45,345 nucleotides of DNA, from NCBI RefSeq assembly GCF_009846755.1, contig NZ_AQOR01000031.1:1-45345 (forward strand), given 5' to 3'. A program made the position numbers and the translations under genes. This document shows, piece by piece, positions 1 to 45,345 of this stretch (position 1 is the stretch's first letter; every line of letters starts with the position of its first letter). Source of the DNA: Alcanivorax sp. S71-1-4. Its GTDB lineage: Bacteria; Pseudomonadota; Gammaproteobacteria; Pseudomonadales; Alcanivoracaceae. A model generated the notes under the pieces. That model was not told the origin of the DNA, made no database searches, and saw only the letters and a program-made list of their open reading frames with translations.

Positions 1-23
1 TGGTAGCCAAGATCCTCGAGTAA
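1..23 (+). CDS. tuf: Elongation factor Tu, C-terminal end only (partial)
   Basis: Only the last six codons and the TAA stop are in the window; they read V-A-K-I-L-E, which matches the usual end of bacterial EF-Tu (VAKI(L/I)E). EF-Tu delivers aminoacyl-tRNA to the ribosome as a GTP complex. Its place directly upstream of rpsJ is the standard fus-tuf-rpsJ order of gammaproteobacteria, and this order is the main support. The gene body lies before position 1. Confidence 0.8.
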
Positions 24-35
24 TACCGCAGAAAG

Positions 36-66
36 TCCGGTGGGGGCTTGCTCCCACCGGATTTCC
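36..66 (+). terminator. Hairpin after tuf, probable weak terminator
   Basis: A perfect 9-base stem (36-44 with 53-61) lies 12 bases after the tuf stop. It is followed by TTTCCT rather than a pure T run. The right half of the hairpin is shared with the -35 region of the rpsJ promoter, so termination and initiation signals overlap here. Confidence 0.5.
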
Positions 67-76
67 TCTGTATAGT
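48..76 (+). promoter_or_regulatory. S10 operon promoter
   Basis: The -35 element TTGCTC (48-53) and -10 element TATAGT (71-76) are separated by exactly 17 bases. The bases after the -10 (TCGCGCCCTT, 77-86) form a GC-rich discriminator, a feature known from stringently controlled ribosomal promoters. Transcription should start near 82-84, giving a leader of about 147 bases before rpsJ. Confidence 0.7.
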
Positions 77-82
77 TCGCGC

Positions 83-186
83 CCTTCCTGTCCCATAAGT
101 GACAGAAAGGCTGAACCAACCGGGGCATCGTTCCCGGGACTGATTTGCTACCCACCGCCTTCGCAGGAAGGTCGGGCGGGTTTTTT
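83..186 (+). promoter_or_regulatory. rpsJ leader with three hairpins and T-run attenuator
   Basis: Three stems are visible in a row. The first pairs 83-92 with 101-110 (9 of 10 pairs, 8-base loop). The second pairs 120-124 with 133-137. The third pairs 151-156 with 175-180 and 158-161 with 168-171, and is followed directly by six T (181-186). The third has the form of a rho-independent terminator, 44 bases before the rpsJ start. In E. coli the S10 leader is an L4-controlled attenuator; whether this leader responds to L4 is inference. Confidence 0.55.
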
Positions 187-229
187 GCCATCTGAAGTAT
201 GGTTTGAAACAGTCTGGAGTTTGTTAGCT

Positions 230-541
230 ATGGCTAACCAAAGAATCCGTATCCGGCTCAAGGCCTTTGATCATCGCCTGATCGATCAGTCCGCCCAGGA
301 GATCGTTGATACGGCAAAACGGACCGGTGCACAGGTTCAGGGGCCCATTCCTCTGCCGACGCGCAAAGAGAAATTTACGGTGTTGGTCTCTCCGCATGTC
401 AACAAAGATGCGCGGGATCAATACGAGATTCGCACCCACAAGCGCCTGGTGGATATCGTCGAGCCCACGGACAAGACCGTGGACGCGCTGATGAAACTGG
501 ATCTGGCTGCTGGTGTGGACGTGCAGATCAGCCTGGGATAA
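230..541 (+). CDS. rpsJ: Small ribosomal subunit protein S10
   Basis: S10 is part of the 30S head and, as NusE, joins the NusB antitermination complex. The protein begins [11 protein letters not shown] and is 103 residues, the normal family length. An upstream in-frame ATG at 185 would add 15 unrelated residues and lies next to the leader T run, so the start at 230 with the CTGGAG ribosome site at 215-220 is preferred. It is the first gene of the S10 operon; rplC follows after 46 bases. It is highly conserved and shows nothing unusual. Confidence 0.98.
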
Positions 542-587
542 CGGCACGCTGCGGCAGACGCTGCGGCTGGTTGTGAAGAGGTAGACA

Positions 588-1223
588 ATGGCTATTGGTG
601 TAGTCGGTCGGAAATGCGGGATGACTCGGGTATTCACCGAGGATGGCGCCAGCATTCCGGTTACCGTCATTGAGGTTAGCCCTAACCGGGTGACCCAGAT
701 CAGAACCGAAGAAACGGACGGCTATCAGGCGGTGCAGGTCACCACTGGTGAGCGTCGTGCGTCCCGGGTGGTCCGTCCTGCGGCTGGGCATTTTGCCAAG
801 GCGGGCGTGGAAGCCGGTCGCGGTGTGTGGGAATTCCGTGCTGAGCCGGGTGAGCTGGCCGCCGGTGGTTCCGTCACCGTGGACATCTTTGAAGCCGGTC
901 AGATCGTTGACGTTACCGGTATCTCCAAGGGCAAGGGCTTCCAGGGCGTGATCAAGCGCTGGAACTTCCGCACTCAGGATGCCACCCACGGTAACTCGTT
1001 GTCCCACCGTGCGCCGGGTTCCATCGGCCAGAACCAGACCCCGGGTCGAGTGTTCAAGGGCAAGAAGATGGCAGGCCATATGGGTGCCGAGCGAGTCACT
1101 GTCCAGAATCTGGAAGTGGTGCGCGTGGATGCCGAAAAGAATCTGCTGCTGATCAAGGGTGCAGTGCCCGGCGCGACTGGCGCCGACGTCATTGTTCGCC
1201 CGGCAGTCAAGGCGAAGGCCTGA
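588..1223 (+). CDS. rplC: Large ribosomal subunit protein L3
   Basis: L3 is an early assembly protein of the 50S subunit that reaches the peptidyl-transferase region. The 211-residue product starts [13 protein letters not shown] and contains the conserved central H-G-x-S-x-x-H-R loop (HGNSLSHR, about residues 135-142) with G-R-V near it; the Gln methylated in E. coli L3 falls in this loop region (IGQNQTPG). The ribosome site AAGAGG is 8 bases before ATG. It sits second in the S10 operon, 15 bases before rplD. Confidence 0.98.
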
Positions 1224-1238
1224 GAGAGGATATAGAGG

Positions 1239-1841
1239 ATGAATCTCAATACTGCCTCTGGAGGAACTGTTTCTGTGTCTGAAGTCGCCTTCGGGAAAGA
1301 CTTCAATGAGCCGCTGGTACACCAGGTGGTCGTGGCCTATATGGCTGCTGGCCGTCAGGGCAGCAAGGCACAGAAAACCCGTTCGGAAGTAAGTGGCGGC
1401 GGCAAGAAGCCGTGGCGTCAGAAGGGCACCGGTCGTGCCCGCGCAGGTACCATCCGCAGCCCGATCTGGCGCAGCGGTGGTGTGGCGTTCGCCGCCAAGC
1501 CGCGCGACTACGAGCAAAAGGTCAACCGGAAGATGTATCGCGGCGCGCTGCAGTGCATTTTCTCCGAGCTGGTCCGTCAGGATCGCCTGGTGGTGGTCGA
1601 CGAGTTTTCGCTCGACGCGCCGAAAACCAAGGTGCTGCTGGAAAAACTGAAAGCGCTGGATCTGACCAATGTGCTGATCGTGGCTGATGAAGTGGATGAG
1701 AACCTGTTCCTGTCTGCTCGCAACCTGCCGCGTGTCGATGTGCGCGATGCCGCTGGCATCGATCCGGTCAGCCTGATCGCTTTTGAAAAGGTGCTGGTGA
1801 CTGTGCCGGCGCTGAAAAAGCTTGAGGAGGCGCTGGCATGA
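1239..1841 (+). CDS. rplD: Large ribosomal subunit protein L4
   Basis: L4 lines the 50S exit tunnel and in E. coli also represses its own operon by acting on the rpsJ leader. The 200-residue product has the long Gly/Lys/Arg-rich tunnel loop (residues about 45-90, with [16 protein letters not shown]), where macrolide-resistance changes occur in other species. The stop overlaps the rplW start by four bases (ATGA), which suggests translational coupling. The presence of a structured leader before rpsJ makes autogenous control by this protein possible here. Confidence 0.98.
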
Positions 1842-2140
1842 ACCAGGAGCGTATCTTCAAGGTGCTGCTGGCACCGCACGTATCCGAAAAGGCAAGCGTT
1901 GTTGCCGAGAAGGCCAATCAAGTGGTCTTCAAGGTCGCCAAGGACGCTTCCAAGCTTGAGATCAAGAAAGCTGTCGAGCAGCTGTTTGATGTCAAGGTCG
2001 AGTCAGTGCAGACCGTGAACGTGAAGGGCAAGCGCAAGGTGTTTGGCCGCGTTCAGGGTAAGCGCAGCGACTGGAAAAAGGCTTATGTCTCTTTGCAGGC
2101 AGGCCAGGACATCGATTTTCTGGCGGCAGAGCAGGGGTAA
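1838..2140 (+). CDS. rplW: Large ribosomal subunit protein L23
   Basis: L23 lies at the exit of the peptide tunnel and is the docking point for trigger factor and the signal recognition particle. The protein is 100 residues, as in E. coli, and starts [18 protein letters not shown], the family N-terminus. A strong GAGGAGG ribosome site lies inside the end of rplD, and the start overlaps the rplD stop by four bases. rplB follows after six bases. Confidence 0.98.
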
Positions 2141-2146
2141 TTAATC

Positions 2147-2974
2147 ATGGCGATCGTGAAGTGTAAGCCGACTTCTCCTGGCCGCCGCTTTGTGGTCAAG
2201 GTGGTCAATGAGGAGCTGCACAAAGGTGCTCCTTACGCCCCGCTGACCGAAAGCAAGGCGAAGAATGGTGGTCGTAACAACAACGGCCGGATCACCACCC
2301 GTCACAAAGGCGGTGGTCACAAGCAGAAATACCGCGTGATTGATTTCCGTCGCAACAAGGACGGCATTGCTGCCGAAGTTGAGCGTCTGGAATACGATCC
2401 GAACCGGTCTGCCCACATTGCACTGCTGAAGTACAAGGATGGTGAGCGTCGCTACATCCTGGCACCGAAAGGGCTGAAGGCAGGTGACATGGTGCGTTCC
2501 GGTCAGGATGCGCCGATCAAGGCCGGTAACGCGCTGCCGCTGCGCAACATCCCGCTGGGTTCCACGGTGCATAACGTGGAAATGCGCCCGGGCAAGGGTG
2601 GTCAGCTGGCGCGCTCTGCAGGCACCTCGGTTCAGGTGCTGGCGAAAGAAGGTCAGTTTGTGACCCTGCGTTTGCGCTCCGGCGAAATGCGCAAGGTGCA
2701 TGCGGAATGTCGTGCGACCCTGGGCGAAGTCTCCAACAGCGAGCACAGCCTGCGGTCTCTGGGTAAGGCTGGTGCGTCCCGCTGGCGTGGTGTGCGTCCG
2801 ACGGTGCGTGGTGTGGCCATGAACCCGGTGGATCACCCGCACGGTGGTGGTGAAGGTCGTACCTCCGGTGGCCGTCATCCGGTGACCCCGTGGGGTGTTC
2901 CGACCAAGGGTCACAAGACCCGTACCAACAAGCGTACCCGCAAGATGATCGTTCGCGATCGTCGGGCGAAGTAA
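2147..2974 (+). CDS. rplB: Large ribosomal subunit protein L2
   Basis: L2 is needed for subunit joining and peptidyl transfer. The 275-residue product has the N-terminal OB-like part and the C-terminal basic tail with the conserved motif [13 protein letters not shown] (about residues 225-237), including the His essential in E. coli L2. Length is as expected. It lies six bases after rplW and 15 before rpsS. Confidence 0.98.
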
Positions 2975-2989
2975 CAAGAGGATTAGCCT

Positions 2990-3265
2990 GTGCCACGTTC
3001 ACTGAAAAAAGGTCCTTTCGTGGATCACCACCTTCTGAAGAAGGTGGAAGAAGCGGTGGAAGGTAACTCCCGCAAGCCGATCAAGACCTGGTCGCGCCGC
3101 TCCATGATCATTCCGGAGATGGTGGGCCTGACTCTTGCGGTGCATAACGGGAAACAGCACGTTCCGGTGCTGGTGTCTGAACATATGGTTGGCCACAAGC
3201 TGGGCGAGTTCGCCCTGACCCGCAATTTTCGCGGGCACATTGTGGACAAGAAGTCCAAGCGTTAA
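2990..3265 (+). CDS. rpsS: Small ribosomal subunit protein S19
   Basis: S19 forms a complex with S13 in the 30S head near the A-site tRNA. The 91-residue protein begins [11 protein letters not shown] after a GTG start codon, which is supported by the AAGAGGA ribosome site about 8 bases upstream and the exact family N-terminus. It ends with the basic K-K-S-K-R tail. It is one of the few non-ATG starts in the cluster. Confidence 0.97.
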
Positions 3266-3281
3266 GGGTGGGTGAATAACC

Positions 3282-3626
3282 ATGGCGACTGAAGTTGCAG
3301 CCCGCCTGCGCGGGGCAAGAATCTCGGCACAGAAAGCACGCCTGGTCGCTGACCAGGTGCGTGGTCTGAAGGTTGAAAAGGCACTGAACGTGCTGACTTT
3401 CAGCCCGAAGAAGGCCGCCAAGATTGTCAAGAAGGTGCTGGAGTCCGCAATCGCCAACGCGGAAAACAACGACGGCGCTGATGTGGATGAGCTGAAAGTG
3501 TCCACCATTTTTGTGGACGAAGGGATGTCGCTGAAGCGCATCAAGCCACGCGCCAAAGGCCGTGCTGATCGCATCACCAAGCGCACCTGCCACATCACTG
3601 TCAAAGTGTCGGAAGGCGAGGAGTAA
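3282..3626 (+). CDS. rplV: Large ribosomal subunit protein L22
   Basis: L22 lines the narrow part of the exit tunnel with L4. The 114-residue product has the conserved start ([17 protein letters not shown]) and the beta-hairpin loop around residues 80-100 ([17 protein letters not shown]) that contacts the tunnel wall. Length is close to the usual 110. Its final codons contain the GAGGAG ribosome site for rpsC, so the two genes are closely coupled. Confidence 0.97.
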
Positions 3627-3630
3627 TCAG

Positions 3631-4326
3631 ATGGGTCAGAAAGTTCATCCGGTCGGCATTCGCCTGGGCATCGTCAAGGAGCACAACTCGCTCTGGTACG
3701 CCAGCCCGAAGCATTACGCCGATTATCTGGTTACCGATCTGAAAGTGCGTGATTACCTGCACAAGCGCCTGAAGAACGCATCGGTGAGCCGGATCAAGAT
3801 CGAACGCCCGAGCGAGAATGTGCGCATTACCATCAGTACCGCACGTCCTGGCATCGTGATCGGCAAGAAAGGCGAAGATGTCGAGCGCCTGCGTCGCGAA
3901 GTGGCCGAGAAGATGGGTGTGCCTGTGCACATCAACATCGAGGAAGTGCGCAAGCCCGACCTGGATGCCCGTCTGGTAGGCGACAACATCGCGGGTCAGC
4001 TTGAGCGTCGTGTGATGTTCCGTCGCGCTATGAAGCGTGCGGTGCAGAACGCCATGAAAGCCGGCGCAGAAGGCATCAAGGTTCAGGTATCCGGCCGTCT
4101 GGGCGGTGCAGAGATTGCGCGTACCGAGTGGTACCGCGAAGGCCGCGTGCCGCTGCACACCCTGCGTGCTGATATCGACTACGCGAATGTGCGCGCTGAA
4201 ACCACCTACGGCACCATTGGTATCAAGGTGTGGATCTTCCGCGGGGAGATTCTGGGTGGCATGGAACAAGCCGCAGCACAGGAAGAGAAGCAGACCAAGG
4301 CGCCGAAAAAGCGCGGCCGTGGCTAA
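3631..4326 (+). CDS. rpsC: Small ribosomal subunit protein S3
   Basis: S3 forms part of the mRNA entry channel and its helicase activity. The product is 231 residues, starting [13 protein letters not shown], the family N-terminus, with a KH domain containing the G-x-x-G loop ([12 protein letters not shown], about residues 75-86). An open frame continues upstream to 3562 inside rplV, but ATG 3631 has a GAGGAG site 8-10 bases upstream and gives the correct N-terminus. The C-terminus is rich in Lys and Glu, as in relatives. Confidence 0.97.
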
Positions 4327-4339
4327 AGGGTAGCGAACG

Positions 4340-4753
4340 ATGTTGCAGCCGAAGCGAACTAAATTCCGCAAAGTCATGAAGGGCCGCAATCGCGGTCTGG
4401 CACAACGGGGCAGTAAGGTCTCTTTCGGGACCATCGGCCTGCAGGCGACTGGCCGTGGCCGGCTGACCGCCCGCCAGATCGAGGCTGCGCGTCGTGCGAT
4501 GACCCGTCACGTCAAACGTGGTGGCAAGATCTGGATCCGGGTCTTCCCGGACAAGCCGATTACCCAGAAGCCGCTCGAAGTGCGGATGGGTAAAGGTAAG
4601 GGTAGCGTCGAATACTGGGTGGCTCAGATCCAGCCGGGCAAGATGCTGTACGAAATGGAAGGTGTGGCAGATGACGTGGCGCGTGAAGCGTTCCGTCTGG
4701 CTGCGGCTAAACTGCCGATCAGCACCCGCGTCGTGATCAGGACGGTGATGTAA
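4340..4753 (+). CDS. rplP: Large ribosomal subunit protein L16
   Basis: L16 organises the A-site region of the 50S subunit. The protein is 137 residues and begins [11 protein letters not shown], typical of the family; the loop with R-M-G-K-G-K-G (about residues 77-83) is the conserved segment that reaches toward the peptidyl-transferase centre and carries the Arg hydroxylated in E. coli. The ribosome site AAAGGG precedes the ATG. rpmC follows after three bases. Confidence 0.97.
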
Positions 4754-4756
4754 GCC

Positions 4757-4948
4757 ATGAAAGCGAGCGAACTCAGAGACAAGAGCGTTGATGCACTGCA
4801 ACAGGAACTGAACGGCCTGTTCGAGACGCAGTTCAAGCAGCGCATGAAGCAGGCCTCCGGCCAGTTGTCCAAAACGCATGAGATCGGGGCGGTCCGTCGT
4901 GACATTGCGCGCGTCAAGACCATCCTCAGAGAGAAGCAGGGTAAATAG
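4757..4948 (+). CDS. rpmC: Large ribosomal subunit protein L29
   Basis: L29 sits beside L23 at the tunnel exit. The 63-residue all-helical protein begins [10 protein letters not shown] and ends with the conserved [11 protein letters not shown] segment. It has the exact E. coli length. It is packed between rplP and rpsQ with gaps of three and two bases, so its translation is probably coupled to theirs. Confidence 0.97.
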
Positions 4949-4950
4949 TC

Positions 4951-5220
4951 ATGGCTGAAGCGAACCAGAAAACGAAGCGGACGGCCACCGGCAAGGTGAT
5001 CTCGAACAAAGCCGACAAGACCATCACTGTGCTGGTCGAGCGTCAGGTGAAGCACCCGCTGTACGGCAAGTTCATTCGTCGTTCCACCAAGCTGACGGCG
5101 CATGACGAAACCAACCAGTGCCGCGAAGGCGACCTGGTGACTATTGAAGAGTGCCGGCCGCTTTCCAAGAAGAAAACCTGGATGCTGGTCAGCGTTGTAG
5201 AACAGGCACAACAGGCCTGA
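4951..5220 (+). CDS. rpsQ: Small ribosomal subunit protein S17
   Basis: S17 is a primary 16S rRNA-binding protein with an OB fold. The 89-residue product has the conserved [14 protein letters not shown] segment near the start and [11 protein letters not shown] in the middle. It is the last gene of the classical S10 operon. The gap to rplN (51 bases) is the longest so far and holds a small hairpin. Confidence 0.97.
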
Positions 5221-5234
5221 CCTGGCGTTGCTGA

Positions 5235-5254
5235 GGCTGCCTGCAGAAGGCAGG
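5235..5254 (+). other. Small hairpin in the rpsQ-rplN gap
   Basis: The segment CTGCC...GGCAG forms a short stem in the gap where the S10 and spc operons join in E. coli. There is no T run after it, and no clear -35/-10 pair is visible in the gap, so a separate spc promoter is not seen. It may be a processing or pausing signal. Confidence 0.3.
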
Positions 5255-5271
5255 AGTTGGAGAGATAAGCG

Positions 5272-5640
5272 ATGATTCAGACCGAAAGCATGCTTGAAGT
5301 GGCCGATAACAGCGGTGCGCGCCGGGTACAGTGTATCAAGGTACTGGGTGGTTCCCATCGCCGCTATGCAGGCATTGGTGACATCATCAAGGTTACGGTC
5401 AAAGAAGCCATTCCGCGTGGTCGCGTCAAGAAAGGCGACGTGATGAACGCTGTGGTGGTGCGTACCCGCAAGGGTGTGCGTCGTCCGGATGGTTCAGTAA
5501 TTCGTTTTGATGAAAATGCCGCGGTCCTGTTGAACAACAACAAGGCACCGATCGGTACCCGGATCTTCGGCCCGGTGACCCGGGAACTGCGTACTGAGCA
5601 GTTCATGAAGATCATTTCCCTGGCACCTGAAGTTCTGTAA
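5272..5640 (+). CDS. rplN: Large ribosomal subunit protein L14
   Basis: L14 forms the bridge to the 30S subunit and is the target of the RsfS silencing factor. The protein is 122 residues beginning [17 protein letters not shown], an almost invariant sequence. It is the first gene of the spc group. A GGAG ribosome site lies about 10 bases upstream of ATG. Confidence 0.98.
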
Positions 5641-5655
5641 AGGCGGGTGAAGGTA

Positions 5656-5970
5656 ATGCTTAAGATCAAGCGTGATGACGAAGTCATCGTAATCGCCGGT
5701 AAAGACAAAGGTAAGCGTGGCAAAGTCACGAGAGTGCTGCCGAATGGCCGCCTGTTTGTCGCTGGTGTGAATATTGTCAAGAAGCACACGCGTGCTAATC
5801 CGCAGCGTGGGATTCAGGGCGGCATCGTTGAGAAGGAAGCCAGCATTCACCACTCCAATGTGGCGATCTGGAATCCGGCCTCACAGAAAGCCGACCGCGT
5901 GGGCTTCCGTGTCGAAGACGGACAGAAAGTCCGTATCTTCAAGTCCAATGGCGAAGTAGTCGGCGCCTGA
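5656..5970 (+). CDS. rplX: Large ribosomal subunit protein L24
   Basis: L24 starts 50S assembly by binding 23S rRNA. From ATG 5656 the product is 104 residues, the E. coli length, starting [23 protein letters not shown] (KOW motif). An in-frame GTG at 5647 would add three residues (V-K-V); ATG is preferred because it gives the family N-terminus and the AGGCGGG site at 5641-5647 is well spaced for it. The S8 repressor target known in the E. coli spc operon is not evident in the 15-base gap to rplE. Confidence 0.95.
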
Positions 5971-5985
5971 CAGGTTGGGTGAAGC

Positions 5986-6525
5986 ATGAATACTCTGAAA
6001 GAGCTGTACGAAAAAGAGATTGTGCCGAAACTCATCGAGGAGTTCGGTTACAAGAACGTCATGGAAGTGCCGAAGATCACCAAGATCACCCTGAACATGG
6101 GTGTGGGTGAGGCTGCCCAGGACCGCAAGGCGATGGATGGTGCACTGTCTGACATGACAGCGGTGTCTGGCCAGAAGCCGATCGTGAACAACGCGCGCAA
6201 GTCCGTGGCGGGGTTCAAGATCCGTGAAGGCTGGCCGATCGGCTGTAAAGTCACGCTGCGCAAGCAGCGCATGTACGAATTTCTCGGCCGTCTGATCGAC
6301 GTGGCGATTCCGCGGGTACGTGACTTCCGTGGTCTGAACCCGAAATCGTTCGATGGCCGCGGGAACTACTCCATGGGTCTGCGCGAGCAGATCGTGTTCC
6401 CGGAAATCGAGTACGACAAGATCGACAAGCTGCGTGGCATGGATATCACCATCACCACGACGGCGAAGACCGATGATGAAGCCCGCGCCCTGTTGCGCGC
6501 TTTCAACTTCCCGATGAGAGGCTGA
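5986..6525 (+). CDS. rplE: Large ribosomal subunit protein L5
   Basis: L5 binds 5S rRNA and forms the B1b bridge to S13. The 179-residue product has the expected sequence blocks ([10 protein letters not shown] near residues 34-43, then [16 protein letters not shown] and [10 protein letters not shown](L)REQ). Length is standard. It is preceded by GGGTGAAGC and followed by rpsN after 11 bases. Confidence 0.98.
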
Positions 6526-6536
6526 GGAGAGCTGTC

Positions 6537-6842
6537 ATGGCAAAAACCTCGATGATTAACCGGGAGCAGAAGCGCGCCAAACTGGTTGCCAAGTTTGCTG
6601 CCAAGCGTGCTGAGCTGAAAAAGATCATTCTCGACCCGACTGCTGAGCCGGAAGCCAAGTGGGATGCCCAGGTGCAGTTGCAGAAACTGCCGCGCGATTC
6701 TGCTCGTACCCGTCAGCGTAACCGGTGCCGTATCACCGGGCGTCCGCACGGTGTGTACCGTAAGTTCGGCCTGGGTCGTAACAAGTTGCGGGAAGCGGCC
6801 ATGCGCGGTGATGTACCGGGCCTGGTGAAATCCAGCTGGTAA
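6537..6842 (+). CDS. rpsN: Small ribosomal subunit protein S14, zinc-free type
   Basis: S14 is a 30S head protein next to S3 and S10. The 101-residue product is the long form; its C-terminal part reads [18 protein letters not shown], with only one Cys where the short zinc form has two C-x-x-C pairs. This makes it zinc-independent, as in E. coli. A GAGGAG site lies before ATG. Confidence 0.97.
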
Positions 6843-6880
6843 GAAGCCTGCAAAGGCGTGAGTAGCGGAGCGATAGCAGC

Positions 6881-7276
6881 ATGAGCATGCAAGATACCCT
6901 GGCGGATATGTTTACCCGTATCCGTAACGCGCAGATGGCAAAGAAGGTCAAGGTGGATATTCCTTCTTCCACCAGCAAGGTGGCCATTGCCAAGGTGCTG
7001 CAGGATGAGGGTTACATCGCTGGATATCAGGTAGATGGCGACAACATCAAGCCGACCCTGACCATCGAGCTGAAGTACTTCGAAGGCCGTCCGGTGATCG
7101 AGAAGATCAAACGGGTGAGCACGCCTGGTCTGCGTATCTATCGCGGCGCTGGCGACATTCCGAAGGTGAAAGGCGGTCTGGGTGTCATGATCGTTTCCAC
7201 CAACCAGGGTTTTATGACCGATCGCGCAGCACGCAAAGCCAATGTTGGCGGCGAGCTGATCTGCGAAGTGTCCTGA
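6881..7276 (+). CDS. rpsH: Small ribosomal subunit protein S8
   Basis: S8 is a primary 16S rRNA-binding protein and the spc operon repressor in E. coli. The 131-residue product starts [17 protein letters not shown] and ends with the conserved [16 protein letters not shown] and G-G-E-L-I-C-E-V-S blocks. A CGGAG site precedes ATG. Neighbours are in the canonical order. Confidence 0.98.
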
Positions 7277-7307
7277 CGATAGCGGCATAGACGGGTTAGG
7301 TGCAGCA

Positions 7308-7841
7308 ATGTCAAGAGTAGCGAAGAATCCGATTAAACTGCCGCAGGGCGTTGAGGTAAAAATCGACGACCAGCGTGTAGCCATCAAGGGCGGCAAAGGT
7401 GCTCTTGAACATGTGGTGCACGAGCTGGTGGCCGTGGCAGTGGACGATGGCGTGCTGAGCGTACGTCCGCAGAAAGAATCCCAGCAAGCCTGGGCGCTGG
7501 CAGGCACTACGCGTGCACTGCTGAGCAACATGGTGACCGGCGTTTCCGCTGGCTTCGAGCGCAAGCTGGAGCTGATCGGTGTTGGTTATCGTGCCCAGGC
7601 GCAAGGCAAGGTTCTGAACCTGTCGCTCGGTTTTTCCCACCCGGTAGCGTACGAACTGCCGGAAGGTATCACCGCGGAAACCCCGACACAGACAGAAATT
7701 GTCCTCAAGGGTATCGACAAGCAATTGATTGGCCAGGTGGCAGCCAACGTTCGCGGCTTCCGTCCGCCGGAGCCCTATAAGGGCAAAGGTGTCCGGTATG
7801 CAGGCGAGAAGGTTCGCCGTAAGGAAGCCAAGAAGAAATAA
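7308..7841 (+). CDS. rplF: Large ribosomal subunit protein L6
   Basis: L6 lies near the factor-binding site and sarcin-ricin loop. The protein is 177 residues with two related alpha/beta domains; the C-terminal one carries the signature [11 protein letters not shown] (about residues 155-165). It starts [16 protein letters not shown] before ATG is a plausible ribosome site. rplR follows after 17 bases. Confidence 0.98.
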
Positions 7842-7858
7842 CCGTCGAGACTGAAGTC

Positions 7859-8209
7859 ATGATAGACAAAAAAGTATCACGTCAGCGTAGAGCCAAACGT
7901 ACCCGGATGAAGATCCGTGAGCTGGGTGCTGTCCGTCTTTGCGTACATCGTACTCCGCGTCACATCTATGCTCAGGTGACGACGGCGGCAGGCGACAAGG
8001 TGCTGGCCAGCGCGTCCACGGTCGAAAAAGACCTGCGTGGTAGCGCAACCGGTAATGCTGATGCAGCCGTGGCAGTGGGCAAGCTGATTGCTGAGCGCGC
8101 CAAGGCGGCAGGCGTTGAACGCGTTGCCTTTGATCGTTCCGGCTTCAAGTATCACGGCCGGGTCAAGGCGCTGGCCGATGCCGCGCGTGAAAACGGGCTT
8201 GAATTCTAA
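7859..8209 (+). CDS. rplR: Large ribosomal subunit protein L18
   Basis: L18 joins L5 and 5S rRNA in the central protuberance. The 116-residue product begins [16 protein letters not shown] and ends with the conserved [24 protein letters not shown] segment described here by its first and last motifs. The ribosome site is weak (GAGACTGAAG), so coupling to rplF is likely. Confidence 0.97.
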
Positions 8210-8220
8210 GGGTATTGGTT

Positions 8221-8718
8221 ATGGCGAAGGTTGATCCCAACGAAGGTCTGCAGGAAAAGCTGGTTCAAGTGAACCGCGTTGCCAAAGTAGTAAAAGGCGG
8301 TCGTATTTTTGCTTTTACCGCGCTGACTGTGGTGGGCGATGGCAAAGGTAAGGTGGGTTTTGGCCGTGGCAAGGCGCGTGAAGTGCCGGCTGCTATCCAG
8401 AAAGCCCTGGAGGCTGCCCGCCGTAACATGATCCAGGTGGATCTGGACGGCACCACTATCCAGCACCCGATCAAGGCTCGTCATGGCGCCTCCAAGGTGT
8501 ACATGCAGCCTGCTTCCGATGGTACCGGCGTGATCGCCGGCGGCGCGATGCGTGCTGTCCTGGAAGTGACCGGCGTGCAGAACGTATTGGCCAAGTGCTA
8601 CGGCTCCACCAATCCGGTGAACGTAGTGCGGGCAACCTTCGAAGGTCTGCGTGCCATGTCCTCCGCTGAGCATATTGCAGCGAAGCGCGGCAAGACTGTA
8701 GAAGACATCCTGAATTGA
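8221..8718 (+). CDS. rpsE: Small ribosomal subunit protein S5
   Basis: S5 works with S4 in translational accuracy and shapes the mRNA entry. From ATG 8221 it is 165 residues, starting [14 protein letters not shown]; an in-frame TTG at 8215 is less likely because AAGGG at 8208-8212 is well placed for the ATG. The loop with V-V-K-G-G-R-I-F (about residues 22-29) is the site of spectinomycin-resistance changes in E. coli; no alteration is evident. Confidence 0.96.
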
Positions 8719-8746
8719 GCCCTGCGAACTAACCGGAAGCAGAGAG

Positions 8747-8932
8747 ATGGCGGCTAACAAGATCAAGGTAACCCAGACGAAGAGCTCTTTCGGGCGTCTG
8801 GAAAAGCACAAGGCCTGCGTGCGTGGCCTCGGCCTGCGTCGTATCGGCCATACGGTTGAGGTGGAAGATACGCCTTCGGTACGCGGCATGATCAACAAAG
8901 TCTCGTACATGGTACGGGTGGAAGGAGAGTGA
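8747..8932 (+). CDS. rpmD: Large ribosomal subunit protein L30
   Basis: L30 is a small 50S protein. The 61-residue product contains the family motif [11 protein letters not shown] followed by [22 protein letters not shown], here split by its halves. Length is standard (about 59-61). Its last codons contain the GGAGAG ribosome site of rplO, only two bases away. Confidence 0.96.
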
Positions 8933-8934
8933 CG

Positions 8935-9369
8935 ATGCGTCTGAACGAACTGAGCCCGGCAGAGGGTTCCCGTCCGTCCGCCAAGCGTCTCGGCCGTGGT
9001 ATCGGCAGCGGCCTCGGCAAGACCGGCGGTCATGGTCATAAAGGCCAGACTTCCCGTTCCGGCGGCACCGTCAAGCCCGGTTTCGAGGGCGGCCAGATGC
9101 CGCTGCAGCGTCGTCTGCCGAAGTTTGGCTTCACCTCCCGCAAGTCCCTGAGCACGGCGGAAGTGCGTCTGGCTGAACTGGCCCGTGTGGACGGCGACGT
9201 GGTGGACCTGGACAGCCTGAAGAAAGCGAACGTGATCCGTCGCGACATGAAGCGCGCCAAGATTGTGCTGAGCGGTGAGCTGGATCGTGCGCTGACTGTG
9301 CGGGGCCTGCTGATTACTCGTGGCGCCCGTGAGGCGATCGAGAAAGCCGGCGGTAAAGTCGAGGAATAA
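8935..9369 (+). CDS. rplO: Large ribosomal subunit protein L15
   Basis: L15 is a late 50S assembly protein. From ATG 8935 it is 144 residues, the E. coli length, starting [12 protein letters not shown]. The N-terminal third is Gly-rich and basic ([19 protein letters not shown]), as usual for the rRNA-penetrating tail. A GTG at 8929 overlapping the rpmD stop is possible but gives an unusual N-terminus. secY follows after 15 bases. Confidence 0.96.
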
Positions 9370-9384
9370 TCAAAGGCGATCCTC

Positions 9385-10758
9385 ATGGCCAAGAACCGTG
9401 CACAGACACTGAGTCAGAATACCCCGGACGGGTCCGCACTGCGGGGCCTGTGGCGACGCATCGGCTTCTTGCTGGGTGCCCTGGTGGTATTCCGGATCGG
9501 CGCGCACATTCCTGTTCCGGGCATCAATCCGGACGCGATGGCGCGCCTGTTCGACCAGAACCGCGACACCGTATTGGCAATGTTCAACATGTTCTCCGGG
9601 GGTGCCCTGGAGCGCATGAGTATTTTCGCGCTGGGCGTGATGCCGTATATCACCGCGTCGATCGTGATCCAGTTGCTGTCTGCCGTGAATCCGACGCTGG
9701 AGCAACTGCGCAAGGAAGGTGAGCAGGGTCGCCGCAAGATCACCCAGTACACCCGTTACCTGACGGTCGTGTTGGCGTTGATCCAGTCGTTTGGTGTGGC
9801 GGCCGGCCTGTACAGCCAGAATGTGACCCTGGTACCGGAGAACCCGGCTACCATGGACATCTTCTCGTTCTACTTTGTGGCGGTAACGTCGCTGGTGACC
9901 GGGACCATCTTCCTGATGTGGCTGGGTGAGCAGATTACCGAGCGGGGTATCGGCAACGGTATTTCCATGCTGATTTTCGCGGGCATCGTTGCCGGCCTGC
10001 CGGGTGCCGTGGCACAGACCTTTGAAGCCACCCGCCAGGGCGAGATGAACCTGATGATCCTGCTGGCGGTGCTGGTAGTGGCGGTGGCGGTGATCTTCGC
10101 GGTGGTGTTCTTCGAGCGCGGCCAGCGTCGTATCACGGTCAATTATGCCCGCCGGCAGCAAGGCCGCCGGATGTACGCAGCACAGCAGAGCCATCTGCCG
10201 CTGAAAGTGAACATGGCAGGTGTGATCCCGGCGATTTTTGCCAGCTCGATCCTGCTGTTCCCGGCGTCGATCAGCCAGTGGTTTGCTGGCAGTTCCGACA
10301 CTTGGTGGGCGAACGCCATGCGTATCACCACTGATGCGCTGATGCCCGGTTCGCCGCTGTATATCCTGCTGTTTACGCTGGGTATTGTGTTTTTCTGCTA
10401 CTTCTACGCGGCGTTGATGTTCAACCCGAAAGACGTGGCGGACAACCTGAAGAAGTCCGGGGCCTATATCCCTGGTATTCGCCCGGGTGAGCAGTCTGCC
10501 CGGTACATCGATACGGTAATGGGCCGCCTGACCCTGGTTGGCGCAGCTTATATGACCGCGGTGTGCCTGCTGCCGCTGTTTCTCCAGGGCATGTGGAACG
10601 TACCCTTCTATCTGGGGGGTACGTCCCTGCTGATCGTGGTGGTGGTGGTGATGGATTTCTGGGCTCAGGTCAATGCCCAGCTGATGTCTACCCAGTACGA
10701 AAAGCTGATGAAGAAAGCGAATCTGAAAGGCTATGGCGGCACCGGCCTGGTGCGGTAA
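9385..10758 (+). CDS. secY: Protein translocase channel subunit SecY
   Basis: SecY is the ten-helix inner-membrane channel of the Sec system, working with SecE, SecG and SecA. The 457-residue product starts with a short basic tail, then TM1 (about residues 26-45) and the plug region, followed by the family signature [19 protein letters not shown]. Conserved cytoplasmic loops with [12 protein letters not shown] and G-I-R-P-G-E are present. It is slightly longer than E. coli SecY (443). Its place at the end of the spc operon is canonical. Confidence 0.98.
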
Positions 10759-10797
10759 CCCAGTCGTAGCGGGCGTAGTAACAGCGAGGCGAAAGCA

Positions 10798-10914
10798 ATG
10801 AAGGTTCAGGCTTCTGTTAAGAAAGTGTGCCGTAACTGCAAGATTGTCCGCCGTAAAGGCCGGGTAATGGTGATTTGCAGTGCCGAGCCGCGGCACAAGC
10901 AGCGTCAGGGCTGA
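10798..10914 (+). CDS. rpmJ: Large ribosomal subunit protein L36, zinc-binding type
   Basis: This 38-residue protein reads [14 protein letters not shown] at its start. Cys11, Cys14, Cys27 and His33 form the C-x2-C-x12-C-x5-H zinc ribbon of the zinc-containing L36 form. It sits at the end of the spc operon, 39 bases after secY, with GAGGCG as ribosome site. Because S14 is zinc-free and this L36 is zinc-binding, a second zinc-free L36 copy might exist elsewhere, but none is in the window. Confidence 0.96.
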
Positions 10915-10951
10915 TTCGGGGTACCCCCCGAACGCTCCTGGCATGGTTCAG

Positions 10952-10980
10952 TTGAAAAATTGCTGGTCTGAGGCTACCAT
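10952..10980 (+). promoter_or_regulatory. Alpha operon promoter
   Basis: The -35 TTGAAA (10952-10957) and -10 TACCAT (10975-10980) are 17 bases apart. The ten bases after the -10 (TCGCGCCCTT) are identical to those after the rpsJ promoter. Start of transcription near 10987 would give a leader of about 60 bases before rpsM. Confidence 0.65.
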
Positions 10981-11047
10981 TCGCGCCCTTTGAGGCCCCA
11001 GGCAGTCTGGCCAGCATTGAATAGTTGCGTTAAGCGGAGAAATTTGG

Positions 11048-11404
11048 ATGGCCCGTATTGCAGGCGTCAACATCCCGGATAACAAGCATGCGGTGATCTC
11101 GCTGACCTACGTCTACGGGATCGGTCGTACCACGGCACAGAAAATCTGTGTTGCCACCGGTATCGCGCCGACCACCAAGGTACGTGAGCTGAGCGAAGAG
11201 CAGCTGGACCAGATCCGGGGCGAAGTGGCCAAGATCACGGTCGAGGGTGACCTGCGCCGTGAAGTGAGCATGAACATCAAACGTCTGATGGACATGGGTT
11301 GCTTCCGTGGCATCCGCCACCGTCGTGGCCTGCCGCTGCGCGGCCAGCGCACCAAGACCAATGCCCGGACCCGCAAGGGCCCGCGCAAACCGATCCGCAA
11401 GTAA
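11048..11404 (+). CDS. rpsM: Small ribosomal subunit protein S13
   Basis: S13 in the 30S head contacts L5 and the P-site tRNA. The 118-residue product starts [14 protein letters not shown] and contains the helix-two-turn-helix region, then [19 protein letters not shown] in two conserved halves; the basic tail ends P-R-K-P-I-R-K. It opens the alpha operon. In E. coli S4 binds a pseudoknot over this start; I see a small CCAG...CTGG hairpin in the leader but no clear pseudoknot. Confidence 0.98.
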
Positions 11405-11429
11405 ACCCTGATTCGGGCTAGGCATTATT

Positions 11430-11828
11430 ATGGCAAAGTCAAAGAAAGACACCGGCGCTCGCCGTAAGAAAGTTACCCGGACGGTAGCGGACGGTATCGC
11501 GCACGTTCATGCGTCCTTCAACAACACCATCATCACGATCTCCGATCGTCAGGGCAATGTACTGTCCTGGGCGACCTCGGGTGGTGCTGGTTTCCGCGGC
11601 TCTCGCAAGAGCACCCCGTTTGCAGCCCAGGTAGCGGCTGAGAACGCGGGCAACGCGGCCAAAGACTACGGTCTGAAAAACCTGGAAGTGCGGGTCAAGG
11701 GCCCGGGTCCAGGTCGTGAATCCTCGGTGCGCGCGCTGAATGCCTGTGGTTACAAAATCACCAGCATCAACGACGTCACGCCGATTCCGCATAACGGCTG
11801 CCGGCCGCCGAAAAAACGCCGCGTGTAA
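11430..11828 (+). CDS. rpsK: Small ribosomal subunit protein S11
   Basis: S11 lies on the 30S platform near the mRNA exit. The protein is 132 residues, three more than in E. coli, with the family blocks [15 protein letters not shown] and the C-terminal [13 protein letters not shown]. The Asn-Gly dipeptide known to form isoaspartate in E. coli S11 is present (HNG). It lies between rpsM and rpsD as expected. Confidence 0.97.
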
Positions 11829-11844
11829 CGGGAGTTAGAGCAAG

Positions 11845-12471
11845 ATGGCAAGATACATCGGTCCCAAGTGCAAGCTTTCCCGTCGTGAAGGCACCGACCT
11901 GTTCCTGAAGAGCGGTATTCGTCCGCTCGACTCCAAGTGCAAGGCGGAGCAGGCACCGGGTGCGGCCGCGGCCAATCGTCGCCAGAGCCGTCTGTCCGAT
12001 TACGGCGTGCAGCTGCGTGAGAAACAGAAAGTACGTCGTATGTACGGTGTACTGGAAAAGCAATTCCGCGGCTACTACAAGAAAGCCGCTGGTTCGAAAG
12101 GTGCTACCGGCGAGGTGCTGCTGCAGCTGCTGGAAGGTCGCCTGGACAACGTGGTTTACCGGATGGGATTTGGTGCTACCCGCGCCGAAGCCCGCCAGCT
12201 GGTCTCTCACCGTGCCATCACGGTAAACGGCCAGACTGTTAACGTGGCGTCCTATCAGGTGCGCCCCGGCGACCTGGTCGCCGTGCGTGAAAAGGCCAAG
12301 AACCAGCTGCGCGTGAAGAACGCCATGGAACTGGCCCAGCAGCGCGGTTTCGCTAGCTGGCTCGAAGTGGACGAGAAGAAGCTGGAAGGTACACTCAAGG
12401 CACTGCCGGAGCGTATCGACCTGCCGGCCGAGATCAATGAAAACCTGATCGTCGAGCTGTATTCCAAGTAA
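11845..12471 (+). CDS. rpsD: Small ribosomal subunit protein S4
   Basis: S4 nucleates 30S assembly and in E. coli represses the alpha operon. The 208-residue product starts [18 protein letters not shown] and has an S4 RNA-binding domain around residues 97-160 ([10 protein letters not shown], then [14 protein letters not shown]). Cys9 and Cys32 are present but the full four-Cys zinc site of some bacteria is not. GGGAG lies before ATG. Confidence 0.97.
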
Positions 12472-12491
12472 GCACAGCCTGAGGGAGCCCT

Positions 12492-13499
12492 ATGACCGCC
12501 GTGAACGACTTTCTCACGCCTCGCTCGATCGCCATCAATGCGATCAGCCCGACTCATGCAAAGGTTGTGCTGGAGCCCCTCGAGCGTGGTTTCGGCCACA
12601 CCCTGGGTACCGCGCTGCGCCGTATCCTGCTGTCCAGCATGTACGGTGCCGCGATTACCGAAGTCGAGATCGATGGCGTGCAGCACGAGTACTCCACCGT
12701 GGAAGGTGTCCAGGAGGATGTGATCAACATCCTGCTGAACCTGAAAGGTGTGGCGCTGCGCATGAACGATCGCGAAGAAGTAGTCCTGGACCTGAGCAAG
12801 AAAGGCCCGGGCGTTGTGACCGCCGGCGATATCCAGCGCGATCACAGCGTGGAGATCGTCAACCCGGATCACGTGATCTGCAACATCACCGGTGACACCG
12901 AGCTGAAGATGAAGCTCAAGATCACCCGTGGTCGCGGTTACGTCCCGGCTGACGCGCGCCAGAGCGATGAAGACGAGACCCGTGGCATTGGCCGTCTGCA
13001 ACTGGACGCCAGCTACAGCCCGGTCCTGCGCGTGGCCTACGTGGTGGAAGCCGCGCGGGTTGAGCAGCGCACTGACCTGGACAAACTGGTTATCGACCTG
13101 GAAACCAATGGCACCATCGATCCTGAAGATGCCATCCGTTCCGCCGCGACCATCCTGCAGCAACAGATCGCCGTGTTCGTCGACCTGGAGCAGGACCGCA
13201 AGCCGGAGCCGAAACAGGAGCGTGAGGAAGTTGATCCGATCCTGCTGCGTCCGGTCGACGACCTGGAGCTGACGGTACGTTCAGCCAACTGTCTGAAAGC
13301 GGAAAACATCTACTACATCGGTGACCTGGTACAACGCACCGAAGTGGAGCTGCTGAAGACGCCGAACCTGGGCAAGAAGTCGCTGACCGAAATCAAGGAT
13401 GTGCTGGCATCCAAAGGCCTGTCCCTGGGCATGCGCCTGGAAAGCTGGCCGCCGGCAAGTCTGCGCGACGATGATCGCCTGACGCACAAGCTGCGTTAA
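12492..13499 (+). CDS. rpoA: RNA polymerase alpha subunit
   Basis: The alpha subunit forms the dimer that nucleates RNA polymerase and reads UP elements and activators. The 335-residue protein has an N-terminal dimerisation domain with [17 protein letters not shown] near residues 33-49, a linker of charged residues around 235-245 and a C-terminal DNA-binding domain with [12 protein letters not shown] and [12 protein letters not shown]. The Arg and Asn that contact UP elements are kept. It is six residues longer than in E. coli. Confidence 0.98.
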
Positions 13500-13567
13500 G
13501 CGTCACATTCAACATCTAGCAGTGTGCGGGCGTCGTGAGACGCCCCGAATCTTAAGGAACCGGAACC

Positions 13568-13960
13568 ATGCGTCATCGCAAAAGTGGCAGAAAATTCAAC
13601 CGGACCAGCGCGCATCGCCAGGCGATGCTCCGCAACATGGCGGTGTCGCTGTTCGAACACGGAGCCATCAAGACCACCTTGCCGAAAGCCAAGGAACTGC
13701 GTCGCGTGGCTGAGCCCCTGATCACCCTGGCCAAGGAAGATTCCGTGGCGAACCGCCGTCTGGCGTTCTCCCGGACCCGCTCCAAGCAAGCCGTGGGCAT
13801 CCTGTTCAACGATCTGGGCCCGCGCTACAAAGAGCGTCCAGGTGGTTACATGCGCGTCCTGAAAATGGGTTTCCGCGCAGGCGACAACGCGCCGATGGCG
13901 TACGTTGAGCTGGTAGACCGTCCGGAAGGCGCCGTAGCCGCCGAGGCAGAAGCCGAGTAA
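13568..13960 (+). CDS. rplQ: Large ribosomal subunit protein L17
   Basis: L17 lies near the tunnel exit. The 130-residue product begins [17 protein letters not shown] and contains the conserved [12 protein letters not shown] segment. An Ala/Glu-rich tail (AVAAEAEAE) extends the C-terminus. It is the last gene of the alpha operon, preceded by TAAGGA and followed by the terminator. Confidence 0.97.
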
Positions 13961-13984
13961 GGCTTCAGCTCACGGAATCGATAC

Positions 13985-14014
13985 AAAAAAGCCGGGCAAT
14001 TGCCCGGCTTTTTT
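13985..14014 (+). terminator. Terminator of the alpha operon
   Basis: A perfect 30-base palindrome has six A, a GC-rich stem (GCCGGGCA / TGCCCGGC) and six T. It is a classic rho-independent terminator and works on both strands, so it also serves the converging lipoprotein gene that ends at 14050. Confidence 0.95.
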
Positions 14015-14049
14015 GTGGGTTGCTGCCTATCTCCTTGCCAGCGGTCACA

Positions 14050-14856
14050 TCAATGCGCAGTCGGCCGGGGCAGTGAAGCATTGGTGTTGTAGGCCTTGCT
14101 GAGATAGGGCGAGAGCAGCCGTCTCATGGCCACAGGATTGGTCGGGCCGATATAACGTGCAGACCAGATGACAACACCGTCTTCCAGGCGTACCACGGCG
14201 GCATCGGCCACCACATCGCTGCTTGGCGGAATGTAACCGCTGCCGCCGGGCATGACGCTGAAGGCCACGGCCATGCCAGTGTTGGTGGCCGCCGCGCCAC
14301 GGGTATAGCGCCAGCCGTTTACCCGCATCAGCAGAACGCAGCAGGCGTCCGCCAGGGCTTCTTCCGGCCAGGCAGGGAGTGTCACTTGCCGGGCGGCAAC
14401 CGGATCAGTGATCTCGGGCGCACCGAGACCATAGAGCGGCGTGGTTTCGCGAACCGCTTCCGGGTCTTTGTCCTGTGCCCAGAGATCGTCATGGAGCTGC
14501 TGCAAGGCCGGCTCGTTGTCGAAGTCCGGGCTGGCAAGCCCGCTCAGCGGCACATAGCGCTGTTCGATTTCATAAGAGCGTGCCGCGCCAGCCGTTTCTG
14601 TGGCAAATGCCGCGCCAAACGCGTCATTGAAACCGCTTTGTGTGCTGACTTCCTCGTCGTTGCCCTGGCGGATTGAGAGCGTGTAAAGCGGTGGCAGGAC
14701 CAGCAACTGATCATGCCGCTGAAGACTCAGCGTCTCGCCCGGGTAGTCCTTCATGCAATAGCCATCACAGCGCACGCCTTCCGCTAGCTGTTTGGCAAGC
14801 GTGCAACCCTGCAGCAGCGTGAGGCTGCACAGGGCGGTCAGCGCATACTTTCGCAT
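14050..14856 (-). CDS. Lipoprotein of unknown function
   Basis: The 268-residue product has a signal sequence with a lipobox L-L-Q-G-C, so Cys18 should be lipidated. Just after it, two more Cys lie close together (CDGYC), which could form a disulphide. The middle and C-terminal parts look like a soluble periplasmic domain with alternating strands; the block V-L-L-M-R-V-N-G-W-R-Y-T and V-V-R-L-E-D-G-V-V-I-W-S resemble lipoproteins that monitor surface structures (such as the GNA1162/DUF799 type), but I cannot assign it to that family. It lies alone between the alpha operon terminator and uvrA, on the minus strand, 64 bases after uvrA. Confidence 0.8.
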   Translation of the reverse strand: MRKYALTALCSLTLLQGCTLAKQLAEGVRCDGYCMKDYPGETLSLQRHDQLLVLPPLYTLSIRQGNDEEVSTQSGFNDAFGAAFATETAGAARSYEIEQRYVPLSGLASPDFDNEPALQQLHDDLWAQDKDPEAVRETTPLYGLGAPEITDPVAARQVTLPAWPEEALADACCVLLMRVNGWRYTRGAAATNTGMAVAFSVMPGGSGYIPPSSDVVADAAVVRLEDGVVIWSARYIGPTNPVAMRRLLSPYLSKAYNTNASLPRPTAH

Positions 14857-14896
14857 CTGGTATCCCCTAATTGGTCGACTGGTATTTTGTTTTTAT

Positions 14897-14915
14897 AGGC
14901 GGGCAACGCCCGCCT
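14897..14915 (-). terminator. Hairpin after uvrA
   Basis: A perfect 8-base GC-rich stem (AGGCGGGC / GCCCGCCT) with a three-base loop starts five bases after the uvrA stop. In the uvrA direction it is followed by A-rich rather than T-rich sequence, so it is at best a weak terminator or an mRNA end-protecting hairpin. Confidence 0.35.
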
Positions 14916-14920
14916 GACGG

Positions 14921-17743
14921 CTATTGTTTGAGCATCGTCTTGAGGAAGCGGCCAGTGTGGCTGGCCTTCACTTTGGCCACGTCTTCCGGGGTGCCCTCGG
15001 CAATGATCTCGCCGCCCCCGTCGCCGCCTTCCGGCCCCAGGTCTATGAGCCAGTCCGCCGTCTTGATCACGTCAAGATTGTGCTCGATCACCACGATGGT
15101 GTTGCCATGCTCGCGCAGGCGGAACAGTACGCCCAGCAGTTGCTGGATGTCATGGAAGTGCAGGCCGGTAGTGGGCTCATCAAGGATATACAGGGTGCGG
15201 CCGGTATCGCGCTTGGACAGCTCCCGTGCCAGCTTTACCCGCTGTGCCTCCCCGCCAGAGAGCGTGGTGGCGGCCTGGCCGAGGGTGATATAGCTCAGCC
15301 CCACATCGATCAGTGTTTGCAGCTTGCGCGCCAGTGCCGGCACCGCGTCGAAGAATTCGCGCGCGTCTTCCACCGTCATCGCCAGTACTTCGAAGATGTT
15401 TTTGCCCTTGTAGTGGATCTCCAGGGTTTCACGGTTGTAGCGCTTGCCGTGGCAGACTTCGCAGGGCACATAGATGTCCGGCAGGAAGTGCATCTCCACC
15501 TTGATGACGCCGTCGCCCTGGCAGGCCTCGCAGCGGCCGCCACGCACGTTGAAACTGAAACGGCCGGCCTTGTAACCCCGCGAGCGGGCTTCCTGGGTGC
15601 CGGCGAACAAATCACGAATCGGCGTGAACAGGCCGGTATAGGTGGCCGGGTTCGAGCGGGGTGTACGGCCGATCGGACTCTGGTCGATATCGATCACTTT
15701 GTCGAAATGCTCAAGGCCCTTGATGCCTTTGTGTGGTGCGGCTTTCAGTGTCGAGGCGCCATTCAGGTGCGTGGCGGCTTCCGGATACAGCGTGTTGTTG
15801 ATCAGGGTCGATTTGCCCGAGCCGGACACACCGGTGACGCAGGTAAACAGGCCCACCGGCAGTTTCAGCGTCACGTCCTTGAGGTTGTTGCCGCTGGCAC
15901 CATTGAGGGTCAGCCAGTCCTTGCCTGGCGGGGTGCGCTTTTTCGGCACAGCGATCTGTTTGCGCCCGGAAAGATAGTCACCGGTCACGGACTTCCTGTT
16001 CGCTGCGATCTGCTTGGCTGTGCCCTGTGCGATGACCTGGCCGCCATGTACCCCGGCGCCGGGACCGATGTCGATGACATAATCCGCGCAGCGGATAGCA
16101 TCCTCATCGTGTTCCACCACGATCACGGTGTTGCCCAGATCGCGCAGGCGGTTGAGGGTCTCAAGCAGGCGTTCGTTGTCGCGCTGGTGCAGACCGATCG
16201 ATGGCTCGTCCAGCACGTACATCACGCCGACCAGACCGGCGCCGATCTGTGAGGCCAGCCGGATACGCTGCGCTTCGCCACCGGAGAGTGTGTCGGCGTT
16301 GCGGGCCAGCGAAAGGTAATCCAGCCCTACATTGACCAGGAACTGCAGGCGCTCGCGGATTTCCTTGAGAATCTTGTCGGCGATCTCGCCCTTGTGGCCC
16401 GGCAGTTTCAGCTTGCCGAAGTAGTCGCAGGACTTGCCCACTGGCAGCCGCACCAGATCGGGCAGCGAGCGATTGTCCACGAATACATTGCGGGAGGCTT
16501 CGCGCAGGCGTGAGCCGTGGCAGTCGGTACAGTCGGAGGTGCTGAGGAACGCGGCAAGGTCTTCGCGCACCGCATCGGATTCTGTCTCCCGGTAGCGCCG
16601 TTCCATGTTCGGGATGATGCCCTCGAACGGATGATAGCGCTTGACGATGTCGCCCCGGTCATTGAGATAGCGGAACTCGACCGGGTCATTGCCGGTGCCA
16701 TAGAGAATCTTGCGGCGTGCTGTCTTCGGCAACTTGTTGAAGGGCGTATCGATATCGAATGACAGGTGTGTGGCCAGCGATGTCAGCATCTGGAAGTAGT
16801 ACACGTTGCGACGGTCCCAGCCGCGGATCGCGCCTTCGGACAGCGAGGAGGCCGGCGAAATCACCACCTTGTCTTCGTCAAAGAACTGGCGCACACCGAG
16901 CCCGTCGCAGGTGGGGCAGGCACCAGCCGGGTTGTTGAACGAAAACAGCCGGGGTTCCAGCTCCGGGATGCTGTAGCCGCAGTGGGGGCAGGCAAAGCGG
17001 GCGGAGAACACTTGCTCATCGCCACTGCCTTCCATCGGTGCCACGATGGCAATGCCGTCGGCCAGTTCCAGCGCGGTTTCAAAGGATTCCGCCAGACGGT
17101 TCTGCAAATCGTCGCGTACCTTGAAGCGGTCCACGACCACTTCGAGGGTGTGCTTCTTTTTCTTGTCCAGCGCCGGGACATCATCCAGATCGGTCACGCG
17201 GCCGTTGACGCGGGCGCGGACAAAACCCTGTGCGCGCAGCTGGTCAAACAGGTGCAGGTGCTCGCCTTTCTTGTCACGCACCACCGGCGCCAGCAGCATC
17301 AGCCTGCTGCCTTCAGGCTGTGCCAGGACCTGGTCGACCATCTGGCTTACCGTCTGTGCCGCCAGCGGCACCTCGTGTTCAGGGCAGCGCGGCTCGCCGG
17401 CGCGGGCGAACAGCAGGCGCAGGTAATCGTAGATTTCGGTGATGGTGCCGACGGTCGAGCGCGGGTTGTGGCTGGTGGACTTCTGCTCGATGGAAATCGC
17501 CGGGGACAGGCCCTCGATATGATCCACGTCGGGCTTTTCCATCATCGACAGGAACTGCCGCGCGTAGGTGGAGAGCGACTCCACATAGCGGCGCTGGCCT
17601 TCGGCATACAGGGTGTCGAAAGCAAGTGAAGACTTGCCGGAGCCGGACAGGCCAGTAATCACCACCAGCTTGTCGCGGGGAATATCCAGGTCGACGTTCT
17701 TGAGATTGTGTGTGCGTGCGCCACGCACCAGGATCTTGTCCAT
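14921..17743 (-). CDS. uvrA: Excinuclease ABC subunit A
   Basis: UvrA is the damage-sensing ATPase of nucleotide excision repair, acting as a dimer with UvrB. The 940-residue product has two ABC ATPase modules: Walker A G-L-S-G-S-G-K-S near residue 31 and G-V-S-G-S-G-K-S near 640, and two L-S-G-G-E-A-Q-R signature motifs each followed by a Walker B ([10 protein letters not shown] and [10 protein letters not shown]). Two zinc modules are seen (CPHC...CPTC in the first half; CEAC...CEVC in the second). Length matches E. coli UvrA. A LexA-like site lies 14 bases before the start. The divergent ssb, often SOS-linked, lies further upstream across the MFS gene. Confidence 0.98.
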
Positions 17744-17756
17744 CGAGATACTACAC

Positions 17757-17776
17757 TACTGGCCAAAATGACAGGG
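17757..17776 (-). promoter_or_regulatory. Candidate LexA (SOS) box of uvrA
   Basis: The site reads TACTG-N9-ACAG on the plus strand, giving CTG-N10-CAG, the core spacing of the gammaproteobacterial LexA operator. The half-sites TACTG and ACAG match the consensus, while the AT-rich middle matches less well. It overlaps the predicted uvrA transcription start. E. coli uvrA is a LexA target, which supports the call. Confidence 0.5.
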
Positions 17777-17777
17777 C

Positions 17778-17783
17778 AGTATA
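17778..17783 (-). promoter_or_regulatory. uvrA -10 element
   Basis: On the minus strand this reads TATACT. No convincing -35 hexamer stands 16-18 bases further upstream. Transcription would begin inside the LexA-like site. Confidence 0.4.
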
Positions 17784-17857
17784 GGATGATTGGCGGAACC
17801 GCGCTACGGGGTGGCGCAGGCTGCTGCCAGGTTCTTTCACAAGGCGGGGAGGGTGGC

Positions 17858-17974
17858 GTAGGGTGCGTTGAGCAACGCGAAACGCACCGTTCGAAGGGTG
17901 GTTATCCTGCCGGGCTTGTGGGAGTGAACCGGGGCTTGGACGTGGTGCGTTTCGCTGTGCTCAACGCACCCTAC
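17858..17974. repeat. Inverted pair of a dispersed repeat, copy A
   Basis: Two 31-base arms (17858-17888 and 17944-17974) are reverse complements at 29 of 31 positions and are separated by 55 bases. Each arm starts GTAGGGTGCGTTGAGC and ends GAAACGCACC. Related arms occur at 36823-36914 and 44967-44998. The element lies in the uvrA / regulator gap and may fold into a cruciform or stem in RNA. Confidence 0.85.
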
Positions 17975-18005
17975 GGTCCAACGTGCCGGTGGTGTGTGAT
18001 TCTGG

Positions 18006-18656
18006 TCAGAGGTTTTCCTGCGCCCAGTTCACTGCCTGCAGGCGGTTCGAGGCGTTGATTTTCTTGAAGATGTTGTAGATGTGCGTCTTGATGGTGTGCG
18101 GGCTCAGGTTCAGGCTGCGGGCGATATCCGAGTTCTTGGCGCCGGTGGCCATGACCTTGAGCACTTCCACTTCGCGGTCGGTCAGGTTCACCTCGCTGCG
18201 GGAAAAGGTCTTGTTGAAGGCGCGGCTCTTCATCAGGTATTGCTGCAGCACCTTGCGCGGCAGCCACAGCTCGCCGTCGAACATGGCCCTGATACCCTTG
18301 AGCAGCAGTTCCTGCGGACAGTCGTGCAGGAAGCCGCCATTCACCATCGGCAGGCCGGCGAGGCGGGACAGCGAGTCCTCCTCATCCACGTTGAACACCG
18401 CGATGAACAGCTCAGTGTCGATTTCCTGGTCGATGTCCAGCAGATGACTGATGGTGTCGTTGATATCGACCGTACTGAAATCCACCAGAAACAGTGCCTG
18501 GGCGCAGGGGGAGAGTTCCTCGGCGGTGACGTCCTGCACGCGCTTCACACTGCGTGCGGCAACCTCCTGTTTGCTGAGAAACTCGGCCAGCAGCGAGTTC
18601 TGCAATTGCTGGCCGCCGGCGACGTATACCTGGTGATCACTGCCGATAGAGCTCAT
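18006..18656 (-). CDS. LuxR-family regulator of the CsgD/VpsT type
   Basis: The 216-residue protein has an N-terminal receiver-like domain without a clear phosphorylation Asp pocket and a C-terminal LuxR helix-turn-helix (residues about 153-216: L-T-D-R-E-V-E-V-L, then H-T-I-K-T-H-I-Y-N-I-F-K-K-I and A-V-N-W-A-Q-E-N-L). The end is strikingly like CsgD (HLYNLFKKI, AVSWANDNL). CsgD and VpsT control curli, cellulose or matrix genes; VpsT binds cyclic di-GMP through a W-(F/L/M)-(T/S)-R motif. Here residues 131-134 are W-L-P-R, at the VpsT position, with Pro in place of Thr/Ser. A biofilm role is likely but inferred. No matrix operon is in the window. Confidence 0.85.
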   Translation of the reverse strand: MSSIGSDHQVYVAGGQQLQNSLLAEFLSKQEVAARSVKRVQDVTAEELSPCAQALFLVDFSTVDINDTISHLLDIDQEIDTELFIAVFNVDEEDSLSRLAGLPMVNGGFLHDCPQELLLKGIRAMFDGELWLPRKVLQQYLMKSRAFNKTFSRSEVNLTDREVEVLKVMATGAKNSDIARSLNLSPHTIKTHIYNIFKKINASNRLQAVNWAQENL

Positions 18657-18740
18657 TCAGTACGTTCCCTGCTTTTGTATTTATCAGGCGTGATGCCTGT
18701 TGCCCCAGCAGCGTGGCCTGGCCAGCGCGGGCTGAAGCGC

Positions 18741-18746
18741 ATTATA
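18741..18746 (-). promoter_or_regulatory. -10 element of the LuxR-type regulator gene
   Basis: The minus strand reads a perfect TATAAT, about 85 bases before the start codon. The sequence 17-18 bases further upstream (TCTTAG/TTCTTA) is a poor -35, so an activator may be needed. A CTGATCAG palindrome at 18777-18784 lies just upstream of the -35 position. Confidence 0.45.
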
Positions 18747-19008
18747 CCGGTGATCAGGCATACCTAAGAAGAAAAACTGATCAGAGACGAATTTAGCACC
18801 AGTTTGATGGCCATTCAATTTACCCGGTGTACGCCCTCGCACACATGCTTTCTGCTACACTGCGCGGCTTCCGGCCGCAGCGTACGCGGGCCGGCTATGT
18901 TCCTCGCGGGCTGCGGTGGCGGCAGGATGCCCGGCGCCGGCCGGGCTCGCGGCCGGTCACGGGCGCGGCCCGTGTCAGGGTGACGCCATGTACTGACGGG
19001 CCTGAGAC
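18747..19008 (+). other. GC-rich leader upstream of the MFS gene
   Basis: The stretch between the regulator promoter and the MFS start holds no gene I can support. It becomes very GC-rich after 18862. A perfect hairpin (CACGGG / CCCGTG) lies at 18958-18974. A TACACT at 18856-18861 could be a -10 for the MFS gene, but no -35 is in register. Confidence 0.4.
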
Positions 19009-20394
19009 ATGAGTACCTCTTCCTCCCGATCCACGCTGGTCCGCACCGAAATAAGGGTGACCGGAGCACTGGCGTCGATCTTTGCCCTGCGTATGTTCGG
19101 CCTGTTCATGATCCTGCCGGTGTTCGCCGTGTTCGGTGCGGCGTTGCCGGGGGCGACGCCATTCCTGATCGGTCTCGCGGTCGGGGCCTATGGCCTGATG
19201 CAGGCGCTGCTGCAGCTGCCGTTTGGCATGCTGTCTGACCGTTTTGGCCGCAAGCCACTGATCCTTGCCGGGCTAGTGCTGTTTGCCTGCGGCGGTGTGG
19301 TGGCGGCGACGGCCGAGACGATCCAGGGCGTGATCCTGGGGCGGGCACTGCAGGGAGCAGGTGCGGTCGCGGCGGTGATCATGGCGCTGGTGGCGGATGT
19401 GGTGTCCGAGCAACACCGCACCCGTGCCATGGCGGCGGTGGGCATGTCGGTGGGTGGCGCGTTTGTACTGGCGCTGATTCTAGGCCCGCTGCTGGCGACC
19501 TGGCTGGCGTTGTCCGGCCTGTTCTGGCTGTCCTCGCTGCTGGCGGTGGGTGGCCTGCTGGTGGCGCTGGCATGGGTGCCGAATCCCGCCGTGCGCGTGC
19601 GTGAGGCACAACTGCCGCTGGGGCCGCGCCTGCTGCGCATTCTCAAAGACCCGCTGTTGTTGCGCCTTAACAGCGGTATTTTCGTATTGCACGCAGTGCT
19701 GACCGCCTGCTTTGTGGTGGTGCCGGGCCTGCTGTCCGAACGCCTGGGCCTGCCGTTGGCCCGCCACAGCCTGCTGTATCTCGTGGTTTTCCTGGCCAGC
19801 TTCGTGGCCATGGTGCCGTTGATTATCGCGTCCGAGCGGCGCGGGCTGCGCCCGGTGATGGCGCTGGCGGTGCTGTTGCTCGGGGTGGCACTGGTATTGC
19901 TTGCCCTGGCTGGGGACCGTCTGTGGTGGTTCGGACTGGCGCTGTTCGTCTTTTTCACCGGCTTCAACCTGCTGGAGGCCCTGCTGCCGTCGCTGGTGGG
20001 GCGCGCTGCGCCGGTGGGGACACGCGGTACGGCGCTGGGGATTTACTCCTCCAGCCAGTTTCTGGGGGTCTTTGTCGGCGGTGGGCTGGGCGGCTGGCTG
20101 TTGCAGCAGTATGGGCCGGAGACCGTTTTCCTGGCCGCTGCGGCGCTGACTGCCGGCTGGCTGCTGCTGGTCTTTGGCATGCCGCCCCTGGCAAAGCTCG
20201 ACAATCGTGTTTTGCCGCTGGTGGTGGCGGCCGATGAGGCGGATCGCTGGGTGAATGAACTGCTGGCGGTGGACGGCGTGCTCGAGGCGGTGGTGCTGCC
20301 GGAAGCCGGTATTGCGCTGCTGAAAGTGGACCCGGCCAGTGTTGACGAGGCTGCGCTGACGCGCCTGAGCGGCGATGTCGTCGCTCAGGTGTAG
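19009..20394 (+). CDS. MFS transporter with C-terminal soluble domain, YajR-like
   Basis: This inner-membrane protein of 461 residues shows twelve hydrophobic segments. The major-facilitator motif A is clear between TM2 and TM3 (G-M-L-S-D-R-F-G-R-K, near residue 75), and R-A-L-Q-G-A-G-A-V fits motif B in TM4. After the last TM a soluble tail of about 65 residues (from about 395) has the beta-alpha-beta pattern of the ferredoxin-like YAM domain of YajR. The substrate is unknown; drug/proton antiport is the usual guess. The order uvrA, divergent MFS, ssb is found in Pseudomonas as well. ssb follows after 134 bases. Confidence 0.88.
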   Translation: MSTSSSRSTLVRTEIRVTGALASIFALRMFGLFMILPVFAVFGAALPGATPFLIGLAVGAYGLMQALLQLPFGMLSDRFGRKPLILAGLVLFACGGVVAATAETIQGVILGRALQGAGAVAAVIMALVADVVSEQHRTRAMAAVGMSVGGAFVLALILGPLLATWLALSGLFWLSSLLAVGGLLVALAWVPNPAVRVREAQLPLGPRLLRILKDPLLLRLNSGIFVLHAVLTACFVVVPGLLSERLGLPLARHSLLYLVVFLASFVAMVPLIIASERRGLRPVMALAVLLLGVALVLLALAGDRLWWFGLALFVFFTGFNLLEALLPSLVGRAAPVGTRGTALGIYSSSQFLGVFVGGGLGGWLLQQYGPETVFLAAAALTAGWLLLVFGMPPLAKLDNRVLPLVVAADEADRWVNELLAVDGVLEAVVLPEAGIALLKVDPASVDEAALTRLSGDVVAQV

Positions 20395-20528
20395 GCCAAT
20401 GCCCCGGCGAGCTGTCAGTGATCGCCGTTGATACGGGGCCGGCAGTGGGAAAAGCCGTGGTGAACTGCCACAATGATCCGCCTGCCGCAGCAAGGCAGGT
20501 GCAGGATGAATGTTGACGGAGAGGCAAG

Positions 20529-21071
20529 ATGGCACGAGGCATAAACAAGGTAATTCTGATCGGTAATCTGGGTGCGGACCCGGAAACCCGTTTCCTGCCC
20601 AGCGGCGGTGCGGTGACCAACGTCAACATCGCCACCAGCGAAAGCTGGAAAGACAAACAGACCGGGCAGATGCAGGAACGCACCGAATGGCACCGAGTGG
20701 TGTTTTTCAACCGCCTCGGTGAAATTGCCGGTGAATACCTGAAAAAAGGTTCGAAGGTGTACATCGAGGGCAGCCTGCGCACACGCAAGTGGCAGGGGCA
20801 GGATGGTCAGGATCGCTACACGACGGAAATCGTGGCCAGTGAGATGCAGATGCTCGACAGTCGCAGCGGTGGTGGCGACAACTACGCTGGCGGTGGCAGC
20901 AACAACTATGGCAATCAGGACAACGGTTTTGGTGGCTACGAAAGCCAGGCCAACAACCCGCCGGGCGCCAGCCGCTCCCCCGCTGGCGGTGGCAAGGCCG
21001 GCAACCAGGGTAACGCTGGTGGCGGTTTCTCCGCACCGGCAGATGATTTCGACGACGATATCCCGTTCTGA
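20529..21071 (+). CDS. ssb: Single-stranded DNA-binding protein
   Basis: SSB coats single-stranded DNA in replication, recombination and repair. The 180-residue protein has the OB fold in the first 110 residues (starting [14 protein letters not shown]; then [14 protein letters not shown]), a Gly/Asn/Gln-rich linker, and the acidic tip D-F-D-D-D-I-P-F that recruits partner proteins. A GGAGAGG ribosome site precedes ATG. The upstream gap has a CCTGCC/GGCAGG hairpin at 20480-20498; no LexA site is convincing here. Confidence 0.98.
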
Positions 21072-21084
21072 CGGAGCCTGACGC

Positions 21085-21792
21085 ATGCCCCGTCCGTTAA
21101 CGCTGATCGTGCTTTTCCTTGTTTGCGTACTGTTTTTTCTGATCCGTGCCCTGCCGGCGGCACCGTTCTTGCAAAAGGCGGATGGCCTGATGCTGGCCGG
21201 CCAGCCATTGGCACTGCAGCAGATTCACGGGCGCATCTGGGAAGGTGATGCGCGTTGGCGCTGGGGCCGCTGGCGGGGCGAAGCCAACTGGTCCACGGAC
21301 TGGCGCGGCCTGTTGCCGGGGCTGACGCTGGACGTGGCCGGGCACGGCGTGCACGCCCGCGGCTGGGTAGGCGCAACGCCCGGCAGCGTGCGGGTGAACG
21401 ACCTGGCCCTGCAGGTGCCGCTGGCAGAAATTTCCCGCGACATGGCCGCTGGTCAGGCGGACGGCACTGTGACGGCGCAGGTGGATTACCTGCGTATGTA
21501 CCGCGAAGGCCGGGTGGAGGTCGAGGGTACACTGCGCTACGGTGGCGGCCAGGTGACCTGGAAAGACGGTGGGTCCAGTGTGCCACCACTGGATGGAAGG
21601 CTGTTCACCGAGCACAATGTCGCCTGGCTGAAAGTGACCGACCCTCAGCAGACCCTGCTGCTGGATGCCAGCGTGGAGCAAGGTGAGGCGGCGGTACGTG
21701 TCTACCGGTCGTGGCCACGCCTGCTGGGTGTGAGCCAGGGCGGCGCGGACGATGACGTGGTGTTTCAGGTCTCGCAACCGCTGGGCGGCTGA
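21085..21792 (+). CDS. gspN: Type II secretion system protein N
   Basis: GspN is an accessory inner-membrane protein of the type II secretion system. The 235-residue product has one N-terminal membrane anchor (residues about 5-25) and a periplasmic part with the family-like start F-L-I-R-A-L-P-A-A-P-F-L and Q-Q-I-H-G-R-I-W-E-G-D-A-R-W-R-W in two halves. It begins 13 bases after ssb, so it may be read through from ssb. gspC and gspD follow, which supports the assignment. The 256-base gap to gspC contains a weak ACAGCC/GGCTGT hairpin followed by TTTT (21844-21862). Confidence 0.82.
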   Translation: MPRPLTLIVLFLVCVLFFLIRALPAAPFLQKADGLMLAGQPLALQQIHGRIWEGDARWRWGRWRGEANWSTDWRGLLPGLTLDVAGHGVHARGWVGATPGSVRVNDLALQVPLAEISRDMAAGQADGTVTAQVDYLRMYREGRVEVEGTLRYGGGQVTWKDGGSSVPPLDGRLFTEHNVAWLKVTDPQQTLLLDASVEQGEAAVRVYRSWPRLLGVSQGGADDDVVFQVSQPLGG

Positions 21793-21843
21793 CGCGGCCG
21801 TCGTGGCCAACAGAACAACGGCCTGCCCTGGAGCAGGCTGACA

Positions 21844-21862
21844 ACAGCCGGGATGGCTGTTT
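21844..21862 (+). terminator. Weak terminator after gspN
   Basis: A six-base stem (ACAGCC / GGCTGT) is followed by TTT. It separates ssb-gspN from the gspC promoter. The T run is short, so it may be leaky. Confidence 0.45.
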
Positions 21863-21966
21863 TCGACCGGCTGCGGGAATTTTTCCCGTGACCGGGCTCT
21901 AAGCAGTTTATGGGGTGATTTCCCGGAGGTCCTTCGGGGTAAGACAGGCTCCTGCTGTTAACCGTC

Positions 21967-21995
21967 ATGACACTGGAATATGTCATAACAATAAT
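21967..21995 (+). promoter_or_regulatory. gspC-gspD promoter
   Basis: The -35 ATGACA (21967-21972) and -10 AATAAT (21990-21995), each five of six to consensus, are exactly 17 bases apart. The -35 is also the left half of a small inverted repeat, ATGACA-N8-TGTCAT (21967-21986), that fills the spacer and could be an operator. Confidence 0.6.
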
Positions 21996-22048
21996 TGGTG
22001 ATCCTTATGGCGCCGGCCATGACCGGTGCTGGGCAGTCGGGACAGAAA

Positions 22049-22927
22049 ATGGTTTTAGCCCTCAAGCAGATGCAGATCGACAGACTGGCGCGTATCGCCC
22101 GGTGGCTGCTCGCCGTGGTGCTGGTGATCTGGCTGGCACGGGTGCTGGCGGACAGCGTGCTGCTGTGGATGGCTGGCCCGCAACAGACGCCGACGGTAGA
22201 TCCGTCGATGCTGCGTCTTACCACGATCAACAATGAACAGCGCGGTGCCCTCTCGCCGGCCGAAATAGAGCGCTGGAAACTGTTCGGCATTCCGCCGGAA
22301 GCCGCGCCTGAGCAACGCGCCATTGACGCACCGGAGACGCGCCTGCGGCTGGAGCTGCTGGGGCTGTTCCAGCACAGCACACCGGATATGGCGCGCGCGA
22401 TCATTGCCGAACAGGGCAAGGATGCCGAGTTGTTCCGTCCGGGTGACAAGGTGCCGGGCAACGCCGAACTGGTGGAAGTGCTCGGTGACCGGGTGATCCT
22501 GCGCCGCCAGGGCCAGCTTGAAACGCTGCGCCTGAAAGAACCCGAACTCAGCGGCACGGTATCCGCCTCGGCGCCACCGCCGCGCCGTCGCAGCCAGCCG
22601 GTCGTGCAGGAGAATCAACCCGAGCCGGCGCAAATGCTGCCTGACGGCGATCCCGCGCAGCAGCGGGCCATGATCATCCAGCAGCTTGCTCTGGAGCCGG
22701 TCACCGAAGGGGCGGCCGAAGGTTACCGGATCACAGCGGGCGCGCCGGCGGCCATGCTCAGCAGCGTTGGCCTGCGTCCCGGTGACCAGATTCTTTCCGT
22801 GAATGGCCACCCGCTGGGTGAGGAGCAGGGCGATATCACCGCGCTGCAGGAAGCCATGACGTCGGGGTCCGCCTCGATTGAAGTACAGCGCGGCTCACGC
22901 CGCTTTACCGTTAATTATCCGCCATAG
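22049..22927 (+). CDS. gspC: Type II secretion system protein C
   Basis: GspC links the inner-membrane platform to the secretin and helps choose substrates. From ATG 22049 it has 292 residues: a short cytoplasmic tail, one TM (about residues 17-35), a homology region with E-R-W-K-L-F-G-I (about 70-77), a Pro/Gln-rich linker and a C-terminal PDZ-like domain (L-R-P-G-D-Q-I-L-S-V-N-G near 250). The frame is open back to a TTG at 21995 with ATGs at 22007 and 22019, but the predicted transcript starts near 22002, and GGGACAG before 22049 is the best ribosome site. The start is therefore moderately certain. Confidence 0.88.
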   Translation: MVLALKQMQIDRLARIARWLLAVVLVIWLARVLADSVLLWMAGPQQTPTVDPSMLRLTTINNEQRGALSPAEIERWKLFGIPPEAAPEQRAIDAPETRLRLELLGLFQHSTPDMARAIIAEQGKDAELFRPGDKVPGNAELVEVLGDRVILRRQGQLETLRLKEPELSGTVSASAPPPRRRSQPVVQENQPEPAQMLPDGDPAQQRAMIIQQLALEPVTEGAAEGYRITAGAPAAMLSSVGLRPGDQILSVNGHPLGEEQGDITALQEAMTSGSASIEVQRGSRRFTVNYPP

Positions 22928-22945
22928 ACCGAAAAGGCGAGAGCG

Positions 22946-25003
22946 ATGAAAACAATCAAGCACACGCTGGCGGTGCTGTGCTGCGGAACCATGCTGATGG
23001 TAGCGCAGCCGGCGCTGGCCCAGCAGAACGCAGCCACACCCAGTGCGGACGGCAAAACCTGGACCGTGAATATCCGCAATGCGGATATTCAGGCTTTCAT
23101 CGGTCAGGTGGCGGAGATGACCGGCAAGAATTTTGTCGTTGATCCCCGTGTGCGCGCCCGGGACGTGACAGTGATTTCGCGCCAGACGCTGACCTCGGCG
23201 GAGGTCTATGAACTGTTCCTGGCGGTATTGCAGGTGCACGGTTACGCCGCCGTGCCGTCCGGCGAGATTATCAAGATCGTGCCGAACACCACTGCAAAAC
23301 AGAGCAACCTGCCGCTGACTCAGGACACCAGCCTGCGCGGTGAAGAACTGATCACCCGGGTCATCACGGTCGACAACTCGCCGGTAGAAGAGCTGGTGCC
23401 CGTGTTGCGCCCGCTGGTGCCGCAGTACGGCCACCTGGCGGCGGTGAGCTCCGCCAACGCGCTGATTATCAGCGACCATGCCGACAACATTCGCCGCATG
23501 GAAGCCATTATCGCTCACCTGGATGGCTCCGAAGCCGAGGAAGTGGAAATCATCCCGCTGCAACATGGCTGGGTGGGCGATATCGTCAAACTGCTTGAAA
23601 CCCTGATTCCGCAGCAGGGCGCCGCAGCACAGGGTGGCCGCCGCCAGAGTCCGCGTGAGGGCCGTGTCAGCGTCGTGGCCGATGAACGCACCAACCGGCT
23701 GATCGTGAAGGGCGACAGCATCATGCGCCGTCGCGTGGCCGATCTGGTGCTGGAACTGGATGTGCCTTCAAACAAGAGCGGCTCGGCGCAGGTTATTCGC
23801 CTGAGCCATGCCGATTCGGAAAAACTTGCCGAGTTGCTGAACAACTTCGCCGATGCCACCAAGGAAACCGAAGGCGGCCAGCAGGCGCCGAATCCTGGTT
23901 CGAAAGTGTCTATCCAGGCGGATACATCCCTGAACGCGCTGGTGATCCGCGCAGAGCCGGCAAAAATGGAAGAGCTGCAGAGTATTGTGCGTCAGCTTGA
24001 TGTGCGGCGTTCACAGATACTGATTGAAGCTGCGATCGTGGAAGTCGGCGGCAACCTCGGGCTGGACCTGGGCGTGCAGTGGGCTGCCGGTGATCTGGAG
24101 CGGGGTGTGGGCGGTACCAATTTCGACACCGCAGGCATCAGCCTGAATGATGTGATCGCCTCCGTGCTGGCCGGTGAGCCGACCACTCAGCTCAGCAATG
24201 GCCTGATCATTGGCGGGGGGGAAACCGACAGCGACGGCAATCTGCGCTGGGGCGGTTTCCTGCAGGCGCTGGCCAGCAATTCCAACGTCAACCTGCTGTC
24301 CACGCCGAGCGTGCTGACGCTGGATAACCAGGAAGCGTCTATTGTGGTGGGCCAGAACGTACCCTTCGTGACCGGCCAGAGCACCAGCACCGGTTCCGGT
24401 ATCGACAACCCGTTCCAGACTATCCAGCGGCAGGATGTGGGTATCACGCTGACCGTGACGCCGAGCCTGGCGGGCGACAGCACGGTGCGTCTGGAACTGG
24501 AGCAAGAGGCCTCGGCGGTGCAGGCGTCCGTGGACGGCGTGAACTCCGTGGACCTGATCACCAGCAAACGTTCCATCAAGACCACGGTGCTGGCGGACGA
24601 CGGCGAAACCATCGTGCTGGGCGGTTTGATCCAGGATGACGTGCGCCGTACCGAAACCAAGGTGCCGATCCTGGGCGATATTCCGCTGCTGGGCGTGCTG
24701 TTCCGCTCCACCAGCGATTCACGCGAAAAGCGCAACCTGATCGTGTTCCTGCGCCCGACGATTCTCAACGACAGCGCGCGTCTGGTCGGCCTGACCCGTC
24801 AGCGTTACCTGGGCATCACGGCGCTGCAGTTCCGTGTCAATCGCCGTGGTGAACTGGAGCGTATCGTGGCTGAACCACTGCCGGCAGAAACGGACGCCTT
24901 GTTCCAGGGCCGCACGCCACCGCCTGCCGAACTGCGCGAGTACATGGAGCGTGGCCAGTTGCCGGACCAGGAAGATTCCCTGCGCGACGAAGCGATGAAC
25001 TGA
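22946..25003 (+). CDS. gspD: Type II secretion system secretin (protein D)
   Basis: GspD forms the outer-membrane channel of type II secretion. The 685-residue product has a signal peptide cut after A-Q-P-A-L-A (residue 25), N0-N3 domains (N0 from about 35, with F-V-V-D-P-R-V near 62; N1-N3 to about 350) and the secretin domain with V-P-F-V-T-G-Q and the C-terminal V-P-I-L-G-D-I-P-L-L-G-V-L-F-R. All blocks are in order and uninterrupted. It lies 18 bases after gspC, as in the xcpPQ pair of Pseudomonas. A strong hairpin follows it. The genes for the ATPase, pseudopilins and platform are not in the window. Confidence 0.96.
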   Translation: MKTIKHTLAVLCCGTMLMVAQPALAQQNAATPSADGKTWTVNIRNADIQAFIGQVAEMTGKNFVVDPRVRARDVTVISRQTLTSAEVYELFLAVLQVHGYAAVPSGEIIKIVPNTTAKQSNLPLTQDTSLRGEELITRVITVDNSPVEELVPVLRPLVPQYGHLAAVSSANALIISDHADNIRRMEAIIAHLDGSEAEEVEIIPLQHGWVGDIVKLLETLIPQQGAAAQGGRRQSPREGRVSVVADERTNRLIVKGDSIMRRRVADLVLELDVPSNKSGSAQVIRLSHADSEKLAELLNNFADATKETEGGQQAPNPGSKVSIQADTSLNALVIRAEPAKMEELQSIVRQLDVRRSQILIEAAIVEVGGNLGLDLGVQWAAGDLERGVGGTNFDTAGISLNDVIASVLAGEPTTQLSNGLIIGGGETDSDGNLRWGGFLQALASNSNVNLLSTPSVLTLDNQEASIVVGQNVPFVTGQSTSTGSGIDNPFQTIQRQDVGITLTVTPSLAGDSTVRLELEQEASAVQASVDGVNSVDLITSKRSIKTTVLADDGETIVLGGLIQDDVRRTETKVPILGDIPLLGVLFRSTSDSREKRNLIVFLRPTILNDSARLVGLTRQRYLGITALQFRVNRRGELERIVAEPLPAETDALFQGRTPPPAELREYMERGQLPDQEDSLRDEAMN

Positions 25004-25011
25004 GCCATTCG

Positions 25012-25046
25012 GACAAGCCGGCTGCCCTTCGGGTAGCCGGCTTGTC
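25012..25046 (+). terminator. Hairpin after gspD
   Basis: A 16-base stem with one G-T wobble and a TTCG tetraloop starts nine bases after the gspD stop. There is no T run directly after it. It is very stable and probably ends or protects the gspCD message. Confidence 0.55.
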
Positions 25047-25238
25047 AGTGGTTGTATACCGGCCTGAAGCACCCTCTGTTTTTCCTTTTTTTCATGCCTG
25101 TTTTTCGTCATTTTCCCCGGTAATGCGGTTGCAGTCCCGACCTGCCTGGTATCTGATGTAGTGCTGTCGTGCCAGCATTGGCGCGAACGCCTGATGAGGC
25201 GAGTGGGTACCGACCACAGGGATGCGGGCTTCTTTTCC

Positions 25239-25703
25239 ATGCTGAAACTGTATTTCAGAGACCAGCGCTGTGCGCCAGTGCGGCTGATGGATTCGCGTTA
25301 TGCCATCGGCCGTGATCCCGCCAACGACATTGTCGTTGACGAGGAGGGGGTCAGCCCGTTGCATGCCGAGCTCTGGGTGGAAACCGAGCGCCGCGTGTTC
25401 ATCACCGATATCGGCAGTACGCGCGGCACATGGGTCAATGATCAGTCGATTCATACCCGCACCTTGCTGAAGGCGGGGGACATCATTCGCGTTGGCAGGG
25501 TGGAATTGGAACTGGTGAGCCCGGCGGAAAGGGCCTGCGTGCTGTCACCGCCGCTGGCGGCGGGCGCAGAGCCGGTTGCCGGGCCGGCGGATTGCCCGTT
25601 GGCCAGTGCGGCGCGCCGGGGGCGCGACCGGTGGCGCACCGGGCGGCTGGTGTTGCCGGCCTCGTTGCTGCTGATCGCCGGGCTGGCGGCCTGGCTGGAT
25701 TGA
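25239..25703 (+). CDS. FHA-domain membrane protein
   Basis: From ATG 25239 the product has 154 residues. The FHA fold, which binds phosphothreonine peptides, spans about residues 8-92 with the hallmark residues G24-R25, S39 and H42 (S-P-L-H), then I-G-S-T-R-G-T-W-V-N near 58-67 and L-K-A-G-D near 77-81. A linker rich in Ala/Pro leads to one C-terminal hydrophobic helix (about 131-153), so the FHA domain should face the cytoplasm. The frame is open from a GTG at 25161, but the extra part is unlike FHA proteins. It converges with the lipoprotein/cyclase unit with only 13 bases between stops. No Ser/Thr kinase is in the window. Confidence 0.85.
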   Translation: MLKLYFRDQRCAPVRLMDSRYAIGRDPANDIVVDEEGVSPLHAELWVETERRVFITDIGSTRGTWVNDQSIHTRTLLKAGDIIRVGRVELELVSPAERACVLSPPLAAGAEPVAGPADCPLASAARRGRDRWRTGRLVLPASLLLIAGLAAWLD

Positions 25704-25716
25704 CCCCGGGGCCGGG

Positions 25717-26766
25717 TCAGTCGGTGGCGGGCGTTGTCTGGCGGGCGGGGGAACTGCCGGCCTTCAACTGCTCCAGGGACTCCATCACGCGGCGAGTACG
25801 ATCAAGCTTCTTCGCCAGCTCGGTATCCTCGGGCATCAACGGCGCCACTGCCTGCCAGAGCTGGTAGGCCCCGACATAATCCCCGCGCGCGTAGCGTGCA
25901 TCCCCTTCCGCATTGTCTCGAACGAAACGCTCGCGGCACAGCCGCTCCACGGTTTCATGCTCCGCCTCCAGGTGGCCACGCTGGCGATGTTCACGAATAT
26001 AGTGGCGGGCGGAGACCAGATCGGGCACCGCCTGACTGGTGCGATAACGTGCCAGCCGGGTGCGCGCTTCTTCGCGCAGCGTCTCGGAACGGTGCTCGCG
26101 GGCGCGCTGGCTGGCACTGCTGAGGCGCGATTCGGCCTGGGCCAGCGCCGGGTGCGACGCGTACTGCTCATCCAGTGAGGCGGCGGCGCGCAGTGCCTTG
26201 CGCGTCAGCCGCCAGTTCTGCTGCCCGGCATGCCATTCGCCGAGCGCCACCAGTTCGTCCCGTACGTCGGCTTCGCGTTCGGTGAGCCGTGCGCTCAGCG
26301 CGCGGGCGGAGGGGTCGGCGTAGTGCGCGAGCTTGTCCAGGGCCACACGCTGGCTGTGCAGCCACTGTGCTTCATCGGCGAATAACTCGGTGCGCAGCGC
26401 CACCAGCGAGGTCAACTGCTGCTGATCCAGTTCCGAACGGGCACGGCGCAGCGGCTCGCCGTAGGGCCATTGCCGGATGGCCTGGTCCAGCGTGCCCAGT
26501 GCCTGCTGCCAGTCGCCATCGCCGGCCTGGCGCTGGGCACGGCGGATGCTGTCACGTTCAAACTGGATGATCGCTTCGCGGGCGGAGCGCATGCGAGTCT
26601 GCAGTGCCTCCGGGGCATCATCGCCCTGCCGCTGCATGACCCGCCAGGCGGTGCCATAGTCCTCGGCGGCCAGCGCAGCGTCGAGCGTCGCCAGCGGGTC
26701 TTCCGGCGGGCGCAACTGGCAGGCGGTGAGGGTCAGTATCAGTAGCAGGGGGAACACAACGCGCAT
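25717..26766 (-). CDS. Helical-repeat lipoprotein of unknown function
   Basis: The 349-residue product has a lipobox L-T-A-C with Cys16 as the lipid site. The rest is almost entirely alpha-helical, with repeated W/Y and Ala/Leu positions (W-R-V-M-Q-R-Q-G-D, D-W-Q-Q-A-L-G-T-L-D-Q-A-I, Y-V-G-A-Y-Q-L-W-Q-A-V) that look like degenerate TPR units. The C-terminus is Ser/Thr/Pro-rich. It starts 45 bases after the cyclase gene on the same strand, so the two likely form an operon. An outer- or inner-membrane scaffold role is possible but unproven. Confidence 0.8.
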   Translation of the reverse strand: MRVVFPLLLILTLTACQLRPPEDPLATLDAALAAEDYGTAWRVMQRQGDDAPEALQTRMRSAREAIIQFERDSIRRAQRQAGDGDWQQALGTLDQAIRQWPYGEPLRRARSELDQQQLTSLVALRTELFADEAQWLHSQRVALDKLAHYADPSARALSARLTEREADVRDELVALGEWHAGQQNWRLTRKALRAAASLDEQYASHPALAQAESRLSSASQRAREHRSETLREEARTRLARYRTSQAVPDLVSARHYIREHRQRGHLEAEHETVERLCRERFVRDNAEGDARYARGDYVGAYQLWQAVAPLMPEDTELAKKLDRTRRVMESLEQLKAGSSPARQTTPATD

Positions 26767-26811
26767 GGGATGATCTCGGATACTGTCGCAGTAGCGTGCC
26801 GTAGCGGGTGG

Positions 26812-28335
26812 CTACGGATGGCCACCGGCCTCGCGGGCTGGCGGCCAGGCGGTGGGCGCATCGTCGCCGTGGGCGCTGAGAAAACGCGCGATCCGCTGTT
26901 CCATCAGCGTTTCAGACTGAGCGTGCACACCTTCGACACGGTAGGTCAGCACCGGATCGCTCTTGCCGCGCACGCGCATGGTGCCGGCTACAGTGCTGCG
27001 CAGCCGTGATGCAATATTCGGGTCGCGTACCAGCGCGTCGGCGATGATGATCTCGCCCGCCCCGGCCATGTTCGACAGGCGAGAGGCCAGGTTCACGGCG
27101 TCGCCTACCACGGTGTACTGCATGCGATTCTGCGAGCCGAGGTTGCCGGCCAGCATGGTGCCGGCGTTGATGCCGATGCGGAATTCCACGGTCACACGCC
27201 CCTGGGCGCGGCGCTGTTCATTGATACGCAGGATCAGACGCTGAATCATCACCGCGCAGCACAGGGCATGGTACAGGTGCTCGCCGTCTTTTTCCGGCAC
27301 ACCGAACACCAGCATGGCGCAGTCGCCCATGTACTTGTCGATGGTGCCGCGATAGAAATCCGCCGCGCAGTTTATCGCGTTGAAATAACAGTTCAGTAAC
27401 TCGGCCACCGCGTCCGGGGCCAGGCGCTCCGACAGGCGCGTGAAACCGACGATATCGGCGAACAGCACGGACGCCTCCACTTCGCGGCCGCCGAGCTGCA
27501 CCTCGCCGATATCCGCCATCATCTGCTGCGCCACGCGCGGGCTGACAAAGCGTGACAGCACGCGCTCTACCTGGTCCTTTTCCAGCAGGCCGTGGGCCAT
27601 GCTGTTATAGGCGGCGATCAGCTGGCCGATTTCATCATTGCCGGCGTTGCGCAGCCGATAGTTGAGGTCGCCGGCACGGATGGCGGAAGTGGCGGCGACC
27701 AGATCGTGCAGGGGTTGCGCCAGCCGGCGGCTGATCCAGAAAGCGAGAATGATTGCCACCAGTCCCATCAGCAAGGTGGCGGTGACCATGGTGCGGCGTG
27801 CGTGCCCCTGGGCGGCGGCGATGTCCGTGCCGGACAGTGTCACGGCGACGTAGCCGGCGGTGTGCTGCTCGGCGGTGATGGGGGCGAAATAGGTGGTCAT
27901 GGGCGCGCCATCATGGCGCCAGTGGCGTACCGGGCCGCTGATGGTGGGGACGGCCTCCGCCGGCAGCAGGCCGGCCTGTTCCAGTGGCCGCAGGTCGCGG
28001 TTGAACAGTGCCGCGCCGGCCAGGTTTTCACTGGTGCCGAGATTCTGGATCAGGATTTTCAGGGTAAAGGTGTCATCCGCCAACAGCGGCTCGCGGGCGC
28101 TGTCGGCCAGTTGTGCTGCCACGGTCTGGCCGAAACGGTCGGCCTGGGATTGCATGTCGGTGAGCTGGTTGCTGAGGATGATCGAGCCGAGCACCGTCAT
28201 GCCCAGCAGCACCAGGGCGGAGAATGTCAGGCCCAGTTTCCAGGCCACCGGCAGATAGTCCGGCAGCCACGGCCGTACCGTGTCCGCCAGGGGGCGGAAG
28301 AAGTGGCCCAGAGTGTTGCGCCATTGCCGGCTCAC
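26812..28335 (-). CDS. Membrane class III adenylate cyclase with HAMP domain
   Basis: The 507-residue protein has TM1 (about 34-55), a periplasmic sensor of about 125 residues, TM2 (about 182-202), a HAMP linker (about 203-255) and a class III cyclase domain (about 287-465). Catalytic residues are all present: metal ligands D294 (LFADIVGFT) and D338 (KYMGD), purine-selecting K334 and D412 (VVGDAVNLASRL), and transition-state N415 and R419. The Lys/Asp pair favours ATP, so cyclic AMP is the expected product. It starts with GTG preceded by GAGGAT. The periplasmic domain has no family I recognise. It heads a two-gene unit with the lipoprotein. Confidence 0.9.
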   Translation of the reverse strand: MSRQWRNTLGHFFRPLADTVRPWLPDYLPVAWKLGLTFSALVLLGMTVLGSIILSNQLTDMQSQADRFGQTVAAQLADSAREPLLADDTFTLKILIQNLGTSENLAGAALFNRDLRPLEQAGLLPAEAVPTISGPVRHWRHDGAPMTTYFAPITAEQHTAGYVAVTLSGTDIAAAQGHARRTMVTATLLMGLVAIILAFWISRRLAQPLHDLVAATSAIRAGDLNYRLRNAGNDEIGQLIAAYNSMAHGLLEKDQVERVLSRFVSPRVAQQMMADIGEVQLGGREVEASVLFADIVGFTRLSERLAPDAVAELLNCYFNAINCAADFYRGTIDKYMGDCAMLVFGVPEKDGEHLYHALCCAVMIQRLILRINEQRRAQGRVTVEFRIGINAGTMLAGNLGSQNRMQYTVVGDAVNLASRLSNMAGAGEIIIADALVRDPNIASRLRSTVAGTMRVRGKSDPVLTYRVEGVHAQSETLMEQRIARFLSAHGDDAPTAWPPAREAGGHP

Positions 28336-28434
28336 GGTCAGTGGATCCTCGATGGTACGGACGGGGGCGGACCGGCCCCTGTGAGCCGGTTTTCAGCGCA
28401 CAACCATAGCATTTTGTGAAGGCACGGCGACAGC

Positions 28435-28454
28435 GGGGGCGGATGGCCGCCCCC
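28435..28454 (-). terminator. Hairpin after the AttH-like gene
   Basis: A perfect 8-base stem (GGGGGCGG / CCGCCCCC) with a four-base loop starts ten bases after the stop. No T run follows in the direction of transcription. It may be a weak terminator between the GMC operon and the cyclase unit. Confidence 0.35.
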
Positions 28455-28463
28455 GATGAGGGC

Positions 28464-29441
28464 TCAGACGGCCAGGGGCAGGCCGTGGTCGCTGCGGTCG
28501 GTCAGTATCTCGAACGCGGCCCGGTGGGAGCTGTACAGCGACAATGGGGGTGCGCCGGGTTGTTCCAGTGTGACGGTGCAGGTGGCGATCTTGCTGTTGA
28601 GGCAGATTTTGCTGCCCGCGGGCGGGTTGTAGTAGGTCAGGGCGGTGAAATGGCTGGCCGGCGCATGCAGATGCACGGTCAGCTGGCGGCCCTTGTGGCG
28701 GGTGCGGAACGACCAGTCGAAGAAGTGATACTGCTCGTCGGCCCGCAGGGCGGTGCTGATCCGGTTGAACTGCAGCGTCTCGTCGCCCAGCCGCAGGCAG
28801 GCCACCGTCAGCCAGGGGGAATAGACCGGCCCGAGTTTGACGCGGGCGCTGATGCATTCCAGAAAGGCGTCCTCGCGGTTGTCGAAGCCGGCCACCTGGC
28901 CCCAGGCGTACTGGTCAGTGTGCTGGCGGCCCCAGTTGTGGTTTTCACTGCCGGGCCAGTGGCTGATCTCGAACTGCTCCCCGTCGACCTCGAAGCTGCC
29001 GTCGAAGGCCACATTCGGGCGGCTCACCAGCGCTTTCGCCTTGGGCAGTTTCGTTTGATAGAGATTTTCCGGCAGCAGAAGCAGCGGGGTGTCGCCGTCA
29101 CCGTAGCGCAGGTCCCATCGCAGTGTGTGACCCGCGTGGGTGGCGTGCCCGGTCAGGGCGTGGCTCGCCAGCGACGCGGCAGGTAACCGGACGTCCATCT
29201 GCTCGCGCCCGAAATGACACGCAGTGAGGGGGTACTCATTTTTCACGGCCACGACCTGATCGCGCCCGGCATCGAACCAGATGGCCCACAACTCGCCGAG
29301 TGAGGGCCGGTCATCCGCCGGCACGAACAGTGTGTAGCGAATCCAGAACGCCTGGGGCTTGTGCGGATGATTGGCGCGCAGGAACCAGGACTCGTAGTGG
29401 CCGCCGTGGCCGCTGTACTGGCTGCCGTGATAAGGAATCAT
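28464..29441 (-). CDS. AttH/CrtC-like (lipocalin-type double barrel) protein
   Basis: The 325-residue product has no signal peptide. Its start (H-Y-E-S-W-F-L-R-A-N-H-P, then A-F-W-I-R-Y-T-L-F) and its beta-rich pattern with repeated aromatic strands resemble the AttH / hydroxyneurosporene synthase (CrtC) / tocopherol-cyclase-like double lipocalin group, which binds or hydrates long isoprenoid or lipid molecules. A His/Trp-rich segment in the middle (W-P-G-S-E-N-H-N-W-G-R-Q-H) could line a ligand or metal site. It overlaps the upstream gene by four bases, so it is translationally coupled to it. Family placement is from memory and moderate. Confidence 0.6.
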   Translation of the reverse strand: MIPYHGSQYSGHGGHYESWFLRANHPHKPQAFWIRYTLFVPADDRPSLGELWAIWFDAGRDQVVAVKNEYPLTACHFGREQMDVRLPAASLASHALTGHATHAGHTLRWDLRYGDGDTPLLLLPENLYQTKLPKAKALVSRPNVAFDGSFEVDGEQFEISHWPGSENHNWGRQHTDQYAWGQVAGFDNREDAFLECISARVKLGPVYSPWLTVACLRLGDETLQFNRISTALRADEQYHFFDWSFRTRHKGRQLTVHLHAPASHFTALTYYNPPAGSKICLNSKIATCTVTLEQPGAPPLSLYSSHRAAFEILTDRSDHGLPLAV

Positions 29442-29887
29442 CGCAGTGCCTCCGCGTCATGGTAGGCCCGCTCTTCGCGCACCAGGCGCAGCGAGCGGAA
29501 CAGGAACAACAGGATCGGTTCGCGATAGGCCACTTCGGCCTGGCCGATGGCCTGGCCCTGGCGATAGATCGTCAGCGGGCAGGTGATCAATGAACGGATC
29601 AGGCCGCCGCGACCGTAGGTCTTGTGGCCGATGGCTTCCAGCGGACCCAGTTCAGGGTGTTCAAAGGCGACGCGATAGTGCGGCCCGGTCAGACGGATGG
29701 TCAGCTCTCCGTGGCAGGCCAGATGCAGATCGCCCAGCCGCAACTGGCCCCGAAACGGGCGCGGCACCGTGAGGCTGAAAATGCGCGTGGTAAAGGCACG
29801 CAGGGAAAACGCGAACGGTTGCGGTGTGGCATCCGTGAACGTCAGCGTGCCGCTCATGGTTTCGCACAATAGCAGGCCGATGGCCAT
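29438..29887 (-). CDS. Small beta-rich protein of unknown function in the GMC operon
   Basis: From ATG 29887, two bases after the GMC stop with GGAGCC as ribosome site, the product is 149 residues. It starts M-A-I-G-L-L-L-C-E-T-M-S-G-T-L-T-F and shows alternating strands (G-Q-L-R-L-G-D-L, G-E-L-T-I-R-L-T-G) with a Gly/His turn (I-G-H-K-T-Y-G-R-G-G). It faintly recalls a small domain attached to some cholesterol-oxidase-like GMC proteins, but I cannot confirm this. The frame is open upstream within the GMC gene; that part is a shadow. Sandwiched between an oxidase and an AttH-like protein, it may be a subunit or lipid-handling partner. Confidence 0.7.
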   Translation of the reverse strand: MAIGLLLCETMSGTLTFTDATPQPFAFSLRAFTTRIFSLTVPRPFRGQLRLGDLHLACHGELTIRLTGPHYRVAFEHPELGPLEAIGHKTYGRGGLIRSLITCPLTIYRQGQAIGQAEVAYREPILLFLFRSLRLVREERAYHDAEALR

Positions 29888-29889
29888 GG

Positions 29890-31830
29890 TCAGGCTCCTT
29901 GCTCCAGTAAGGTGTCTGCCAGTCGCGCGGCGGCGCGGCTGGCGAGGGTCATCAGCGTCACCTGCGGGTTGGCGCCGAGGCTGGTGGGCGGGTTGCTGCC
30001 GTCCATCACATACAGGCCCTGCCAGCCATGCACGCGGTGGTCCGGGCCGCACACGCCCTGTGCCGGGTCGGCGGCCAGGCGGGCGGTGCCGAGCGGGTGG
30101 TAGGCACTCATCAGAAAATCGCGGGGATGATGACGCCGGGCCATAAAGGCCTCCAGTTCACGGGTGTTGCGCACGGTGACCAGCCGGCGGGTGCCGGGCA
30201 ACAGCACTTCTTCAGCGCCAGCGGCCAGATAAATGCGCGCGAGCGTGTCGATGCCGCGCAGGAACAGCGCGAAATCAGAGGGGTTCATGCGATAGCTGAT
30301 CCACGGCAGGTCGCGGTGCGGACCGCGCCTTACGCGGCCTTCGCTGGTGTCGCGGATCATGAAGCCGAAATAGGCGGTATGCGGATAGCGCTCGGTAAAG
30401 CGCACAAACTGTTCGCCGTACAGGGTATTGAGCAGGCCATGCCCGGCGAACGGCACGGTGCCGCCCTCGAACATCAGGCCCTCGTCGGCGAAATCCTGGA
30501 TGCCGAAACCCTGCGGAATAGTCCGGCCGTTACGCAAGGCGGTCTCGGGGAACACGGCATTGACCACGCCACAGGGGTGCAGCGTCAGGTGCCGGCCCAG
30601 ATGCGGATTGCGGACGCCGTTGTCACGCAGAAACAGCGGCGTCATGAGCGAGCCCATGGCGACGACTGTGGCACGCGCGTTGACGCGCAGACGCACGGTG
30701 CCGCCGCTGGCGCCCCGTCCTTCGGCTTCGATACCGTGGACGTGCCGGCCGTCGCGCAGCAGCCGTCGCGCACGCAGGCCGGTAAACAGAAAGGCGCCGC
30801 GTGCCAGTGCGCGGGGCATGTAGCTGACATTGGTGGATTGTTTGGCGTCGGTGGGGCAACCGAACTGACACAGGCCCTGGCCATCGCAGCCTGCCGCGTT
30901 GCGGCGCAGGGGATGCAACTGTTCAAGGCCGAGTGCGCGTGCGCCTTGCTCGATGATGCCGCCGATCGGGCCGACATGATGCCGGTCGGCGGGCTGCACA
31001 CGCAGCATCGCTTCCACGCTCTCAAACCAGGGCGCCAGCGTGTCTTCACTGAGATCGGTCAGGCCAAATTCATCGCGCCAGCGTTGCAGTATCGGCGCGG
31101 GCGTGCGCATGCAGGTGCCGGAATTGATGGTGGTGGTGCCGCCGACATTGCGACCGATGGGCACGGGAATGATCGCGTTGCCCAGCGCCGTGGTGGCGCC
31201 GAAGCCACGGTAAAGGCGGCGGATCATGTCCGGCAGGTCGCCATTGAAATGACGCCGGTCGTGCCAGTCACCTTCCTCGATCACCACCACCGCCAGGCCA
31301 CGGCTGGCCAGTTCATGGGCTGCCGCCGCGCCCCCGGCGCCGGTACCGATCACCACCACATCGGCGTCGAGGGTCTGGTCTTCTTCCAGTTCGGCGGCGC
31401 GGGTGATCTGCTGTTGCCAGCGGAACGTCTCGATCTGTTCTGGCACCTGAATACGGGGCACGCCCATACGCGCCGCGCGTTCGCTGTCGAACACATAGGC
31501 GGCACGGAAAGGCAGGCTCACCAGGCGCAGCAGCAGGCCGCTGACCCAGGTCGGACCCAGGGTATCCAGCAGCGCCCGCCGGGGCTTCACTTCGGCGCGG
31601 CTGAAGCGTGTGCCGAGGCGCAGCAGGCCGCGCCATTCCAGCCACGTTAGTCCGAGCGCCAGCAGCATGCGCAACAGGGGCTGGCGGGCGACATAGCCGT
31701 CCACCTGTGCAGCCAGGGTGGCGGCATCGGGGGCAGGCAAGGTGTCGCCAGCGGGGAACATCGCCTCGGCGAAGGCCACGGAGATACGGCTGCGTCGGCC
31801 CACGCGGGCAGAATCGGAGAGTTCAGTCAT
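29890..31830 (-). CDS. GMC-family alcohol oxidase/dehydrogenase
   Basis: From ATG 31830 the product is 646 residues. It has an N-terminal helical extension of about 155 residues, as in long-chain alcohol oxidases, then the FAD-binding G-T-G-A-G-G motif (about residues 162-167) and V-V-I-E-E-G. C314, C320 and C324 (CDGQGLCQFGC) form a three-Cys cluster typical of this subgroup. The C-terminal catalytic blocks are Y-H-P-L-G-T-A-R (His) and S-L-G-A-N-P-Q (Asn). It probably oxidises long-chain or sterol-like alcohols; the electron acceptor is unknown. It starts a three-gene operon. The frame extends to 31923, but the extra 31 residues look unrelated. Confidence 0.85.
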   Translation of the reverse strand: MTELSDSARVGRRSRISVAFAEAMFPAGDTLPAPDAATLAAQVDGYVARQPLLRMLLALGLTWLEWRGLLRLGTRFSRAEVKPRRALLDTLGPTWVSGLLLRLVSLPFRAAYVFDSERAARMGVPRIQVPEQIETFRWQQQITRAAELEEDQTLDADVVVIGTGAGGAAAAHELASRGLAVVVIEEGDWHDRRHFNGDLPDMIRRLYRGFGATTALGNAIIPVPIGRNVGGTTTINSGTCMRTPAPILQRWRDEFGLTDLSEDTLAPWFESVEAMLRVQPADRHHVGPIGGIIEQGARALGLEQLHPLRRNAAGCDGQGLCQFGCPTDAKQSTNVSYMPRALARGAFLFTGLRARRLLRDGRHVHGIEAEGRGASGGTVRLRVNARATVVAMGSLMTPLFLRDNGVRNPHLGRHLTLHPCGVVNAVFPETALRNGRTIPQGFGIQDFADEGLMFEGGTVPFAGHGLLNTLYGEQFVRFTERYPHTAYFGFMIRDTSEGRVRRGPHRDLPWISYRMNPSDFALFLRGIDTLARIYLAAGAEEVLLPGTRRLVTVRNTRELEAFMARRHHPRDFLMSAYHPLGTARLAADPAQGVCGPDHRVHGWQGLYVMDGSNPPTSLGANPQVTLMTLASRAAARLADTLLEQGA

Positions 31831-31981
31831 CCCGGCATGCTGGCACAGCCCCGGCCGCCGGGCTTGACCCTGCCCGCAACCTGCCATGCAGGATGGGACA
31901 AACGCACCGGCTGATATTGGCACCTCTGTGCCCGAACCCTAGCATGCCGTGCAACGACACCCATCGCACAGGGAGAAGGGA

Positions 31982-34528
31982 ATGCGGCACTGGATCAGGG
32001 TACTGCTGCTCGGGGGAATGGTGCTCGCCACCACTGGCTGTATGGAGGGCTGGCTGAACAAGTGGCTGGCGGATTCCGTTGATGCACAGACCGGCACGCT
32101 GAGGCTGGAGGGGCTGGCGGCGCCAGTGATCATTGGTCGCGATGAACTGGGCATCCCGCTGGTGGAGGCCGAATCCCTTGATGATCTGGCGTTCGCCACC
32201 GGTTGGGTGATGGCCGGGGACCGGCTCGCGCAGATGGTGGGTTTCACCATGGCGGCCCAGGGCCGGCTGGCGGAGATGGCTGGTGAAGTGGCGCTGCCGA
32301 TGGACCTGTACAGCCGCACACTCGGGTTGCGGCAGATTTCCGAACAGCAACTGGCCGCCGGCAGTGATGAATTGAAGTTCCTGCTGCAACGCTTCAGCGA
32401 CGGGGTAAATGCCTGGCTGGCGGCCCACGAAGCGCGCATGCCGCTGGATTTCCGTCTCGGCAGTTTTCAGCCTGAGCCCTGGGCGCCGATCAATTCGGTG
32501 GACGTGTTCACCATGATCAACCTCGGCCTCGGCGTGAACCTGCACGAAGAAATCATGGCGCTGAATCTGGCCGACCGCGTCGGCGCGGACAAGCTGCCCT
32601 GGCTGGTGCCGGTGTATCCGGACGAGCCGCTGTCATTTGACGAAGCCGCCAAATTAAACGACCTGCCGCTACCGGAACTGGCCCGGCAGGCGCAGGCGCT
32701 GGATGCTGCGCGCGACGGTTTTGAGCAGTTGCTGATGCCGCAGGGGCTGGCGGCCAGCAATAACTGGGTGGTGGCGCCTTCGCACAGCACCACCGGCCAG
32801 AGCCTGCTGGCGAACGACACCCACCTGTTGATCAGTCAGCCGCCGATGTGGATGCTGCTGCATCTGAAAACACCGGCTCTGCAAGTGGCCGGGGTCGCCG
32901 TGGCCGGCATGCCGGTGCCGGTGATCGGCTTCAATGGCAACGTGGCCTGGGGCGCGACCATGGTGATGGCCGATGCGCAGGATCTGTTTCTGGAACAACT
33001 GCGAGACATCGATGGCCAGTTGCATTACCTGGCCAATGGCGAATGGCTGCCGGTGGCCGAGCGTGAGGAAGTATTCAAGGTGCAGGGCGGTGAGGCCGTG
33101 ACGCACACGGTGCGCAGCACGCGGCACGGCCCACTGCTGGACAGCGTGCTGAATGCACCGCCGATATCGCCGGTGGTCCCGCCGCGGCTGGCGGACAACA
33201 TGGCGCGCTACGGCCTGGCGTTTTCCTGGACGGCGGCCCGGGCGGACAACACCATGGACGCCATGTTTGCGCTCGGACGTTCGCAATCACTGGCCGAAGC
33301 ACGCGAACACATTCGCGGCGTGCGCTTTATCCATCTGAACATGGTGATGGCGGACCGGGACGCTGCAGGCTGGCAGGTGACGGGCCGTTACCCGTTGCGC
33401 AAACAGGGCACCGGGCAGTTCCCGTCGCCAGGGTGGGATGGCGACTATGACTGGGCTGGTTTTGCCGACTTCGATCAGCATCCGAATGACTTTGCGCTGG
33501 AGAAGGGGTTTGTCGGGACCGCCAACCATCGCACGGTGGCGGCGGATTATCCGTTGGTGCTGAGCCGGTCCTGGTTCTACCCCCAGCGTGGTGACCGGAT
33601 CAACCAGCTGTTGTCGGCCAAGGCGAAGCACAGCGCCGAAGACATGGTGGCCATGCAGGCGGACCGGTTTGATCGTTTCGTCCCGGCCTTGCAGGCGGTG
33701 TTGTCGGATCACCGCCCCGCGCTGGCTGCCGCTATCGATGCCTTGCCATCTGCGCGGCAGGCGCCGGCCCGCCGGGCGCTGGCCATGCTCGACAGTTTCG
33801 ATGGGGTAATGCTCGAGGACAGTGCCGCCGCGGCGTTGTACGGCGTCTTCTTTCATTTCGCTGCGCGCAATATCTTCCTCGACGAACTGGGGCCGGAAGA
33901 GGGCCCGGTCTGGCAGTCGTTCACCCGCATGACACTGCTGTCCTATTCCGCCCCGCAAGACCATCTGCTGCAACGCGAAGACAGCCCGTTCTGGAATAAC
34001 GCCGACACCCCGGAAACAGAAACCAAATGGGACATTTTTGCGCAGACGCTGGCGGATGCCTGGGCCTTCAATATTCAGACACTGGGCGACGACCCGGCCC
34101 GATGGGCCTGGGGCGACCTGCATACCTATGAATGGAAAACCGCCGCCAGCCAGATGAAGCCCTGGCTGCCGCGGGTGCAGCGCTGGGCGATCGGTGCAAT
34201 GGAAGGGTATCTCAATCGCGGGCCGTACCCGGCCGGCGGCAACCACAACACGCTGAACGTGGCCGGCGCCATGCTCGGCCGCGATTTCGATGTGCATTCG
34301 ATCCCGGCGATGAGAATGGTGGTGGATTTTGCCGCCGATGAACCGCTGCAACTGGTCAACAGTGGCGGTCAGAGCGGCAACCCGGCCAGCCCGCATTATG
34401 ACGACGGCATTGATGTGTGGCTGGGCTGGGGCAATCGTACGCTGCCGTTTTCCGAGGCAGGGCGCGCTGCGCATTATGCCCAGCGCCTGACCCTGATGCC
34501 GTCAGAAGCGCCGGCGGCGACGCCGTAG
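31982..34528 (+). CDS. Lipoprotein penicillin-acylase-family Ntn hydrolase
   Basis: From ATG 31982, with a strong GGGAGAAGGG site, the product is 848 residues. The signal sequence ends A-T-T-G-C, a possible lipobox with Cys20. The precursor should cut itself before Ser259 (G-L-A-A then S-N-N-W-V-V), giving an alpha part of about 240 residues and a beta chain of 590 with N-terminal Ser nucleophile; the family block L-A-N-D-T-H-L follows about 20 residues later. Relatives cleave beta-lactams, N-acyl-homoserine lactones or N-acyl amino acids. The long-chain-lipid neighbourhood favours an N-acyl amide substrate, which is inference. It diverges from the GMC operon across 151 bases and converges on the SDR gene, overlapping its end by 27 bases. 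Confidence 0.88.
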   Translation: MRHWIRVLLLGGMVLATTGCMEGWLNKWLADSVDAQTGTLRLEGLAAPVIIGRDELGIPLVEAESLDDLAFATGWVMAGDRLAQMVGFTMAAQGRLAEMAGEVALPMDLYSRTLGLRQISEQQLAAGSDELKFLLQRFSDGVNAWLAAHEARMPLDFRLGSFQPEPWAPINSVDVFTMINLGLGVNLHEEIMALNLADRVGADKLPWLVPVYPDEPLSFDEAAKLNDLPLPELARQAQALDAARDGFEQLLMPQGLAASNNWVVAPSHSTTGQSLLANDTHLLISQPPMWMLLHLKTPALQVAGVAVAGMPVPVIGFNGNVAWGATMVMADAQDLFLEQLRDIDGQLHYLANGEWLPVAEREEVFKVQGGEAVTHTVRSTRHGPLLDSVLNAPPISPVVPPRLADNMARYGLAFSWTAARADNTMDAMFALGRSQSLAEAREHIRGVRFIHLNMVMADRDAAGWQVTGRYPLRKQGTGQFPSPGWDGDYDWAGFADFDQHPNDFALEKGFVGTANHRTVAADYPLVLSRSWFYPQRGDRINQLLSAKAKHSAEDMVAMQADRFDRFVPALQAVLSDHRPALAAAIDALPSARQAPARRALAMLDSFDGVMLEDSAAAALYGVFFHFAARNIFLDELGPEEGPVWQSFTRMTLLSYSAPQDHLLQREDSPFWNNADTPETETKWDIFAQTLADAWAFNIQTLGDDPARWAWGDLHTYEWKTAASQMKPWLPRVQRWAIGAMEGYLNRGPYPAGGNHNTLNVAGAMLGRDFDVHSIPAMRMVVDFAADEPLQLVNSGGQSGNPASPHYDDGIDVWLGWGNRTLPFSEAGRAAHYAQRLTLMPSEAPAATP

Positions 34529-35470
34529 TGGCCTGACGTTATCGTGATAATCCTGCGGTGGCGGCAAGGCCTTGCCGCGCGCCGCCGCAGATTCCGGCGT
34601 CACCTGATAGGCCAGGTTGACCATCGCCTCTGACAGTGTCGGCAGCACGGCATGCGCCGTCTGGGCAATATAGGCGAACGGGCTGGCCACCCGTTTCTGT
34701 CGCGTGATGATCGCGCGGCAGATCTGGTCCACGGCCTGTTCCGGCGAGATGGCCGGGGTGTAGCGGTAGATCTCGGTGGGCGCGATCATCGGTGTGCGCA
34801 CCAGCGGGAAATTCACCAGCGTAAAACGGATACGGCGGTGGCCGAGTTCATTGGCGGCTGCCTGGGTCCACATCTCCAGTGCCCCCTTGGACGCCAGGTA
34901 AGCGGAAAAGCGCGCCGGAATGGTCTGCATGCCCAGCGTGGAAATATTGATCACCTGTGCGCCGCCCTGTTCCACCATGCGGGGCAACAGCGCCATGGTC
35001 AGCCGGATGGCACCAAAATAGTTGAGCTGCATGGTGCGTTCGAAATCATGAAAGCGGTTCAGCGCATGCATCACCGGCCGGCGGATGGAGCGCCCGGCGT
35101 TGTTCACCAGGATATCGATGCGAGGGTGTTCGGCGAGGACCTCTGCGGCCATGCGTTCGCAGTCTTCCGGGTTGGCGATGTCGCAGGGGTAGGCGGTGGC
35201 CCGTCCACCGTGCTGTTCAATCAGATGCACCACCTGCTCCAGTTTCTCGGTACTGCGTGCCGTCAGCAGTACCTGTGCGCCGGCGCGTGCCAGCCGGTAC
35301 GCCAGCGCCTCGCCGATACCGGTACTGGCACCGGTGATGAGGACCGTGCGGCCTTGCAGCCGCTGGCGCAGGTGGTAGCCAGGAAAGAGGCGGGCATCCA
35401 GGTTGCGGGCCAAGGAGCCGGCCATTTCGGTGGCGTAGGGCAGCAGGTTAGGCAATCGAAAACGGGCCAC
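34502..35470 (-). CDS. Acr1-like short-chain reductase (fatty acyl/aldehyde reductase candidate)
   Basis: From GTG 35470, with GGAGGA five bases upstream, the product has 322 residues. It is a classical SDR: T-G-A-S-T-G-I-G (about 46-53), N-N-A-G (123-126), catalytic S177 and Y191-x3-K195. The block R-S-I-R-R, F-H-D-F-E-R-T-M-Q-L-N-Y-F-G is shared with Acinetobacter Acr1 and with the C-terminal half of the FAR encoded at 36939-38954; over 60 residues starting at D119 I count 48 identities with that half. It therefore probably reduces fatty acyl-CoA or fatty aldehyde. The C-terminus ends in six Arg plus Phe, encoded in the overlap with the acylase gene. The frame runs upstream to 35659 without family-like sequence. 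Confidence 0.85.
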   Translation of the reverse strand: MARFRLPNLLPYATEMAGSLARNLDARLFPGYHLRQRLQGRTVLITGASTGIGEALAYRLARAGAQVLLTARSTEKLEQVVHLIEQHGGRATAYPCDIANPEDCERMAAEVLAEHPRIDILVNNAGRSIRRPVMHALNRFHDFERTMQLNYFGAIRLTMALLPRMVEQGGAQVINISTLGMQTIPARFSAYLASKGALEMWTQAAANELGHRRIRFTLVNFPLVRTPMIAPTEIYRYTPAISPEQAVDQICRAIITRQKRVASPFAYIAQTAHAVLPTLSEAMVNLAYQVTPESAAARGKALPPPQDYHDNVRPLRRRRRRF

Positions 35471-35694
35471 AGGGTCCTCCTGAGGGATGAACAGTCTTGC
35501 CTGACGATACGCCAGCGGGCGGCAAACGCCACTGTCATTTTGCATCGGTAGCCGGGCGCGATGGTCAATCCGGGTGAGAGTGCTGCCGGTCACATAATCG
35601 ATGTCGGCGTTACAGCTTGTTACGCCTGCGGGGTGGTGTGGCGGCGCCGGTATTGGCACTTTGTCAGCGAGTTTTCAGCACGGACCTTTCTGTA

Positions 35695-36822
35695 ATGAGC
35701 CGTTATCTGCGCGAGCAGTTTGAAGAAGTGGACCTGACGCCCGGCCGTGGCCGCCTCAGTGCGATGTTGTCACTGGCGTTTGGCATGCTCGCTTTCACCG
35801 GCAGCTTCTGCTTTCTGTTTCCTGACTGGTTTACCACGCCTGAATTCCGGGCGCTGTATTCCGCCACCTGGTTGCGGGTGACGCTGTATGCCGGTATCGC
35901 GGTCGCGTTCGTGGCGGGCTTTGTCAGCGTGCTGCGCCACGAAAATCGGCGTTATGGCCTGGTGGGCATGCTGCTGGCCTGCATGGCGGCACTGTTCGGG
36001 TCCGGTCAGCTTGATGTGCCACCTGTGGCCGGGCGCAGCGTATACGCCGGGCTGGACTATTTTGTGCTGACGCTGCTGGTGCTCGGGCTGGTGTTCATCC
36101 CGCTGGAGCGGGCGTTTGCCAAGCGCCCCGAGCAGAAAACCTTGCGCAAAGGCTGGGTGACGGACATGAAGTATTTCCTGTTCAGCCATGTCGGCCTGCA
36201 ATTGATCAGTTTCTTTACCATCATCCCGATCCAGGTGGTGTTGCACGACAAGGTGGATATCGGCTTCCAGCAGAAGATTGCCAGCCTGCCATTGTGGGTG
36301 CAGTTCATCGGCATTCTGGTGGCGGTGGATTTCGGTACCTACTGGGCGCACCGGGCGATGCATGAAATCCCGGCCCTGTGGAAGATTCACGCGGTGCATC
36401 ATTCTTCCGAACAGATGGACTGGCTGGCGTCATCACGGTTGCATCTGGGTGAAATTCTGGTGAACCGCTTTCTGGGCTACCTGCCGATTTTCGTCCTCGG
36501 CTTTTCGCCTGCGGCGGTATATGCCTATCTCGTCTTTATCTCTTTCCACGCCATTTTTATTCACGCCAATGTACGCTTCCGGTTCCCGGTGCTGCGCTGG
36601 GTAATCGCCACGCCGGAATTCCATCACTGGCATCATTCTTCCGAGGACGAAGCGGTGGACAAAAACTACGCCGCGTTTCTGCCGGTGTATGACGTGCTGT
36701 TCGGCACGGTGTACATGCCGGACAAACTGGCCAGCACGTATGGGACGCGCGCCAGCACACAGGTGCCGGAGGGGGTGGTGAAGCAGTTTTTGTTTCCGTT
36801 TCGGCGTAATCGGCCGGTTTGA
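35695..36822 (+). CDS. Membrane fatty-acid-hydroxylase/sterol-desaturase family protein
   Basis: From ATG 35695 the product is 375 residues with about six hydrophobic segments. The di-iron histidine boxes are complete: H219-x3-H223 (HRAMH), H232-x2-H235-H236 (HAVHH) and H310-x2-H313-H314 (HHWHH). Members hydroxylate or desaturate sterols, carotenoids, fatty acids or alkyl ethers using O2. It lies between two acyl-reductase genes, so a fatty acyl, alcohol or alkylglycerol substrate is plausible. An in-frame ATG at 35617 gives a longer form with an unlikely N-terminus; the ribosome site at 35695 is weak. The stop is directly followed by repeat copy B. Confidence 0.88.
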   Translation: MSRYLREQFEEVDLTPGRGRLSAMLSLAFGMLAFTGSFCFLFPDWFTTPEFRALYSATWLRVTLYAGIAVAFVAGFVSVLRHENRRYGLVGMLLACMAALFGSGQLDVPPVAGRSVYAGLDYFVLTLLVLGLVFIPLERAFAKRPEQKTLRKGWVTDMKYFLFSHVGLQLISFFTIIPIQVVLHDKVDIGFQQKIASLPLWVQFIGILVAVDFGTYWAHRAMHEIPALWKIHAVHHSSEQMDWLASSRLHLGEILVNRFLGYLPIFVLGFSPAAVYAYLVFISFHAIFIHANVRFRFPVLRWVIATPEFHHWHHSSEDEAVDKNYAAFLPVYDVLFGTVYMPDKLASTYGTRASTQVPEGVVKQFLFPFRRNRPV

Positions 36823-36914
36823 GGGGTGGTGGGATTCGCTGCGCTCTTCCCACCCTACAGTAGCGTCGATGTTTTTACGTAGGGTGGGAAGAGCGCAGCG
36901 AATCCCACCACCCC
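36823..36914. repeat. Perfect 36-base inverted repeat, copy B of the dispersed repeat
   Basis: Arms 36823-36858 and 36879-36914 are exact reverse complements separated by a 20-base loop. Each reads GTAGGGTGGGAAGAGC outward from the loop, the same layout as copies A and C. It begins at the first base after the hydroxylase stop and lies between converging genes, where the RNA stem could act as a bidirectional end signal. Confidence 0.9.
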
Positions 36915-36938
36915 GGGTCAAGCAACAAGCCAGATCCT

Positions 36939-38954
36939 TTACCAGTGAATCCCCTTGAACAGCCGTGAAAACGCCTGCTGCTCGCGGCTGATCTTCTTCG
37001 GTGTGTTTTCCTTCTGCCCCAGGGCGGCCGCCGAGTCCGAGAAAATCTTGTAGCCAGTGTTCATGATGGTCTCGGTGATCTTCGGTGTCAGGAAATGCAT
37101 CACCGAACCAAGAATGCCCAGATTTGTGGCGATGCGCTTCGGCTGGCGGATGATCGCGTCGCTGATCATGTCTGCCGCCTGGCTCGGGCTGATGGTCGGC
37201 ACATGGTTGTAGATTTTTGTCGGCGCGATCATCGGCGTGCGAACCAGTGGCATATTGATGGTGGTGAAGCGGATGCCCTGGTGCGCCATCTCTGACGCGG
37301 CGCAGCGGCTGAACGCATCCAGCGCTGCCTTGGAGGCCACGTAGGCAGAGAAGCGCGGTGCGTTGGTCAGCACACCAATGGACGAAATATTGATGATGTG
37401 GCCGCCGCCCTGTTCGGTCATTGACGGCAGCAGCTTCATAATCAGCCGCAGTGCGCCGAAATAGTTGAGCTGCATGGTGCGCTCGAAATCGTGGAAGCGG
37501 TCCAGCGCATGCATCACGGAACGGCGGATAGAGCGGCCGGCATTGTTGACCAGGACATCCACATGGCCGTGGTCCCGGAGCACTTCTTCCACCAGCGCAT
37601 CGCAACTGGCCAGGTCGGAGACATCGCAACTGTAGGCCTGTGCGCGGCCGCCGATCTTGGCGATTTCATCCAGTGTTTCGTCGAGCTTTTCCTTGGTGCG
37701 GGCGACCACCAGCACATAGGCACCGGCGCGGGCCAGTTTCAGCGCGGTGGCCTTGCCGATGCCGGAGGTGGCGCCGGTGACCAGCACCACTTTGTCGGCC
37801 ACGCGCTCTTCCAGTGTTGGCAGGGGTTGCAACTCGTCGGCGCGCTCATCGCGCTCCGGGTCCAGGTGATTGGCCCAGTAATCCCACAGCATCTGTGCGT
37901 AGGATTCCAGTTCCGGGGCCTGAATGCCGCTGCCTTCCAGCGCCGCGCGCGTGCGGTCGTTGGCATAGGTCGTCGGGTAGGTCAGGAATTTCAGGGTGGC
38001 TTCCGGGATATCGAGGCTTTCCAGCGCCTGGTTGAGCAGGAATTTGCTTGGCGGCAGGCTGGCCACACCCTTGCGCAGCATGCCGATGCCCGGCAGGGCG
38101 CGGAACAGGCTGTTGTCCAGGCGCACCGCCATTTTCGGGGCGTCGGCCACGGCGGCGAAAATATTCACCACCTCGCCCAGGCTGTAGTGGCGGTCGGCGG
38201 TGAGGTGGAAGCATTCCCCGTCACGGCCGCTCTGGTGCGCCAGCTGGTCGATGGCGTCGGCGACGAAGTCCACCGGCACAATGTTGAAGCGGCCACCCTC
38301 GACACCGAGCAGCGGAATCCAGGGCGGCAGCAGATCGTGCAGGCGCTGGATCAGCTTGAACAGATAATAGGGGCCGTCGATCTTGTCCATCTCGCCGGAC
38401 TGCGAGTGGCCGACCACCATGGACGGGCGGTAGATGCGCACCGGCAGCTTGGCCTCTTCGCGCACCAGCCGCTCGGATTCGTGTTTGGTGTAGAGATAGG
38501 GATCGGTGAGCGGCCCGGCTTCCTCGAACATGGTTTCGTCGAAGGTGCCTTCATACAGGCCGCCGGCGGCGACCGAGCTGACGTGATGGAAGCATTTCGC
38601 GCCCAGTTCCTCGGCCAGTTTCAGCGCCTGCCGGGTGCCTTCGATGTTGGTCACCTGCTGGCTCTCGGCGTCCATGTTCAGATCATAGATGGCAGCCAGG
38701 TGCATGAACTGGTCGATCTGCCCCTTGAGGTCGTCGCGCTCGCGCTTGCTCACGCCCAGCAGCTTGCGGGTCATGTCGCCCTTGATCGCCACCAGTTGCT
38801 CCGGCTCGACCTTCAGGCGCTTGCGCAGGGCATCGATCTTGTACTCTGAGCCCGGGCGCACCAGTGCGAAAACACGGGTGCCGGGCCGCTTGAGCAGGCG
38901 GGCAACAAGAAAACGACCGATAAAGCCGGTAGCGCCGGTGACGAAGTAATTCAT
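36939..38954 (-). CDS. Two-domain fatty acyl-CoA reductase (alcohol-forming, FAR)
   Basis: From ATG 38954 the product is 671 residues. The N-terminal domain (1-370) is an extended SDR/male-sterility type with T-G-A-T-G-F-I-G-R at 6-14 and Y153-x3-K157; the C-terminal domain (385-671) is a classical SDR with T-G-A-T-S-G-I-G (393-400), N-N-A-G (470-473) and Y538-x3-K542. Start, blocks and the end (F-K-G-I-H-W) agree closely with the Marinobacter FAR (Maqu_2507 type) as I remember it, which makes fatty alcohol from acyl-CoA via aldehyde for wax esters. A promoter and an 18-base palindrome lie upstream, and a TetR gene diverges. The frame continues to 39191, but family similarity begins at 38954. 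Confidence 0.93.
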   Translation of the reverse strand: MNYFVTGATGFIGRFLVARLLKRPGTRVFALVRPGSEYKIDALRKRLKVEPEQLVAIKGDMTRKLLGVSKRERDDLKGQIDQFMHLAAIYDLNMDAESQQVTNIEGTRQALKLAEELGAKCFHHVSSVAAGGLYEGTFDETMFEEAGPLTDPYLYTKHESERLVREEAKLPVRIYRPSMVVGHSQSGEMDKIDGPYYLFKLIQRLHDLLPPWIPLLGVEGGRFNIVPVDFVADAIDQLAHQSGRDGECFHLTADRHYSLGEVVNIFAAVADAPKMAVRLDNSLFRALPGIGMLRKGVASLPPSKFLLNQALESLDIPEATLKFLTYPTTYANDRTRAALEGSGIQAPELESYAQMLWDYWANHLDPERDERADELQPLPTLEERVADKVVLVTGATSGIGKATALKLARAGAYVLVVARTKEKLDETLDEIAKIGGRAQAYSCDVSDLASCDALVEEVLRDHGHVDVLVNNAGRSIRRSVMHALDRFHDFERTMQLNYFGALRLIMKLLPSMTEQGGGHIINISSIGVLTNAPRFSAYVASKAALDAFSRCAASEMAHQGIRFTTINMPLVRTPMIAPTKIYNHVPTISPSQAADMISDAIIRQPKRIATNLGILGSVMHFLTPKITETIMNTGYKIFSDSAAALGQKENTPKKISREQQAFSRLFKGIHW

Positions 38955-39182
38955 GGAACGGACCCCTTTTTGCTTCCCTGTTGTGGACCGCTGAGCGCAC
39001 AGCGGCGTGACATTGATACCTGCGTGGCCTGGCGCTCTCTCTCGGCGCCCTTGGCTGGCCATGCTGTCCCGCTCCTGCCCGGAGCGGTCGTATTGTCCTG
39101 TGTGATAGTCGCCCCGCTGTGTGACAGCCGTCCAGCGGAGGCCGCTGGATGCCTTGCAGGTTTTTTGCCATGTCGGCATTTT

Positions 39183-39200
39183 GACTAACAAGTGTGAGTC
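39183..39200. promoter_or_regulatory. Operator candidate of the TetR/FAR region
   Basis: The 18 bases fit GACTnACAnnTGTnAGTC, so all fixed positions are symmetric. It lies directly downstream of the FAR -10 element, over the expected transcription start. Its outer GACT/AGTC halves and ACA/TGT core recall the DesT/FabR operators of gammaproteobacteria, whose repressors resemble the product of the adjacent gene. Confidence 0.65.
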
Positions 39201-39202
39201 GA

Positions 39203-39231
39203 ATTTTGGGGTTGGATGCGGGTCATGTCAA
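39203..39231 (-). promoter_or_regulatory. FAR promoter
   Basis: On the minus strand a perfect -35 TTGACA (39226-39231) is 17 bases from CAAAAT (39203-39208, four of six to consensus). Transcription should start near 39196, inside the palindrome, giving a leader of about 240 bases before the FAR ATG. Confidence 0.6.
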
Positions 39232-39329
39232 TAATCGGTACAAAAAAAGTACAGAATTAGAAGTTGTGATGTCAGATTGATCAATATAGGCTAACAACTG
39301 TTCTGCGAATATGGGCCGATGAGTCAGCC

Positions 39330-39968
39330 ATGAGTACGCTTTCCCGCGCTGAGAAGAAACAACATACCCGTGAACGTATCCTTCAGGCGACGCTGTCGCT
39401 GATCACGGAAGGCCGCAGCCTGGACAGCCTGGGCCTGCGGGAAGTGGCGCGGGCTGCCGACCTGGCCCCCACCTCCCTGTACAACCATTTCCCGGACATG
39501 GAAGCGCTGGGGCTGGCGCTGGTGGAGCAGGCCTGCACCCGCCTGCGTGAACGCATGCGTGAAGGCCGGCAGGCACTGATCAAGGGGCAGGCCAGCACCG
39601 CCATCCGCAGCATGATAGAGCGCTTCATCGGTTACCTGGACGATCATCAGATCGAGTTCCGGCTGCTGGTGCGTCAACGCCTGGGGCCGTCGCCGGTGTA
39701 CCAGAAGCGTATCCACCGGGCGCTGCAATTGCTGGTGGAAGAATTGGCCGACGATGTGCGGCAGGTCGTCGCCACCCGTGTTCAGGTGCCGGTGAACGTG
39801 GAGGCGGAAGCCGAAGCGGCGGTGGCGATCATGTTCGGTTTCGGCATCCTGGCACTGGATATGTCACCGGACACCCGTGCATTGCAGCTGCCGCGCCTGG
39901 AAGTGCAGTTGCAGATGGTCTTCCTGGGAGGGCGGGCGATGGCAGCAGGCATGCGGCTCGATAGTTAA
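39330..39968 (+). CDS. TetR-family regulator, FabR/DesT-like
   Basis: The 212-residue protein has an N-terminal TetR helix-turn-helix (residues about 12-58: T-R-E-R-I-L-Q-A-T, then S-L-G-L-R-E-V-A-R-A-A-D-L-A-P-T-S-L-Y-N-H-F in two parts). The words L-R-E-V-A-R, A-P-T-S-(L/F)-Y-(N/R)-H-F and the following E-A-L-G-L are those of FabR and DesT, repressors that sense acyl-CoA or acyl-ACP saturation. The C-terminal ligand domain is all-helical. It diverges from FAR across a palindromic operator, so FAR is its likely target, probably with its own gene. It is not the fabR gene of membrane desaturation by context. Confidence 0.85.
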   Translation: MSTLSRAEKKQHTRERILQATLSLITEGRSLDSLGLREVARAADLAPTSLYNHFPDMEALGLALVEQACTRLRERMREGRQALIKGQASTAIRSMIERFIGYLDDHQIEFRLLVRQRLGPSPVYQKRIHRALQLLVEELADDVRQVVATRVQVPVNVEAEAEAAVAIMFGFGILALDMSPDTRALQLPRLEVQLQMVFLGGRAMAAGMRLDS

Positions 39969-40001
39969 TGGATTTGTGAGGTTTGTCCGGTAACTTTATG
40001 A

Positions 40002-40032
40002 CAACGCTCATGAAAATATGATGAGCGGCGTT
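40002..40032. other. Imperfect hairpin after the TetR gene
   Basis: CAACGCTCAT pairs imperfectly with ATGAGCGGCGTTG across a short AT-rich loop. No T run follows. It may be a weak end signal for the TetR transcript. Confidence 0.3.
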
Positions 40033-40080
40033 GCTGGTTGTGCGTGATTACCTTAAAAGATGTGGGTAACTTACTGATTC

Positions 40081-40431
40081 ATGGTGTCAGCGATGCACTT
40101 CAATCCTTGTGATCCCTACGATGCCGCAGCCCTGTACGACATGTGGCTCAATTGCCAGGGCTGCCCGGCCACCTTCGATTTCGAGCCGTCACGGCCGCTC
40201 GGGCTGGACTACTATCATGACATCGGCCAACGGGCGAAGGCAGAGCGCTGGGTGGTGCGGGAGCAGGACGATCCGTCTGATCCACTGGGTGTCTCCTATC
40301 TGGTGCTCTGTGCCTGTTGTGGTGACCGTTTCGGCATGGTGCCGGAGGCGGCCCTGCGCCGGGCGCCGGCGCCGGTGATCGCGGAAATCTGCTCGGCGCT
40401 GCGGGATGCCGAGGCCGGTGTTGCCGCATAG
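40081..40431 (+). CDS. Small cysteine-rich protein, possible zinc ribbon
   Basis: The 116-residue product is not recognised. It has a C25-x2-C28 pair (NCQGC) and a second cluster C77-x-C79-C80 (CACCGDRFG) about 50 residues later, which could bind one zinc ion in a split ribbon. The middle part has Asp/Arg-rich segments and no membrane helix. A second ATG at 40093 is equally possible because no strong ribosome site is seen. It stands alone between the TetR gene and the nitroreductase gene. Confidence 0.6.
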   Translation: MVSAMHFNPCDPYDAAALYDMWLNCQGCPATFDFEPSRPLGLDYYHDIGQRAKAERWVVREQDDPSDPLGVSYLVLCACCGDRFGMVPEAALRRAPAPVIAEICSALRDAEAGVAA

Positions 40432-40572
40432 AGTAAGTCTCACGAAGTAAGTGACTGCACACTCAGGGTGGCGGAAGTGTCGCGGCTGCCCACGCCGTGG
40501 TTGCTTTCGCCATGGTCCCCGCCTTTGTGCCGCTCCTATAGTGCGTGCTTTGCATTCGCCCAAGGAGACGCC

Positions 40573-41250
40573 ATGACCGCCGCTGACATGAGCCTGGAGC
40601 AGGCCCTGCAGACCCGCCGCTCCGTGCGCGGTTTCCTCGACAAGCCGGTGCCCCGCGAGACACTGGATGCCGTATTCGCATTGGCACAGCTCACCCCGAG
40701 TAACTGCAATATCCAGCCCTGGCGCGCGCTGGTGGCGTCCGGCAGCGTCCGTGACACCTTGCGTGCGCGGATGGTCGAAAAGGCCGGCAACGGCGTCATG
40801 ATCAACCCCGATTTCGAGGCCATGCCCACCTTCGAGGGTGATTACCGGCGCCGCCAGGTGGATTGCGCCGTCGAGCTGTATAACAACATGGGTATTGCCC
40901 GCGACGACAAGGCCGGCCGTACACGTGCCGTGCTGCGCAACTTTGAACTGTTTGATGCACCGCATGTGGTGTTCATCGGCATGGACCGGCGCTTCGGCGT
41001 CACGGTGGCGCTGGATGTGGGCATGTATATCCAGAGCCTGATGCTGGCCATGACGGCCTTTGGTATCGGCTCCTGCGCCCAGGGCAGCATGCGTTACTAC
41101 CCGGACGACGTGCGCGAGCTGTTCGATGAGCCCGACAGCACCGCCATCCTGTGCGGCATCAGCTTCGGTTACGAGGACGTCGCGGTGCCGGCCAACCGTA
41201 CCCGCATCGGGCGTGACCCGCTGGCTGCGAGTGTGGTGTTCCGTAGCTGA
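40573..41250 (+). CDS. Nitroreductase-family flavoprotein
   Basis: From ATG 40573, with CAAGGAG eight bases upstream, the product is 225 residues. It has the FMN phosphate-binding start R-R-S-V-R-G-F (residues 15-21), S-N-C-N-I-Q-P-W-R near 50, and the C-terminal G-x-G-S-C-A-Q-G and I-S-F-G-Y motifs of the PnbA/NfnB group. These dimeric enzymes reduce nitroaromatics, quinones or enones with NAD(P)H. A TATAGT at 40537-40542 may be the -10, with no good -35. The longer frame from 40468 is not supported. Confidence 0.88.
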   Translation: MTAADMSLEQALQTRRSVRGFLDKPVPRETLDAVFALAQLTPSNCNIQPWRALVASGSVRDTLRARMVEKAGNGVMINPDFEAMPTFEGDYRRRQVDCAVELYNNMGIARDDKAGRTRAVLRNFELFDAPHVVFIGMDRRFGVTVALDVGMYIQSLMLAMTAFGIGSCAQGSMRYYPDDVRELFDEPDSTAILCGISFGYEDVAVPANRTRIGRDPLAASVVFRS

Positions 41251-41322
41251 CGGCGGGTTGGCCCACTTGGCGGCGGCCACAGCGATACAATCGCGGTTTT
41301 CCACCGCTCCGGGAGCCCAGGG

Positions 41323-42162
41323 ATGAGCCTTCTCCACCCCGTTCGTGATGACGACAGCCTGGCCGATTTCAGCGTCAGTGAATTCACCCATGCCGGCTAC
41401 ACCTACCCGGTGTTCCGGCAGGGCGAGGGGCCGGCAGTGCTGATCGTTCACGAGGTGCCGGGTATCACGCCGGAAGTGGCCCGTTTTGCCCGGCGTGTGG
41501 CGGCAGAAGGCTTCACCGTGCTGATGCCGAGCCTGTTCGGCACACCGGGCCGGCATTTCTCGCCGGGCTACGTGGCGCAACAGATGGCGATGGCCTGTGT
41601 GCGCAAGGAATTTGCCGTGCTGGCCGCCCACCGCACCAGCCCGGTGACGGATTTCCTGCGTGGCCTGAGCCGCGCCGCGCACGAGGAACTGGGTGGCGCG
41701 GTGGGGGCCATCGGCATGTGCCTGACCGGCAATTTTGCCCTGGCGCTGGCCCTGGACCCCTGGGTGAAGGCGCCGGTGCTGAGCCAGCCATCTCTGCCGC
41801 TGGGCCTGACACCGGGCCTGCGGCGGGCGGTGCATCTGGCGCCGGCGGACGTGGCGCGGCTGCGCCAGCGCATGGACGAGGAACAGTTGAAGGTGCTCGG
41901 GCTGCGCTTCACGGCCGATGCCCTGTGTGGCGGCAGCCGCTTCAGGGCGCTGCGCGAGCGGCTCGGGCCGGGGTTCGAGGGGATCGAGATTTCCTCCCGC
42001 CCCGGTAACCCGCACGGTATTGCGCCGGTGGCGCACTCGGTGGTGACCACGGATCTCGTGGACGAGGCGGGCCATCCGACCCGTCAGGCGCTGGATCGCG
42101 TGCTCGGCTTCTTCCGGGAAGCGCTGCAGGAGGCCCCTGCGGCGTCCGGGGCCGGAGTGTGA
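41323..42162 (+). CDS. Dienelactone-hydrolase-family protein
   Basis: The 279-residue alpha/beta hydrolase has V-H-E-V-P-G-I near residue 42 (the family Glu), the nucleophile Cys133 in G-M-C-L-T-G-N (family pattern G-x-C-x-G-G, here Asn for the second Gly), and a His in N-P-H-G-I-A near the C-terminus. No signal peptide is seen. The true substrate is unknown; the family includes carboxymethylenebutenolidase and many general esterases. It follows the nitroreductase by 72 bases on the same strand. Confidence 0.85.
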   Translation: MSLLHPVRDDDSLADFSVSEFTHAGYTYPVFRQGEGPAVLIVHEVPGITPEVARFARRVAAEGFTVLMPSLFGTPGRHFSPGYVAQQMAMACVRKEFAVLAAHRTSPVTDFLRGLSRAAHEELGGAVGAIGMCLTGNFALALALDPWVKAPVLSQPSLPLGLTPGLRRAVHLAPADVARLRQRMDEEQLKVLGLRFTADALCGGSRFRALRERLGPGFEGIEISSRPGNPHGIAPVAHSVVTTDLVDEAGHPTRQALDRVLGFFREALQEAPAASGAGV

Positions 42163-42207
42163 TAGACTCCCGCGCCTTGTAACTCAGGCAGGCGCTATCG
42201 GTCACGC

Positions 42208-42567
42208 ATGATCATTGTCAAAGGCGAAATTCCGGTCAAAGAAGACCATCGGGACGAAGCGGTGGCGCTGGTGCAGGCGCTGGCCGAGGCATCCCGGTCT
42301 GAAGACGGCTGCCTTTCCTATGAAGTCTATGTGCAGGCGGACCGGCCCGAGGTCATCATGATCTGGCAACAATGGCGTTCACTGGCCGCGCTGGAAACCC
42401 ATTTTGCCTCCGATCATGTGGACGCCTTTCTCGACGCCATCCCTGACATGATCGACGGCCAGGTCACCTCGTCGCGCTATGAAGTGCAGGCAGAGGAATC
42501 CGATGATCTGGACGAGATGATGGAACTGCCGCGTGTGCTTTACGGTGACGAAATCATCATGCACTGA
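42208..42567 (+). CDS. ABM (YgiN-like) monooxygenase-fold protein
   Basis: The 119-residue protein starts M-I-I-V-K-G-E-I-P-V-K and has the ABM ferredoxin-like pattern: E-A-S-R-S-E-D-G-C-L-S-Y-E-V-Y near 28-41, then W-Q-Q-W-R-S and L-E-T-H-F-A-S near 60-70. Family members oxidise quinols or heme-like molecules or merely scavenge. The C-terminal 25 residues are acidic and extend beyond the usual 95-100. Its leader has TAGACT followed by CCCGCGCC (42163-42176), a possible promoter without a good -35. Confidence 0.82.
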   Translation: MIIVKGEIPVKEDHRDEAVALVQALAEASRSEDGCLSYEVYVQADRPEVIMIWQQWRSLAALETHFASDHVDAFLDAIPDMIDGQVTSSRYEVQAEESDDLDEMMELPRVLYGDEIIMH

Positions 42568-42604
42568 TCAGGCCGGAACCACCTGAACCAGCCCTGATCG
42601 TTTT
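42566..42604 (+). terminator. Terminator after the ABM gene
   Basis: GATCAGG (42566-42572) pairs with CCTGATC (42593-42599), followed by G and TTTT. The stem starts at the stop codon. It separates the ABM gene from the MoxR unit. Confidence 0.5.
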
Positions 42605-42685
42605 GGTCAGGACGCCCCTCCCCGCTGTGCTTTACACTGCCTGACACCCGCGTTATCACCATCCCGCGCTGTCAGGAGACGCTGA

Positions 42686-43603
42686 GTGAAAACCCGCATT
42701 GCCTCGGTGGACGAGGTCCGCGAGAACTTTGCCCGCCAGGGGTATATCTGCAACGACGACATCGCCATGGCGGTGTTCCTGGCTGCGCAATTGCGCAAGC
42801 CCGTGCTGGTGGAAGGCCCGCCCGGCGTCGGCAAGACGGAGCTGGCGAAGGCCTCCGCCGCGTTTCTGGAAGCCCCGCTGATCCGCCTGCAGTGTTACGA
42901 AGGGCTGGATGAAACCCGCGCCCTGTACGAATGGAAATACAGCAAGCAGTTGCTGTACACGCAACTGCTGAAAGAAAAGCTCGGCGATGTGCTCGGTGAT
43001 GCGCAGACACTGACTGATTCCATGCAGCGCCTGGCCGGTTTCGGTGATGCGTTTTATTCCGAGGATTTTCTGGAGCCGCGTCCCTTGCTGCAGGCGTTGC
43101 GGTCGGACGAAGCACCGGTGTTGCTGATCGACGAGATCGACAAGGCTGATCAGGAATTCGAAGCGTTCCTGCTGGAGCTGTTGTCCGACTACCAGATCTC
43201 CATTCCCGAACTCGGCACCATTACGGCACGCAATGAACCGCTGGTGTTCCTGACCAGCAACAATACCCGCGAGTTGTCCGACGCGCTCAAGCGCCGCTGC
43301 CTGCATTTGTATATTCCCTTTCCGGACATCCGGCTGGAGCAGCAGATCATCGCCGCGCGCGTGCCGGACGTGGCGGCGGGCCTGCGTGAGCAACTGGCCA
43401 CGTTCGTGTCGCGGCTGCGTGCCATGGACCTGAAAAAACATCCCGCCGTGTCGGAAACCCTCGACTGGGCGCGCGCACTGGTGCTGTTGCACGCGCAGTC
43501 CCTGACCCCGGAACTGGTGGAAGCCACACTGCGGCTGCTGCTCAAGTATGAGGAAGACCTTGTGACCGCCCGTGCGGACATGTCCCGGCTGTTGAAACCC
43601 TGA
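42686..43603 (+). CDS. MoxR-family AAA+ ATPase
   Basis: The 305-residue protein starts with GTG after AGGAG. It has Walker A G-P-P-G-V-G-K-T at 44-51, Walker B V-L-L-I-D-E at 145-150 with the MoxR-type I-D-K-A-D, sensor 1 T-S-N-N-T-R and an arginine-finger region L-K-R-R-C. MoxR ATPases act as metal- or cofactor-insertion chaperones together with a VWA protein. Its stop overlaps the start of the VWA gene by one base, so the two are co-translated. Confidence 0.93.
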   Translation: MKTRIASVDEVRENFARQGYICNDDIAMAVFLAAQLRKPVLVEGPPGVGKTELAKASAAFLEAPLIRLQCYEGLDETRALYEWKYSKQLLYTQLLKEKLGDVLGDAQTLTDSMQRLAGFGDAFYSEDFLEPRPLLQALRSDEAPVLLIDEIDKADQEFEAFLLELLSDYQISIPELGTITARNEPLVFLTSNNTRELSDALKRRCLHLYIPFPDIRLEQQIIAARVPDVAAGLREQLATFVSRLRAMDLKKHPAVSETLDWARALVLLHAQSLTPELVEATLRLLLKYEEDLVTARADMSRLLKP

Positions 43604-44970
43604 TGGCCACGGATACCCTGACCGAATTCGTCAAGGCGCTGAGGGGGGCCGGTGTGCCCGTCTCGACGGCGGAGACACTGGACGCGGTGCGGGTCACCGA
43701 GCAGTTGGGGTACGACGATCGCAGGCGATTGAAAGCGGGGCTGTCACTGGCTCTGGCGAAAACCGAACAGGACAAGCTGCGCTTTGCGCAGTGCTTTGAT
43801 GATTTCTTCGCCTTCGCGCGGCCACGAGACACTGCACAGGCGCCGCGTGCCGCCGAGCCGCCGCAAGGTGGCGGTGGCGAATTCGGTGGTGGCGGCGCCG
43901 GCGGTGGCATGCAGGGCGTGACGTCCGAGCTGGGCCAGATGCTGGCGCAGGGTGACGAGGCGCAGCTTTCCGCGCGCATGGCGCAGGCGGCGCGCGCGGC
44001 CGGGTTATGGCAGATTCGCGTGATTACGCAGAAAGGGTTGTTTGCGCGCCGGGTGATGCGGGAAATGGGCGCCGAGGCGCTGGACGAAGAACTGATGGCG
44101 CTGGAACGTGACGGTGATCCGCGCGCCGTGCCGTTGCGCTCGGCGCGCACGGCGCTGCAGCAGCAGGTGCTGGAACAGGTCAACCGGGAGTTCCTGTTGC
44201 AGGCACGTGCCGAAGGCCAGCGTCTGCGTGAGCAGGCCATGCGCGACGTGAATCTGCGTGACCTGCATGAGTTCCGCGATGTGCAGGCGTTGGTGCAACG
44301 TATGGCCAGGCGGCTGATAGCGACCCATTCCCGGCGCCGGAAAAAAGCCAAGCGCGGCATGCTGGATGCGCGCCGTACCCTGATGAGCAGCGTGCGGCAC
44401 GATGGCCTGCCGGTGCGGCTGCACTGGAAGCGGGCGCGCCGTACACGGCCGCGCGTGTTCGTGATTTGTGATGTGTCCTCCTCCGTGGCGGCCGCTGCGC
44501 GTTTTCTGCTGCTGTTTCTCTATGCCGTCAATGAAGTGTTGCCACGGGTGCGCAGCTTTGCCTTTGCCTCGCGCTTTGGCGAGGTGACGGATTATTTCTC
44601 CGGGCCGTCAGGCCAGGCTGCCGGCGCGGTGGACCGCGTGCTGGCGGAGTATGCCGGCAGTGGCACTGATTACGGCGGCATGCTGTCGCAGTTCTGGGTG
44701 GATTGCGAGGGTGTGCTGGACAAGCAAAGCACGGTGATCATCCTCGGTGACGCGCGCAACAATAACCTGCCACCAGGGCAGCAGTGGCTGAAGCAGATCA
44801 GTGAGCGCGCCCGGCAAGTGCTGTGGCTGAACCCGGAAGGGCGCAACCGCTGGGGCAGTGGTGATTCGGAGATGCCGGCGTATCTGCCGTACTGCCGGCA
44901 GGCATTGCCCTGCCGCAACCTGGCGCAACTGGAACGGTTTGTTGATCTGTTACTGCGCGATGTGCGGTAG
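43603..44970 (+). CDS. VWA-domain protein, CoxE-like partner of MoxR
   Basis: The 455-residue protein has an N-terminal helical region, a Gly-rich stretch (about 88-105), a long charged helical middle (about 150-260) and a C-terminal VWA fold from about 283. The MIDAS residues are D290-x-S292-x-S294 (CDVSSS), then G-T-D-Y-G-G and L-G-D-A-R-N-N. This is the CoxE layout, whose relatives help mature molybdenum or other cofactor enzymes with MoxR. No client dehydrogenase lies in the window. The stop codon TAG is part of repeat copy C. Confidence 0.9.
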   Translation: MATDTLTEFVKALRGAGVPVSTAETLDAVRVTEQLGYDDRRRLKAGLSLALAKTEQDKLRFAQCFDDFFAFARPRDTAQAPRAAEPPQGGGGEFGGGGAGGGMQGVTSELGQMLAQGDEAQLSARMAQAARAAGLWQIRVITQKGLFARRVMREMGAEALDEELMALERDGDPRAVPLRSARTALQQQVLEQVNREFLLQARAEGQRLREQAMRDVNLRDLHEFRDVQALVQRMARRLIATHSRRRKKAKRGMLDARRTLMSSVRHDGLPVRLHWKRARRTRPRVFVICDVSSSVAAAARFLLLFLYAVNEVLPRVRSFAFASRFGEVTDYFSGPSGQAAGAVDRVLAEYAGSGTDYGGMLSQFWVDCEGVLDKQSTVIILGDARNNNLPPGQQWLKQISERARQVLWLNPEGRNRWGSGDSEMPAYLPYCRQALPCRNLAQLERFVDLLLRDVR

Positions 44971-44998
44971 GGTGGGTAGAGCGAATGCGAAACCCACC
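44967..44998. repeat. Single arm of the dispersed repeat, copy C
   Basis: This 32-base arm starts GTAGGGTGGGTAGAGC and ends GAAACCCACC, like the arms of copies A and B. No inverted partner follows. Its first bases provide the stop codon of the VWA gene. Confidence 0.8.
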
Positions 44999-45019
44999 GG
45001 GTCCATGCCAATTATTCAC

Positions 45020-45345
45020 TCCCACAAAATTATCGAAACTGCCTTATTGGGGCAGCGACGGAGAGGTAGTTTCGATGGCTTTTGTGCGAGCAGTGCGCTA
45101 GCAGGCTGTTGAAAAACAGCCTGCGCTGACGGCGCAATCAGGCCGTCAGCAAAATCAAGCGCGCTAAGCGATTGATTGTCCGTGCCCACCTTTGCGGGCC
45201 TGCGCCGCAAAGGTGGCTTGAAAAAGTCTCAAAGAGGCTTTTTCAACACCCTGCTAGATGGATGCGTGGTTTCGATGGCTTTTGTGCGCGCAGTTAGCCA
45301 GACGGATGCGTGGGGTTCGATCATTTTGTGCGAGCAGTGCGTGAC
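45020..45345. repeat. Short repeats around an inserted element
   Basis: The unit core TTTCGATGGCTTTTGTGCG occurs at 45071-45089 and 45270-45288, with a diverged form at 45316-45332. Units B and C start GGATGCGTGG at 45260 and 45304, giving a 44-base period. An inverted, slightly changed unit is at 45023-45040 and pairs with the first unit (ATCGAAACT at 45032-45040 with AGTTTCGAT at 45068-45076). I see no gene in this stretch. Confidence 0.7.
45102..45253. mobile_element. MITE-like element with terminal inverted repeats
   Basis: The ends are CAGGCTGTTGAAAAA and the reverse complement of CAGGGTGTTGAAAAA (14 of 15 equal), flanked on both sides by CTAG, a possible target duplication. The 152-base body has no reading frame of note. 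It folds into four consecutive perfect hairpins: 102-110/115-123, 125-133/142-150, 186-197/205-216 and 218-226/238-246 (add 45000). It lies inside a tandem repeat, so it probably moved there. The transposase that mobilises it is not in the window. Confidence 0.65.

Follow-up and report, generated by a model that had tools for sequence, protein, structure and literature searches.

A fatty alcohol-type reductase locus of Alcanivorax sp. S71-1-4 with an optional three-gene cassette of predicted oxidase function

Genes and candidate operators of the locus

The window, a stretch of 45,345 nucleotides from Alcanivorax sp. S71-1-4, was analyzed between positions 28464 and 39968. This region contains eight coding genes running on alternating strands. 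All were typed by Pfam or NCBIfam profiles or by predicted fold, except for a gene coding for a 149-aa protein. The original prediction had placed eight genes within 11.5 kb, and this is indeed the case, as the expected motifs were found along with the Pfam/NCBIfam types. The features are as follows:

28464..29441, minus strand: AttH/CrtC/tocopherol-cyclase-like protein, 325 aa, typed by predicted fold (trio gene 3, sharing 4 nt with gene 2)
29438..29887, minus strand: 149-aa mostly-beta protein by structure model, no Pfam family (trio gene 2)
29890..31830, minus strand: GMC oxidoreductase, 646 aa, with a candidate N-terminal Gluconate_2-dh3-like extension, typed by Pfam (trio gene 1)
31982..34528, plus strand: penicillin-acylase-type Ntn hydrolase, PF01804 (its last 27 nt shared with the SDR)
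34502..35545 (start uncertain), minus strand: stand-alone SDR related to the C-terminal domain of FAR, matching PRK07201 model positions 335-632
35695..36822, plus strand: membrane FA_hydroxylase (di-iron) protein, 375 aa, PF04116
36939..38954, minus strand: bifunctional fatty acyl-CoA/fatty aldehyde reductase (FAR), 671 aa, typed by its PRK07201 match
39183..39200, no strand assigned: main candidate operator, consensus NACTAACANNTGTTAGTN, score 23.6
39289..39306, no strand assigned: further candidate operator, degenerate, close to the start of TetR, score 15.5
39330..39968, plus strand: DesT/FabR-like TetR repressor, 212 aa, divergent from FAR, typed by the FabR model and a DesT structure relative

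The reductase, its putative repressor, and the neighboring genes

FAR is, by its profile, a reductase of the fatty-alcohol-making type. It scored 932 bits against NCBIfam PRK07201 (cut-off 549), covering model positions 1-657 of 657, and it joins an N-terminal NAD_binding_4 domain to a C-terminal adh_short domain, with YxxxK and Rossmann motifs in both. In length and kind, it is like the Marinobacter FAR (Maqu_2220) and the M. tuberculosis FCR1 (Rv3391), which we take to be of the PRK07201 architecture themselves. FCR1 has 650 aa and was aligned with MAQU_2220 (PMC3522743), fatty alcohol or wax-ester production has been described for these enzymes (PMC10355004, PMC12358690, PMC3522743), and acrB and farA are related reductase genes (PMC6308636). 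We surveyed 46 genomes of the window's family and mapped the FAR locus in 44 of them. FAR was present in 45/46 genomes and a wax synthase in all 46; in the window's genome, the latter is a single copy encoded away from the locus. Unlike Maqu_2220 and FCR1, the FAR of this family mostly has a DesT/FabR-like repressor gene diverging from it, and in 25 of the 44 mapped genomes it is accompanied by the trio.

The TetR gene adjoins FAR in 35/44 mapped loci. Its best solved relative is DesT (E 1.2e-17), and its score of 146.8 bits on the FabR model NF008402 is just below the equivalog cut-off of 151, so that the protein is FabR-like only. The targets of DesT and FabR are genes for unsaturated fatty acids. 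The window's TetR is like them in its structure relative, its FabR score, and the palindromes in the divergent promoter region, but it stands beside a wax-alcohol reductase. The palindrome was found at 93 sites over 35/35 FAR-TetR intergenic regions of related species, compared to 4.7 in letter shuffles. Elsewhere in the window, no site was comparable to the one at 39183..39200, the next best scoring 7.6. Judged from these sequence features, TetR is a probable acyl-sensing repressor of FAR. The original prediction had named both an alcohol-making reductase and an acyl sensor, and these two assignments are supported, whereas their membership in one eight-gene system is not.

Three further genes are of known types. 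The lone SDR (E 3.6e-49) carries the YxxxK and Rossmann motifs, and its match to PRK07201 includes the linker; it groups apart from the main FAR C-domains and may be a trimmed FAR. The acylase is of the penicillin-amidase type (E 2.1e-191), with an SNNW motif and, as judged by eye, a lipoprotein-like signal. Its Ser259 aligns to the first residue of many beta chains of known structure, and among solved proteins the acylase is closest to D-succinylase and glutaryl-7-ACA acylase. It is not a PvdQ, with 41.1 bits on NF051460 (cut-off 950). It was found in only 5/46 family genomes, and these all belong to the genus of the window; one genome from a different family (loci L128 and L162) likewise has an acylase divergent from the GMC gene. 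The FA_hydroxylase (E 1.3e-30) has three His clusters and was rejected as the ornithine-lipid hydroxylase OlsE (121.8 bits on NF052566, cut-off 475). Hydroxylase orthologs occur in 31/46 family genomes and lie beside FAR in two loci only, those of the window and its near relative L036.

A three-gene cassette with a GMC oxidoreductase and a predicted CrtC-type fold

The GMC, 149-aa, and AttH-like genes form a trio that is all-or-none in the 44 mapped family genomes: 25 have all three genes, 19 have none, and 0 have part of the set. Its presence requires 10 changes on the FAR tree, 8 of which are forced by well-supported branches. On family contigs holding both, the trio is always on the strand of FAR, between a cyclase gene and FAR, and a GMC gene accompanies the AttH-like gene in 25/25 family genomes owning the latter. 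In the relative L100, FAR, TetR, and the trio occur with neither an acylase nor an SDR next to them. The trio does not seem to be under the TetR palindrome, as the best score upstream of GMC was 2.5 across the 24 loci scanned; its membership in the regulon of the repressor is thus not supported.

The GMC protein (E 6.5e-46) matches GMC_oxred_N (157.3 bits) and GMC_oxred_C (74.3 bits) above the cut-off and carries the AYHPLGT and NPQ motifs. Long-chain alcohol oxidases (LCAOs) typically have an N-terminal Gluconate_2-dh3-like extension. A match to Gluconate_2-dh3 was found at the N-terminus of 13/17 GMC members (best E 2.1e-6), and the window's protein matched it under the cut-off (E 0.0085 as an N-terminal piece, 0.098 whole). 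The known LCAOs are GMC enzymes (PMC9299179), and A. borkumensis ABO_1174, which was observed on pristane only, has been likened to FAO1 (PMC6850023). The window's GMC resembles the fungal and plant LCAOs in its domains and possibly in its extension; its likeness to ABO_1174 is by description and not by direct comparison. It differs from the LCAOs (EC 1.1.3.20) in being bacterial, in having two partner genes, and in that its oxidase role is predicted. Its solved relatives are distant, the best being choline oxidases (E ~1e-22), and other GMC paralogs with 27-38% identity exist within the family. The alcohol-oxidizing role proposed at the outset finds some backing in LCAO-like sequence features.

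The model of the AttH-like protein (pLDDT 91) matched 2ICH (E 1.4e-9), 7A0Q (1.2e-8), and 9FZN (9.2e-6), with TM values of 0.50-0.58 by query length; the matched folds are those of 2ICH, kievitone hydratase, a pericyclase, and 25-phosphosteroid lyase. No relative was detected at E<=1 when solved structures were searched by sequence, and no plasmid relatives were found. The window's protein scored 19.8 bits (E 4.6e-4) on Tocopherol_cycl (PF14249), below the gathering score of 26.6, while its relative in L113 scored 26.7 bits; this family was matched by 19/19 AttH-like members, mostly weakly (best E 2.4e-6). The protein thus shares a predicted fold and weak Pfam matches with CrtC, kievitone hydratase, AttH (2ICH), 25-phosphosteroid lyase, and tocopherol cyclase, and is unlike this superfamily in being below the Pfam cut-off and accompanied by a GMC gene.

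For the best-studied members of the CrtC-type fold, protonation of isolated double bonds has been proposed. In the AttH-like proteins, H168, W170, H174, and Y178 are conserved in 66/66 rows, D176 in 65/66, and E195 in 65/65. It should be noted that H168 and W170 lie within the peptide used for finding the loci, whereas the other four residues lie outside it. The residues essential in CrtC are His239, Trp241, Tyr266, and Asp268 (PMC4717167). Common to the two proteins are the HxW motif and, at nearly the same distance from it, an acidic residue, the correspondence resting on motif and spacing and not on an alignment to CrtC. A carotenoid 1,2-hydratase CrtC was rejected, as His-x-Trp is kept in 66/66 rows but the Tyr position is Phe in 63/65 and the Asp position is Glu in 65/65. 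Because of this fold and of conserved residues resembling the catalytic set of CrtC, the AttH-like protein is probably an enzyme rather than the lipid carrier initially proposed.

The 149-aa protein had no structure match at E <= 0.001; weaker matches include AttH, LolA/LolB, and retinol-binding proteins. Its model and that of the AttH-like protein are both rich in beta strands, and in L093 the two types of protein are fused in frame in one reading frame. Common ancestry of the 149-aa protein with the AttH halves found no support in a profile comparison (probability 4%).

The trio recurs in other gammaproteobacteria without FAR beside it, and FAR proper was never beside the trio in the regions examined outside the window's family. 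Of 46 AttH loci outside the family, 17 have both GMC and the small protein within 3.5 kb, and in a further 6 only GMC is that close; 22, some at contig ends, have neither partner within that distance. FAR was found in 21/24 AttH-bearing genomes of the order sample, compared to 96/390 overall. This co-occurrence comes from two families, since 11/12 genomes with both genes outside the window's family belong to one family. In the four AttH-bearing genomes beyond these two families, three of which are only 74-87% complete, one has a full-length FAR, one has fragments, and two have none at threshold. A GntR gene neighbors four AttH loci, and one of these genes was typed as FadR-like. The mycobacterial Rv0492c-Rv0492A-Rv0493c genes beside Rv0494 may be the same trio; a published listing (PMC10100808) reportedly includes Rv0492c and Rv0493c. 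Rv0494 is a GntR-family regulator termed fatty acid-responsive in a cited title (PMC4301838).

Proposed role in wax-alcohol synthesis, with an optional putative oxidase cassette

We favor, with a probability of about 0.5, a wax-alcohol locus carrying an optional oxidase cassette, in which the trio is a separate alcohol-oxidizing module. The gene types, their conservation, the all-or-none behavior of the trio, the conserved palindrome, the predicted fold, and the conserved residues are observations, and from them we infer the substrates, direction of flow, repressor binding, and complex formation in this scheme. FAR would convert long-chain acyl-CoA to the aldehyde and then to the fatty alcohol, which the wax synthase encoded elsewhere would esterify. 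The DesT/FabR-like repressor would read the acyl pool and control FAR and itself via a few palindromes. The GMC flavoenzyme might serve turnover by converting a long-chain or branched (isoprenoid) alcohol into its aldehyde, and the CrtC-fold partner might carry out a proton-initiated hydration, dehydration, or isomerization on the same chain, paired with the small beta protein. The SDR would be a probable FAR relative keeping only the aldehyde/alcohol half, and the acylase and hydroxylase would be neighbors of limited distribution.

It seems rather unlikely, although worth serious consideration, that the trio is unrelated to fatty alcohols and instead modifies a ring or side chain of an isoprenoid, quinone, or sterol-like compound, its adjacency to FAR being incidental. 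The chemistry would be that of a tocopherol-cyclase/CrtC-like protein with a cholesterol- or choline-oxidase-like GMC, and the Tocopherol_cycl matches in all 19 members, the fold relatives with prenyl- or steroid-chain substrates, the separation of the trio from FAR in the outside regions examined, and the 22 partnerless outside loci all speak for it. However, the position and strand of the trio beside FAR are fixed in one family, where the whole cassette changes repeatedly, FAR co-occurs in two families, and the GntR genes, one FadR-like, lie near four AttH loci. Improbable in our judgment is a role of the AttH-like and 149-aa proteins as non-catalytic carriers or chaperones feeding an insoluble alcohol to GMC: the beta-rich models, the L093 fusion, and the sub-threshold matches of the small protein would fit such a role, but the six conserved residues of the AttH-like protein make up a set resembling the essential one of CrtC.

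Very unlikely is the original prediction that the eight genes form one pathway, making or recycling a lipid alcohol with unusual hydroxyl groups or other modifications. The genes are physically close in the window and in L036, and an acylase lies beside the trio in L128/L162 as well. Against this, the whole set is not conserved in the 46 family genomes, where the hydroxylase adjoins FAR in 2/31 owners and the acylase is in 5/46; the strands alternate and the palindrome is confined to FAR/TetR. A single operon or pathway was rejected on the survey and the palindrome scan, and scattering in relatives, which had been named as evidence against it, was found for the hydroxylase and largely for the acylase. 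None of the locus genes indicates the ether-linked alcohols that had been suggested.

Some observations also count against reading the trio as an alcohol-oxidizing module of a wax-alcohol locus. These are the 19/44 FAR loci without the trio, the 24 GMC upstream regions without the palindrome, the distance of the solved GMC relatives, the origin of the FAR-AttH co-occurrence in two families, with the trio apart from FAR in the outside regions examined, the 22/46 outside AttH loci lacking both partners within 3.5 kb, and the Tyr to Phe and Asp to Glu changes relative to CrtC.

In oil-degrading marine bacteria, the synthases and reductases of wax-ester storage are known, its regulation and alcohol turnover seemingly much less so; among the literature matches listed, none on these two subjects was found for the FAR locus. 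None of the titles and abstract starts listed describes the trio, which has no name to search by, or a repressor of the window's FAR. Tentatively, the trio could be an undescribed three-component alcohol-converting system whose CrtC/tocopherol-cyclase-type acid catalyst and flavin alcohol oxidase act in tandem on long-chain or isoprenoid alcohols. Such a system would be inherited and lost as a single cassette next to wax-alcohol synthesis in the relatives of Alcanivorax, and would recur in HdN1/Ketobacter-type and other bacteria. The eight-gene neighborhood should not be modeled as one pathway. For FAR as the main reductase, the survey yields a specific candidate operator together with a candidate repressor. 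It also yields a three-gene module whose proposed tandem chemistry, in a CrtC-type fold, can be tested.

Gene layout and conservation in the family

The window is a single contig, number 25, of a draft genome of 4.18 Mb. Gene typing and a motif check, which found the expected motifs in the locus proteins, gave the following layout; the candidate operator sites come from a palindrome scan.

28464-39968, both strands: eight-gene stretch
Minus strand: trio of GMC oxidoreductase, 149-aa small protein and AttH-like protein, in that order (GMC/149-aa gap 2 nt; 149-aa/AttH-like overlap 4 nt)
Plus strand: acylase, divergent from GMC
Minus strand: SDR, overlapping the acylase 3' end by 27 nt
Plus strand: hydroxylase (membrane FA_hydroxylase), after SDR
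36939-38954, minus strand: fatty acyl-CoA/aldehyde reductase (FAR), next after the hydroxylase
39183-39200 and 39289-39306: candidate operator sites
39330-39968, plus strand: TetR repressor, divergent from FAR

The 2-nt gap and 4-nt overlap show that the trio is tightly coupled. Where the hydroxylase and FAR genes converge, a 29-bp perfect inverted repeat (36830-36907) lies between them; no exact copy of it was found in 179 fetched loci except in two window pieces.

Six of the locus proteins were searched in 46 family genomes; the SDR came to light through the search for FAR, and only fetched stretches were examined for the 149-aa protein. FAR is present in 45 of the 46 genomes, and its neighbourhood was mapped in 44. 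The genome left out, G152, carries FAR on a 4.4 kb contig, of which only the short FAR locus was taken in, and has no AttH-like match. The sole genome without FAR, G115 (a single contig of 3,120,143 bases), also gave no TetR or AttH-like match. A frame of GspD-TPR-cyclase ... FAR-TetR-nitroreductase-MoxR is common to most maps, with single members absent or cut off in some. TetR adjoins FAR in 35/44 mapped genomes (among the nine others, a contig end truncates at least one), and the SDR occurs in 14/44.

The original prediction joined all eight genes in one lipid-alcohol system. As a conserved set this does not hold, because the acylase occurs in only 5 of 46 searched genomes (5/44 mapped), all of the window's genus, and hydroxylase orthologues (≥74% identity), present in 31/46 genomes, lie inside the cluster in only two, the window's and G147. 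In eight Alloalcanivorax-type genomes the hydroxylase shares a contig with FAR, at a distance of ~42-45 kb. These two neighbours are thus mostly not kept at this place by relatives.

The acylase is an intact Ntn type with a lipoprotein-like signal, and its nearest solved relative is D-succinylase. Outside the family, QR_Bin.12 (loci L128 and L162) has a 49% identical acylase in the same divergent position beside GMC, with AB and GspD homologues around; since this position is kept, the acylase and the trio may be old neighbours whose arrangement was lost or exchanged in other genomes, and they may also be tied in function. In loci L109, L114 and L117, a penicillin-amidase gene only distantly related to the window acylase (24-25% identity) lies ~2.5-3 kb beyond AttH.

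The GMC, small protein and AttH-like module

Scored per genome with fixed thresholds in 44 genomes, all three trio genes were present in 25 and none in 19, and no genome had one or two; a genome-wide search likewise found the AttH-like protein in 25/46. In five of the 25 trio genomes the pieces are on different contigs. In a 44-row FAR tree, built by a quick method and including two long rows, the trio label changes 10 times, at least eight of them forced by well-supported branches, and is more clustered than chance (only 2/500 shuffles as low). The three genes are a unit.

Scanning the collection for the AttH-like protein yielded 65 named loci, of which 19 were assigned to the window's family; distant forms were missed, as loci were found with two peptide patterns. 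Within 3.5 kb of the 46 loci outside the family, some of them at contig ends, GMC and small protein were found in 17, GMC only in 6, small protein only in 1, and neither in 22; in L121 a GMC on the opposite strand lies just outside this limit. In a Fluviicoccus MAG (L093, 8560-9969), a single reading frame encodes both the small and the AttH-like protein as a fusion. Genes of one GntR family occur near AttH/GMC in four loci (L113, L110, L121, L147), in which the small protein was not found; the L113 member, immediately before AttH, was typed as FadR-like. In Hahella (L122, 6194-7975), the genes before the AttH-like gene encode a 261-aa protein of no family and a diverged GMC, whose Tat-like signal scores 22.5 bits (cut-off 22.7); this may be an exported version of the module. 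The AttH-like gene of G130 (L054, 8592-9569) has one in-frame TAG; the small protein of this genome aligns without a stop.

A Gluconate_2-dh3-like N-terminal extension is typical of long-chain alcohol oxidases. The N-terminal extension of the trio GMC matches Gluconate_2-dh3 in 13/17 members, with the window's own protein below the cut-off. Known long-chain alcohol oxidases are described as GMC enzymes in passages of PMC9299179, and A. borkumensis is described in part of PMC6850023 as having another GMC, pristane-specific and likened to FAO1. The small protein is modelled (pLDDT 80) as largely beta, with short helices at the C-terminus, and Pfam and structure comparison gave no family and no significant fold match for it.

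The AttH-like protein had been proposed to carry lipid. Its model (pLDDT 91) resembles AttH 2ICH, kievitone hydratase, a pericyclase and 25-phosphosteroid lyase, and at a loose threshold the aligned members match Tocopherol_cycl in 19/19 cases and CrtC in 3/19. Alanine mutants of CrtC His239, Trp241, Tyr266 and Asp268 are reported as dead in passages of PMC4717167. In the AttH-like protein, H168 and W170 are kept in 66/66 rows, but belong to a peptide with which the loci were fetched; E195, which lies outside that peptide, is kept in 65/65. The correspondence to CrtC is one of motif and spacing only; F193 replaces the CrtC Tyr, and the spacing is two residues shorter. The resemblance of these conserved residues to those of CrtC speaks more for proton-initiated chemistry than for carriage.

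In a sample of 390 genomes from the order, the AttH-like protein (E≤1e-60) was found in 24, FAR (E≤1e-150) in 96 and both in 21. Taking genomes as independent, the probability of this co-occurrence is 3e-11 overall and 9e-7 outside the window's family; the genomes are not independent, however, as a single other family (f29, which includes HdN1 and Ketobacter) accounts for 11 of the 12 genomes with both that lie outside the window's family. Of four AttH-bearing genomes outside these two families, three of them incomplete, one has FAR, one FAR fragments and two none; a fifth, G035, has FAR and a weak AttH match under the threshold. FAR proper was not next to the trio in any region fetched outside the family. 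One f29 genome (G252; L172, 15567-17456) has a second, diverged FAR (44% identity) ~7.6 kb beyond the trio GMC. The trio-FAR link beyond the family is suggestive, not proven.

The reductase, its relatives and a candidate operator

By model search, FAR is a complete two-domain PRK07201 protein, presumably of the same type as Maqu_2220 and FCR1. Wax synthase genes were found in 46/46 family genomes, with one copy in the window's genome. Maqu_2220/FCR1 reductases yield fatty alcohol, according to passages of PMC10355004, PMC3522743 and PMC12358690.

The SDR matches PRK07201 from the linker onward. In a tree of 38 domain sequences (one, from L083, entered twice; long branches flagged), the C-domains of the family's main FARs separate from the family's lone SDRs (support 92/77), and some lone SDRs form one clade (91/91) with the second FARs, full-length ones, that G156 (L083) and G066 (L183) carry. 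The simplest reading would be that the lone SDR is a second FAR minus its acyl-CoA half. Repeated trimming of FARs, or fusion in the reverse direction, is also possible. The window SDR falls outside this clade, at a fork without clear placement, and lone SDRs from two further families (L187, L188, L191) group with the main FAR side. In G156 (L083, 432-2426), the tandem second FAR (707-aa frame) lies between FAR and GMC, the place of the lone SDR elsewhere.

A palindrome with the consensus NACTAACANNTGTTAGTN is present in 35/35 FAR-TetR intergenic regions, at 2 to 4 copies each (≤2 mismatches), or 93 sites compared with 4.7 in letter-shuffled regions; these regions are not independent, since the pattern was derived from them and the species are related. 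The best window palindrome scores 23.6 and the next best elsewhere 7.6; a scan of the 300 bp before GMC in 24 loci gave none. The best solved relative of TetR is DesT, and TetR narrowly misses the FabR model. Together with the palindromes, this points to a likely acyl-responsive switch acting on FAR and on TetR itself. On every mapped contig with both FAR and the trio, the two share a strand, so the trio could be controlled by read-through from FAR; in the window they are separated by two genes of the opposite strand.

In our assessment, the locus combines a wax-alcohol reductase of ordinary kind, for which a candidate operator is newly outlined, with an uncharacterised conserved three-gene module and two neighbours.
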